Notes under the pieces: model-generated
What the model saw: the letters and a program-made list of their open reading frames with translations, nothing else
What the model was told of the DNA's origin: nothing
Database searches by the model: none
Assembly: GCA_023261505.1 (NCBI GenBank)
Contig: JAHFOV010000015.1
Location: 1-40,444, forward strand
Length of the DNA: 40,444 nt
Source: Planctomycetota bacterium
Lineage (GTDB): Bacteria; Planctomycetota; Brocadiia; Brocadiales; Bathyanammoxibiaceae
Direction: 5' to 3'
In this document: positions 1 through 40,444 of the stretch, piece after piece
Numbering within the stretch: the first letter of the stretch is position 1
Layout: each line of letters opens with the position of its first letter
Program-made: the position numbers and the translations under genes

Positions 1-1
1 T

Positions 2-1234
2 GGAGTAAGCGAATCTACCAGTATGGTAGTTATTTCCTCTGCTATTGAGGAAGATAATCAAGATATTAAAAAGGCTGGGGAACTGGGTATACCTATTATC
101 CAGAGGGCAAGCCTGCTAGCCGTCCTATTTAACGAGTGCCACGGAATCGCAATCGCGGGGACTAATGGCAAGACCACGGTTACAGGCATGATAACCTGTA
201 TTATGGATAGGGCCGGACTGGACCCTACTGCGGTGGTTGGGGGGTATATGAAAAATTATGTCTCGGAAGCCCGGCCTGGCAATTTCAGGGCTGGCCAGAG
301 TGATATTATGTGCATTGAGGCAGACGAGAGTGATGGTACGCTGGCCTATTATAGACCCAGTTTAGGTGTAGTGACTTCTATATCCAAAGACCATAAGCCC
401 TTAGAGGCCCTTATGGGGCTTTTTCTTATATTTTTACAGAATTCTCGTCGGCTTGTTATCAACATTGACTGCCCTATCCTTAATAAAGTTAAACTCCCAC
501 TCAAGGAGACCCTTACCTACGGCCTTGGGGAAAAGGCCAATATAAGGGCAACAGAAATAATTTATAAATCCTGGGGTTCAGGCTTTCGTGTTGGGGGGGT
601 AGATTTTGAGTTAAAGGTTCCAGGTCGCCACAATGTAATGAACGCCCTTGCGGCAATCGCAGCTTGTAGTCTGGAGTCTATTACCCTGGAAAAGGCCGCT
701 GAGGCCCTAAGAGAATTCCAGGGGATTAAGCGGAGACTTGACTTGGCTGGCGAGGCACATGGTATAAAAGTAATAGACGATTTTGGGCATAATCCTGACA
801 AGATTCGGGCTGCACTTGAAACAGTTAAGCAGGGTTGCGAAAGGGTGTTTGTCGTGTATCAGCCTCACGGTTTCGGTCCCACAAAGTTTATGAAGGAGGA
901 GCTTATAGAAGTCTTTTCAAAGACAATTTCTAAGGAAGACGTCCTCTTCATGCCTGAAATACTTTATATGGGTGGGACAGCAAAGAAGGACATCTCCTCA
1001 CAGATGCTTGTGAAGGAGTTGGTGAAGGGGGGAGTAAATGCCTATTATTTCCGGGAAAGGAAGCATATCCTTGGCCCGCTTATAGCAGAGGCGAGGCCAG
1101 GCGATACTATCCTGGTCATGGGGGCAAGGGATGAAACCTTGACTGATTTCTGCCAGGAGATCCTCGCCAGGCTCCGCAGGAACGGACAGGCCATTGCCAG
1201 CACTCCTTGTGTTGATAAAGCGATCTCTAACTAG
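2..1234 (+). CDS. Mur ligase family protein (MurC-like), 5' end outside window
   Basis: ATP-dependent amide ligase of the MurC/Mpl group, which joins an amino acid or peptide to UDP-MurNAc in the cytoplasm during peptidoglycan synthesis or recycling. The frame is already open at base 2, and the text before the first ATG (base 23) reads like the pre-P-loop part of MurC, so the true start lies upstream. The ATP loop GTNGKTT lies near residues 47-53 counted from that ATG. EADESDGTL, a PGRHNVMNALAA block and a terminal ILVMGARDETLTDF match MurC. Two normally conserved spots differ: the usual N-x-DxDH segment reads SISKDHKP, and the C-terminal DDYAHHP reads DDFGHNP. The Mur ligase assignment is secure; the exact substrate is not. 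Confidence 0.85.
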   Translation, partial: GVSESTSMVVISSAIEEDNQDIKKAGELGIPIIQRASLLAVLFNECHGIAIAGTNGKTTVTGMITCIMDRAGLDPTAVVGGYMKNYVSEARPGNFRAGQSDIMCIEADESDGTLAYYRPSLGVVTSISKDHKPLEALMGLFLIFLQNSRRLVINIDCPILNKVKLPLKETLTYGLGEKANIRATEIIYKSWGSGFRVGGVDFELKVPGRHNVMNALAAIAACSLESITLEKAAEALREFQGIKRRLDLAGEAHGIKVIDDFGHNPDKIRAALETVKQGCERVFVVYQPHGFGPTKFMKEELIEVFSKTISKEDVLFMPEILYMGGTAKKDISSQMLVKELVKGGVNAYYFRERKHILGPLIAEARPGDTILVMGARDETLTDFCQEILARLRRNGQAIASTPCVDKAISN

Positions 1235-1411
1235 AAGTTGCTTTGCTGTTCCTCAAGGGCTTCGGCTCACAATAAAAGCTATACAACTTTATCCTCCGTG
1301 GCAAACAAACCTCTTTAAACCGCTTACTAAACTATTGAATCTTTAGTAAATTTGTTGTAATTGTAAAAAACAAAGAGCAAGGCATTCAGAAAAATATAAA
1401 AACCCACCCAA

Positions 1412-2014
1412 ATGGAAGATTCAGAAGGTCTAGAACTGTATAAGGAGAGAGGGGATAAACTCGTTAATGTCTTGATTTCTACCATAAACCGGTCGGGTAA
1501 GCTGGATAGGAAAATCCTGGCGGATATGGAAGAGAGTTATGGAAAAGTTTCCGATGACAGGGAACGCTACAGGTGTCTTGTAAAGGGATACCGTGCCCTG
1601 CGGTTGGCCCTTATAGAATCAGGCAGCTCTCCGGAGGCCCAAATGGTGAAGGGTAAGGAGTCTAATGCTAAGATGGGTTATTACTGGCACTTCGGCCCCC
1701 GCCCCCTTGCACTATGGAGCTGGCTAACCGGCCCTAACGGTTTGAAGCATTTTGGACTCCTCTGGTTCTCCCTGGTATTCTTTATCTTTCCGTTACTATA
1801 TGGACTAGGAGATTTTGTTACCTCCTCTGGTCCTATCAGTCGCCCCTGGGACTACGTTTATTTCTCTATATGCACCGCCACTACCCTGGTTTACGGGGAC
1901 ATTGTTCCTAACGGCCTGGGCAAGCTGATTGCCGTAGTAGAAGGACTATTTTCCTACTTCGGGCTGGGCTTTCTTTTCTGGACGCTGATGGAGAGGTTTA
2001 ATGAGGAGATATAA
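1412..2014 (+). CDS. Two-TM potassium-channel-like protein with altered selectivity filter
   Basis: Probable inner-membrane ion channel subunit of the Ion_trans_2 (KcsA/MthK) type, 200 aa. Residues 1-90 are polar and probably cytoplasmic. A first hydrophobic helix spans about 114-136, a pore loop about 148-166, and a second helix about 170-192. The pore loop reads TATTLVYGD, where canonical channels have T-x-T-T-V-G-Y-G-D, so the first glycine of GYG is valine (V160). That makes K+ selectivity doubtful. No clear Shine-Dalgarno precedes the ATG. It follows the Mur ligase after 177 bp with no visible functional link. Channel-like fold is likely; the ion is unknown. Confidence 0.7.
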   Translation: MEDSEGLELYKERGDKLVNVLISTINRSGKLDRKILADMEESYGKVSDDRERYRCLVKGYRALRLALIESGSSPEAQMVKGKESNAKMGYYWHFGPRPLALWSWLTGPNGLKHFGLLWFSLVFFIFPLLYGLGDFVTSSGPISRPWDYVYFSICTATTLVYGDIVPNGLGKLIAVVEGLFSYFGLGFLFWTLMERFNEEI

Positions 2015-2069
2015 CTAAACATGATGACCTATTATTTTGTTTGGAGATTTCAGTTTTACAAAGCTGTCG

Positions 2070-2299
2070 CTATCCGATTAACTTTTTAAGTTCTTCTATC
2101 GTTAAGTCCGCATCTTTTAGAATATTTTTCAAAACTTTGGGGTGAAGAATTTTTCCAGTATGGTAAGGAATAGTTACTCTTTTCCCTTCCTTGTTTTTGT
2201 ATATTTTATGAGACCCACTTTGACGTGATAGAAGAAAACCACCCCCCTTTAACGCCCTAATAGTCTCTTTTGCAGTTATCCGAGGAGTTTCTCGGTCAT
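2070..2299 (-). pseudogene. hicA: hicA toxin gene broken by a 1-base frameshift
   Basis: HicA-family mRNA interferase, a small double-stranded-RNA-binding-like toxin partner of HicB. The ATG at 2299 overlaps the hicB stop as ATGA. The first five codons read MTEKL; the frame then meets TAA after two more codons. Restoring one C in the CTC-CTC stretch (about 2284-2286) gives MTEKLPRITAKE and an uninterrupted reading of about 76 residues to the TAG at 2070. That reading includes the HicA hallmark SGSHKIYKN and a PYHTGKILHPK segment. No other in-frame start fits. It is either a genuine single-base deletion that silenced the toxin or a sequencing error. Confidence 0.8.
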
Positions 2300-2520
2300 A
2301 CGGACACTTCCATAGTGGTAATACTTACAGATTCAGGCTGGGGAATATCTTCACCTTCCTCTATTCTGTCCTCCACATGGAGCCGGATAGCGTCCTTGAT
2401 GTTTTCCACGGCTTCTTCATAGGTGTCTCCCTGCGTGTAACAACCTTGAAGCTCTGGACAAAAGGCAAAATAGCCCTCCTTGTCCTTTTCAATTATCACA
2501 GAGAACCTGTAAGTCTTCAT
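2296..2520 (-). CDS. hicB: HicB family antitoxin
   Basis: Type II antitoxin of the HicB family, 74 aa, expected to bind and neutralise HicA. It starts MKTYRFSVIIEKDKEG and contains the HicB core GYFAFCPELQGCYTQGDT followed by an EEAVENIKDAI helix. The ATG at 2520 was chosen over an upstream in-frame codon because GGAGG lies 7 nt before it and the family starts exactly here. No DNA-binding C-terminal domain is present. It is translationally coupled to the broken hicA by ATGA overlap and follows another HicB-like gene by 29 bp. Confidence 0.85.
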   Translation of the reverse strand: MKTYRFSVIIEKDKEGYFAFCPELQGCYTQGDTYEEAVENIKDAIRLHVEDRIEEGEDIPQPESVSITTMEVSV

Positions 2521-2549
2521 AGTGTCGCCTCCAATATCTCGGGGCAGCT

Positions 2550-2759
2550 TCAAGCAGGGATAACCTCTTCTTTTACGAGGTGCAGGCGAATGAGACGAGG
2601 CTTTTCTGTCTCTTCGAAATAGCACTGCACTGCGTCTTTCACCATCCCTTTGAGTTCCTCAAAGGTTTCTGCCTCGGTGAAGATGGGGTAACCTAAAGCC
2701 CTGGCTTCGTACCCTCCCTCCGGGGATTCCCTCACCAGAAAGATAATTTCTTCCTCCAC
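2550..2759 (-). CDS. Small HicB-like antitoxin-family protein
   Basis: 69-aa protein with the HicB-like pattern: an N-terminal strand EEEIIFLVRESPEGGYEARALG, an acidic turn, then an ETFEELKGMVKDAV helix. Such proteins normally form the antitoxin half of HicAB-type pairs. The start is GTG with AGGAGG 8 nt upstream. Immediately downstream lies a second HicB gene rather than a HicA of its own, so two antitoxin-like genes precede one frameshifted toxin. Function beyond the family resemblance is inferred. Confidence 0.7.
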   Translation of the reverse strand: MEEEIIFLVRESPEGGYEARALGYPIFTEAETFEELKGMVKDAVQCYFEETEKPRLIRLHLVKEEVIPA

Positions 2760-2783
2760 CGGTTTAACCTCCTTCCTTGCTTT

Positions 2784-2843
2784 GTAGCCGCAACCTTCAG
2801 GTTGCGTTAGTGCGCTATCACGCAGGCTAAAGCTTGCGGCTAC
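2784..2843. repeat. GTAGCCGC-type palindromic repeat, copy 1
   Basis: Inverted-repeat element starting GTAGCCGCAACCTTCAGG and ending GCTTGCGGCTAC, with internal complementary arms. Its last 30 bases (2814-2843) recur identically at 2985-3014. Related, less perfect copies lie near 5483-5511 and 26096-26159, so this is a dispersed chromosomal family. It lies upstream of the HicB-like gene. Confidence 0.85.
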
Positions 2844-2862
2844 CCTTAAATTGGTGATTAGA

Positions 2863-2958
2863 CTACTTTTTCATCAATCCCGACAGAATTTTCAATATAT
2901 AAATAGGCAACAGAATTAGACTGACAATAATGCTAAACCAGCTAGGATTCTTTTTCAT
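2863..2958 (-). CDS. 31-residue hydrophobic membrane peptide
   Basis: Small gene: ATG at 2958, stop TAG at 2863, with a good AAAGGAGA ribosome-binding site about 7 nt upstream. The peptide begins MKKNPSWF, has one hydrophobic stretch of about 18 residues (IIVSLILLPIYILKIL) and ends LMKK, so lysines flank both sides. It is a plausible single-pass inner-membrane peptide. It lies alone between two identical 30-bp repeats and shares no operon partner closer than the lipase (stop at 3014). Function unknown; the small size means it could be a chance frame, but the RBS and amphipathic layout argue for a real gene. Confidence 0.5.
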   Translation of the reverse strand: MKKNPSWFSIIVSLILLPIYILKILSGLMKK

Positions 2959-2984
2959 GGTGTTGTCTCCTTTATTCAAGCCCA

Positions 2985-3014
2985 GCTATCACGCAGGCTA
3001 AAGCTTGCGGCTAC
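2985..3014. repeat. GTAGCCGC-type repeat, 30-bp identical copy 2
   Basis: Perfect 30-base copy of 2814-2843, beginning GCTATCACGCAGGC and ending GCGGCTAC. It abuts the stop codon of the lipase gene. With copy 1 it brackets the small membrane-peptide gene. Confidence 0.9.
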
Positions 3015-3772
3015 TACAGCCCCGCCTCTTTAAGATTCTCAGCCACGTGATGATAGAACTTCTTGGCATTAAAGGAACGGAGTAGCTTCAAACCCAGGTT
3101 CCAGCCCATTAAATCAAGGTGGTCGGCCCTGAAGTTGCCCATATACATGACCCCCTTTGCCCCCCATTGGGCCGAGTTTACAGAGACTAGCCCATCGTTT
3201 TCTCCTTCTTTCTTCATAATTACATCATAAGCGGGCCAGAAGAGCGGGGAGATGCGAAGCTTATCATTGGAACCGCTGTAGGTAAAGTATTTCACCTGAG
3301 GGACGTTCTCTACCTCCTCGTTAAATCGCAGGCAACCCTCTGTGGTCAGGTCATATATTAGTTTGGTATCAAATCCTAGCGCCCTAAGTACTTGTGCAAT
3401 CAGCCCCCACCTTTTGTTTCCCCAATCTGCAATAGAAGTTCCCAGATGCGGGGTTCCCACTGTAGAGAGAGAGGCGACTTTATCTGCCATATCCAGCCTG
3501 GTTATCATATACCGTGAATCTAGCCCCCCCATGCTGTGGGCAATAATGTTCACCTTACTGGCTTTGGTCTTTTCCAGATACTCCTCTATCTGATTCTTCA
3601 ATACCATTGCCCTGCGCTCCACCCTGGCCATTACGCTCTTGGTATGTACCACCTGAAAGTCCATGTTATTCAGGTAATGGGCTATTCCCAGGAAGTAGGA
3701 GACTATTTTGCGGTCGAAACCACAGACTCCAGGGGCCAGGACAATAGGGTAATGGGTCCCTTTCCGTTTCAT
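3014..3772 (-). CDS. Triacylglycerol lipase-like alpha/beta hydrolase
   Basis: Serine hydrolase likely to act on acylglycerols or other esters. Counting from the ATG at 3772 (252 aa), the N-terminal strand and oxyanion region read HYPIVLAPGVCGFD. The nucleophile elbow is AHSMGG with Ser80. The probable acid is Asp193 in GENDGLVS and the base His218 in RADHLDL. The TVGTPHLGTS block is typical of bacterial lipases. The frame stays open to 4090, but that would run into the divergent aminopeptidase gene and lacks homologous sequence. A GTG at 3802 is an alternative start. No signal peptide is visible from 3772, so export is uncertain. Confidence 0.82.
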   Translation of the reverse strand: MKRKGTHYPIVLAPGVCGFDRKIVSYFLGIAHYLNNMDFQVVHTKSVMARVERRAMVLKNQIEEYLEKTKASKVNIIAHSMGGLDSRYMITRLDMADKVASLSTVGTPHLGTSIADWGNKRWGLIAQVLRALGFDTKLIYDLTTEGCLRFNEEVENVPQVKYFTYSGSNDKLRISPLFWPAYDVIMKKEGENDGLVSVNSAQWGAKGVMYMGNFRADHLDLMGWNLGLKLLRSFNAKKFYHHVAENLKEAGL

Positions 3773-3812
3773 GGACAACGATTTTACGATGTTTTTGTCC
3801 ACATGTAAAGGG

Positions 3813-3841
3813 GTAGGAGGCACGTTGCAACGTGCCCCTAC
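3813..3841. repeat. GTAGGGGC-type palindrome
   Basis: Near-perfect palindrome with core GGCACGTTGCAACGTGCC and GTAGG/CCTAC outer arms, one extra base on the left. It lies between the divergent starts of lipase and pepA. A sister palindrome of the same design is at 16055-16082. It can form a strong hairpin on either strand, but no T-run follows, so a terminator role is not supported. Confidence 0.8.
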
Positions 3842-3892
3842 CCAATGTGCAATGGAAAGGCTCTTCAGCACCTGATATAATTTTGCCCTGAA

Positions 3893-5413
3893 ATGGCGAA
3901 GACTAAGATCAAGGTCAAACTGGGTACCCTGCCGAAAGAACCCTGCGAGATAGGAGCATTGTATCTTTTTGAGGACGCTCCTCTTAGCCCTATTGCTGAG
4001 GCCCTTGATAAGGCCCTGGATGGGGCAATCTCGAGCCTCATCAAAAAGGGTGAGTTCAAGCCAGGCGTAAACAGGTCTTATCTTTTGCACACTTATGGTA
4101 AAGTCCCTGTCAAGAGACTGCTATTGGAGGGCCTTGGCAAGGAGAAGGAGTTTTCCCCTGACAAGCTTCGCCAGGCTACAGGCATGGCTGCCCATGAGGC
4201 AAGGTATTTAGGGTTGAAAGACTTAACCCTAAGCCTGCATCCAACAGTCCTTAATGATGTTTCCAAAACTTCTCAATCTATTGTGGAAGGTGCCCTTCTT
4301 GGCCTATATCGTTTTGAGAGATTTAAACATCCTGAGGAGCCGGAGGAGAAAAAGGAGTTGGAGTCTGTAATCCTCCTTGTAGAGGATGCTAAACAGCTTG
4401 AAGCAGCAAAAGAAGGGGCAAGGAGAGGTGAGATTATTTCAGAGGCCACCTGCTTCACCAGAGACCTGGTAAACCTCCCGCCTAATGAGGCCACCCCAGC
4501 GATGCTGGCCAGGACAGCAAAAGAAATGGCTATGGAGCTAGGGCTGAAGTTCAAGGCGTGGAGAGGGTTGGACGCCCTGGAGAAGTTAGGGATGGGTGGG
4601 ATTGTCAGTGTGGGAAGGGGGAGCAGTAATCCTTCTCAATTTGTAACCCTGGAATACGGTAGAAAAGGCAGGGGTGATACAATCGCTTTAGTGGGTAAGG
4701 GTGTTACCTTTGACTCCGGTGGAATCTCTCTAAAGCCCTGGAAAGATATGGACAAAATGAAGGGTGACATGGCTGGTGCCGCCGCAGTTCTGGGCACAAT
4801 CAGGGCGTTAGCCAAGCTAAAAATCCCACTCCATGTTATAGGGTTACTGCCCCTGGCTGAGAACATGCCCAGTGGTACAGCTAGCCGCCCTGGGGACATT
4901 ATAACATGCCTTGGTGGAAAGACGGTGGAGATTATTACTACAGATGCCGAAGGGAGGCTTATTGTGGCAGATGCTCTTGCCTATGCCCTGCGCTATAAGC
5001 CGAAAGCGATAATCGACCTGGCCACGCTTACCGGTGCTTGCGTTGTGGCCCTCGGTAATTTTGCCAGCGGGCTGCTAGGAAATAACGAAGAGTTAAAAAA
5101 GAGGTTGAAGGAGGCAGGGGAGGCCTCACGGGAAAGGGTCTGGGAGCTCCCCCTATGGGACGAGTATGATGAGCTGATGAAGAGTGATATAGCAGATATG
5201 AAGAATGCCGGTCCAGGGGTGGCGGGGGCTATCGTAGCGACCTGCTTCCTTAAGAAATTCGTGGAAGGTTATCCCTGGGTTCACCTGGACATAGCGGGCA
5301 CTGCATGGGCTGATAAAAACGGCCCTTACTGGAGGGAAGGGGGAACGGGTGTAGGGGTGAGGCTTCTGGTTGAACTCCTCTCCAATTGGACTGAATTCGC
5401 GAGTGATAAGTAA
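3893..5413 (+). CDS. pepA: Leucyl aminopeptidase (M17 family)
   Basis: Cytosolic dizinc aminopeptidase that removes N-terminal residues, preferentially leucine, from peptides; hexameric in characterised relatives. At 506 aa it has the family's usual length. The N-terminal regulatory domain covers about 1-180 and the catalytic domain about 180-500. Metal and catalytic residues are visible: Lys269 and Asp274 in VGKGVTFDSGG, Lys281, Asp292 in KMKGDMAGAAAV, and Asp351, Glu353 and Arg355 in TTDAEGRL. The start is the ATG in MAKTKIKVKL; the RBS is weak. It is divergent from the lipase and separated from the next gene by a repeat-bearing gap. Confidence 0.95.
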   Translation: MAKTKIKVKLGTLPKEPCEIGALYLFEDAPLSPIAEALDKALDGAISSLIKKGEFKPGVNRSYLLHTYGKVPVKRLLLEGLGKEKEFSPDKLRQATGMAAHEARYLGLKDLTLSLHPTVLNDVSKTSQSIVEGALLGLYRFERFKHPEEPEEKKELESVILLVEDAKQLEAAKEGARRGEIISEATCFTRDLVNLPPNEATPAMLARTAKEMAMELGLKFKAWRGLDALEKLGMGGIVSVGRGSSNPSQFVTLEYGRKGRGDTIALVGKGVTFDSGGISLKPWKDMDKMKGDMAGAAAVLGTIRALAKLKIPLHVIGLLPLAENMPSGTASRPGDIITCLGGKTVEIITTDAEGRLIVADALAYALRYKPKAIIDLATLTGACVVALGNFASGLLGNNEELKKRLKEAGEASRERVWELPLWDEYDELMKSDIADMKNAGPGVAGAIVATCFLKKFVEGYPWVHLDIAGTAWADKNGPYWREGGTGVGVRLLVELLSNWTEFASDK

Positions 5414-5452
5414 TAGCTGCAAGCAACTTCAGATTGGTCGCATGTTTTTCCT

Positions 5453-5511
5453 CCCCTCTATCAAGAGGGGGGTGGGGGTGTGTTAAAGCGCAGGTTTCAG
5501 CTTGCGACTAA
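5453..5511. repeat. Hairpin plus degenerate palindromic repeat after pepA
   Basis: A 6-bp hairpin CCCCTC-TATCAA-GAGGGG (5453-5470) is followed by a G-rich run rather than T residues. From about 5483 a degenerate copy of the GTAGCCGC-family repeat follows (GCGCAGGTTTCAGCTTGCG). No terminator T-tract is present. Confidence 0.5.
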
Positions 5512-5550
5512 GCTTTTGCAGACGTCCCAACTCGTAAAAAGGAGCCTTTG

Positions 5551-6084
5551 TTGGAAGAGACACCGGGTTTAAGGACTGCGGCAGAACTGGCCGCCCTATC
5601 TGCAAGGACTGCCCCCAAGTCTAAGGGGGAAGATTTTATAAAGATAAAAATAATAGAGGGGGAGGAGATGCTTCGCCTGGCCAAGGCCATGGTGGAGTAT
5701 GGGCAAAAGAGCGGACGGAGCAACTTTGACAGGGACGGAGATAATGTAAAGAATTCCTCTGCAGTACTCCTTATAGGGCTCAAGGATGCCACCAACTGCG
5801 GCCTCAATTGCGGGGCATGTGGGTTTAATACCTGTAAAGAAAGGGTTCCGATGGAGCTGGATGAATTCAAAGGCCCCCAATGCGCCTGGAGACTCCAGGA
5901 CCTGGGCATTGCAGTAGGCTCAGCCGTAAAGACCCTGTCCATGCTTAACGTGGATAATAGAATCATGTACCGCATAGGAGCAGCGGCCAGGAAGATGGGG
6001 ATGTGTGATTGGGATGTTCTGGTAGGCATTCCCCTCTCCGCCACAGGAAAAAACATATTTTTTGACCGAAAATGGCCCAAATAA
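5551..6084 (+). CDS. DUF2148 ferredoxin-domain protein
   Basis: Conserved protein of the COG4739/DUF2148 type, about 177 aa, likely binding an iron-sulfur cluster. The cysteine pattern is NCGLNCGACGFNTC, followed by GPQCAW and MCDWD, in the position typical of the family. The C-terminus carries the conserved VGIPLSATGKNIFFDR block. Two adjacent TTG codons (5548 and 5551) are possible starts; AAGGAG at 5539-5544 is better spaced (6 nt) for 5551. The stop overlaps the next gene by 13 bp, so the two are probably co-translated. Substrate and reaction are not known for the family; a redox role is inferred from the cysteines. Confidence 0.82.
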   Translation: MEETPGLRTAAELAALSARTAPKSKGEDFIKIKIIEGEEMLRLAKAMVEYGQKSGRSNFDRDGDNVKNSSAVLLIGLKDATNCGLNCGACGFNTCKERVPMELDEFKGPQCAWRLQDLGIAVGSAVKTLSMLNVDNRIMYRIGAAARKMGMCDWDVLVGIPLSATGKNIFFDRKWPK

Positions 6085-6737
6085 ACGGCGCAAACATCCT
6101 CATCACCTCAGGTCCTACCAGAGCACCTCTTGATGCCATCCGTTTCATAAGCAATACCTCCACCGGCCGGTTGGGGAGGGAGATTGCTTCTGAGTTCCTG
6201 AGGAGAGGCGCACGGGTTACCTTCATTTACGGGGCTGGCAGTGAAATGCCTGAGAAGGGTGCAAAGGTTATTGAGGTAACTACTATAGAAGACCTTCTCA
6301 GAGAACTGGAAGGCTTAAAGGGCCAAAACTTCCCGGTGATTGTACATGCAATGGCCGTATTGGATCACGCTCCTGAGGGGGTTGTAGAAGGGAAGGTGTC
6401 CTCTAGCGTAGAATGGACAATAAAATTAGTGCCTACTCCAAAGGTAATAAACCAGATAAGGGCCTGGTGGCCGGAGGCTTTGCTGGCGGGCTTTAAGCTA
6501 GAGGTGGGTAAAAGGAGGGAGGAACTTCTTGAAGTAGCACGAAAGGCTATGGGCCAATGGGGGGCACAAATCGTGGTGGCTAATGATTTAAGGGATATTA
6601 CGGATGATAAACACCTGGCTTATATCCTCGGCTCCGGTGGAAAACTTGAGGCAGAGGCCGGGACTAAAAAAGAGATTGCAGAGAGACTGGCAGACTTACT
6701 AGATAAGTACCTGCGAATGAAAATAGCTTATCCATAG
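6072..6737 (+). CDS. Stand-alone phosphopantothenoylcysteine synthetase domain (CoaB-like)
   Basis: 221-aa protein matching the C-terminal (CoaB) half of the usual CoaBC fusion, which condenses 4'-phosphopantothenate with cysteine using a nucleotide in coenzyme A synthesis. Near the N-terminus it shows ITSGPTRAPLDAIRFISN then TSTGRLG. Further on come a VIVHAMAVLDH region (usual AAVAD), the lysine-containing AGFKLEVG and VVANDLRDI (usual VANDV). The CoaC decarboxylase domain is absent. It overlaps the DUF2148 gene by 13 bp. It could be the functional CoaB of the organism or a paralogue with a different carboxylate substrate; a CoaC elsewhere cannot be seen from here. Confidence 0.78.
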   Translation: MAQINGANILITSGPTRAPLDAIRFISNTSTGRLGREIASEFLRRGARVTFIYGAGSEMPEKGAKVIEVTTIEDLLRELEGLKGQNFPVIVHAMAVLDHAPEGVVEGKVSSSVEWTIKLVPTPKVINQIRAWWPEALLAGFKLEVGKRREELLEVARKAMGQWGAQIVVANDLRDITDDKHLAYILGSGGKLEAEAGTKKEIAERLADLLDKYLRMKIAYP

Positions 6738-8336
6738 TTAGAAAGATGGTAACTTATCCTTTAGAGTATTAATTATTGCTGATTTTCTTGCTTCAATAAA
6801 AGTTTGCAGATCGTCTTTCAGTAAGTAATCTAAGGCCTCTTCAGGTATTATGTGAGATTTTAGTATTCTCTTTAATTGTTCCTCTCCATGTTCATCCACT
6901 TTTTGTCGAAAATACTCAGAAGGTTTTTTATCTGCCTTCTTTGCATTTGTAGAAATTAAGGTCCTGTTGAGAATGCTATTATTCTTATAAACAGACTTTG
7001 GAAAGATATGGTCATCTTCAATTTTTTCTCTGCCAAATTGTGGTGCTTGTCCTGTTTGGAAATCTAGCGCACCATTGAGAACAATCAAACTTATTATCCC
7101 CCTGTATATTGCAGAGGATTGCTTGTCTGTATCTAAATCTACCGTATCGGGGGCCGTTTTACGTATAAACTCAGGAACTTTACTATTGTCGCTAATCCAG
7201 TCTTCTAAAACCTTAAAATCGGACGCTGATACAGAATCCGACGCTTGATCGTATCGATTAAAGAGAACACTAGTCCAATACCAGCGATCGATTTTGTCGT
7301 AATTCCCTTTCGTTTCTAATTTCTTAACTTTTAAGAGATCAATAATAGATGCGAGTGGAACAAGCATAGTGGTATAAGGCATCCATTTCAAAAAATTTAA
7401 TACGCCGTATCCATTCTTTATATCTGTAATTCGCTTATAGGCCGCGTCTAATGCCTCACATGCCCTATCCCAATCTTCCTGAAAATTTTTGGGTTCCAAT
7501 TCGAGGACATTCTTACGCTTCGGTGCCTTTGCTCTGAGCAACGCAATTACTTTCAAAATAAATTCTGGTGGCACAAATTCATAACAACCATATTTCCCTT
7601 TTACCGTTTCTAATAGATCTCTCAATTTTATGTTGGCTTTGTATAATCTTGCAGTTAGAAGTTCAAACGTAGATAAAGGTTCGCCTGTCCTATTTATCCT
7701 TTCAAAAGTTTCTACTATTCTTTCTAGGTCAGTTTCTCTCCCTAAGGAAACGATATAAATCTCACGATTCATAAAAGCATTAGCTAACCCAATTATCTCA
7801 TTAAAACTGGGACGATCCTTAAATTCTTGAGCTAATTTTCCAATATCTCTTAACATTTTAAATGGGATAATATTGTTATTCTTCTCGACTTCACTAAGTC
7901 TTTTCTTGTCCTTAGCACTTACTGCAATCACGCAGTCATCCCATTCTTTTTCCTCTTCTTTCTTCAACTTTTTCAAGGCTATTTCCACATCGAGGAAGAA
8001 CAGATATCGGTTCTTTCTATTTTTTAAAGGTAAGTCAGGCTCATATAAAGCGTAAAATAGAGCGGTTACTCTTTGTTGACCGTCCAATAATATTTTTACT
8101 ATGGATTGCATTTGAGGAGCTGTGTTTACCTTTTCAACGCCCTCTATTAATCTCAAAGCAAAAGGAGAGTCATCTTTAAGGTTGTCTAGCACCAGCATCG
8201 AACCGATAAAGTAATCTCCTAAAACAGAGACAAGTAATTCCCTGACATCTTCAGGTTCCCAGATGAAACTTCTTTGAAAATCTGGCAAAACAATTGTCCC
8301 AGTATTGACATCGTTTAGAAGTCCTAGAACGTTCAT
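6738..8336 (-). CDS. DUF262/DUF1524-type endonuclease (GmrSD-like)
   Basis: 532-aa protein with the two-domain plan of GmrSD-type, modification-dependent restriction proteins. The N-terminal DUF262 (ParB-like) domain shows LPDFQRSFIWEPEDVRELL (17-35) and LLDGQQRVTALFYAL (83-97), the nucleotide-handling DGQQR motif. A helical middle follows. The C-terminal HNH-like DUF1524 region, about residues 438-480, contains EDDHIFPKS followed by conserved asparagines and lysines (NRTLISTNAKKADK). Relatives cleave glucosylated or otherwise modified phage DNA. It lies beside a MntA/HepT toxin-antitoxin pair in the same orientation, which supports a defence role. A lone gene of this type may act by itself. 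Confidence 0.82.
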   Translation of the reverse strand: MNVLGLLNDVNTGTIVLPDFQRSFIWEPEDVRELLVSVLGDYFIGSMLVLDNLKDDSPFALRLIEGVEKVNTAPQMQSIVKILLDGQQRVTALFYALYEPDLPLKNRKNRYLFFLDVEIALKKLKKEEEKEWDDCVIAVSAKDKKRLSEVEKNNNIIPFKMLRDIGKLAQEFKDRPSFNEIIGLANAFMNREIYIVSLGRETDLERIVETFERINRTGEPLSTFELLTARLYKANIKLRDLLETVKGKYGCYEFVPPEFILKVIALLRAKAPKRKNVLELEPKNFQEDWDRACEALDAAYKRITDIKNGYGVLNFLKWMPYTTMLVPLASIIDLLKVKKLETKGNYDKIDRWYWTSVLFNRYDQASDSVSASDFKVLEDWISDNSKVPEFIRKTAPDTVDLDTDKQSSAIYRGIISLIVLNGALDFQTGQAPQFGREKIEDDHIFPKSVYKNNSILNRTLISTNAKKADKKPSEYFRQKVDEHGEEQLKRILKSHIIPEEALDYLLKDDLQTFIEARKSAIINTLKDKLPSF

Positions 8337-8403
8337 ATTACTTCCTCCGTACAGTAGTTATTTCGGGTTCAGTCAGGTTCCAGAACAAAATCATATCTAA
8401 AAC

Positions 8404-8754
8404 TCAGGCCTTATTAACCTCATCCTTGAGTTGCAGAAAAAATGGTTTGATGGGTGGTAACTCTTCTTTCACGGCCAGCCAGACTTTTTCCAAATCAACC
8501 CCAAAGTACTCATGAATGAGTTTATCTCTCATACCGGTCATTCTCTTCCAAGGAATCTGAGGATATTTAGTTCTTATCCTTTCAGGTATTTTCTTCGCAG
8601 CTTCACCCAAGACTTCAAGGCTTCTAATCACAGCATTAACAGTTTTTCTATCATTAACAAATTTGTCGTAACTTATGCCGGCTGTAAATTCTTCAACTTC
8701 TTCAATTGAGCTAAGGATATCCCGTAAATAATCTGAGAAGGCTCGTTTTCTCAT
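8404..8754 (-). CDS. hepT: HepT-like ribonuclease toxin (DUF86, HEPN)
   Basis: 116-aa HEPN-domain protein; HepT toxins cleave RNA and are silenced by AMP addition from their MntA partner. The catalytic RxxxxHxY motif is intact as RDKLIHEYFG, with the family's AVIRSLEVLGEAAKKIP helix and IPWKRMTGMRD in front. The start codon overlaps the stop of mntA by 4 bp (ATGA). It is transcribed towards the DUF262 gene, 67 bp away. A second, diverged copy of the pair is at 27518-28152. Confidence 0.9.
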   Translation of the reverse strand: MRKRAFSDYLRDILSSIEEVEEFTAGISYDKFVNDRKTVNAVIRSLEVLGEAAKKIPERIRTKYPQIPWKRMTGMRDKLIHEYFGVDLEKVWLAVKEELPPIKPFFLQLKDEVNKA

Positions 8755-9041
8755 ATAAACACAACCTCTTTAAGGATATACTGACCGATTCTGGGTTTGA
8801 GAGCCTTTTTGGATACAAGGTCCACTTTTACGTTAAGCAGACCTTCAAGGTATTCTTCTAGTTCAAGAAATTTAAAAAGTCCAATCGGCTCCTCAAATTC
8901 TACAAGGATATCTGCATCGCTTTTTTTCCTTTGCTCTCCCCTTACATAAGAGCCAAAAATTCCTATTTCTTTTACCCGGAACCTTTCCCTTAGTTCACTC
9001 TTATGTTTCGTCAGTATTTCTTTTATTTCATCAAGCTTCAT
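8751..9041 (-). CDS. mntA: MntA-like nucleotidyltransferase antitoxin
   Basis: 96-aa minimal nucleotidyltransferase; MntA antitoxins transfer AMP to HepT to inactivate it. The catalytic motif is complete: GSYVRGEQRKKSDADILVEF, with the GS and the D-x-D pair. The ATG at 9041 (MKLDEIKEIL) was chosen because the open frame upstream to 9140 carries no family sequence. The 4-bp overlap with hepT indicates coupled translation, with antitoxin made first. Confidence 0.9.
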   Translation of the reverse strand: MKLDEIKEILTKHKSELRERFRVKEIGIFGSYVRGEQRKKSDADILVEFEEPIGLFKFLELEEYLEGLLNVKVDLVSKKALKPRIGQYILKEVVFI

Positions 9042-9178
9042 AGTATAAGTTACGAATTTTACTGCGTTCGGATACCAATGGCAAGAGGGAAGACGCAGGG
9101 TATTGAGTGAGGGTTTGCTATTGACAGTCCTTTCCATCAAGGGCTAGAATGCTCAGTTGCTATCTAAAAGGAAGGACA

Positions 9179-10891
9179 TTGGCGCTAGACCTTAAGATAA
9201 AAATAGGTGGAGAGGCAGGCCAGGGGATGCAGACTATAAATCATACCTTAGCCCATGTCTTTACAAGGGGGGGCCTTCACGTCTTCGCCATTCAGGACTA
9301 TCAGTCCCGCATCCGTGGCGGGCACAATTTTTCTGAATTAAGGATAAAGGACTCTCCAGTATTTGCTATTACTTACGGTATAAACCTGCTCATTGCGCTC
9401 AATAAGGAGACAATAGACCTTCATAAAGGGGAACTCCACGAGGGAGGAGTAATTATCTATGATGGAGAGAAAATCAAGACAGAGGCACACTCGAGTCTCC
9501 TGAGTGTCCCTCTGGATAGGTTCGCTATGGAGAGTGGGAACAGATTGTATGGCAATTCTGTTGCGGCAGGGGCGGCACTGGGACTTTTGGGATATGACTT
9601 TGAGCCGCTGGCAGGGGTTCTAAGAGACGTCTTTGGTAAAAAAGGCACTGTAGCAGAGGATAATGTTAAGGCGGCCAGGGCTGGGTATGACTTCACCAAA
9701 AAGAATGGTTCCGCTCAATTTCAGTGGAAGCTCAGACCAAGCAGTGATAAGCGGAGGTTGTTAATTTCAGGCAATGAGGCCCTACCCCTTGGGGCGTTGG
9801 CCGCAGGGTGCAAATTTATGAGCGCCTATCCGATGACACCCTCTACAGGGGTTATGACCTACCTGGCAGGAAAGGCAATGGAGTGGGGCATGATTGTAGA
9901 ACAGGCGGAAGATGAGATAGCGGCCATTACCATGGCCATTGGTGCCTCCTTCGCAGGAGTAAGGGCAATGACCGCAACCTCGGGTGGGGGTTTCTGTCTT
10001 ATGGTGGAGGGGTTAGGCCTGGCGGGGATGACGGAGACGCCAATTGTGGTCGTAGAGGGCCAGAGACCCGGACCCGCTATTGGATTACCCACGAGGACGG
10101 AACAATCCGATTTAGAGTTCGTACTCCATGCCTCACATGGTGAATTCCCCAGGGCGGTTTTGGCCCCTGGCACCGCAGAGGAGGCCTTTTACGCTGTGGC
10201 AAAGGCCTTCAATCTGGCCGAGAAATACCAGACGCCTGTTATTGTCATGAGTGACCAGCACCTGGCCGATTCCTATTGGACAATAGATAATCTGGACATA
10301 TCACGTGTCACCATTGACAGAGGCCAGCTCCTCCAGCCAGAGGACACAGAGAAGTTAATAGGCTACAAAAGGCACGCTATTACAGATTCTGGCATCTCCC
10401 CAAGGGCGCTTGCAGGGTATCCTGGTATAACAGTGGTAACGGATAGTGATGAGCACGATGAAGAAGGTCACCTTACGGAAGATACGGAACTCCGAACCAG
10501 GATGGTGCTAAAGAGGATGAGGAAGCAGATAGGCCTGACCCAGGAGATTGGCCCGCCCAGATTTTATGGTGCATCCAATCCAGAAATCTTGCTGGTTGGC
10601 TGGGGCTCTACTTATGGTGCGATAAGGGAGGCGGTAGACTTACTCCAGTTCACCTCAGGCGGAGGGAAAAAGGTGGGCATGATGCATTTAAGCGAAATAT
10701 GGCCATTTCTCTCAGAGGTGGTCTCCAGCGCCCTGGAATCTAGCAGGGCGTGTTATGTTGTAGAGAATAACGCCACCGGTCAATTAGCGAGACTTATACG
10801 AAGGGAGACAGGTAAGACCGTTACGGGAAGAATACTCAAGTTTGATGGGCTTCCTTTCAGCCCGGAGTATATTATAGAGGGAATGAAATAG
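9179..10891 (+). CDS. korA: 2-oxoacid:ferredoxin oxidoreductase, fused gamma-alpha subunit (KorA)
   Basis: Larger subunit of a two-subunit 2-oxoacid:ferredoxin oxidoreductase (2-oxoglutarate type most likely), converting a 2-oxoacid, CoA and oxidised ferredoxin to acyl-CoA, CO2 and reduced ferredoxin. About the first 190 residues form the gamma domain (IKIGGEAGQGMQT, SRIRGGHNFSE). The alpha domain follows with FMSAYPMTPSTGVMTYL, EQAEDEIAAI, ATSGGGFCLM and PGPAIGLPTRTEQSDL. TTG at 9179 is the favoured start: AAGGA sits 6 nt upstream and the product begins like the family. An ATG at 9149 adds ten residues without an RBS. korB follows after a repeat. Confidence 0.93.
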   Translation: MALDLKIKIGGEAGQGMQTINHTLAHVFTRGGLHVFAIQDYQSRIRGGHNFSELRIKDSPVFAITYGINLLIALNKETIDLHKGELHEGGVIIYDGEKIKTEAHSSLLSVPLDRFAMESGNRLYGNSVAAGAALGLLGYDFEPLAGVLRDVFGKKGTVAEDNVKAARAGYDFTKKNGSAQFQWKLRPSSDKRRLLISGNEALPLGALAAGCKFMSAYPMTPSTGVMTYLAGKAMEWGMIVEQAEDEIAAITMAIGASFAGVRAMTATSGGGFCLMVEGLGLAGMTETPIVVVEGQRPGPAIGLPTRTEQSDLEFVLHASHGEFPRAVLAPGTAEEAFYAVAKAFNLAEKYQTPVIVMSDQHLADSYWTIDNLDISRVTIDRGQLLQPEDTEKLIGYKRHAITDSGISPRALAGYPGITVVTDSDEHDEEGHLTEDTELRTRMVLKRMRKQIGLTQEIGPPRFYGASNPEILLVGWGSTYGAIREAVDLLQFTSGGGKKVGMMHLSEIWPFLSEVVSSALESSRACYVVENNATGQLARLIRRETGKTVTGRILKFDGLPFSPEYIIEGMK

Positions 10892-10900
10892 GAATCGTGG

Positions 10901-11042
10901 AAAATCCAAATTACAAAATCCAAATATCAAATGAAGTTCAATTGTTAAAGCCCAGATGTCAAAACAGTTTTTACATCTATTTGGCATTTGGATTTTTGCT
11001 TTGTTTTGACATTGATTTGGCATTTGAGCTTTGACATTGTTT
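10901..11042. repeat. CAAAT/ATTTG dispersed imperfect palindrome between korA and korB
   Basis: A-rich left arm with repeated 'ATCCAAAT' and 'TATCAAATG' units and a complementary right arm with 'GGCATTTGGATTT' and 'GCATTTGAGCTTTGACATTG'. It can fold into a long imperfect hairpin inside the korAB operon. Similar elements occur at 17501-17595 and 39611-39708. Confidence 0.75.
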
Positions 11043-11059
11043 TTTAAAAGGATTTGGTA

Positions 11060-11965
11060 ATGGTTACATTGAAGGACTACGAAGGTGGAAAAACAGCCTG
11101 GTGTCCAGGCTGCGGGAATTTCATGCTTTTGAGGGCCGTACAGGAGGCCGTGGTGGGCTTGAGGAAGGAGCCGCATGAAGTGCTCCTTGTTTCTGGCATT
11201 GGCCAAGCGGGCAAGCTCCCTCATTACATGAGGTGTAATACGTTCAATAGCCTCCATGGCCGTAGCTTGCCACCAGCTACAGGTGCGAAGCTGGCTAACC
11301 ATGAACTAACGGTGGTGGCTGTTGCAGGGGATGGGGATTGTTACGGTGAGGGCGGGAATCACTTCCTCCATGCCATACGCAGAAATGTAGACATAACCCT
11401 GATAGTGCATGACAATCAGGTGTATGGTTTAACGAAGGGACAGGCCTCCCCTACAAGCGATACAGGGTTTACTACCAAGGTGCAGCCTGAAGGGGTAATC
11501 CTTGCCCCATTTAATCCTATGGCGCTAGCAGTGGCCATGGATGCCAGTTTTGTTGCCAGAGGTTTTACTGGGGAGAAGGAGCATCTGGTGGGCTTAATTA
11601 AAAGGGCAGTTCTTCACAAGGGGTTCGCCCTGGTAGACGTTCTCCAGCCCTGTCCTAGCTTTAACAAGCTGAATACTTTTACCTGGTACAAGGAGAGGGT
11701 TTATAAATTGGAGGAGGTGGCAGGGCCACACCCGGTAACAAGCGGCGAGCATTATGACCCCACAGATAGGGTTGCCGCCTTCCAGAAGGCCCTTGAATGG
11801 GGAAGTAAGATTCCTATTGGAGTAATCTATACCAATCCCAAAAGGCTTACTATGGAAGAGCAGATACATGCAATAAAGGAGAAGCCCCTGGTGAAATCTG
11901 TCCCAAGTGCACCGTCAGCCTCAGACGCGGCCAGGTTTAATAAACTGCTGGAAGAATTTGTGTAA
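11060..11965 (+). CDS. korB: 2-oxoacid:ferredoxin oxidoreductase, beta subunit (KorB)
   Basis: Thiamine-diphosphate-binding subunit partnering the fused gamma-alpha protein. It has the CPGCGN motif near the N-terminus (cluster or TPP region). The TPP/Mg motif GDGDCYGEGGNHFLHA continues to NVDITLIVHDNQVYGLTKGQ-type sequence and the typical SPTS after it. A VDVLQPCPSFN segment follows. ATG at 11060 has AGGA 7 nt upstream; a TTG two codons earlier is less likely. Length of about 302 aa is normal. Together with korA it would supply reduced ferredoxin or run the reductive direction of 2-oxoacid metabolism. Confidence 0.94.
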   Translation: MVTLKDYEGGKTAWCPGCGNFMLLRAVQEAVVGLRKEPHEVLLVSGIGQAGKLPHYMRCNTFNSLHGRSLPPATGAKLANHELTVVAVAGDGDCYGEGGNHFLHAIRRNVDITLIVHDNQVYGLTKGQASPTSDTGFTTKVQPEGVILAPFNPMALAVAMDASFVARGFTGEKEHLVGLIKRAVLHKGFALVDVLQPCPSFNKLNTFTWYKERVYKLEEVAGPHPVTSGEHYDPTDRVAAFQKALEWGSKIPIGVIYTNPKRLTMEEQIHAIKEKPLVKSVPSAPSASDAARFNKLLEEFV

Positions 11966-12077
11966 CTTCGGCAGGGCTGGCATTGCTGGCGTAATCAAAT
12001 TAATCCATGTCATATACCTGAAAAATCCCTATCACAAAATTAAGAGAGATGGTAAAATTTATTCTAAGGAAAGAAAG

Positions 12078-12293
12078 ATGTCACGCCAGTTCACAGTCCT
12101 AATAAGAAAAGACGGCGAGGGCTATTTAGCTCACTGTCTCGAAACAGAGGTGTATGCCAAGGGAGCCACTCAAGAAGAGGCCATGGAGAATCTACGTAAC
12201 GCCTTAGAATCTTATCTTAAAAAAATCCCACTAGAAGAACACCCTAAAGAAGGAGTAGACCTTTATTTTGCCAGGATAGAGGTAGCCTGCTAG
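12078..12293 (+). CDS. Orphan HicB-like antitoxin-family protein
   Basis: 71-aa protein with the HicB core: FTVLIRKDGEGYLAHCLETE, then KGATQEEAMENLRNALESYL. ATG at 12078 follows AAGGAAAG with about 7 nt spacing; the open frame upstream overlaps korB out of frame and has no family content. No HicA-like gene lies on either side, so it is an orphan. Such orphans may act on a distant toxin or be relics. Confidence 0.75.
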   Translation: MSRQFTVLIRKDGEGYLAHCLETEVYAKGATQEEAMENLRNALESYLKKIPLEEHPKEGVDLYFARIEVAC

Positions 12294-12438
12294 GTTCGTT
12301 TAACTTTCTTTTAAGCTGTGGTAAGTTATTTTTATATAATTAAACTACGGCAATGTTTTTTTGCAGACTAAAAGTGTTATCCATCTGAGACGGATAAGGA
12401 CTGAAGACAGAATTTTGTACAAAAGTTGAAAAAACTTC

Positions 12439-12466
12439 TTGACGGAGTAGGATTAAAAATTATAAT
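12439..12466 (+). promoter_or_regulatory. Sigma70-type promoter for the dynamin-like gene
   Basis: TTGACG (12439-12444) and TATAAT (12461-12466) separated by 16 bp, in a very A/T-rich stretch 45 bp before the ATG at 12511. It is the only strong candidate in the gap after the orphan HicB gene. Confidence 0.7.
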
Positions 12467-12510
12467 TATAAAAATTTATATTTTTCTATCTTCAGTGAGT
12501 ACTAAGCCTT

Positions 12511-14244
12511 ATGATTAGCCTGACGAAGAATAAGGATTTGAAGAGGACCCTGAGTGATGTAGCCGAACTCCTCAAGGATGTAGAAAAGTTCCTGAGCCGT
12601 GCGGGCCATAAGGATATTGAACTAAAGGTTCGCGAAATGGCCGTTCAGATACAGGAACCGTTCTATCTTCTTGTAGCGGGGGAATATAACGCAGGCAAGT
12701 CTAGTTTTATTAATGCCCTCCTGGGAGTGAAAATCCTAAAAGAAGGCCCAACTCCTACCACTCGCAAAATAACTATCCTAACTCACGGAGATGGCTATAA
12801 CGTGGAAGAAATCCAGGAAAACCTTTGTAGGGTCACCTATCCTATCGAAATCCTTAAAGATATAACCCTTATAGATACCCCCGGTACCAACTCTGTTTTC
12901 GTAGAGCATGAGAAGATTATCGCAAGTTTTATCCACAGGGCAGAGCTGGTAATATTCATTACCTCCGCCGATAAGCCCCTCACGGAGAGCGAATGTCAGT
13001 TCCTTGAACTCCTGAAAGGTAAGTGGGGTCGCAAGGTACTGTTCATCCTCAACAAGATAGACCTGAAGACGGAGGAAGAACAAAAAGAGATAATATCCTT
13101 TATTGAAAAGAACTGCTATAAACTCCTGGGCTTTGAGCCTAAAATTCTTACCGTGTCCAGTACAGATGCCTTCAAGGCTAAAGATACAAAATCCCAAGAA
13201 CTCCTTAAGAAGAGTAACGTGGAGGAGGTAGAGGATTTCATTAACGAAAAGCTGGATCTGGAAGTAAAAATGGAGCTAAAGTATCTTAGCCCCTTAAAGT
13301 TCCTTTCCAATGTCTTTGGTGAACTGCGTCAGGAGTTGCAAGGCCAGATTACACGCTACAACTCCGAGATAGCGGGGATAGAGCGACTAGAAGCCAGACT
13401 CAAGAGTAAAAAGGAAGACATGCAGGATTACTGTCAGAAGTACAAAGGCGAGATACAGTCGGCCTTCAGTCGCTTAAAAGAGAGGCTGGATACCTTCCTT
13501 GGTTTTCACATGACCACAAGGGCCTTGGTAACCTCCATGTTCTCCAGAGAAAAGATAGCCGACCGATTCCGCAAAGAAATGACCAGCCTTGCTAACCCTC
13601 TAGAGGATTTGGACCGGGTAATAGATGATGCTGCAGAATATGTCTCAAGGAATAACCGTTCCCTCTGGGAAATGGCTTTGGACTATAAAAATGAGGAAAA
13701 GGGGGAAAAGAAGCCTGGAGAGGGACGGGCTGGGCTTTCCTTTGAGGACAAGAAGAATGAATTGCGATACCTCCTTCGGGAACACTCCAAGGAGTACAGG
13801 GAGTTTGATATAAACAAAGAGTCCGAGAGGCTGAGGGTGGTGGCCCAAAGTGGCCTGGCTGGCTTCCTAGCCCTGGAGGGAGTAGCTCTTGCAGCCCTGG
13901 GAGGGTTTGGTTACCTCCTTACCTTCCTAGCCCCTGCCGCCGCCATAATGGTACTTGCTTTTGCCTTGATAGGAGTTGGTTTCATAATAGTTCCCAATAA
14001 GCGCAAAGCCTTCCGCAACGAACTGTTTAAGCGGGTCGATGTCCTATGTGAGCGCTTCACTGGTTTCATGGCTAACGAGCTAGAAAAATCCGTGGACAGA
14101 GTTATAGAGGATATTGAGAATAACGTCAGCTCCTTCAGAGACGTCCGTTGGTCAGAACGTGAAGGGGCCATGAAACATCTGGCTGAACTCAATGAATTGG
14201 CAGATAGGATAAGGGCCCTTGTCGGGAAAAGCACTATTCCCTAA
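12511..14244 (+). CDS. Bacterial dynamin-like GTPase
   Basis: 577-aa large GTPase of the bacterial dynamin-like family, expected to bind and remodel membranes. G1 is GEYNAGKS (57-64), the G2 threonine lies in PTPTTRK (80-86), G3 is DTPG (122-125) and G4 is NKID (181-184). A helical and coiled-coil stalk covers about 265-420. A strongly hydrophobic hairpin at about 445-495 (ALEGVALAALGGFGYLL, then IMVLAFALIGVGFIIV) serves as a paddle or membrane insert. A helical tail packs behind it. A good promoter precedes it. The next gene encodes a membrane protein on the same strand but has its own promoter. Roles in membrane repair or phage defence are possible; none is shown here. Confidence 0.88.
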   Translation: MISLTKNKDLKRTLSDVAELLKDVEKFLSRAGHKDIELKVREMAVQIQEPFYLLVAGEYNAGKSSFINALLGVKILKEGPTPTTRKITILTHGDGYNVEEIQENLCRVTYPIEILKDITLIDTPGTNSVFVEHEKIIASFIHRAELVIFITSADKPLTESECQFLELLKGKWGRKVLFILNKIDLKTEEEQKEIISFIEKNCYKLLGFEPKILTVSSTDAFKAKDTKSQELLKKSNVEEVEDFINEKLDLEVKMELKYLSPLKFLSNVFGELRQELQGQITRYNSEIAGIERLEARLKSKKEDMQDYCQKYKGEIQSAFSRLKERLDTFLGFHMTTRALVTSMFSREKIADRFRKEMTSLANPLEDLDRVIDDAAEYVSRNNRSLWEMALDYKNEEKGEKKPGEGRAGLSFEDKKNELRYLLREHSKEYREFDINKESERLRVVAQSGLAGFLALEGVALAALGGFGYLLTFLAPAAAIMVLAFALIGVGFIIVPNKRKAFRNELFKRVDVLCERFTGFMANELEKSVDRVIEDIENNVSSFRDVRWSEREGAMKHLAELNELADRIRALVGKSTIP

Positions 14245-14395
14245 AAGACTGTATTAGTATTACCCTTCCCATCGCCCCATTTGCTAAAAACCTTCCGCGT
14301 TACTCCGGGGAATAAATTTTACTGTCGTGCCATTAAGGGGGAAAAGCCGTAGTTGTCCCGGCCGCTAAACCCTTTTGCCAATAAGACAGATTAGC

Positions 14396-14424
14396 TTGAC
14401 AGCATAAAGGTAGAGGGGTATTAT
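14396..14424 (+). promoter_or_regulatory. Sigma70-type promoter for the acidic membrane protein gene
   Basis: Consensus TTGACA (14396-14401), 17-bp spacer, TATTAT (14419-14424). About 75 bp of leader precede the ATG at 14506. Nothing else is recognisable in the 260-bp gap. Confidence 0.75.
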
Positions 14425-14505
14425 CCTGTTGTGAAAAAAAGGGTGGTATGGTGAGACCAGCCTATATTGCCCTAGTGGAAGAGCACATTCTAAAGGAGAA
14501 AAAAC

Positions 14506-15222
14506 ATGGCGTGGTGGGCTCCATGGACATGGCTCCGTGGAAATAGAGAAGAGCCTTTGGAAGAAGAGGCTTTAGAGGAGGAGATAGGCTTTGCCCCTGA
14601 ATTCCCAGCGAAGAAAGGCACTTCCTGGTTGCGGCCATGGACCTGGTTCGGGAGGGGTGAAGAGGAACTTGAAGAAATAGCAGGGGTTAGCGCACCTCCA
14701 ACGGAGAAAGGGGCATTAGAAGAAGAATTTGGAGCTTATCCCCCCAAAACAGAAGGGCCTGAGCTGGGAGAAAAACTGCATACAGAAGAAGAGTTTCCCG
14801 AATTAGGAAGGGAAAGACCTTCAAAGAAGGTTCTAGTAGAAGAAGAGGAATTGGGGGTATTCCCTCCTCGGGAGGAAGAGGAGTATCCTGGGGGGTTATA
14901 TATCTCTGACACTAAAGTTGAGGGTGGTTTCAAGAAGTTTTGTTTCGTCCTTTTCTCCATATTCCTTCTGCCCTTTATCCTGGTTTTTGGGGTATGTCTG
15001 GCTGTATGTGCTTTTTTATTAATATACCCTATAATAATTGCCTTCTTCCCCATATTCCTTGTCGGTCTGCTTATGCTCTTCATTATAATTCCTGTGGCTG
15101 TTCCAGTACTGATAATTTACATAATGGTCACAGAGAGGAGTACCCTTTTGATAAACTCGAAGGGCCGACTTTTCTCATTACAGAGCCTTCCTAGCGAAGA
15201 GGGGAAAATCCCCGGGGAGTAA
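14506..15222 (+). CDS. Unrecognised acidic protein with duplicated PWTW motif and C-terminal membrane helices
   Basis: 238-aa protein, family not recognised. RBS AAAGGAG lies about 7 nt before ATG. Residues 1-60 contain an internal duplication: WWAPWTWLRGNREEP followed by a run of Glu, then SWLRPWTWFGRGEEELEE. Residues 60-135 are Glu/Pro-rich and probably disordered. From about 144 to 208 there are two or three hydrophobic segments (CFVLFSIFLLPFILVFGV, then PIIIAFFPIFLVGLLMLFIIIP), followed by a short polar tail. The likely arrangement is an acidic cytoplasmic region with aromatic docking motifs and a membrane anchor. It follows the dynamin-like gene and may work with it, but has a separate promoter. 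Confidence 0.65.
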   Translation: MAWWAPWTWLRGNREEPLEEEALEEEIGFAPEFPAKKGTSWLRPWTWFGRGEEELEEIAGVSAPPTEKGALEEEFGAYPPKTEGPELGEKLHTEEEFPELGRERPSKKVLVEEEELGVFPPREEEEYPGGLYISDTKVEGGFKKFCFVLFSIFLLPFILVFGVCLAVCAFLLIYPIIIAFFPIFLVGLLMLFIIIPVAVPVLIIYIMVTERSTLLINSKGRLFSLQSLPSEEGKIPGE

Positions 15223-15281
15223 AAGGGTGTGCCCCCCTAAAAGTATCTGCAGGCTTATGTGATGCTGGGATAATGTGAGGA

Positions 15282-15752
15282 TTAAACCCTCATAAAGTAG
15301 GCGGTGAGGAGGATTACGGTCAGGCCGGCCCCGAGGATTATAATGTTTAGCGTTGCAGATTGGCCATGGTACCTGACAAATTGCTCCCAAAACACCTTCT
15401 TCTCCTCCTCACTCTCTGCCTTTTTCATCTCCATCCTGAGGGCGTGGGCCCTGGGGGCGACAAAAAGACCATTATAGAAGGAAAGTATCAGTATAAAGCC
15501 CAGGATATATAGCTTGGGCTTGTTCCAGTAGCCCTCCTTGTAATAAATGGCCAGGGCAGTAAGGATGACCAGTAGGCAGTAGGTGTATTCCAATAAGAAA
15601 TACTTAGGGAATATCTCACCCACAACATCCCCGGCCTTTTCTCTTGGCAGTACCTTAAAGATACTTGGTGCCGCCACAAAGGTCATAAAGGCCATACCCC
15701 CCACCCAGAGGGATAAACACAGGAGGTGGATACACTGAAGGATGTGAATCAT
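15282..15752 (-). CDS. DUF4149 (TMEM205-like) membrane protein
   Basis: 156-aa integral membrane protein with four predicted helices, at about 3-25, 52-70, 80-98 and 132-152. It shows the DUF4149 signature near the N-terminus: HLLCLSLWVGGMAFMTFVAAP, followed by AGDVVGEIFPKYF. A polar loop rich in Lys/Glu (RMEMKKAESEEEKK) lies between helices 3 and 4. The start overlaps the stop of the upstream pterin dehydratase gene by 4 bp. Biochemical function of the family is not established. Confidence 0.8.
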   Translation of the reverse strand: MIHILQCIHLLCLSLWVGGMAFMTFVAAPSIFKVLPREKAGDVVGEIFPKYFLLEYTYCLLVILTALAIYYKEGYWNKPKLYILGFILILSFYNGLFVAPRAHALRMEMKKAESEEEKKVFWEQFVRYHGQSATLNIIILGAGLTVILLTAYFMRV

Positions 15753-16039
15753 TTTATAGTAGAAAGTAGGCCTTCAATGCGACCTGCGACCTGGAAGTCT
15801 TTCTCCGTGAGTCCCCCTTCAGAGTGTGTGGTAAATGCCAGGGTGACCCTGTTATAGGCAATAATGATGGTAGGATGGTGCTGGACCTCTTCGGCCAGTT
15901 TGGCCACCTTGGTGACAAATTCTATTGCCTGAGGAAAGCCCGGGAACTTGAACTTCTTTACAATGGACTGCCCGTCATGGTTCCAATCCTTCAATCCTTT
16001 AAGCCCTTGGGTAATTTCCGCCTCTGATAAGGTTGCCAT
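15749..16039 (-). CDS. phhB: Pterin-4a-carbinolamine dehydratase
   Basis: Small enzyme (96 aa) that dehydrates 4a-hydroxytetrahydropterin, recycling the cofactor of aromatic hydroxylases or acting in pterin metabolism. The active-site pattern is complete: EEVQHHP, then five residues to Tyr, nine to His (TTH) and a final Asp in EKDFQVA. ATG at 16039 (MATLSEAEI) is preceded by GAGGAG and matches the family start; an earlier in-frame codon at 16072 would read through the palindrome. It is coupled to the DUF4149 gene by a 4-bp overlap. Confidence 0.92.
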   Translation of the reverse strand: MATLSEAEITQGLKGLKDWNHDGQSIVKKFKFPGFPQAIEFVTKVAKLAEEVQHHPTIIIAYNRVTLAFTTHSEGGLTEKDFQVAGRIEGLLSTIK

Positions 16040-16054
16040 ATTCTCCTCAGAGCT

Positions 16055-16082
16055 GTAGGGGCGTATGGCCATACGCCCCTAC
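16055..16082. repeat. Perfect 28-bp palindrome (GTAGGGGC type)
   Basis: Perfect inverted repeat with 14-bp arms; each arm reads GTAGGGGCGTATGG 5'->3'. It is located between the CBS gene (stop at 16097) and the pterin dehydratase start on the minus strand. Same architecture as the element at 3813-3841. It could form a hairpin in the intercistronic RNA; there is no T-run. Confidence 0.9.
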
Positions 16083-16096
16083 TTTTACAGTTGGAT

Positions 16097-16498
16097 TTAC
16101 ATGTAGGTCACAAATTCTGGTTCTATAAGACACCTGAGGATATCGCAGCGGGAAATCACCCCAACTAGCTTACCTTCCTGGACTACTGGAACACGTATAA
16201 AGCGTTTATCCATTAGAACGTCTAGGGCTTTTTCCACAGGGTCGTCTACATCTACGGTAACCACATCCTTAGTCATGATGTCTCCCGCTGTAAGCCTTGT
16301 CAGTTCCTTTTTTTCCCTTGTAGCTTTTAGAAGGTCAAGCTCAGTGACAACTCCTTCCACATTTCCACTCTCATCTGTGACAGGCATGCCGCTGTAGAGG
16401 CCGCAGAGGAGCTGCATGGCTACGTCTCTTGCTGGGGCGCTTTTACGGGCTGAAACGACGGGTCTAGTCATTATATCGCGTGCCTTTAATCCTTTCAT
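16097..16498 (-). CDS. Tandem CBS-domain protein
   Basis: 133-aa stand-alone pair of CBS domains, typically binding adenine nucleotides and acting as an energy or ligand sensor. Each repeat has the DIMT signature: ARDIMTRPVVSAR at about 6-18 and AGDIMTKDVVTVDVDDP at about 71-87. Each ends with the strand-turn patterns GMPVTDESGNVEGVVTELD and RVPVVQEGKLVGVISRCD. No enzymatic domain is attached, so its target is unknown. It heads the minus-strand group with pterin dehydratase and DUF4149. Confidence 0.9.
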   Translation of the reverse strand: MKGLKARDIMTRPVVSARKSAPARDVAMQLLCGLYSGMPVTDESGNVEGVVTELDLLKATREKKELTRLTAGDIMTKDVVTVDVDDPVEKALDVLMDKRFIRVPVVQEGKLVGVISRCDILRCLIEPEFVTYM

Positions 16499-16774
16499 AG
16501 AGTTTCTCCTTGTTGAATATGAACGGAATTCGTCTCCTTTAAAACAAAATTATTTTACTTTATATTGTTATTTTTTCAAATCTTTTCTTTATCAATTTTA
16601 AACAAGTGTTGATGGCTAGTAAAACACTGCTGGGCCATAAAGAAGGACTTCTATACTTATACCAGATTAGCGGCAACGTGCTTCACGGTCACAGGGGCTT
16701 AGAAAAAATGCACCAGGCATATAGGATCGTTTACAGACGAATGGGCGTGTCTTCAGCTTGGGTACCTTTTTTAA
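16499..16774. other. Divergent intergenic region without a recognisable gene
   Basis: A/T-rich gap between the divergent CBS and amidase genes. A reading frame of 75 codons (16606-16833) exists, but it has no RBS, no recognisable family and overlaps the promoter. Nothing else is supported up to the amidase promoter at 16775. Confidence 0.5.
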
Positions 16775-16803
16775 TTGACAGGTATTTTTCACCTCTATAT
16801 AAT
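16775..16803 (+). promoter_or_regulatory. Consensus sigma70 promoter of the amidase operon
   Basis: Perfect TTGACA (16775-16780), 17-bp spacer and perfect TATAAT (16798-16803). Transcription would begin about 16810, leaving only about 20 nt before the ATG at 16830. It should drive the overlapping amidase, endonuclease V, archaemetzincin and DUF192 genes. Confidence 0.85.
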
Positions 16804-16829
16804 TTTTTGGTGGCAGAAATTTACTTTAG

Positions 16830-17600
16830 ATGAAGCAGTCCTGGAAGGTCAAGAAAAATTCTTTATCCTTCTTTCCACGTTGGAAGATAGTATTTTTTCT
16901 TCTCCTTCCTATTCTGGTTGTTCTTGGCCTTTCTATCAGTCTTCCCCTGCTATTGTTAAAGAAAAGGCAGCCCGACTTGGAAACCCTGTGCAGAACCGAA
17001 GTTCCTGAGAACCACTGGCGGTTCATAGTGCTACATCATAGCGCCACTCGTGAGGGCTCCGCAGCCAGGTTTGACACCTTTCACCGCAATGTAAGGGGAT
17101 GGGAAAACGGCCTCGGCTACCATTTCGTCATAGGCAATGGAAATGGCTCTGGAGATGGAGAGATAGAGGTGGGTAAACGCTGGAGGAAACAACTCTCCGG
17201 CGCCCATGCAGGTGACCCCATATATAACCGTCAGGGTATAGGTATCTGTCTTGTGGGGAATTTTGAAGAAGGAGATAAACCCACCAAGCGGCAGATTAAG
17301 TCTTTGATAAGAGTTGTTAATTATTTGTCTCAAAAATACGACATTCCGCTATCCTCTATTGTCATGCATAAGGAGGTTCATGATACAGCTTGCCCTGGGA
17401 AGAATTTCCCGTACAAGAAGTTGATGGACAGCTTAAGCCGCTTAAGGCGGACGGTCTCTAAAGAGGGTAAGAGCCAAAACCACGCGGAACGGGCGCAGGG
17501 ACAAATTTCAAAATCCAAATGTCAAATGAAACCCAAAGTCCAAATGTCAAATAAAGTCCCCACTTTGGCATTTGGGCTTTGTAATTTGGATTTTACCTAA
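16830..17600 (+). CDS. Membrane-anchored N-acetylmuramoyl-L-alanine amidase (PGRP/Amidase_2)
   Basis: Zinc amidase of the peptidoglycan-recognition fold, probably cutting the bond between MurNAc and L-Ala in the periplasm. A basic N-terminus and one hydrophobic segment (about 19-43) anchor it, with the catalytic domain outside. Zinc ligands are visible: one of the histidines in FIVLHHSAT (69/70), His180 in VMHKEVHD and Cys188 in ACPGKNFP. GYHFVIGNG and GIGICLVGNFE are typical core strands. The last 32 residues (from about 225) come from a dispersed repeat and are not part of the fold. The stop TAA overlaps the next ATG as TAATG. A short 5' leader follows a consensus promoter. Confidence 0.88.
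   Translation: MKQSWKVKKNSLSFFPRWKIVFFLLLPILVVLGLSISLPLLLLKKRQPDLETLCRTEVPENHWRFIVLHHSATREGSAARFDTFHRNVRGWENGLGYHFVIGNGNGSGDGEIEVGKRWRKQLSGAHAGDPIYNRQGIGICLVGNFEEGDKPTKRQIKSLIRVVNYLSQKYDIPLSSIVMHKEVHDTACPGKNFPYKKLMDSLSRLRRTVSKEGKSQNHAERAQGQISKSKCQMKPKVQMSNKVPTLAFGLCNLDFT
17501..17595. repeat. CAAAT/ATTTG dispersed repeat inside the amidase 3' end
   Basis: Left arm carries 'ATCCAAATGTCAAATG' and 'GTCCAAATGTCAAAT' units; the right arm 'TTTGGCATTTGGGCTTTG' and 'TAATTTGGATTT' complements it. It is read in frame as the C-terminal tail of the amidase and ends just before the endonuclease V start. Confidence 0.8.
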
Positions 17601-18370
17601 TGAGATTTAGAAAGCTCCACCCTTGGCGGGTAAGCTATCACGAGGCTGTAAGGCTCCAGGATAGGTTAAGGGAGTGTCTTGTCCTCAAAGGATTTAAAGG
17701 GTTGCCCCGTACTATAGCAGGGGCAGACGTGGCTTATAGCAAGCAAACTAACCAGGTATACGCCGGAATCGTAGTCTTTGATTTTCGCAGCATGGAACCC
17801 CTTGACAAGTCCTTTGCTGTAGCAAAGGCTAGTTTTCCTTACGTTCCTGGCCTTCTTAGTTTTAGAGAGGCGCCGATTTTGTTGAGGGCCTTTAGCCGGC
17901 TAAAGAGTGAACCCGACGTCCTGCTTTTTGATGGGCAGGGTATTGCCCATCCCAGGGGTTTCGGCCTTGCCAGCCACATGGGACTCCTACTTGATAAGCC
18001 CTCAGTGGGCTGTGCCAAGGACGTTCTTGTGGGGGAGTACGGGCCCGTAGGCAGTGAGGCTGGGTCATATTCTTACCTCTTTTACAAAGGTAAACGTGTA
18101 GGAGCGGCAGTGAGAACCAGGAAGCTAGTTAAGCCAGTTTTTGTCTCTCAAGGGCATAAAATTAGTTTATCTTCCTCCATAAAGATAGTATTCAGCAGTT
18201 GCAGGGGTTATAGGCTTCCGGAACCTTTACGTTGGGCCCATAACCTGGTCAGTCAGTTGAGATCCTCCTTCGAGGAAAAGTCCAAAATAAAAGCGGGTCA
18301 TTACGAGGGGCGAAGCCCCGAAGCAATCCCTGCAACACACAATGAGATTACTTCGCTTCGCTCGCAATGA
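17600..18370 (+). CDS. nfi: Endonuclease V
   Basis: DNA repair enzyme that nicks DNA (or RNA) at the second phosphodiester 3' of deoxyinosine and related deaminated bases. The RNase H-like catalytic residues align with characterised enzymes: Asp43 in AGADVAYS, Tyr80 in the wedge FPYVPG, Glu90 in SFREAP, Asp111 in LLFDGQG and His117 in IAHPRGFG. Gly-rich GLASHMGLL and the SVGCAKDVLVG strand follow. The start overlaps the amidase stop (TAATG). The last 24 or so residues (from about 233) are encoded by a dispersed palindromic element rather than native sequence. Confidence 0.93.
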   Translation: MRFRKLHPWRVSYHEAVRLQDRLRECLVLKGFKGLPRTIAGADVAYSKQTNQVYAGIVVFDFRSMEPLDKSFAVAKASFPYVPGLLSFREAPILLRAFSRLKSEPDVLLFDGQGIAHPRGFGLASHMGLLLDKPSVGCAKDVLVGEYGPVGSEAGSYSYLFYKGKRVGAAVRTRKLVKPVFVSQGHKISLSSSIKIVFSSCRGYRLPEPLRWAHNLVSQLRSSFEEKSKIKAGHYEGRSPEAIPATHNEITSLRSQ

Positions 18371-18371
18371 C
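18297..18371. repeat. GTCATTGC-type palindromic element (75 bp)
   Basis: Element with near-perfect terminal inverted repeats, GTCATTACGAG on the left and CTCGCAATGAC on the right. It encodes the C-terminal tail of endonuclease V in one frame and, from base 18342, the start codon and first ten residues of the archaemetzincin in another. A longer relative is at 32366-32500 and a partial one ends at 33800. Confidence 0.85.
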
Positions 18372-18968
18372 ATTTTGGTTTTTCTGTTTCTAAGCATTGT
18401 TATGGGTGCTCCCAGTATTGCGCGGCCTTCAAAAAAAGTAGTGCACCTTATTCCCGTAGGGGTAGTAGAAGAAGATCTTCTAAAGGAACTGGCTCAAGCT
18501 CTGAGAGATAAACTTGGTGTGACTGTGGAGGTGGGTGAAGCGGTAAAGATTCCAAAGACGGCCTTTGACTCAAGGCGCAATCAGTATAATTCCACCCAGA
18601 TACTTCAGAATCTACTGACAGCCGGGCCCTCTGTGAAAGCCCTGTCCCTGGCGGTAACAGAGGTGGACCTTTTTGTCTCTAATCTAAATTTTGCCTTTGG
18701 GGAGGCCCGTCCGCCCGATAATATAGCCATTATATCCTTATGTCGTCTCAGACAGGAATTCTATGGGATGCCAGCAGACCGTAGCATACTGATGGAGAGG
18801 ATGGTTAAGGAGGCAGTTCATGAAATCGGTCATGTCTGGGGCTTGGGGCACTGTTCAAACCCACGTTGTGTTATGTTCTTCTCTAACAGTTTAGCAGATA
18901 CTGACCGAAAATCGGACGCCTTCTGCAAAGATTGTAAGGGTTTTCTGAGGGATGATGTTAAGGAGTGA
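18342..18968 (+). CDS. amzA: Archaemetzincin-family zinc metalloprotease
   Basis: 208-aa metzincin-type peptidase. The extended zinc motif HEIGHVWGLGHC gives His160, Glu161, His164 and His170, followed by Cys171, Cys176 and a CKDC pair (195/198), the diagnostic four-cysteine pattern of archaemetzincins. The CVM after the zinc motif supplies the Met-turn. Residues 11-25 are hydrophobic (ILVFLFLSIVMGAPS) and look like a signal peptide, so the enzyme may be exported. The ATG and first ten residues lie within a dispersed repeat, and the gene overlaps endonuclease V by 29 bp and the DUF192 gene by 17 bp. An ATG at 18402 is an alternative start lacking the signal. Confidence 0.88.
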   Translation: MRLLRFARNDILVFLFLSIVMGAPSIARPSKKVVHLIPVGVVEEDLLKELAQALRDKLGVTVEVGEAVKIPKTAFDSRRNQYNSTQILQNLLTAGPSVKALSLAVTEVDLFVSNLNFAFGEARPPDNIAIISLCRLRQEFYGMPADRSILMERMVKEAVHEIGHVWGLGHCSNPRCVMFFSNSLADTDRKSDAFCKDCKGFLRDDVKE

Positions 18969-19446
18969 TATAAAAAAGCTGCTGCCTTATGCAGTTGCAG
19001 GCCTTTTACTCACATCATTAGCCGTATTATTAGCCGTGGATTTCTTTTCCTATGGGCATACTGCTAAAGAAGATAGTGAGGGTTACAAATTAAAAGTGGC
19101 AGGGAGCGAAGTCACCTTGGAATTGGCCTGTACGCCCTGGGAGCGTCAACGAGGATTGAAACACAGAAATTGGCTTCCTGAGGATCACGGCATGCTTTTC
19201 ATATTTCCAGAGGATAATTATCTCTCTTTCTGGATGAAGGATACCTATATACCTATTTCCATCGCCTTCGTATCCGAGGGGGGTACCATTACGCAGATTG
19301 AGTCTATGGAGCCCCTCACTCTTAGCAGCCATGTCTCTAAAGAAAGGGTTCGATATGCCCTGGAGATGTCGGCAGGGTGGTTTGAACGGCATGATGTAAA
19401 AGTGGGAGATAGGATAGAGCTACCCCATGTGGTGGCCAGTAATTAG
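18952..19446 (+). CDS. DUF192 family protein with N-terminal membrane anchor or signal
   Basis: 164-aa protein with one hydrophobic segment at about 11-32 (LPYAVAGLLLTSLAVLLAVDFF), then the DUF192 beta domain. Family signatures are ACTPWERQRGLKHRNWL, GMLFIFPEDN and SFWMKDTYIPISIAFV, with the terminal GDRIEL. The domain occurs in exported proteins of unknown biochemical role. Two ATG codons (18952, 18955) are equivalent; the first overlaps the archaemetzincin gene. Last gene of the amidase operon. Confidence 0.87.
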   Translation: MMLRSDIKKLLPYAVAGLLLTSLAVLLAVDFFSYGHTAKEDSEGYKLKVAGSEVTLELACTPWERQRGLKHRNWLPEDHGMLFIFPEDNYLSFWMKDTYIPISIAFVSEGGTITQIESMEPLTLSSHVSKERVRYALEMSAGWFERHDVKVGDRIELPHVVASN

Positions 19447-19454
19447 GATGCTTC

Positions 19455-19483
19455 TTGTTGATTTAGACAGAGTATGCTATATT
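19455..19483 (+). promoter_or_regulatory. Possible promoter of the HAD-YvcK gene
   Basis: TTGTTG (19455-19460), 17-bp spacer and TATATT (19478-19483), about 40 bp ahead of the ATG at 19524. The -35 box is imperfect, so this is a moderate call. Confidence 0.4.
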
Positions 19484-19523
19484 TTCAATCTAGATTATTA
19501 TCAATTTTGACCGAGGAAACGAC

Positions 19524-21221
19524 ATGGGAATAAAGGCAGTAATCTTTGACCTGGATGACACCCTTTTTGATTGCACAGGTTTACTTGTAGAGGCCTCCCG
19601 ACGGCGGGCTGCCAAGGCGATGGTGGAGGAGGGGCTACCTGTAAGTGAAGCAGAGGCTTATGAATTACAGAAGAATATAGCAGAGAAACTTGGGCCCTCT
19701 TCCCTGGTGTTTGATGAAATTGCACGGATGTTCGGTAAGGGGCAGGAACTGGTGAAGGCTGCCCTTCGGGCTTATAATAGCAGCGAGGTCTCCAACATCC
19801 AGCCCTTCCCGGACGTGGTCTCCACTCTCAGACAGTTGAAAATGGAAAAATACAAGCTCTTTCTCGTTACCACAGGACTCCATGCCAGGCAAGAGAAAAA
19901 GATAGAACTCCTAGGTATTGCCCCCTTCTTTGACCAAATAATCATTAACGACCAGGAGGTCGGCCTACTTTTAGAGGACTGTTACAGGGGGTTACTAAGA
20001 AAGTATAATATTACGCCTGGAAAGGTAGCCGTGGTAGGAGACCGCGTTCATTCCGAACTTAGGGTAGCCAAAAATATGGGCATGTATGCCATTCAGATGC
20101 TACATGGTCGCTACAAGTCAGAAGCCCCTCTACAGGAAAGCGAAAAACCGGATTACAAAATAAATAAAATGTACCATATCTCCACCATACTGGAATTAAT
20201 AAATAAAGGTAAATTCACGGACAGGCTCAAGATAGTAGCAGTAGGTGGAGGGACGGGTCTTCCTATGGTGCTCCAGGGACTAAAGACCTATAGCAAAAAC
20301 CTTACAGCCCTGGTTACTGTTACCGATTCGGGAAGGAGTTCTGGACGGCTGAGAGAAGAATATGGTGTACTTCCTCCCGGAGACGCCAGGAACTGTATGG
20401 TGGCCCTCTCAGAGACAGAAGAGCAACAAGAAGACCTGTACAAACTCTTCCAGTACCGCTTTGATAGGGGTTCCCTAGAAGGAATGAATCTGGGGAATCT
20501 TCTCATGACGGCACTAACTGATATGACTGGTAGCTTTGAACTTGCCATAAAAAAGGCTAGCAAAATTCTGGCAATAAGTGGTAAGGTGCTTCCCTCTACC
20601 CTGGAGGATACGCATATATGTGCAGAACTGGCTGATGGCACAATGGTGGAGGGAGAATTTAAGGTACGCCAACCAGAAAAACCTCCCATCCAGAGGGTAC
20701 TACTCAAAGCTAATAACGTAGAACCCCTACCCGAGGCCCTAGAGGAAGTCTCTAATGCGGATATTATCGTAATAGGCCCCGGGAGTCTGTACACCAGCGT
20801 TATACCCAATATACTGGTAAAGGGGCTAAGGGAGGCTATCAAAAACTCCAGTGCTACAAAGATATATGTCTGCAACATAGTTACTCAGCCGGGCCAGACC
20901 GATGGCTATAACTCCTCAGACCATATAAAGGCACTTATCGCACACCTGGGAGAGGGTATCCTGGATTATGTACTTGTTAATAGTTGCATGCCTAAAAAAG
21001 AGGTTTTAGAGAAATACGAGCGTGAGGGGGCAAGTATGGTGTGTATTGACCCAGAGACCCGTAACCTGTTCGTGAAGGTAATTGAAGCCGACCTTATTGA
21101 AGATTTAGAGAAGGGTAGAGTCCTCTGGGAGAAACAGGACCTTTTAAGGCACGACCCTGATAAGTTAGCCAATGCAATATGCAGGGTCTATACCCGACTT
21201 CCTCTCTTCTCTAGCAAGTAA
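19524..21221 (+). CDS. Fusion of HAD hydrolase and YvcK/CofD-like gluconeogenesis factor
   Basis: 565-aa protein joining two domains normally encoded separately. Residues 1 to about 230 form a HAD phosphatase: nucleophile motif FDLDDTLFD (Asp9, Asp11), LVTTG for motif II and VVGDRVHSELRVAKNMG for motif IV. From about 236 a full YvcK domain follows: KIVAVGGGTGL, TVTDSGRSSG (265-274), LPPGDARNCM (283-292), then GNLLMTAL and VIGPGSLYTSV. YvcK proteins bind UDP-sugars and affect central carbon flux and cell-wall synthesis. The fusion suggests a phosphatase acting on, or regulated by, the same ligand; this is an inference. The frame is continuous with no internal start suggesting two proteins. Confidence 0.9.
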   Translation: MGIKAVIFDLDDTLFDCTGLLVEASRRRAAKAMVEEGLPVSEAEAYELQKNIAEKLGPSSLVFDEIARMFGKGQELVKAALRAYNSSEVSNIQPFPDVVSTLRQLKMEKYKLFLVTTGLHARQEKKIELLGIAPFFDQIIINDQEVGLLLEDCYRGLLRKYNITPGKVAVVGDRVHSELRVAKNMGMYAIQMLHGRYKSEAPLQESEKPDYKINKMYHISTILELINKGKFTDRLKIVAVGGGTGLPMVLQGLKTYSKNLTALVTVTDSGRSSGRLREEYGVLPPGDARNCMVALSETEEQQEDLYKLFQYRFDRGSLEGMNLGNLLMTALTDMTGSFELAIKKASKILAISGKVLPSTLEDTHICAELADGTMVEGEFKVRQPEKPPIQRVLLKANNVEPLPEALEEVSNADIIVIGPGSLYTSVIPNILVKGLREAIKNSSATKIYVCNIVTQPGQTDGYNSSDHIKALIAHLGEGILDYVLVNSCMPKKEVLEKYEREGASMVCIDPETRNLFVKVIEADLIEDLEKGRVLWEKQDLLRHDPDKLANAICRVYTRLPLFSSK

Positions 21222-21240
21222 AAGAGAGGCACAAGCTAAA

Positions 21241-22248
21241 TCAAGCCTGCCACTTGGCCAAGACTGCCAGCCCTGCCCCTACCCATATGGCCTCCCTTAT
21301 CCTCCTTATAATACAAAAGGACATAGCCGTTTGGGCAGTAAGGGAAAGGGCAAGGAATGTAAGGATTACGCCTCCTTCTTGTCCCCCAAGGCTGCCTGGA
21401 ATAAAGGAGGCTACGCTCCTTGCTACTGTAAAAAGGGCTTCTATGATAAATACGCCGGTGAAATCGATAGATACTCCGATAAATTTCAGTATAAGATACA
21501 CCTCTATTACCCCTGCTAGCCATCCCACGAAGTAAAATAGAAAGCACAGGTAGAACCCCTTTTTGTTGGTACGATAGAACTCAGCGATTGTATCATCTAA
21601 CTCTTTGAGTTTGTCGGCCTTTTCTTCCAGAAACCGGATATGTATCCCTAATTTTCTGAGGATATTCAAGGAGGCGGTACAAAGCCCCTTTTTCTGGCTA
21701 GCTAACATCATTCCGGCAACTGGTATACCCACTAATAATGTAATACCTGCAACGGCCCACAGCGAGCCTGTGTCATTGAGTCTGGAAAAGGCCATGGCAA
21801 CCCCGATAAGAACAAAAACTACTTGAGCAAGGGTCATTATTGTCCTGGAGATTATTACAGAGGCCATACCGTCTATCATAGAAATGTTATAGGTCTTTAA
21901 CAAATAAGCCTTAATAGGTTCTCCACCCAGATAGGCAGAGGGGGTAAGACAGTTTATTGATTCCCCAGCCATCCTGGCGGCGAAGAGACTCGAGAACTTC
22001 AGCTTAGGGGTCAGGTTCTTTATGGCATATTTCCATCCAAAGGTGTCCAGGACAAAGACTATGGCATAAGGTATCATGATTATGAGAAATTTCCACCTCA
22101 GCTTGCAAAGGTCGTTGTAAACTGCTGAGGCATTTAAGCTATAAAGTAGGTAAGCAAAGCCTGCTATTCCTACCAGAAGGAAGATGAGCTTTAAACTTTT
22201 GAGACCTTTTAGAGGTAAAGTATTAACTTCAGTTTGAAGGCTCTTCAT
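21241..22248 (-). CDS. Flippase-like (LPG synthase TM domain, UPF0104) membrane protein
   Basis: 335-aa integral membrane protein with about seven to eight helices, resembling the flippase part of MprF/AglD-type proteins that move lipid-linked substrates. Characteristic segments are ARMAGESINCLTPSAYLGGEPIKAYLL after the third helix region and VARSVASFIPGSLGGQEGG near the end. It has no aminoacyl-transferase domain. The start overlaps the stop of the upstream radical SAM gene by 4 bp, so the two are translated together, suggesting transport of a lipid or lipid-linked product. Convergent with the HAD-YvcK gene, 19 bp apart. Confidence 0.85.
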   Translation of the reverse strand: MKSLQTEVNTLPLKGLKSLKLIFLLVGIAGFAYLLYSLNASAVYNDLCKLRWKFLIIMIPYAIVFVLDTFGWKYAIKNLTPKLKFSSLFAARMAGESINCLTPSAYLGGEPIKAYLLKTYNISMIDGMASVIISRTIMTLAQVVFVLIGVAMAFSRLNDTGSLWAVAGITLLVGIPVAGMMLASQKKGLCTASLNILRKLGIHIRFLEEKADKLKELDDTIAEFYRTNKKGFYLCFLFYFVGWLAGVIEVYLILKFIGVSIDFTGVFIIEALFTVARSVASFIPGSLGGQEGGVILTFLALSLTAQTAMSFCIIRRIREAIWVGAGLAVLAKWQA

Positions 22249-23732
22249 TTCATGAATTTCTCTGTATAAGTTTTAGACAATTCCTGATACAGGCTTTCGG
22301 CCTCGGGGCCATTACCTTCACAGGCTTTGATAAAGGGCCATTCGCTCTTAGAAAATCTAACGTACAGGGGAAAAGTCTTGTGCAAACCAGCTAATTCGTT
22401 ACTGCTGAGCTGGGGCATATCCAGCGTAGGTCCCAGGCGATAATCGTTAGCAATATCTTCCTCCTTCAGATACCTCTCCAGTTCGCAAACCTCCCTTAAT
22501 GTACAACCCCTGTAAGGGCTAAAGAAACTTACCATTACCCCTTTGGCCTTTATTTGCCTGTTCAGTTCTATTGTATCAAAAATCTTTTCCCTAGTCTCAG
22601 TAGGAAAGCCAATGATATTGTTAGCGCTTACTCTTATTCCGCTCCCTTCAAGCAGTTCAAAGGCCTTGATAATCCTTTCGTTTGTTATGTCCCTGCCCAA
22701 GACTTTCTTCCGTAAGTCATAGTTCCCACTCTCTATCCCAACACTGATACCCTCACAACCCACGGAGGCCAGCAGCTCTACATACTCTTTTGTAATAGAT
22801 TCAGGCCTTGCCTCTACCCAGAAAGGGAGCCCTACCTTAGGGTAAAGCCTGACAAATTCCTCTATCCTCTTACGAGTGGTGGTAAGGAAACTTTCCGCCA
22901 CCAGGTAAACAAACTGCAGGTTATACTCCTCTTTTTTCTCCTGCATCTCCTCTATCAACCTGGAAATGTCCTGCTCCCTGTAATAACCCCCCAGACCTTT
23001 GTAAAGTTGATTGAACCCTGAGTTGACACAAAAGGAACAGCTGTATGGACATCCTCTATTCATCTCAAAGGTGCCTGTCACGGAGATCTTGCCCCCCATG
23101 GGCTTCCAGAACCGCCTCTCATCGTATACGCCCCAATCCTGGAAGGGCAATTCCTTCATATCAATTGCATGCCTGAGAGGGTTTTTGTACAGTGTTCCGT
23201 TTTGCTTTATCCATATATTCTGTACGGAGGTTATGTCTTCACCTGCTCTCATCTTCTTACAAAGCTCCGCCATGGCCAGCTCTCCTTCCCCCACGCATAT
23301 CATGTCTACACAATCCTCCCTAATTACTATATGTGGGGCAAAGGTAGCATATACACCGCCTACTATGGTGGGAGTCTTTGTGTGCCTTACGGCACTGAGT
23401 AGTTCTATGCCAAGGGGGTAAGTTACCTCTATGCATGATAATGCAATGAGGTCGGGCCTGTACGATTCTACCTCCTTCTTAAAGTCCTCCACTACATCGC
23501 CTTCTTCGGGGAATATGCCCAGGTCCTTGAAATCCGTCTTTCTTACCTGGAGGGTGTAAGCCCGCACCTCGTCTCCAGTCTTTTCCCTTGTCTTGTAGAA
23601 GGTAGTATCAAAGAGTCTTACTTCAATCCCTTCCCGCTTCAGGCAAGCGGCAAGGATGCCTATGCCTGCCGTAATAAGGGTGTCAAGCATGGTATTGCAG
23701 TTAATTAGTAATACCTTAAAGTTTTTTTTCAT
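22245..23732 (-). CDS. B12-binding-domain radical SAM protein
   Basis: About 495 aa, cobalamin-dependent radical SAM enzyme type. The N-terminal B12-binding-like Rossmann domain (about 1-150) contains MLDTLITAGIGILAACLKREG and LIALSCIEVTYPLG, then GGVYATFAPH and VCVGEGE-like text. The radical SAM domain carries the cluster motif RGCPYSCSFC, followed by ISVGIESGNYDLRKKVLGRD. The C-terminal part is helical. ATG at 23732 (MKKNFKVLLI) is preferred over a TTG five codons upstream. Members often methylate unactivated carbons or modify lipids. Substrate unknown; coupling with the flippase-like gene points to an envelope lipid. Confidence 0.88.
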   Translation of the reverse strand: MKKNFKVLLINCNTMLDTLITAGIGILAACLKREGIEVRLFDTTFYKTREKTGDEVRAYTLQVRKTDFKDLGIFPEEGDVVEDFKKEVESYRPDLIALSCIEVTYPLGIELLSAVRHTKTPTIVGGVYATFAPHIVIREDCVDMICVGEGELAMAELCKKMRAGEDITSVQNIWIKQNGTLYKNPLRHAIDMKELPFQDWGVYDERRFWKPMGGKISVTGTFEMNRGCPYSCSFCVNSGFNQLYKGLGGYYREQDISRLIEEMQEKKEEYNLQFVYLVAESFLTTTRKRIEEFVRLYPKVGLPFWVEARPESITKEYVELLASVGCEGISVGIESGNYDLRKKVLGRDITNERIIKAFELLEGSGIRVSANNIIGFPTETREKIFDTIELNRQIKAKGVMVSFFSPYRGCTLREVCELERYLKEEDIANDYRLGPTLDMPQLSSNELAGLHKTFPLYVRFSKSEWPFIKACEGNGPEAESLYQELSKTYTEKFMK

Positions 23733-23764
23733 CGGCCTTTCTGGCAAATTAAACTTTTAAACTC

Positions 23765-24610
23765 TTAAACCTTTGAACCCTTAAAACTATCCACAATCCC
23801 CCTCACCCAATCAAACCCTTCTTGAACCTCTCTAGTTACTTCTTTTGCTGGATACTCAAATATAATCTTAACCTCCTTATTGGCGCTGAGCACTATTTCC
23901 AGCACCTTCTCCACATCCACCCACCCCTCATGGGGTTTTTGGGAGGGGTGTAAGGGGAGATGGCCATGCTTTTTGTAGTGGTCGTAGTTTCTTGCATTCC
24001 AGAGGTGCATAGACCTGGTATAGGTGGCCAAGGACTCTATATCTTCAAGATAATTTCTGTTCCACTGCTTCGCCCCCAGAAAGGCATGTCCCATATCAAT
24101 ACATATACCTAACTCCGGGTGCGGCCCCACCACTTCCACAAACTGGCTGGGCCTATTGAATGCATCGGAGTAAGCGGCAAATTCTACGTTGATGGGTATA
24201 CAGTAAAGTCGTGACATCTCTGCAAAGCGGTTACAGGCCTGCTCAGCCAGCTTCATAGCCCTTTCTTCGTCCCTGGTATCCGTAGGCTTGTAGGTAAGGT
24301 GGCAGACGATATAGTCAGCGCCCCATTCCCTGGCCTGCCTGAGGGTATCCTCTAGGAGGCGGAAAGAAAGCTGCCTATTAGCGGGGTCTTCATTCAAGAG
24401 GAAACTGGTTACTCCAGGGAAAGGGAAGTACTCAGGCCTGGGAACGGGGGCATGGAAGCTGAAGCCCTCAGTACCCTCCTTGCAAAGGTTATTAAGTTCA
24501 CTCTTTAGCTGGCCCAGCCCTTCAATAGCGAAGTCAAAGGCCTCTACAAAACCGAGGCCCTTATGAAGAATGCTTGCCTCTTTTGCCCTTTCTACAATGC
24601 TACCTTGCAA
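23765..24610 (-). CDS. Sugar phosphate isomerase/epimerase-like TIM-barrel protein
   Basis: 281-aa protein of the xylose isomerase-like / AP endonuclease family 2 TIM barrel. Likely metal-binding residues occur at strand ends: CHLTYKPTDTRDEE, PINVEFAAYSD, GICIDMGHAFLGAK, MHLWNARNYDH and IIFEYPAKEV. The start is TTG at 24610 with GAGG 7 nt upstream. It is the first gene of the minus-strand group with radical SAM and flippase-like genes (33-bp gap). Specific substrate cannot be assigned; it could be an isomerase or epimerase of a polar head group. Confidence 0.78.
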   Translation of the reverse strand: MQGSIVERAKEASILHKGLGFVEAFDFAIEGLGQLKSELNNLCKEGTEGFSFHAPVPRPEYFPFPGVTSFLLNEDPANRQLSFRLLEDTLRQAREWGADYIVCHLTYKPTDTRDEERAMKLAEQACNRFAEMSRLYCIPINVEFAAYSDAFNRPSQFVEVVGPHPELGICIDMGHAFLGAKQWNRNYLEDIESLATYTRSMHLWNARNYDHYKKHGHLPLHPSQKPHEGWVDVEKVLEIVLSANKEVKIIFEYPAKEVTREVQEGFDWVRGIVDSFKGSKV

Positions 24611-24756
24611 TATGTATCCTCGGTGTCCTTTGTGTCTTGTAGTGGCAGAGCCTTCTCTACTTTAAAAAGGTATATAATATCCAAGAACATCCCAAAACTC
24701 AAGTATTCTTTAGACCTTTTGTTGCCTACTTTTTTGAATTATGTTAGTATTTTGCC

Positions 24757-25275
24757 ATGGAAAGGAAAGGTATAGTTCAGGTATACACCGGCGAGGGTAA
24801 AGGAAAGACGACGGCTGCCCTAGGGCAGGCCCTGAGGGCAGTGGGACACGGCTGGAAAGTCCTCATAATACAGTTCTTAAAATCTCGCCTTAGTGGAGAA
24901 ATAAAGGCAGCCAAAAATATCCCCAATCTAACCATCCTCCAGTTCGGTTCTGGCCATTTTGTCAATAATAAGCCCACACAGGAAGACTTCGATATTGCAC
25001 AAAGGGCCTGGCAAATCGCAAGGGAGTCCGTCCTTTCTGGAACATACGATATGGTAATTTTGGACGAAATCAATGGTGCCATCCATTATAAAATGGTGGA
25101 TGTAGAGGAAGTCTTGAAGCTCATTGAGGAAAGATCCCCTCACGTTGAACTCATCCTTACGGGCCGTTACGCGCATCCAAGGCTCATAGAGATGGCTGAC
25201 CTGGTCAGCGAGATAAAGGCGGTAAAACATCCTTATGCTAGAGGTATCAGTGCAAGGGAAGGCGTTGAGTACTGA
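24757..25275 (+). CDS. cobO: Cob(I)yrinic acid a,c-diamide adenosyltransferase
   Basis: CobA/CobO/BtuR-type enzyme (172 aa) that transfers adenosyl from ATP to cob(I)alamin or cob(I)yrinate, giving adenosylcobalamin precursors. The Walker-like loop GEGKGKTTAALGQALR (13-28) starts right after the N-terminal strand VQVYTG. The VILDEINGAIHYKMV strand is the family signature, and ELILTGRYAHP precedes the C-terminal helix. It could serve the B12-dependent radical SAM enzymes encoded nearby. The 3' end overlaps the sirtuin gene by 41 bp if the latter starts at 25235. Confidence 0.95.
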   Translation: MERKGIVQVYTGEGKGKTTAALGQALRAVGHGWKVLIIQFLKSRLSGEIKAAKNIPNLTILQFGSGHFVNNKPTQEDFDIAQRAWQIARESVLSGTYDMVILDEINGAIHYKMVDVEEVLKLIEERSPHVELILTGRYAHPRLIEMADLVSEIKAVKHPYARGISAREGVEY

Positions 25276-26023
25276 GGGGCCAATTGAAAGGGCTGCCCAC
25301 TTTATTAAAGAGGCCTTTAATATAGTTGCCCTTACAGGGGCAGGGATTAGCACCTCGGCTGGCATACCGGACTTTCGTAGCCCTGAGAGCGGATTTTTCA
25401 ATGACCCCGAAACGATGTTTCTATTCACCTCGTGGGGTTTTGCCCAGAACCCGAGAGGTTTTTATGAAATGGGCAAGCGGCTCCTTCCGCTCTTTCTGAA
25501 TGCTAAGCCCACTAAGGCTCACCTGTTCCTGGCCAGGCTGGAGAAAATGGGGAGACTAAGATGTATCATTACACAGAACATAGACGGCCTCCATCAGAAG
25601 GCTGGGTCAGAAAGAGTTTTTGAAGTGCACGGTAACCTCAGGAAAGGTAGATGTACAGGGTGTAAAAAAGAATGCACGCTTGAAGAGATTAGTAGAAAGA
25701 TAGCGGACAACGAAATTCCCCCCTTATGTGATGGGTGCAAGTCCATTATCAGACCCAATATCATTCTCTTTGGAGAACCCCTGCCTGAAGGGGTCTTTCT
25801 GGAAGCAGTAGAGGAACTTAAGCGCTGCGACCTCCTTCTCGTAATTGGTTCATCTCTGGTAGTTTATCCTGTGGCAGACATACCCCTTACGGCCCTTGAG
25901 CATAATGCCAAACTTATACTTTTAAATCGTTTGCCGACCCAATACGATGACCGAGCAGATGTCGTATTGCAGATGTATATTGAGGAGGCCATTGTAAAGC
26001 TGCAGGATGTGGGAGGATTTTAG
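25235..26023 (+). CDS. cobB: Sir2-family NAD-dependent protein deacylase
   Basis: Sirtuin of about 262 aa; removes acyl groups from lysines using NAD+. NAD-binding motifs are GAGIST (35-40), AGIPDFRSP and TQNIDGLH (113-120). The catalytic base is His132 in EVHGN and the zinc site is Cys140, Cys143, Cys165 and Cys168 (CTGC ... CDGC). LVIGSSLVVYP is the second Rossmann signature. ATG at 25235 overlaps cobO by 41 bp; a TTG at 25265 with a purine-rich stretch ahead is a shorter alternative. Co-location with cobO is probably translational coupling rather than shared chemistry. Confidence 0.93.
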   Translation: MLEVSVQGKALSTEGPIERAAHFIKEAFNIVALTGAGISTSAGIPDFRSPESGFFNDPETMFLFTSWGFAQNPRGFYEMGKRLLPLFLNAKPTKAHLFLARLEKMGRLRCIITQNIDGLHQKAGSERVFEVHGNLRKGRCTGCKKECTLEEISRKIADNEIPPLCDGCKSIIRPNIILFGEPLPEGVFLEAVEELKRCDLLLVIGSSLVVYPVADIPLTALEHNAKLILLNRLPTQYDDRADVVLQMYIEEAIVKLQDVGGF

Positions 26024-26095
26024 TGACTAACTGTAACGTGTTCCATATGGGTGAAGCGGAACAGTAGGGAGTATGGAATAGGCAGTAAGCACTAG

Positions 26096-26159
26096 GTAGC
26101 CGCTCCGCCTGAGGCGGATAGCCTGCGTGAAATTTACGCAACCTAAAGGTTGCGGCTAC
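26096..26159. repeat. GTAGCCGC-type palindromic repeat, copy 3
   Basis: Begins GTAGCCGCTCCGCC and ends GGTTGCGGCTAC; internal segments GCCTGCGTGA and ACGCAACC complement the arms. Same family as 2784-2843. It lies in the 347-bp gap between cobB and the heptose kinase gene, which otherwise holds only the next repeat and no gene. Confidence 0.75.
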
Positions 26160-26254
26160 TGCCTACTCGCTACTGCTTACTGGCTGAGGCCTTCCTTGAC
26201 AAGCCTAAGGCTTGCAATATAATGGGCAAAATCATAGATAGACTTCTAAAAAAA

Positions 26255-26359
26255 TGTCATTTTGAGGCACCAAAGGTGCCGAAGAATCTCTAATCCCCCT
26301 AAATCCCCCTTTAGAAAAGGGGGACTAAGGGGGATTTCTTCGCTTGCACTCAGAATGAT
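26255..26359. repeat. Composite palindromic repeat with nested CCCCCT arms
   Basis: Outer arms TGTCATTTTGAG and CTCAGAATGAT enclose GAAGAATC/TTCTTCGC segments. Inside is a second inverted repeat (26292-26336) of two ATCCCCCT units against two AGGGGGAT units. It looks like one repeat inserted in another. It ends 12 bp before the start of the heptose kinase gene and may form a large hairpin in its leader. Confidence 0.75.
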
Positions 26360-26370
26360 AAAGGGGAAAA

Positions 26371-27393
26371 ATGCATAGTTTCAACGATTATAAGAAAATA
26401 GTTGATACTTTTGCCCGTATGAAGGTCGGGGTAATAGCCGACCTCGTTGCAGATATATATATTTACGGACGCCCTTTTAAGCTGTCCAGGGAGGCTCCCG
26501 TGGTGATAGTCAGGTATGAGGGAGAGAAGATGGTTCCTGGAGGAGGGGCCAATACTGTAAATAATATGGTAAGACTTGGAGCTAAGGTTTTTCCTATTGG
26601 TATGGTGGGGGAGGACGACGCAGGCCGACAGTTAAAAGTATATTTTGCGAGGCAGGGGGTGGAAACTTCCGGCATCTTTATCTGCAGAGAGAGGGGAACT
26701 ATTAGCAAGACCAGGCTCCTTGCAGGAGACCTCCATGCCTCCAAACGACAGATGGTGAGGATAGACAGGGAGCCTAGCGCTGTTATTTATCCAGCACAGG
26801 AGGATAAAATTCTGGGGTACATGGAGGAGGTAAACAGGGTAGTAGATGCCTGGGTGGTTTCTGACTACGGATACGATATGTTAACTCCCCGGGTGTTAGA
26901 TAAGGTAAAGGCCTTTGCCAGAGAAAAGACGGTGGTGGTAGACTCCCGATACAGGGTATGCGATTTTACAGGCGTTACTATCCTTGCCCCTAACGAGCAG
27001 GAGGCAGAGGCGGCTTCTGGCATATCAATAAATGGGGAAGCAGACCTCCTGAAGATAGGCAAGGCCCTTATGGACAGGACAAACCCTCAGGCACTGCTAA
27101 TTACCAGGGGAAACCAGGGGATGATACTATTTGAAAAGTCCGGTGGGGTGGAACATATACCTATCAGCGGCGCTAATGAAGTAACAGATGTTACGGGGGC
27201 TGGTGATACAGTCACTGCCCTTCTGGGTCTGGCCCTTCCAGCCGGCGCAAATTTCTCCCAGGCAGCAAGGCTCTCCAATTACGCCGCAGGTGTGGTGGTC
27301 ATGAAGAACGGGACTGCCACCCTGACGAGGGAAGAACTCCTGGAAGCCATACAAAAGGAAATGCCAAAAACCAAAGGCCAAAATCCAAAATAA
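26371..27393 (+). CDS. rfaE1: PfkB-family heptose 7-phosphate kinase (RfaE1/HldA-like), stand-alone
   Basis: 340-aa ribokinase-fold sugar kinase corresponding to the kinase half of HldE, which makes heptose 1,7-bisphosphate. SREAPVVIV and the substrate loop VPGGGANTVNNMVRLGA lie near residues 39-71. DSRYR and LAPNEQEAEAASG are typical of RfaE1, and the catalytic VTGAGDTV is near residue 277. Unlike the hldE copy at 33808-35307 it has no nucleotidyltransferase domain; that activity is encoded 1 kb downstream as a separate gene. The last residues (KTKGQNPK) are encoded by the start of a CAAA-type repeat. Confidence 0.82.
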   Translation: MHSFNDYKKIVDTFARMKVGVIADLVADIYIYGRPFKLSREAPVVIVRYEGEKMVPGGGANTVNNMVRLGAKVFPIGMVGEDDAGRQLKVYFARQGVETSGIFICRERGTISKTRLLAGDLHASKRQMVRIDREPSAVIYPAQEDKILGYMEEVNRVVDAWVVSDYGYDMLTPRVLDKVKAFAREKTVVVDSRYRVCDFTGVTILAPNEQEAEAASGISINGEADLLKIGKALMDRTNPQALLITRGNQGMILFEKSGGVEHIPISGANEVTDVTGAGDTVTALLGLALPAGANFSQAARLSNYAAGVVVMKNGTATLTREELLEAIQKEMPKTKGQNPK

Positions 27394-27517
27394 ATCCCCA
27401 GGGGAGGCAAGACTTACGCAATTTACCCTCACCGTTCCATTTTAGGAGTTAGGAAGGATAATAAGTGGTAGCTTGCAAGTTTGTGCAGGATGTACTGGAG
27501 GCTTGGTTAGAGACAGT

Positions 27518-27808
27518 ATGAAAAAGGAAGAAATAATACAAATCCTTAAAGAAGTAAGTGACGAGGCCAGGCAGAGGTATAAGGCACAGATAATAGGTCT
27601 CTTTGGTTCTTTTGTGAGAGGGGAGGAGAGAGCCAAGAGCGATATAGATGTTTTGGTGGAGTTTGAAGAAGGGGCAAACCTTCTCCATTTTGTTGGCCTT
27701 TCTCTATTTCTTGAAGAAAAACTCGGTCTTCCTGTGGATGTTGTTCCCTATGACTCCATCAGAGAGGAGTTAAAGGAGGACGTCTTGAAGGAAGCAGTTT
27801 ACTTATGA
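27518..27808 (+). CDS. mntA: MntA-like nucleotidyltransferase antitoxin (second copy)
   Basis: 96-aa minimal nucleotidyltransferase with catalytic GSFVRGEERAKSDIDVLVEF intact. ATG at 27518 (MKKEEIIQIL) chosen; upstream open codons have no family sequence. Four-base overlap with the following hepT. Clearly diverged from the pair at 8404-9041, so the two modules are independent acquisitions or an old duplication. It is placed between the split heptose kinase and nucleotidyltransferase genes. Confidence 0.9.
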   Translation: MKKEEIIQILKEVSDEARQRYKAQIIGLFGSFVRGEERAKSDIDVLVEFEEGANLLHFVGLSLFLEEKLGLPVDVVPYDSIREELKEDVLKEAVYL

Positions 27809-28152
27809 GAAATTATAGACTCTATTTAAAGGACATTTTTGAAGCGATGGAGGCGACAGAGAAATTTGTAGAAGGTATGGGATTTGAGGACTTTAAAAAA
27901 GACGATAAAACATCAAGCGCGGTGATAAGGAAGTTTGAAATCATCGGAGAAGCCGCCAAGAATGTACCAGATTCAATAAAAGAAAACTATACACTCATTC
28001 CATGGAGAGAAATGGCGGGAATGAGAGATAGGTTAATTCATTTCTACTTCGGTATAAAATACGACCTAGTATGGAAGACCATAAAAGAGGTTATTCCACA
28101 GGTAAAGCCTTTGATTCGCAAGGTCCTGGATGATTTAGAAATCGAGAAATGA
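27805..28152 (+). CDS. hepT: HepT-like ribonuclease toxin (DUF86, second copy)
   Basis: 115-aa HEPN toxin with intact RxxxxHxY (RDRLIHFYFG), the SAVIRKFEIIGEAAKNVP helix and IPWREMAGMRD. Start codon overlaps mntA by ATGA. Shortly downstream is a truncated four-helix-bundle gene, then repeats. Confidence 0.9.
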   Translation: MRNYRLYLKDIFEAMEATEKFVEGMGFEDFKKDDKTSSAVIRKFEIIGEAAKNVPDSIKENYTLIPWREMAGMRDRLIHFYFGIKYDLVWKTIKEVIPQVKPLIRKVLDDLEIEK

Positions 28153-28157
28153 GATAA

Positions 28158-28298
28158 AAGCAAGAAAGAACTGCTAAGTTTGGGGAAGATGTTGTTGAGT
28201 CTGTAAAAGGTCTTGAAAGAGATGAACTTAATCGTCCCATAATTAGCCAGTTAGTAAGGTGTGGCGTGCCAGCCATGCCTGAGGCAGATCCGCCTTAG
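28158..28298 (+). pseudogene. Truncated four-helix-bundle (23S rRNA-IVS-like) protein gene
   Basis: After the hepT stop an open frame reads QERTAKFGEDVVESVKGLE, then RDELNRPIISQLVRCG. This matches the first two helices of the short four-helix-bundle proteins found in 23S rRNA intervening sequences and many free-standing loci (RTxKF...NRPLISQLVRSGTSVGAN). At about 28266, where the conserved SVGANY should follow, the frame runs into a palindromic repeat and stops at 28296. The start codon is also missing (an in-frame TAA lies at 28155). It is a relic fragment. Confidence 0.65.
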
Positions 28299-28416
28299 GC
28301 AGACTTGCCTGGCACGTTCTTCAACCGTGCGACACAAGGTCGCACGCTACATACTTGTGTCACCCTGAGCGGAGCGAAGGGTCTAGATTCTTCGCTTACG
28401 CCCAGAATGACATTTA
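28266..28416. repeat. Cluster of palindromic repeats upstream of rfaE2
   Basis: First element about 28266-28320: arms CGTGCCAG and CTGGCACG around CCTGAGGCAGATCCGCC. Second about 28322-28350: complementary GTGCGACACAAGGTCGCAC. Third about 28354-28416: GTCACCCTGAGCGGAGCG to CCAGAATGACATTT, of the same family as 26255-26359. The stretch holds no gene. It separates the MntA/HepT module from rfaE2. Confidence 0.7.
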
Positions 28417-28425
28417 AGACAATAC

Positions 28426-28899
28426 ATGGCTGAGATTATCACCGACCACAACCAATTGGCCAATCTCATGGAGGGACTCAAGGCCCAGGGCAAGAGGATA
28501 GTCTTCTGTAACGGGTGCTTTGATATACTGCATGTAGGGCATGTTAGATACCTACGTGGGGCAAGGGCGCTGGGCGATGTCCTTGTGGTAGCGATTAATA
28601 GTGATGATTCCGTAAAAAAGATTAAAGGGCCCCCTCACCCCTTGATGCCAGAGGCTGAAAGGATGGAGATAGTGGCGGCTCTTAGGGATGTGGACTACGT
28701 TACCTGCTTTTCTGAACCCAGCGTGGATAACTTGTTATTAAAACTCAAGCCCCACGTCCACGCCAAGGGTACAGACTATACGCTGGAAACCATACCAGAG
28801 AGGCAGACGGTACTATCCTACGGGGGGGAGCTGGCGATAGTAGGCGACCCAAAGAATCATTCGAGTACCAGCGTAAAGAAACAGGTTTTTAGGAGATAG
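28426..28899 (+). CDS. rfaE2: Heptose 1-phosphate adenylyltransferase (RfaE2/HldC-like), stand-alone
   Basis: 157-aa cytidylyltransferase-fold enzyme that activates D-beta-heptose 1-phosphate with ATP to ADP-heptose. The nucleotide-binding HxGH is in FCNGCFDILHVGHVRYL, and the ISSTS-like C-terminal motif appears as NHSSTSVKK. Length equals the stand-alone enzyme. It pairs functionally with the kinase at 26371-27393 and duplicates the C-terminal domain of hldE at 33808-35307. ATG is 10 bp after the repeat cluster; no strong RBS. Confidence 0.88.
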   Translation: MAEIITDHNQLANLMEGLKAQGKRIVFCNGCFDILHVGHVRYLRGARALGDVLVVAINSDDSVKKIKGPPHPLMPEAERMEIVAALRDVDYVTCFSEPSVDNLLLKLKPHVHAKGTDYTLETIPERQTVLSYGGELAIVGDPKNHSSTSVKKQVFRR

Positions 28900-28947
28900 T
28901 TTTTTGTTTGACCAGTACAAACCAGCCATTGTTAAAGAATCTAATGA

Positions 28948-29772
28948 TTATGCCCACTCATAGAGCTTCTTGTAGACCGACTTTCTCCCGTGTGTATATA
29001 AACTTCTTCCACCATCAATAATTGGACTCTGATAGTAGACCACTCCCGATAAAGTCAACCAGTCAGAATCCCTTGGAACGTAAACTTCATTGGAGTGCGG
29101 ATGCTGAAGGAGTCTGACATGCCATACACCACCTCCACTCATGCCAGCAAGAGAAGATGGAACACAACTAGGAGGGTCTGGCCGAAAGTCGAAGACAAAA
29201 TAATCGTATCCATCTCTTACGGAATAATCCGGACCAGGTGCAAGGACGACTCTTCCGGCCAGCTTTTGCAAAGATTCGATTTGGCTCAGTTCTTCTGGAA
29301 TACCAAAGACTGCCCAGCCTCCTGTCTTTGGAATAGTAGCCTCCTTGCAAATCGAATCACCATAACTATCGAGATTGCAAAACGATTTTATCGCTTTAAT
29401 TGTGTCTACCTTTGGTCCATTAATGTATATCAAACCCAAATCTGGACCACTCGCTTCGGTTTCTCCTTTTGGTGCACTTTTAAACTCTAAGCAAAAGCGT
29501 TCCAAAATAAACTTGTGCGTGTAATTACCCAATGCAAGGCCAAGATTGTGTTTGATTTTGTCAATGACATGGCGTGCGGTTAGAATTGCTGGGCAATCGC
29601 GCAGGCACACAAAAGTACCGCTTGCTGCGCATAAAAAATCGTCTCGCGAATCCAGTACAACTAGTCCAACTGAGTAACGCAAAATAGCGTTTTCAATATA
29701 TACTAACACCTCGTGTGGAATGGGAACGTTCGTATCTATAGTTTTTAGTTTGTAGGACACGTTTAAACACAC
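28948..29772 (-). CDS. Trypsin-like serine protease domain protein, cytoplasmic
   Basis: 274-aa protein that looks like a chymotrypsin-fold peptidase. The putative triad is His68 in AILTARHVID, Asp111 in GPDLGLIYI and Ser212 in LAGMSGGGVW. The strand before the histidine (AASGTFVCL) and the spacing fit trypsin-like domains. No signal peptide or PDZ domain is seen, so it probably works in the cytoplasm, unlike DegP-type proteases. Last gene of the minus-strand envelope cluster, 9 bp after the heptosyltransferase, though it may have joined the cluster late. Trypsin-like domains of this kind occur in bacterial defence and signalling systems, but no effector neighbour is present. Confidence 0.68.
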   Translation of the reverse strand: MCLNVSYKLKTIDTNVPIPHEVLVYIENAILRYSVGLVVLDSRDDFLCAASGTFVCLRDCPAILTARHVIDKIKHNLGLALGNYTHKFILERFCLEFKSAPKGETEASGPDLGLIYINGPKVDTIKAIKSFCNLDSYGDSICKEATIPKTGGWAVFGIPEELSQIESLQKLAGRVVLAPGPDYSVRDGYDYFVFDFRPDPPSCVPSSLAGMSGGGVWHVRLLQHPHSNEVYVPRDSDWLTLSGVVYYQSPIIDGGRSLYTHGRKSVYKKLYEWA

Positions 29773-29781
29773 CCGAGGAAA

Positions 29782-30831
29782 TTACGTCGCTGCTACCTCC
29801 ACCATCAGTTCCCTGCAGGCCTCCACTACCTTCTCTGGTTTTATCCACTCCATACAGCGATGGTCTTTGGGGCATTCTTTGAGGTGGCATGGGGCACAGT
29901 CTACCCTTTCCCGGATAACCCTACCGATTTCCTGGCTGGTATGCGTATAGCGGGGATCCGTAGGTCCCATAAGGACTACTACTGGCTTCTTGAAGGCTAC
30001 AGCAATATGCCTTGGGCCTGAGTCCACAGTGATAAGTGTAGAGACCTTTTTTATCAGGGCCTTAAGTAGGTCCAGGGTTATACGCTCATGGGTAAGGTTT
30101 AGAACCTTTCCCCTAGCGGCTTTTTCTATCTTGGAGGCTGTGTCCTTTTCCTGCGGAGCGGATGCCAGCAGTACATGGCAGTCAAACTCCTCGTGGAGCA
30201 GTTCCGCAGTCCTGGCGAAACCCGCCGTGGTCCAGCTCTTGGAGGAGCCGAAGGAAGCTCCTGGGTTTATCAAAAATACGGGCTTATTTTTTGATATTTT
30301 GTATTTAGAGAAGAGCTTATTAATCTTCTCCATGCTTTCTTTGGAGGCGAAGAGTTCTAGCTCCCCGGAGCTTATCTCACAGCCAGCGCTGGCACAGAGC
30401 CTGAGATAATAATCGGCCATATAGGCGGGGCGAAATCTTCCCTTTTCTTTAAATCTCTTAACCCCCTGTGTGAGGAGCCAGGAGCGGGCGTCTCTTATGT
30501 AGCCCACCCTTTGTTTTATCCCGGCAAGCCAGGCTACCAGGGCGGAACTGAAGGAGTTAGGTAGTATAAAGCCCATGTCGAATTGTTCCTTTCGGAGTCT
30601 TCTGATGAGGGCAAGATATCTCCCGGGTTGCTTGTGCTTTTCCTTTGGGTCAAATTCAATCCACTCATCGAACCATGGTGCTCCTTCCAGTACCCCTTTT
30701 ATAAAGGGCCTTAGGAGGAGAGAGATTTTGGCCTTTGGAAAGTTCTCCCTGACGCACCTGAAGGCGGGGGTGGCCATGACTGCATCGCCCACCCAATTAG
30801 GGGCAGTTATGAGAATAGATTTTGGCTTCAT
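29782..30831 (-). CDS. waaF: Lipopolysaccharide heptosyltransferase (WaaF family, GT9)
   Basis: 349-aa glycosyltransferase family 9 enzyme that adds L,D- or D,D-heptose from ADP-heptose to the LPS inner core. The start MKPKSILITAPNWVGDAVM, then ATPAFRCVRENFP and LLRPF, are characteristic. The C-terminal donor site shows PGASFGSSKSW, STLITVDSGPRHIAVAF and LMGPTDPRYT. A conserved cysteine motif CAPCHLKECPKDHRCM follows. ATG at 30831 overlaps the stop of the upstream radical SAM gene (TAATG) and has GGGAGG ahead. It uses the ADP-heptose made by gmhA, gmhB and hldE upstream. Confidence 0.92.
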   Translation of the reverse strand: MKPKSILITAPNWVGDAVMATPAFRCVRENFPKAKISLLLRPFIKGVLEGAPWFDEWIEFDPKEKHKQPGRYLALIRRLRKEQFDMGFILPNSFSSALVAWLAGIKQRVGYIRDARSWLLTQGVKRFKEKGRFRPAYMADYYLRLCASAGCEISSGELELFASKESMEKINKLFSKYKISKNKPVFLINPGASFGSSKSWTTAGFARTAELLHEEFDCHVLLASAPQEKDTASKIEKAARGKVLNLTHERITLDLLKALIKKVSTLITVDSGPRHIAVAFKKPVVVLMGPTDPRYTHTSQEIGRVIRERVDCAPCHLKECPKDHRCMEWIKPEKVVEACRELMVEVAAT

Positions 30832-32339
30832 TATCCCTCCCAATCCGATGTAACGGCTGTAAAAGAATTATAACGAAAAGCGTAATGTTTAAAATGGGCC
30901 TTTTTCAAAAGGATAGAAAGTTCCCTATCAATGGTAGATACTTTTCCACTGAAGTCCTTCCAGGCCTCCGCAGGCATGTCTTCTATGGTCTTTGCCAGAG
31001 TGCTGTAGAGGCCAACTATTGAGTTGGATGAATACCTGTTTATGAACCAGGGAAAGGTACGCTGGAGCTTGGAGATAAAGAGGTTATGTTCCTGGCCGAA
31101 ATTCAGACAGGAGGCCTCGGTGAAGTTCTCAAGGCTCTGCATCTTTTCGAAATCAATGTAACCTCCTTTCAGGCTCAACTCGTAGGCCTCTGTTCTAGGA
31201 AATGGGTAGAAGATAGACCAGCGGAAGCGCCCTGGTCTGATCCTGGCCAGAAGTTCAACGGTCTCCATTACCTCCTTTTTCCCCTCGTAAGGCAGCCCAA
31301 TCATGATGAAGGCAGAAGTATGGAGACCATACTTGTGTGCTAGTCCGAATGCCTTCTCAATCTCCGCGTTGGTCATCGGGCGGTGGAGGACCTCCCTTCT
31401 TATCCGTTCGCTGCCGCTCTCTATTCCAAACTTCACTATAGCACATCCTGCCTCCTTTAGCATCCTGGCCCGCTCCTCATCAAAGGCCCTTATATGGGCG
31501 TTTACCACAAAGGGGAACTGCGTAACACTGCGGTAATGTTGACAGAACTCCTTTAGATAATCCTTATCCAGGGTAAAGACGTCGTCATCAAAGATGAACA
31601 TTCTTATTCGCTGGTAATTGCTCTGCAGGTACTCTATCTCCTCGAAGACCTCCTCCAGGGAATGCTGGCGTATGTAGCCCAATTCCGACGGGGGCTTGCC
31701 GGTCTCCTGTCTGTAGCGGTCAACTATCCTGTGGTTAAAGCAGTAGGTGCAGCGGAAGGGGCAACCCCTGGAGGTCATGAGCCTCACCCAACCGTCCTCG
31801 GTGTCAATGAGTTTCTGCATATTAAAGAGCAAATAGTCCTTTCGGGGCAAGATGGAAAGGTTTACAAAGGGGCGTACATTGTTAGGGACTACTCTGCCGA
31901 CTTTCTTCGTCCAGATATTAGCGATAGTAGTAGTATCTTGACCCTTTTCCAGTCTTTCTGCCAATTCCAGAACCGCCTCCTCTCCCTCACCCACACAGGC
32001 AAAATCAAAGCAATCCTCTTTGAGCACTTCCTCTGGAACAAGGGTGGCATGAACGCCCCCCAGTACTATGGGTATATTTGAAAAGCTTTTGATAAGCCTG
32101 GCAATTTTCACTGCGGAGCGGTACTGAGGTGTTACTGCGGATATGCCTACCAGCCCTGGTTTAAAGTCTTCAATAAAGGTCCTAATTTCTTCATCTGCAG
32201 GAAGCCTGTCCAGCTTCTCGTTGAGGTTAAGGAGCTTTGTGGTATGGCCATGAGCCTTTAGCATAGCTGATACGAAGGCCAGACCGAAGTTGAATCCAAC
32301 TTGAGAGTTAATATTAGGGTATATAAAAAGTACCTTCAT
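30831..32339 (-). CDS. B12-binding-domain radical SAM protein in the heptose cluster
   Basis: 502-aa protein with a B12-binding-like N-terminal domain (NFGLAFVSAMLKAHGH, LVGISAVTPQYRSAVKIARL, GGVHATLVPEEVL, CVGEGEEAVLELA). The radical SAM core has SRGCPFRCTYC and VKFGIESGSERIRREVLHRP. It is translationally coupled on both sides: its ATG overlaps the gmhB stop (ATGA) and its TAA overlaps the waaF ATG. That placement suggests it modifies a heptose, lipid A or a core sugar, but the sequence gives no substrate. Similar in plan to the enzyme at 22245-23732, yet clearly a different subfamily. Confidence 0.88.
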   Translation of the reverse strand: MKVLFIYPNINSQVGFNFGLAFVSAMLKAHGHTTKLLNLNEKLDRLPADEEIRTFIEDFKPGLVGISAVTPQYRSAVKIARLIKSFSNIPIVLGGVHATLVPEEVLKEDCFDFACVGEGEEAVLELAERLEKGQDTTTIANIWTKKVGRVVPNNVRPFVNLSILPRKDYLLFNMQKLIDTEDGWVRLMTSRGCPFRCTYCFNHRIVDRYRQETGKPPSELGYIRQHSLEEVFEEIEYLQSNYQRIRMFIFDDDVFTLDKDYLKEFCQHYRSVTQFPFVVNAHIRAFDEERARMLKEAGCAIVKFGIESGSERIRREVLHRPMTNAEIEKAFGLAHKYGLHTSAFIMIGLPYEGKKEVMETVELLARIRPGRFRWSIFYPFPRTEAYELSLKGGYIDFEKMQSLENFTEASCLNFGQEHNLFISKLQRTFPWFINRYSSNSIVGLYSTLAKTIEDMPAEAWKDFSGKVSTIDRELSILLKKAHFKHYAFRYNSFTAVTSDWEG

Positions 32340-33061
32340 AGCTTGTTATTACCAGCTCCGAAGAGGTCATTGCGAGGAGCGGAGCGACGAAGTCCGCCAA
32401 ATAAATTGGCGGATCCGCCTCTGGTGGACAATCTCGTTGCCTCAAAATGGGATTGCTTCGCTGCCCCTTCGCTATGCTCAGGGCTACGGCTTGCAATGAC
32501 TATTCGCTGCGCGTCCTCTTTGGAACAAAGAATTTGAGCTGCCTTCCATATATCCCTGACAATAAGGTCTGGTTCAACTGGCATCTCTATCTCTTCATCA
32601 AAGTTTTTTACAAATACAGTTTTGCAACCGGCACTCTTGCCAGCCAAGACATCCGCTGGGGTATCGCCAATCATAAAAGATTCTCTCAGGGCTATACCAT
32701 GTTCCCTTGCGGCCCTCAGGAGCATTCCAGTTTTGGGTTTCCTGCACTGGCATTCTATACTGTATTCAGGTGCTGTACCTTCAAGAAGATGGGGGCAGTA
32801 ATAAATGGCGTCGATGCTAGCGCCTTCTTGAAAGAGCATCTCAAGAAGCCTCTGGTGGATTTCTTTAAGTCTATCTTCTGTGAAATATCCCCTTGCTACG
32901 CCGGACTGGTTAGTGGCAATAATTACCTTAAACCCTTCTTCCTTAAAGAGCCTTATCGCCCTGGCAGAATGTGGTAATAACACTATTTCCTCAGGAGAGG
33001 AGAGATAAGGAACACCCTGGATTATTGTGCCATCTCTGTCTAGAAAGATCGCTTTTGCCAA
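32336..33061 (-). CDS. gmhB: D-glycero-D-manno-heptose 1,7-bisphosphate 7-phosphatase with in-frame repeat insertion
   Basis: HAD-type phosphatase that removes the 7-phosphate of heptose 1,7-bisphosphate in ADP-heptose synthesis. The nucleophile motif is IFLDRDGTI, then ATNQSGVARG and the zinc-binding YYCPHL...CQCRKP loop (usual for GmhB). FMIGDTPADVLAGKSAGC is motif IV. The protein is 241 aa, while the family has about 180-200. The excess is a 45-codon insert (residues 188-232) exactly matching the palindromic element at 32366-32500, after which the frame continues for nine residues to the stop. The stop overlaps the radical SAM start by ATGA. Confidence 0.92.
   Translation of the reverse strand: MAKAIFLDRDGTIIQGVPYLSSPEEIVLLPHSARAIRLFKEEGFKVIIATNQSGVARGYFTEDRLKEIHQRLLEMLFQEGASIDAIYYCPHLLEGTAPEYSIECQCRKPKTGMLLRAAREHGIALRESFMIGDTPADVLAGKSAGCKTVFVKNFDEEIEMPVEPDLIVRDIWKAAQILCSKEDAQRIVIASRSPEHSEGAAKQSHFEATRLSTRGGSANLFGGLRRSAPRNDLFGAGNNKL
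32366..32500. repeat. GTCATTGC-type palindromic element, 135 bp, in frame within gmhB
   Basis: Terminal inverted repeats GTCATTGC and GCAATGAC, with inner complementary blocks (GGAGCGGAGCGACGAAG versus CTTCGCTGCC-type text; TTGGCGGATCCGCC palindrome). The length is 135 bp = 45 codons, and its ends coincide with codon boundaries 188 and 232 of gmhB. No obvious target-site duplication flanks it. Confidence 0.88.
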
Positions 33062-33069
33062 CTAGATAA

Positions 33070-33672
33070 TTATCCTCCTTTCTCCTTCGTCGTAGTAGAA
33101 TGGTTTTCTCCAAAAAGCTCTTTTTCAATAAGGTAGCATAATACGTGACTTACTGCCATATGGCATTCCTGTATCCTTGGCGTGTTGTCCGAGGGGACCC
33201 GCAGGCAGAGATCTACCAGTTCTTTCATCTTACCGCCCGATTGTCCCGTCAGGCCGATAGTTGCAGCCCCTTTCTTTCTAGCAAGCTGTAGTGCCTTTAG
33301 TACGGCTGGGGAGTTTCCACTTGTAGAAAGACCAAGTACCACGTCTCCCTCCTTCACGAAGGCCTCCACCTGCCTTTCAAAGCAGCTATCAAATCCATAG
33401 TCGTTAGCCAGGGCTGTTAGGACGGAGCTATCTGCACTGAAGGCCAGGGCCGGCAGGGCAGACCTATCCTTTTTAAACCTCCCTATTAATTCTCCTGCTA
33501 TGTGCTGGGCCTCCGCAGCGCTACCTCCATGACCCATTAGATACACTGTATGGCCTTTGCGTAGGCATTGCACAAGGACACTAGCTATCTTTTTTATAGT
33601 TTCTTTACCTTTAAAAAGGAGGGCCTGACTTACCTCTATGCCCTCACGTAGTTCTCTTTCTATTTCTTCCAT
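33070..33672 (-). CDS. gmhA: Sedoheptulose 7-phosphate isomerase (phosphoheptose isomerase)
   Basis: 200-aa SIS-domain enzyme catalysing the first step of ADP-heptose synthesis, sedoheptulose 7-phosphate to heptose 7-phosphate. Substrate-binding motifs: MGHGGSAAEAQHIAGELIG near residue 46, then LGLSTSGNSPAVLKAL and IGLTGQSGGKM. The metal/active-site histidine lies in IQECHMAVSHVLC. Length matches GmhA. It is eight bases upstream of gmhB and downstream of hldE, so the three form the ordered pathway. Confidence 0.94.
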   Translation of the reverse strand: MEEIERELREGIEVSQALLFKGKETIKKIASVLVQCLRKGHTVYLMGHGGSAAEAQHIAGELIGRFKKDRSALPALAFSADSSVLTALANDYGFDSCFERQVEAFVKEGDVVLGLSTSGNSPAVLKALQLARKKGAATIGLTGQSGGKMKELVDLCLRVPSDNTPRIQECHMAVSHVLCYLIEKELFGENHSTTTKEKGG

Positions 33673-33717
33673 CTACTTTCCAATTTCTGAAACCTCTGAA
33701 AAAATACAAAAATTTGG

Positions 33718-33800
33718 AGTGCCCGTCTAAGGCGGATTTTCAACATTGACTGTGTCAATGGCTCGGTTAATTGAGATTGCTTCGCTCCGCTCGCAATGAC
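33718..33800. repeat. Partial GTCATTGC-type repeat between hldE and gmhA
   Basis: Ends GATTGCTTCGCTCCGCTCGC AATGAC, the same right terminus as the elements at 18297 and 32366. Begins near GTGCCCGTCTAAGGCGG, probably a fused remnant of another repeat. The left GTCATT terminus is not evident. Confidence 0.65.
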
Positions 33801-33807
33801 AGACTCT

Positions 33808-35307
33808 TCAACGGTCCGCTCTTTGGTTCTGCTCTACTATTCTGCTAATAATTTTTGAGGTGGAGATGCCTTCAACCAAAGGGGCAAGGATTACCTTTCC
33901 CCCATAAGATTCCACAAACTCCCTTCCTACCACCCCTTTTTCCTTCCAGTCTTCTCCTTTGACCAGTATATCCGGTTTCACATGCTTAATAAGGTTATCT
34001 GGTGTGGCATCATCGAAGAGGACTACGTAATCCACGTCCTCCAGGGCGGCCAGAAGCCTTGCTCTGTCCCTTTCAGGGATGATGGGTCTACCGTTCCCTT
34101 TGTTTTCCCTTACAGAGCGGTCGGTATTAAGCCCTACCATCAATACCTCTCCTTGACGCCTGGCGAATCTTAGATACTCTACGTGACCTGTATGGAGTAT
34201 GTCAAAGCACCCATTGGTGAAGACTATCCGCTCCTTTTTTGCCCTGTGCCCTGCCAGGAACCCTTCTAACTCTTCCAGGGTTTTAATCTTTTCAGTTAAG
34301 GTGTTTTCTTCAGAGCTAAGGGCAGTTATGAGTTCTTCCCTGGTAATGGGACAGGCACCAATCTTTCCCACTTCTAGCCCGGCTGCAACGTTAGCTAGCT
34401 GTACGGCTTCATCCCAACGATTACCGTTTGCTATGACTAAAGCCAGCGTGCTCAGAACCATATCTCCCGCCCCCGTGACATCAAAGACCTCTTTAGGATT
34501 TGTAGGAAAGAGTTCATTCCAACCGTCTCTTCGGTGAAGGAATATCCCTTCCTTATCCAGGGTTATTATGGCGTACTCCAGTCCCAGCTCCGTCACCAAT
34601 TTCTGCCCGACTTGCTTGAAACTGTTCAGTCCAAAGAGTTTAACCCCCGTCATGACCTCGGCCTCCTGGCGGTTGGGCGTTACTGCTGTGGCCCCATAAT
34701 AACGCTGGAGAGGGGCGTTCATGCTCGGATCCACAATAACGGGTTTCCAGTTTGTTTTGCCCATCATGCAGATTGTACTGGTAAGGCGTTCTGTAAGTAC
34801 CCCTTTGTTCATGTCGCTCAGGGCTACCAGGTTGGCATGAGGCAAACTGGTCTCTAGATAGTCAAGTATCTTGGCTTCTATTTCATGGGATAAAGGGTGA
34901 TTCTTCTCGTAATCCACCCTGAGAAGTTGCTGCACGCCACGTCCAGCTGTATGTAAATGGCCCATTAGTCTGGCCTTTACCGTGGTGGGCCTGGTATCGT
35001 CTCTGATTACTCCTGAAACTTCTGCACCCTTTTGGGAAAGTAGCTCCAGTAGTTTTTCTCCCTCGCGGTCCTTTCCTATTACACCAACACAAAGTACCCT
35101 GGCCCCTAAGGTGGCTAAAAAGCTAACCACCGCTCCAGCCCCGCCGGGCCTCATTTCCTCCTGGGTAACATTTATTATAGGAATAGGGGCCTCGGGAGAG
35201 ATGCGTTCTACCGAACCCCAGATGTATTTATCCAGCATAAGGTCGCCTACCACAAGCACAGTGGGGTTTTGGAGGTCCCTGATAATATGTATGAGCCTAC
35301 TTTTCAA
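33808..35307 (-). CDS. hldE: Bifunctional heptose kinase / heptose 1-phosphate adenylyltransferase
   Basis: 499-aa fused enzyme. The kinase domain covers about 1-330 (ribokinase fold: VVGDLMLDKYIWG, ISPEAPIPI, PGGAGAVVSFLATLGA, DVTGAGDMVLST). After a linker, the adenylyltransferase domain from about 350 has FTNGCFDILHTGHVEYLRFA, DVDYVVLFDDATP, KGEDWKEK and the GISTSKII end motif. It catalyses the second and fourth steps of ADP-heptose synthesis and sits upstream of gmhA and gmhB. Its start overlaps the YkgJ-like gene by 11 bp. A separate split pair for the same two activities lies at 26371-28899. Confidence 0.95.
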   Translation of the reverse strand: MKSRLIHIIRDLQNPTVLVVGDLMLDKYIWGSVERISPEAPIPIINVTQEEMRPGGAGAVVSFLATLGARVLCVGVIGKDREGEKLLELLSQKGAEVSGVIRDDTRPTTVKARLMGHLHTAGRGVQQLLRVDYEKNHPLSHEIEAKILDYLETSLPHANLVALSDMNKGVLTERLTSTICMMGKTNWKPVIVDPSMNAPLQRYYGATAVTPNRQEAEVMTGVKLFGLNSFKQVGQKLVTELGLEYAIITLDKEGIFLHRRDGWNELFPTNPKEVFDVTGAGDMVLSTLALVIANGNRWDEAVQLANVAAGLEVGKIGACPITREELITALSSEENTLTEKIKTLEELEGFLAGHRAKKERIVFTNGCFDILHTGHVEYLRFARRQGEVLMVGLNTDRSVRENKGNGRPIIPERDRARLLAALEDVDYVVLFDDATPDNLIKHVKPDILVKGEDWKEKGVVGREFVESYGGKVILAPLVEGISTSKIISRIVEQNQRADR

Positions 35308-35716
35308 CGTGCTCTTCCTTCAGTTCGCCTAACGCGGATAACATAGATGTATAATACCATTCTAACTGGTATTTTATGGAAAGCTCTTTAATCCTGCGAA
35401 AGAATTTATGATATAAGTCCTGAGAAGTGCTCTGCCAGTCCTTCTGGCAGAAGAATATCCTGCAGCCGAGGGTTCTTTCTTCTCTTGCCGTACATAGGTT
35501 ATTCACGAGGTAAGGACAGACCTTTTTCGTGATAGGTTCTTTTGGGGGCCCTGCCTTTTCTAAAAGATAATTTACTTCCATGCTGCTGGCGTAAAGGACG
35601 TGACCAAAGCTATCAAAATGACAGCACTCCCCGCAGGCCTTGCACTCGGGAGCGAGCTTGGAGAGGCATTTATCCAACTCCCTGTATATCTGACTGAGTT
35701 CAGCTTGCCAGCTCAT
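35297..35716 (-). CDS. YkgJ-like cysteine-cluster protein
   Basis: 139-aa protein with the zinc/iron-chelating cysteine cluster of the YkgJ (CxxCxxCC) family: CKACGECC at about 26-33, then a KKVCPYL cysteine and the CTAREERTLGCRIFFCQ group. Two helical segments follow. The function of the family is unsettled; metal binding is likely. It overlaps the deoxyhypusine-synthase-like gene by 17 bp and hldE by 11 bp, so it is embedded in the envelope operon. ATG (MSWQAELSQIY) is the only sensible start. Confidence 0.82.
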   Translation of the reverse strand: MSWQAELSQIYRELDKCLSKLAPECKACGECCHFDSFGHVLYASSMEVNYLLEKAGPPKEPITKKVCPYLVNNLCTAREERTLGCRIFFCQKDWQSTSQDLYHKFFRRIKELSIKYQLEWYYTSMLSALGELKEEHVEK

Positions 35717-36620
35717 GTGTCTCCAGGCTAGACAGTATTCCCATCCTTAAGAGTGGAAGCATTATCTCGTGGTGGCCAATAATGGTATATCCCTTTTTTG
35801 TGGGACGCTCTACAACGTTTACCGTGGGGCGGTAGTGGTGGAGCATGTCCATATTTACTGTTACAAAATCCTTCACCTTGTGGCCCAAATTTCTGGCCAC
35901 AGAGAGGGCCTTAAGAAAGACCTCAGGCATGACAACTGCTGAGCCTACATTGAGCCATACCCCACCCTCCAGTTGTGCCACAACTCCAGCCAGGCGGCGG
36001 AAGTCCTGCAAGGTGGCCTCGCCCAGGTCTTTCCCAGATATATTTGGATGCATGTGTACTGTATCTGCCCCCATGACTACATGCACCGTGGCAGGGATAT
36101 CCAGCCTATCAGCTGCCCCTAGGAGGCTGTATTGGGAGAAAGGTCCCTTTTCTTTGTTAATCTTCTTCCCAAGGGCCGCGCCCAGTCCTATGCCTTCTTT
36201 AACAGCCATGGTTGAAGAGGCCTGAAAGGCCTGGGCCGTCTCTCTGGCCATGCCAAAACTACCGTCTTCCAGGCCTGTTTTTACGTCCTCGGAGGTGGCC
36301 CCAATAAGAGATACTTCATAGTCATGAATGGCAGTGGCACTATTCATGGCAAGGGCTGTTACAATCTCCCTTTCCATGAGGTCTATAATAATAGGAGAAA
36401 GCCCGCACTTCACCACGTGAGCCCCCAGGGCCATTACTATCTGCCTTTTTTGCCTGTGCGCCGAGACTACGGCTTCTATAATCTTGAGTAACCCTTCAGA
36501 GGCGAGGAGCTTGGGTAGAGAGTCCAGGAATTCAGAAAAGTTCTTAGCTGGTGCAATGGGCCTTGCAAATTGTTTTACTGAGACAAGGCTTTTCCTCTCT
36601 TTAATGGGATAAGTTCTCAC
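35700..36620 (-). CDS. Deoxyhypusine-synthase-like conserved protein
   Basis: At least 306 aa; resembles a conserved bacterial family with an NAD-binding, deoxyhypusine-synthase-like fold. Notable blocks are MALGAHVVKCGLSPIIIDLM, NSATAIHDYEVSLIGATSED, DGSFGMARETA and VHVVMGADTVHMHP. GGVWLNVGSAVVMPEVFLKA and GHHEIMLPLL follow. Biochemical role is not known to me, so no reaction is assigned. The start given is GTG. The reading frame continues upstream with plausible sequence (NKGVSPIDLTG) to CTG at 36695, which has GGAGG 8 nt before it, so the true N-terminus may be longer. It is placed between lpxK and the YkgJ-like gene. Confidence 0.7.
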   Translation of the reverse strand: MRTYPIKERKSLVSVKQFARPIAPAKNFSEFLDSLPKLLASEGLLKIIEAVVSAHRQKRQIVMALGAHVVKCGLSPIIIDLMEREIVTALAMNSATAIHDYEVSLIGATSEDVKTGLEDGSFGMARETAQAFQASSTMAVKEGIGLGAALGKKINKEKGPFSQYSLLGAADRLDIPATVHVVMGADTVHMHPNISGKDLGEATLQDFRRLAGVVAQLEGGVWLNVGSAVVMPEVFLKALSVARNLGHKVKDFVTVNMDMLHHYRPTVNVVERPTKKGYTIIGHHEIMLPLLRMGILSSLETHELAS

Positions 36621-36688
36621 CCCAGTAAGGTCTATAGGACTTACACCTTTGTTTATTGTGACGGGCTTTTTCCCTTGAGTTGTTCCTT

Positions 36689-37786
36689 TTACCAGGATAA
36701 TATCCTCCTCAAGGCGCAGGTTAAGGCTTCCCGGCCCTTTGTTATCCTCATTTCTATTCTTAAGGAGAGTAGGCTAACGGGCCAGTTTTTATGTTGTAGC
36801 TTTACCCTATCTTTACAAGTTGTGATAATAAAGTCTGTTCCTTGTCTTTTGGCTTCTGTAATTAATTCCATCTCTTCTAAAGGTGTATATCGATGATGGT
36901 CCGGAAAACTCTTAAGTCCCACTACATTGAAGCCAAGGAGGTGCAAGGTCTTTTCAAAGGAGGCCGGGTTTCCCAGGCCACAGAAGGCGAAAATTTTTTT
37001 CCCTTTGAGATATGAGGTCTCAACGCGATTACCACTCATATCCTCCAGATGAAGTGGTTGGTGCACTGTTTCTATAATGGGGGCAGTATTGTTCAGATCC
37101 GTTAGGTATGATTTTATGGCCTGAAGTTTCTCAAGGGTGCATAAGTTAGTTCGAGATAAGACGAAGAGACCTGCACGCCTGAGACTGCTCAGGGGTTCCC
37201 TAAGGAGACCTGCAGGTAGGAGATTTCCATTTCCAAATGGTTCCAGGCTATCTATGACTACAATATCTAGGTCTCTAGCTAGTTTCCAGTGTTGGAATCC
37301 GTCATCAAGGAGCAGGCATTGGGGATGGAATTCTTCCATAGCTAGCCTGGCGCTGGCCAGCCTATCCTTTCCAAGTAGGACAGGTACTTCCGGAAGTCTC
37401 TCGTTGAATTCTATAGACTCATCATTAGTGCCATTAAAGCTAGCATAACCTCTGCTTATGATTGCTACTTTTTTTCCACGTTCGCCCAGGAATTTAGCCA
37501 GGAACTCGATAAGAGGGGTCTTTCCTGTGCCTCCTGTAGTTATATTGCCTATGCTAATGACAGGAAGCGGCAGCTTTATTATGGGAAAGAGGCCATGGCG
37601 ATAAAGTAAGCTCCGTATCCACAATAGGCTCGCATAAAGATGTGAGGCTGGTTTTAAGGCGTTTGAAGTTACAGAGGCGATGGCTCCCTTTCTCCGTCCG
37701 CTGGCAATAGAGAGGTAAAACTCCCTAACTTTTACCGTGCTCAGGTGGTATCCACCTAGGTTGGACAGGCCTATTAAGGTGCCCAA
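36689..37786 (-). CDS. lpxK: Tetraacyldisaccharide 4'-kinase
   Basis: Inner-membrane kinase that phosphorylates the 4' position of the lipid A disaccharide. The Walker A loop in ISIGNITTGGTGKTPLIEFLA, the following IISRGYA and LLLDDGFQHWKLARDLD (Asp-Asp) are diagnostic. The C-terminal FCGLGNP, FPDHHRYT and TTCKDRVK motifs complete the family pattern. TTG at 37786 is preferred: GGGAGG lies 5 nt upstream and the product then has the usual short membrane-associated N-terminus. A TTG at 37834 would add 16 residues and overlap the HNH gene. It indicates that the organism makes lipid A. Confidence 0.93.
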   Translation of the reverse strand: MGTLIGLSNLGGYHLSTVKVREFYLSIASGRRKGAIASVTSNALKPASHLYASLLWIRSLLYRHGLFPIIKLPLPVISIGNITTGGTGKTPLIEFLAKFLGERGKKVAIISRGYASFNGTNDESIEFNERLPEVPVLLGKDRLASARLAMEEFHPQCLLLDDGFQHWKLARDLDIVVIDSLEPFGNGNLLPAGLLREPLSSLRRAGLFVLSRTNLCTLEKLQAIKSYLTDLNNTAPIIETVHQPLHLEDMSGNRVETSYLKGKKIFAFCGLGNPASFEKTLHLLGFNVVGLKSFPDHHRYTPLEEMELITEAKRQGTDFIITTCKDRVKLQHKNWPVSLLSLRIEMRITKGREALTCALRRILSW

Positions 37787-37799
37787 TACTGCCTCCCGT

Positions 37800-38432
37800 T
37801 TACTTAAGAGGTACTGACCAGTAAGCGTGGTCAAGGAATTGCTTCCAGGAGCGGTATTTTCCAGAATTTAGCTTGAGAGTGATTATCGGACTGTGTTTTG
37901 GCACAAAGGGTTTTCGTATGAGTTTAAGGCGCGCTTCCTCCGGGGTACGGCCTCCCTTATGCTTATTGCACTCGGTGCATGCGCAGACCACGTTGGTCCA
38001 GGTGGTTCTGCCTCCACGGGAACGGGGGATCATGTGGTCAAGGCTAAGCTCAGAAGTGGGGAACCTGCTCCCGCAATATTGACATCGGTTTTCATCCCTG
38101 GCAAATATATTTCTGCGATTGAATTTTATCCCCCAGTGTGGAACCCTATCGTAAAAGAGCAGGCGGATAATCCTTGGTACTGGTATCTCAAGAGAAACCG
38201 CCCTAATCCAATCACAATCTTCTTCAGGCAGGCCAAGTTTTGCCCTGAGTTGGGATACATCTCTCCAGGTATTAATATTATAAGAGGCGAATTTGTCTTC
38301 ATCTACAGTTACCACCTCGGCAGAGTTCTTGTAAAGGAGGGTGAGGGCCCTCCTTACACTGACCACATTCATGGCCATAAAAAATTTGTTCAGTACTAGG
38401 ACACTGGCGTCCAGACTACTTGCCACTTCCAT
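37800..38432 (-). CDS. HNH endonuclease family protein
   Basis: 210-aa protein of a chromosomal HNH family that begins with a conserved N-terminal region (SVLVLNKFFMAMNVVSVRRAL, then LLYKNSAEVV). The zinc-knuckle HNH lies at about 112-165: CQYCGSRFPTSELSLDHMIP, SRGGRTTWTNVV and CTECNKHKG. All expected residues (D/H of LDH, N of TWTNVV, H of NKHKG) are present. RBS AAGGAG lies 8 nt before the ATG. Members occur as housekeeping genes outside mobile elements, and the true role is unknown. Located between leuB and lpxK in the same direction, 12 bp after leuB. Confidence 0.88.
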   Translation of the reverse strand: MEVASSLDASVLVLNKFFMAMNVVSVRRALTLLYKNSAEVVTVDEDKFASYNINTWRDVSQLRAKLGLPEEDCDWIRAVSLEIPVPRIIRLLFYDRVPHWGIKFNRRNIFARDENRCQYCGSRFPTSELSLDHMIPRSRGGRTTWTNVVCACTECNKHKGGRTPEEARLKLIRKPFVPKHSPIITLKLNSGKYRSWKQFLDHAYWSVPLK

Positions 38433-38444
38433 AAATTTTACTCC

Positions 38445-39527
38445 TTAAATCGCCTCCGCTACCATGTCTCCTACCTGCTGGGTAGAATAGCCCATCCTGC
38501 CGGCTTCCAAGCTTTTTAGCCGTGAGGTGACCTTTTTTACAGCGTCCTCTATCGCCCTGGCCGCCTGGGTTTCTCCCAGGTGTTCTAGCATCATGGCACA
38601 AGCGCAAATGGCTGCCAGGGGGCTTACCACACCTTTATCTGCATGTTTGGGGGCTGAACCTCCAATTGGCTCAAACATCGAAACCCCTTCAGGGTTTATA
38701 TTTCCCCCAGCGGCTATCCCTAACCCCCCTTGCAGCATAGCCCCAAGGTCTGTAATTATGTCCCCAAACATATTGTCTGTTACTATAACATCAAAGCGTT
38801 CAGGATTCTTGACCATCCACATACAAGTGGCATCCACGTGGGCATACTCGGTGGTAACATCCTTATACTCGTCGGCTATTTCATAAAAGGCCCTGTTCCA
38901 CAAGTCGTGAGCGTAGTTGAGTACGTTGGTCTTTCCACAAAAAAGGAGCTTCTTCTTTTTGTCCCTATTCCGTGTAAACTCAAAGGCATAGCGTATGCAT
39001 CGCTCCACCCCTGAGCGGGTGTTCACAGACTCCTGTACTGCCACCTCCTGAGGCGTCCCTTTTCTGAGGAAACCTCCGGAGCCTACGTACAGCCCTTCAG
39101 TATTTTCTCTGACCACAACAAAGTCTATATCTTCAGGCCCTTTGCCTTTTAAGGGACAGTCCACACCAGGATAAAGTTTCACTGGGCGTAAGTTTATGTA
39201 CTGGTCCAGCTCAAACCGTATCTTAAGAAGTAACCCTCGTTCCAATATCCCTGGGGCCACATCTGGATGCCCTACGGAACCCATGTATATGGCATCGCAA
39301 TGCCGTAACTCCTCTAGTACGGAATCTGGCAAGACATCCTTTGTCTTTAAATAGCGGCTACCGCCCAGGTCATAATTTATTAGCTCAGACTTGAATCCGT
39401 TTTTCCTTGAGACGGCATCCAGTACCTTCAAACCCTCTCGAACCACCTCGGGCCCTATTCCATCTCCAGGGATTACTGCAATCTTATGCGTGCGTTCCAT
39501 TACCGCAATCTTATGTGCTCGTTCCAA
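38445..39527 (-). CDS. leuB: Isopropylmalate/isocitrate dehydrogenase family protein (probable LeuB)
   Basis: NAD-dependent beta-decarboxylating dehydrogenase, most likely 3-isopropylmalate dehydrogenase of leucine synthesis. IAVIPGDGIGPEVVREGLKV is near the N-terminus, ENTEGLYVG and the catalytic region KTNVLNYAHDLWNR follow. TDNMFGDIITDLGAM is the metal-binding signature and EPIGGSAPKHADKG the NAD-adenine site. TTG at 39527 (SD GGGAG, 6 nt) is favoured, giving 360 aa; ATG at 39500 gives 351 aa without an SD. The two starts are the first codons of a tandem 27-bp duplication. A frame to 39605 exists but would include the promoter. Tartrate dehydrogenase-type activity is an alternative. Confidence 0.9.
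   Translation of the reverse strand: MERAHKIAVMERTHKIAVIPGDGIGPEVVREGLKVLDAVSRKNGFKSELINYDLGGSRYLKTKDVLPDSVLEELRHCDAIYMGSVGHPDVAPGILERGLLLKIRFELDQYINLRPVKLYPGVDCPLKGKGPEDIDFVVVRENTEGLYVGSGGFLRKGTPQEVAVQESVNTRSGVERCIRYAFEFTRNRDKKKKLLFCGKTNVLNYAHDLWNRAFYEIADEYKDVTTEYAHVDATCMWMVKNPERFDVIVTDNMFGDIITDLGAMLQGGLGIAAGGNINPEGVSMFEPIGGSAPKHADKGVVSPLAAICACAMMLEHLGETQAARAIEDAVKKVTSRLKSLEAGRMGYSTQQVGDMVAEAI
39474..39527 (-). repeat. Tandem 27-bp duplication of the leuB start region
   Basis: Two adjacent 27-bp copies (39527-39501 and 39500-39474 on the minus strand), 22 of 27 bases identical, encoding MERAHKIAV and MERTHKIAV. Each begins with a usable start codon (TTG, ATG) and the length keeps the frame. 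Confidence 0.85.
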
Positions 39528-39563
39528 AGTTGACTCCCAACCAGTTGCTATATTTAACTTATT

Positions 39564-39592
39564 AGTATAAGCGGGATTAAACTTCTTTTCAA
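39564..39592 (-). promoter_or_regulatory. Sigma70-type promoter for leuB and the downstream cluster
   Basis: On the minus strand TTGAAA (39592-39587), 17-bp spacer, TATACT (39569-39564). Transcription would start near 39557, about 30 nt before the TTG start, ruling against a translation start at 39605. No strong promoter was seen between leuB and lpxK, so a long operon is plausible. Confidence 0.65.
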
Positions 39593-39610
39593 GAGGTAAA
39601 GTCATGGGGA

Positions 39611-39708
39611 AATTCCAAAGTTCAAATTAAAAATTCCAAATTAAGAAAACTCGGCAGATTGTGGATACTTATTTGACATTTGAGCTTTTAGATTTGTAAT
39701 TTATAATC
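39611..39708. repeat. CAAAT/ATTTG dispersed repeat upstream of leuB
   Basis: Left part has 'AATTCCAAAG', 'TTCAAATT' and 'ATTCCAAATTAAG'; right part has 'TTATTTGACATTTGAGC' and 'GATTTGTAATTTATAATC', roughly complementary. Same family as 10901-11042 and 17501-17595. It fills the gap between the divergent leuB and DUF3047 genes. Confidence 0.6.
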
Positions 39709-39718
39709 TGATGAGGCC

Positions 39719-40411
39719 ATGAAAAGATTCCTCTTAGTTCTTGTTGTCCTTTTTTGTTCCTGTGCCACTGGCCCCAAGTTAGCGCCGGTAGACGATACCC
39801 TTCCTATCACCGCCTTTACAGGTGAGGAACTGGCGAAAGGTGAGCCGATAGGTTGGAAGGTTCATCCTGGGATATGTAGGAAGATCGCCAGGGAGGCCCA
39901 ACCAAGGGTACTGGAGCTTGAGGGGAAGCGTGTGTTACAGGTTAAGACCGATGATAACGGTATTGTCCTCCTGAGGCGGGTTAATAAGAAGGCCGATCAG
40001 TATCCCCTTTTAAGATGGAACTGGAAGGTTTCTAACATCCTTCCAGAGAGTAGAGAGAAGGAGGTGGGAAGAGATGATTATCCTGCAGCCGTGTGTATAG
40101 TATACGACAGAAGATTTCTTGGCATACCTCGTCATATAAGGGGATTAATCTACGTGTGGGGCTCCAATGTTAAAATCGGTGAGCGTTTCGCAAATCCTTG
40201 CGATGACAGATTCAGGATAATTGTGGTGCAAAGTGGACCTGAAGGGCTAGGCCAATGGCAGCAGCATAAAGTGAATCATTATCAGGACCACGTCAGAGAG
40301 TTTGGAGAAGAGCCGAAGGATGTTCTTGGCGTAGCTATACAAACCAACACCGACCGCAACCATGGTAAAGTAGAGGCTAATTACACGGACATAGCTCTAA
40401 GCCGTTATTAA
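39719..40411 (+). CDS. DUF3047 family lipoprotein
   Basis: 230-aa protein; residues 1-15 (MKRFLLVLVVLFCSC) form a lipoprotein-like signal with Cys15 the probable lipidated residue. The mature domain matches DUF3047, a beta-rich domain of unknown function: RVLQVKTDDNGIVLLRRV, YPLLRWNWKVSNILP and GRDDYPAAVCIVYDRRFLG. IYVWGSNVKIGE, VNHYQDHVREFGEEPKDVLG and a final VAIQTNTDRNHGKVEANYTD follow. It is probably periplasmic or outer-membrane attached. It is divergent from leuB. Only 33 bases follow before the window ends. Confidence 0.87.
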   Translation: MKRFLLVLVVLFCSCATGPKLAPVDDTLPITAFTGEELAKGEPIGWKVHPGICRKIAREAQPRVLELEGKRVLQVKTDDNGIVLLRRVNKKADQYPLLRWNWKVSNILPESREKEVGRDDYPAAVCIVYDRRFLGIPRHIRGLIYVWGSNVKIGERFANPCDDRFRIIVVQSGPEGLGQWQQHKVNHYQDHVREFGEEPKDVLGVAIQTNTDRNHGKVEANYTDIALSRY

Positions 40412-40444
40412 CCCCTTTTAAATTGACACCCCCCTTTAACTTGC

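Follow-up and report, generated by a model that had tools for sequence, protein, structure and literature searches.

The locus described here raises two questions: whether a haloacid dehalogenase (HAD) domain and a YvcK-type protein are truly joined in one bacterial gene, and what the HAD half does for its partner. The window, i.e. the whole stretch of 40,444 nucleotides analysed from a Planctomycetota bacterium, contains at positions 19524-21221 of the + strand a single open reading frame that starts with ATG, encodes 565 amino acids and has no internal stops, with a Shine-Dalgarno-like GAGGA located 5' of the start codon. An earlier note on this DNA had claimed that both domains lie in one uninterrupted frame, and the profile searches have confirmed this: the Pfam profile HAD_2 matched residues 6-190 (E 6.8e-22), CofD matched residues 237-525 (E 9.9e-105), and the NCBIfam profile TIGR01826 (YvcK) matched residues 237-555 with 351 bits, above its curated cut-off of 196. 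The HAD-like domain comprises residues 1 to about 228 (19524-20207, + strand) and the YvcK/GlmR domain, which has the CofD fold, residues 236-556 (20229-21191, + strand). Alignment of relatives and the AlphaFold2 model located the linker and connecting helix at about residues 213-236 (20160-20228, + strand, for residues 213-235). The earlier note had set the linker at about residues 205-235; its length is conserved, the fused proteins differing only by a single-residue gap in one relative, and its position had to be shifted. This gene encodes the sole YvcK of the source genome, and a second HAD protein, standalone, is encoded on a different contig.

The AlphaFold2 model, built on an alignment containing 59 proteins of the window and of the loci, showed a mean pLDDT of 91.4, indicating a confident prediction of each domain, and a pTM of 0.90, which extends this confidence to the way the two are placed relative to each other. 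Structural comparison with VIA-align 2 revealed that the nearest solved structures are those of BH3568 (2o2z, 2hzb) for the YvcK half (Z 43.7, rmsd 1.5, 308 residues and 46% identity with 2o2z) and of PH1655 (2hoq) for the HAD half (Z 22.0, rmsd 5.5, 225 residues). The top profile of the HAD half was TIGR02253, of the CTE7 hydrolases, which matched residues 3-224 with 118.1 bits, below the cut-off of 169.75, and DSSP on the model showed that motifs I and II are separated by a helical insert, presumably as in C1-cap HADs. The C-terminal half also shares its fold with CofD/FbiA 2-phospho-L-lactate transferase (Z about 23-25), but the score of the corresponding profile TIGR01819 was far under its cut-off (38.4 versus 257.45 bits). 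In the open-licence papers searched, none joined YvcK with a haloacid dehalogenase fusion or with Planctomycetes, in agreement with the idea that the fusion has no described precedent, and no paper on PH1655 or TIGR02253 was found.

The search for the domain pair across genomes, limited to Planctomycetota and Omnitrophota, revealed that the fusion recurs. It was found full length or nearly so and in one frame, with the same linker, in 57 of the 68 genomes of the class of the source (Brocadiales), including Candidatus Brocadia, Jettenia, Loosdrechtia and other Brocadiaceae, and some of the carriers are single-contig genomes. An assembly error, one of the refutations named beforehand, is thus ruled out, and so is a chance frame. 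Four further genomes of the 68 carry the fusion in broken form, either partial (G037, G068), over two contigs (G065) or with a frameshift (G044), and no standalone YvcK was found in any of the 68. In a second class of the phylum the fusion was present in 4 of 9 genomes, belonging to three families; one of these carriers, G114, has it on a 4.5 kb contig, and misbinning was ruled out by the fusion in three more genomes of its class. Among the YvcK matches listed for the remaining planctomycete genomes (294 were sampled in all), all started at query residue 212 or later and lacked the HAD domain, and among those listed for 145 Omnitrophota genomes none had the HAD half. Judged from these genomes, the fusion spans the anammox bacteria together with the planctomycetes most closely related to them, and it appears to be ancient.

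Some irregular copies were also noticed. In G044 (C1:628995-630681) and in L048 (5998-7708) a frameshift near residue 350 splits the fusion gene, possibly as a sequencing error. G048 has two differing full-length copies (contigs C164 and C13), 66% and 63% identical to that of the source, which could be explained either by a mixed bin or by a true duplication. The frames of 876-886 amino acids in G315 and G316 had suggested an extra domain, which was rejected because the additional length is an upstream stop-to-stop reading through GC-rich sequence.

In a quick maximum-likelihood tree the fused YvcK domains formed one clade (SH-aLRT 99), which fits a single fusion event, and the tree of the HAD domains agreed with weaker support (74). 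In ten pairs of relatives the HAD half had dN/dS ratios of 0.02-0.16 and the YvcK half ratios of 0.04-0.14, although these values are rough where dS was close to 1 or higher, as it was in several pairs. Since the ratio of the HAD half is low, like that of the YvcK half, the HAD half is not a decaying remnant.

The catalytic motifs of the HAD half were compared between 58 distinct fused proteins and 32 standalone HADs of the same phylum. Motif I (DLDDTL, 19548-19565, + strand) was the best conserved among the stretches compared, with D9, D11 and T13 of the DxDxT signature present in 58/58 fused proteins. The stretch from T116 of motif II to the fusion-specific R122-Q123 (19869-19892, + strand) has threonine at position 116 in 50 proteins and serine in the other 8, an invariant G118, and on the helix after motif II the residue R122, present in all 58 fused proteins and in none of the 32 standalone HADs. 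In motif IV (GDRVHSE, 20037-20057, + strand) the acidic residues D173 and E178 were kept in every fused protein. The exception is the motif III region (residues 142-153, NDQEVGLLLEDC; 19947-19982, + strand), which has no lysine and in the source protein neither K nor R: the alignment places VGLLLEDC or a similar stretch where 2hoq has GVKKPHPKIF, so that the KKP of PH1655 and the TIGR02253 hydrolases is LLL or LLM in the proteins joined to YvcK. Within residues 147-152 neither K nor R was found in 54 of the 58 fused proteins, the others having K151 (2) or R150 (2); position 146 is basic in 7/58 (R146 in 6, K146 in 1), and 47 of the 58 contain no basic residue at all between 144 and 152. The motif III lysine was present in 32/32 standalone HADs. 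Thus the HAD half has its whole fold and intact motifs I, II and IV but a degenerate motif III, and the description of a complete HAD with both motif I aspartates stands for the fold and for D9 and D11 and fails at motif III. In yeast Pah1 the K496A change in motif III abolishes activity (PMC12357310), which together with the loss of the lysine makes an ordinary phosphatase activity of the HAD half doubtful.

The genes located upstream of the fusion gene in the window are, in order and on the same strand, an amidase, endonuclease V (17600-18370, +), an archaemetzincin of family M54 (18342-18968, +) and a DUF192 protein (18952-19446, +), the last of which often adjoins the fusion gene; endonuclease V and DUF192 are found upstream in relatives too. 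Just upstream of the amidase gene, which starts at 16830, a perfect sigma-70-like TTGACA-17-TATAAT is present (16775-16803); from this consensus match only, it is a putative promoter of the run of five genes ending in the fusion gene. In Brocadiaceae loci the same stretch contains aminotransferase, RnfC, RnfD, RnfG and ScpB genes, as read from their sequences only. Directly downstream of the fusion gene many relatives encode a paralogous HAD that has kept the lysine, and therefore a separate candidate phosphatase exists. In one family (f3) the fusion gene and this standalone HAD adjoin convergent glmM and archaeal-type glmU genes. This arrangement was found in two fully read genomes, in L090 (5295-7848), with 605 bits for glmM and 471 bits versus 292 for the archaeal-type glmU, and by sequence in L091 (174-2715), and GlmU-like matches occur at the equivalent position in G010, G015 and G018; the canonical GlmU cut-off was passed by none of 24 relatives. 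The adjoining glmM and glmU link the locus to UDP-GlcNAc synthesis in this family only, and the locus of the source itself does not have them. A YvcJ/RapZ partner was found in none of the 24 relatives, a weak negative because B. subtilis was absent from the controls that matched.

The YvcK half retains the ligand residues of its family and shows a change of its own. T244, N451, Y498 and R542, equivalent to T14, N218, Y265 and R301 of B. subtilis YvcK, the residues tested there for UDP-GlcNAc binding (PMC5482804), are invariant in the 58 fused proteins, and D268 and N429, equivalent to the predicted uridyltransferase residues D40 and N198 of L. monocytogenes GlmR, are conserved too. The fold and all these residues are thus shared with YvcK/GlmR proteins (TIGR01826, BH3568, B. 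subtilis YvcK, L. monocytogenes GlmR), from which the fusion differs by the added N-terminal HAD and by the loop at residues 268-274 (20325-20345, + strand), DSGRSSG in the source and DSGR(S/H)SG in almost every fused protein versus DDGGSSG in most standalone YvcK. D40 and D41 of Listeria GlmR lie in this loop (PMC10128056). At position 269, equivalent to D41, serine was found in 56 of the 58 fused proteins, and the 25 standalone YvcK have D (16), N (7), S (1) or T (1); since 9 of these 25 also lack the aspartate, its change is not specific to the fusion. Position 271, being R in 58/58 fused proteins and G in 25/25 other YvcK, is fusion-specific in this sample.

In view of the fusion itself, its single YvcK clade, the purifying selection on both halves, the loss of the motif III lysine with the other HAD motifs kept, and the loop change beside retained UDP-GlcNAc-binding residues, the HAD half resembles, from sequence comparison, an old regulator built into the protein more than a functional phosphatase. 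The reading that we prefer, to which we give about an even chance, is that the work is done by YvcK, a protein of the UDP-GlcNAc pathway, and that the HAD half regulates it by binding a phospho-ligand. The YvcK (GlmR) half would act on or sense UDP-GlcNAc and GlcNAc-1-P, and the HAD half would be a former phosphatase turned into a module that binds Mg2+ and a phospho-ligand and regulates YvcK. Its pocket would bind a phosphorylated metabolite and so control YvcK, with turnover by the HAD domain probably absent or slow.

The main rival explanation holds that the active site of the HAD half was rearranged but still works as a phosphatase, which would hydrolyse, beside YvcK, some phosphorylated sugar or nucleotide from the UDP-GlcNAc pathway. 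That motifs I, II and IV do not vary could just as well reflect catalysis that was kept, the HAD motif III residue may be either R or K (PMC3207120), and R122, invariant and confined to the fused proteins, could replace the missing lysine, a role that R146 or R150 could take in some lineages; the basic residues at positions 146 (7 proteins), 150 (2) and 151 (2) are a counterpoint to the regulatory reading, and the similar selection on both halves and the glmM and glmU genes of family f3 also fit an enzyme. However, most fused proteins have no basic residue at 144-152, and R122 lies in the model on the helix that follows motif II, outside the motif III site. We therefore regard an active phosphatase as a real possibility but a somewhat unlikely one. 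The earlier proposal of a built-in working phosphatase is accordingly unsupported, the motif III lysine being gone across two classes and kept in the standalone paralogues, and of the functional link that it implied, the tie to UDP-GlcNAc metabolism is plausible, given the invariant binding residues and the glmM/glmU neighbours of one family.

The HAD half might instead serve only for structure or oligomerisation and bind no ligand. This would agree with the lost motif III and with the confidently packed two-domain model, but a scaffold would not need the nucleophile and metal-binding residues D9, D11, D173 and E178, which are invariant across two classes, and motif I is better conserved than the other stretches compared; this explanation is considered decidedly improbable. 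Least probable is a pyrophosphatase role, in which the HAD half would clear the PPi that YvcK/GlmR sets free on converting UTP and GlcNAc-1-P into UDP-GlcNAc and so pull the reaction forward, since, in spite of the uridyltransferase activity reported for Listeria GlmR (PMC10128056) and of a weak full-length match of the HAD half to PpaX (E 8.7e-15), the PpaX score was 54.8 bits against a cut-off of 218, motif III is lost, and D41, the second of the aspartates implicated in catalysis by GlmR, is S269 in the fusion.

Other modules were found at the N-terminus of YvcK. Receiver domains (PF00072) precede YvcK in L068 (2978-4600, - strand), L086 (585-1910, - strand) and L088 (112-1629, + strand), from one planctomycete and Omnitrophota, and in the YvcK tree these three proteins form with L087 and L089 one clade, separate from the fusion. 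Two apparent N-terminal membrane-spanning segments, read from the sequence only, precede YvcK in L049 (5689-6954), L050 (5764-7065) and L071 (2772-4202). As in the fusion, an extra module has been placed at the N-terminus, although the modules are unrelated, which suggests that the YvcK N-terminus is a site for added input modules. By analogy, these proteins suggest, and do not prove, a regulatory role of the HAD half.

A bolder reading is that, once the two domains had fused, their active sites were remodelled jointly, the HAD site by losing the lysine and gaining R122 and the YvcK loop by gaining R271. The protein would then be a single composite machine, with a phosphate-bound HAD pocket that gates or completes the YvcK site. 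We put this forward tentatively and consider it unlikely as it stands.

It is unsettled whether YvcK/GlmR works chiefly as an enzyme or as a sensor, and how it is regulated, its proposed roles being the activation of GlmS in B. subtilis (PMC7525490) and uridyltransferase activity in Listeria (PMC10128056). The fusion offers a natural handle on this question, as a fixed and apparently ancient arrangement with signature changes in both halves, and it illustrates clearly how a domain with a phosphatase fold can lose a catalytic residue and still be under strong selection. Anammox bacteria are central in the nitrogen cycle, and their possession of a peptidoglycan wall came to be recognised only in 2015 (PMC4432595). 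If the two sites were indeed remodelled together, the anammox bacteria and their relatives would own a metabolite-gated control of UDP-GlcNAc supply.

Follow-up and report, generated by a model that had tools for sequence, protein, structure and literature searches.

The window analysed here, a 40,444-nucleotide stretch of DNA, forms contig C102 in a genome of 2.5 Mb and 147 contigs. Close to the 3′ end of its gmhB-like gene lies a 135-bp palindromic repeat with GTCATTGC/GCAATGAC termini, which amounts to 45 codons, has both limits on codon boundaries and is free of stops in the gmhB frame. In these respects, and in the coordinates and the ATGA overlap with the next gene, the description in the initial annotation was confirmed throughout. 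The features at the locus and the other members of the same repeat family in the window are given below.

30831-32339, minus strand: gene for a B12-binding radical SAM protein, downstream of gmhB, its start overlapping the gmhB stop (ATGA)
32336-33061, minus strand: gene for a gmhB-like D-glycero-D-manno-heptose 1,7-bisphosphate 7-phosphatase of the HAD family, 241 aa; the element encodes residues 188-232
32366-32500, no strand assigned: head-head dimer of two REP arms with the GTC tags outermost, inserted in gmhB in frame
32366-32392, plus strand: outer half of arm 1, with GTC tag, ATTGC stem half, inner hairpin GGAGCGGAGCGAC and GAAG (from recurrence of the block and arm anatomy)
32393-32428, plus strand: 36-bp second palindromic module TCCGCCAAATAAATTGGCGGATCCGCCTCTGGTGGA, nested in arm 1 between GAAG and CAATC (from modules at the identical point in other dimers)
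32429-32435, plus strand: CAATCTC, the distal stem side and tail of arm 1 (by comparison with other copies)
32452-32500, minus strand: arm 2, reading GTCATTGC...GAAGCAATCC on the minus strand, with an internal GCCCTGAGCATAGCGAAGGGGC hairpin
33070-33672: gmhA-like SIS gene
33772-33801, minus strand: single arm of the focal repeat family, a remnant or half dimer, upstream of the gmhA-like gene
18297-18371, no strand assigned: second full dimer of the focal family in the window, 75 bp, which gives the stop codon of an endonuclease V ORF

The gmhB host gene and the structure of the element

The best NCBIfam match of the host protein, PRK08942, scores 161.5 bits, under the model's 178-bit cut-off; TIGR00213 matches as well, and the SIS-domain gmhA-like gene upstream adds to the identification. 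Given a score below the cut-off and the gmhA-like neighbour as the basis, "gmhB-like" is the careful wording. The element is translated as VIASRSPEHSEGAAKQSHFEATRLSTRGGSANLFGGLRRSAPRND and is followed by nine codons (LFGAGNNKL) and the stop, where the ATGA at 32336-32339 overlaps the next start. Without the insert GmhB would have 196 aa (241-45), in agreement with the arithmetic of the initial annotation. The insert lies 3′ of the HAD domain, with the best Pfam and NCBIfam matches ending by residue 179, and the tail beyond residue 182 is unconserved among relatives. In the predicted model the core has a pLDDT of 90-98 and residues 189-241 fall below 50, which suggests that the 45 added residues, with many basic residues and serine among them, are probably floppy. 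The insert should affect neither the enzyme nor the coupled start of the downstream gene. We infer both the translation of the tail and its neutrality.

GmhB matches were obtained in 48 genomes, and no relative aligns past residue 199 of 241. The insert is absent from the nearest relatives, G001 and G005 (77-79% identity), whose GmhB proteins have 190 aa; the relatives searched for an empty gmhB site all lie outside the focal genus. G001 and G005 carry 9 residues after ILCSR that are unalignable with the 15 residues flanking the focal element, and therefore neither the exact target site nor the "original" tail can be read from them. Of the earlier statement that the original nine-residue end was left intact, the nine codons after the element are thus in place, but their being the original end is not legible from these two genomes. 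We infer that the element moved in rather than arising in place.

The element strand has a folding energy of -67 kcal/mol (z = -4.35), with 0 of 200 shuffles equally stable. Its parts recur elsewhere in the genome. The 27-bp block 32366-32392 is found with 27/27 identity in contigs C42 and C41 and with 26/27 in C27 and C24; a relative of the 36-bp module 32393-32428 occurs alone in C37, C38, C57 and C76; and the GCCCTGAGCATAGCGAAGGGGC hairpin of arm 2 is seen again at 92% in C84, within a GTCATTCTGAG-type repeat. As a whole the element is unique, the best other copy reaching 84% over 97 bp, and it exceeds the typical 75-85 bp because one arm holds the 36-bp module and the other a second hairpin. 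The 135 bp delimit the repeat and were not read from an observed insertion event. Judged by its sequence, the element is a head-head heterodimer of CGTC-type REP kind and kin of the Rickettsia repeats RPE-4 and RPE-6.

The repeat family in the focal genome and beyond

The repeat nature proposed in the initial annotation is borne out by 57 exact matches of GTCATTGCGAGNRNNG in the genome versus 0 for a reversed-pattern control. We counted at least 40 dimers of 70-237 bp with outward GTCATTGCGAG ends in 935 kb of the focal genome, the census covering the contig stretches around the listed matches with at most one mismatch (0.94 of 2.5 Mb) and its script seeking the head-head layout, with outward tags, only. 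The arms follow the plan GTC-ATTGC-GA-(inner hairpin)-GAA-GCAAT-CTC/CCC. The outer stem ATTGC/GCAAT is 5 bp long and starts with AT; then come a GA/GAA mismatch and, in most parsed arms, an inner hairpin of 2-6 bp, and the tail is CTC or CCC in most copies. The inner hairpins vary in sequence among copies and are mostly still self-complementary (GGGGCGAAGCCCC, GGGACTAAGTCCC, GGGCCAAAGGCCC, TCCGCCTTAGGCGGA). At 80 ends the base preceding GTC is T in 47, G in 17, A in 11 and C in 5, the focal copy having G and A, and the two arms within one dimer mostly differ in type. A second palindromic module of 27-88 bp lies between GAAG and CAATC of one arm in 11 of the 40 dimers, and related modules also stand alone in the genome. 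The module occupies a fixed point of the arm, for example at 32393-32428, as if one repeat family inserts into another. An Rfam search with the element gave no match at E ≤ 1, and a literature search for the literal motif GTCATTGCGAG returned no related paper by title and abstract.

Elsewhere in the window, the endonuclease V ORF (17600-18370) ends in the 75-bp dimer at 18297-18371, which provides its stop codon, and the open frame of the next ORF, an M54 peptidase, reaches back into this dimer. Short repeats of the form GTAGCCGCAACCT...AGGTTGCGT at 2784-2843, 2985-3014 and 26130-26159 resemble GTAG-tagged REPs, a different family.

Arms are present in each of the nine genomes of the taxonomic family and in most of the order, with 0 to 95 per genome. 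In a sample of the phylum there are matches in 81 of 294 genomes, 1-2 in many of them and 18-45 in a few distant families. Novosphingobium plasmids carry full-length dimers of 80 bp whose tags are true CGTC and whose tails are CCA; these dimers share 76-77% identity with a 75-bp copy of the focal genome (E = 2e-6). The phage records searched gave a 24-bp match only. On the chromosome of G033 the orientation of GTCATTGCGAG arms is mildly clustered (20 runs versus 29.7 expected, p = 0.005, runs test), a pattern that tandem pairs and operon structure could produce.

We considered a RAYT as the mover and rejected it. The genome's only Y1_Tnp-like ORF is a weak partial match (L229, G000:C118, 1393-2223, minus strand), the 2454 bp around it contain no GTCATTGC, and across 59 genomes the copy number of the element shows no correlation with the Y1_Tnp count (Spearman -0.08, p = 0.54). 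This ORF itself has stretches, such as ITVGVDLCVSPMGEHVGLGGHIGPPL, that resemble another translated in-frame repeat.

Insertions in coding sequence and how they are explained

Besides the gmhB copy, two dimers lie within genes of the focal genome (G000):

C27:40124-40216: in-frame copy in uvrC, 93 bp, UvrC residues 502-532
C19:6953-7037: copy in the ORF of an M28 peptidase, 85 bp, the ORF staying open

Both are situated at variable loops, whose length and sequence differ among relatives. The uvrC copy makes up 31 residues within the RNase H endonuclease domain; in this loop relatives are without the copy and have other short sequences, G005 a GGAGACA tandem repeat. The linker holding the M28 copy is occupied by a tandem repeat in G001 and by a different palindrome in G005. 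The 85 bp of the M28 copy are not a multiple of three, so the frame there depends on flanking changes, and this copy shows that the limits of a repeat and those of an insertion need not coincide. In the same M28 gene, residues about 307-331 (SVGAYCSPRRICLRHDNTPLQ) match dozens of unrelated places in G001, G007 and G009, which suggests in-frame translation of a further interspersed repeat there. It is conceivable, though we regard it as doubtful, that in this planctomycete lineage short repeats of several unrelated kinds recurrently enter the same variable loops of housekeeping proteins (uvrC, M28, the gmhB tail) and are kept translated, as a source of new loops outside Rickettsia; if so, a REP insertion within the UvrC endonuclease domain could alter DNA repair.

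We examined whether dimer lengths, frames and positions set coding insertions apart. Lengths leaving a remainder of 0, 1 or 2 on division by three number 14/17/9 in the focal genome, 11/13/16 in G033 and 4/8/11 in G048. The enrichment of lengths divisible by three, set beforehand as a check, is thus absent from all three genomes (29 of 103 dimers together). Among the 240 strand-frames of the 40 focal dimers, 80 are stop-free, 29 of them in dimers with a length divisible by three, and about 12% of random placements, flanking codons ignored, would be in frame and open. Counting ORFs of 120 aa or longer, we found three of the 40 dimers inside one versus 29.5 expected at random (500 runs, minimum 18) and seven overlapping one versus 35.2 expected (500 runs, minimum 27), an avoidance of genes of about tenfold. 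None of 40 dimers in G033 lies within an ORF of at least 130 aa; in G048, 4 of 23 do, in short ORFs that resemble chance frames through repeats. Frame-breaking insertions in decayed genes are counted as intergenic, and therefore the depletion describes what persists, not where dimers land. With 3 of 40 dimers in ORFs against 29.5 expected, gene insertions have thus been removed, and the gmhB, uvrC and M28 copies are survivors. Most copies are flanked by co-directional or convergent genes, at a median of 79 bp to gene 3′ ends, and the heterodimers show no preferred orientation relative to flanking genes (10 vs 8; 6 vs 5).

The explanation that we hold to be very likely is that a CGTC-type REP dimer, one among at least several dozen copies, inserted in the last codons of gmhB and survived in frame and stop-free in an unconserved, predicted-disordered tail. 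In this scenario, a head-head heterodimer would have entered the gene in frame by chance and would have persisted because it was stop-free and the C-terminal tail is unconserved and predicted to be disordered. Purifying selection together with a tolerant tail accounts best for the in-frame state, and the element is a tolerated passenger rather than a special coding element. The initial annotation had instead pictured a mobile repeat selected for coding tolerance. A repeat specialised for coding regions, with length and frames under selection as proposed for Rickettsia RPEs, would fit the three in-frame intragenic copies, but the counts do not bear it out: lengths show no multiple-of-three bias in the focal genome, G033 or G048, only a third of the strand-frames is open, genes are avoided, completely so in G033, and the M28 copy relies on flanking changes for its frame. 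We therefore judge such specialisation very improbable. Equally improbable is that the GmhB tail has been co-opted for localisation, partner binding or stability. The intact frame and downstream coupling and the basic, serine-rich composition would be in keeping with a function, yet the tail occurs in no relative, is predicted to be disordered, and has a sequence that is the translation of the repeat, also encountered at the ends of other ORFs and in spurious ones.

A role at the RNA or DNA level, with a hairpin in the gmhB mRNA tuning expression or termination before the radical SAM gene, is compatible with the insertion of a REP dimer that survived, and we consider it unlikely, though less so than the two preceding proposals. 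It is suggested by the strong RNA fold and by the position of most copies close to gene 3′ ends between co-directional or convergent genes, the arrangement also described for CGTC-tagged REPs (PMC3733652). However, the copies have no preferred orientation relative to genes, ribosomes translating gmhB would cross the element, and avoidance of promoters and genes yields the same position pattern. Finally, a draft genome of 147 contigs could contain contigs misjoined at repeats, but an assembly artefact is extremely unlikely here: the element is short and unique as a whole, and both of its operon flanks are homologous to relatives with the same gene order. With the REP-insertion explanation, a Brocadiales-type planctomycete joins Rickettsia, the best-known case, as a host of CGTC-type REPs inserted in frame, and the counts show that coding insertions are rare survivors and not the element's habit.

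Comparison with known REP and RPE systems

CGTC-tagged REPs have stems starting with AT, occur mainly as head-head dimers with the tags outside, have structured spacers, include intragenic units in several species and lack an associated transposase (Di Nocera et al. 2013, PMC3733652). The focal repeats resemble them in their short GTC-AT arms, structured spacers and head-head heterodimers, the latter represented by the 40 dimers in 935 kb, where this layout was the sole one sought. They are likewise mostly intergenic with some intragenic copies (3 of 40 inside ORFs, 7 overlapping), and a transposase link is absent, Y1_Tnp being what was looked at. The published consensus comprises a terminal unpaired CGTC tag, often TGTC or CCTC, an 8-9 bp stem with a complementary A-T start, a loop of 4-5 and a 3-base tail, mostly CCA (PMC3733652). 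In contrast, the tag here is mostly TGTC (GGTC and AGTC in the focal copy), tails are CTC or CCC, the stem is interrupted, and a further palindromic module is nested at a fixed point in 11 of the 40 dimers. Since the tag and tail letters deviate from the consensus, CGTC-type is the best name, and on these sequence features the focal repeats are probably a further subfamily of CGTC-type REPs. The results of that study list hosts among Proteobacteria, Chlorobi, Bacteroidetes, Spirochaetes and Thermotogae, including Novosphingobium, and its abstract and discussion name Planctomycetes for the two superfamilies jointly (PMC3733652). Such repeats, and REPs within genes, have been described from several phyla, and the unrelated lineage named in the initial annotation is not supported as a novelty.

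RAYT-mobilised GTAG REPs and REPINs are similar in being inverted pairs of short palindromes, dispersed and mainly extragenic; unlike in those systems, the GTAG tag and a linked RAYT gene are absent here. The likeness to Rickettsia RPEs noted in the initial annotation goes beyond analogy. R. conorii RPE-6 and RPE-4 have been equated with CGTC-1 and CGTC-4 of the CGTC-tagged superfamily (PMC3733652), and RPE-4, -6 and -7 have an ATGAC motif in common (R. japonica genome paper, PMC3767692), which the focal GCAATGAC end also holds as part of its palindrome. Compared by description rather than by alignment, the focal repeats share with RPE-4, -6 and -7 the presence in ORFs with the frame kept, but intragenic copies, frequent among those RPEs, are a small minority here, and the phylum is another. 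In Rickettsia, insertions at times exceed the length of the repeat, and the repeats at or close to a given site can differ between orthologues (PMC3767692); differing repeat types at orthologous sites are likewise found here, in uvrC and the M28 peptidase gene.
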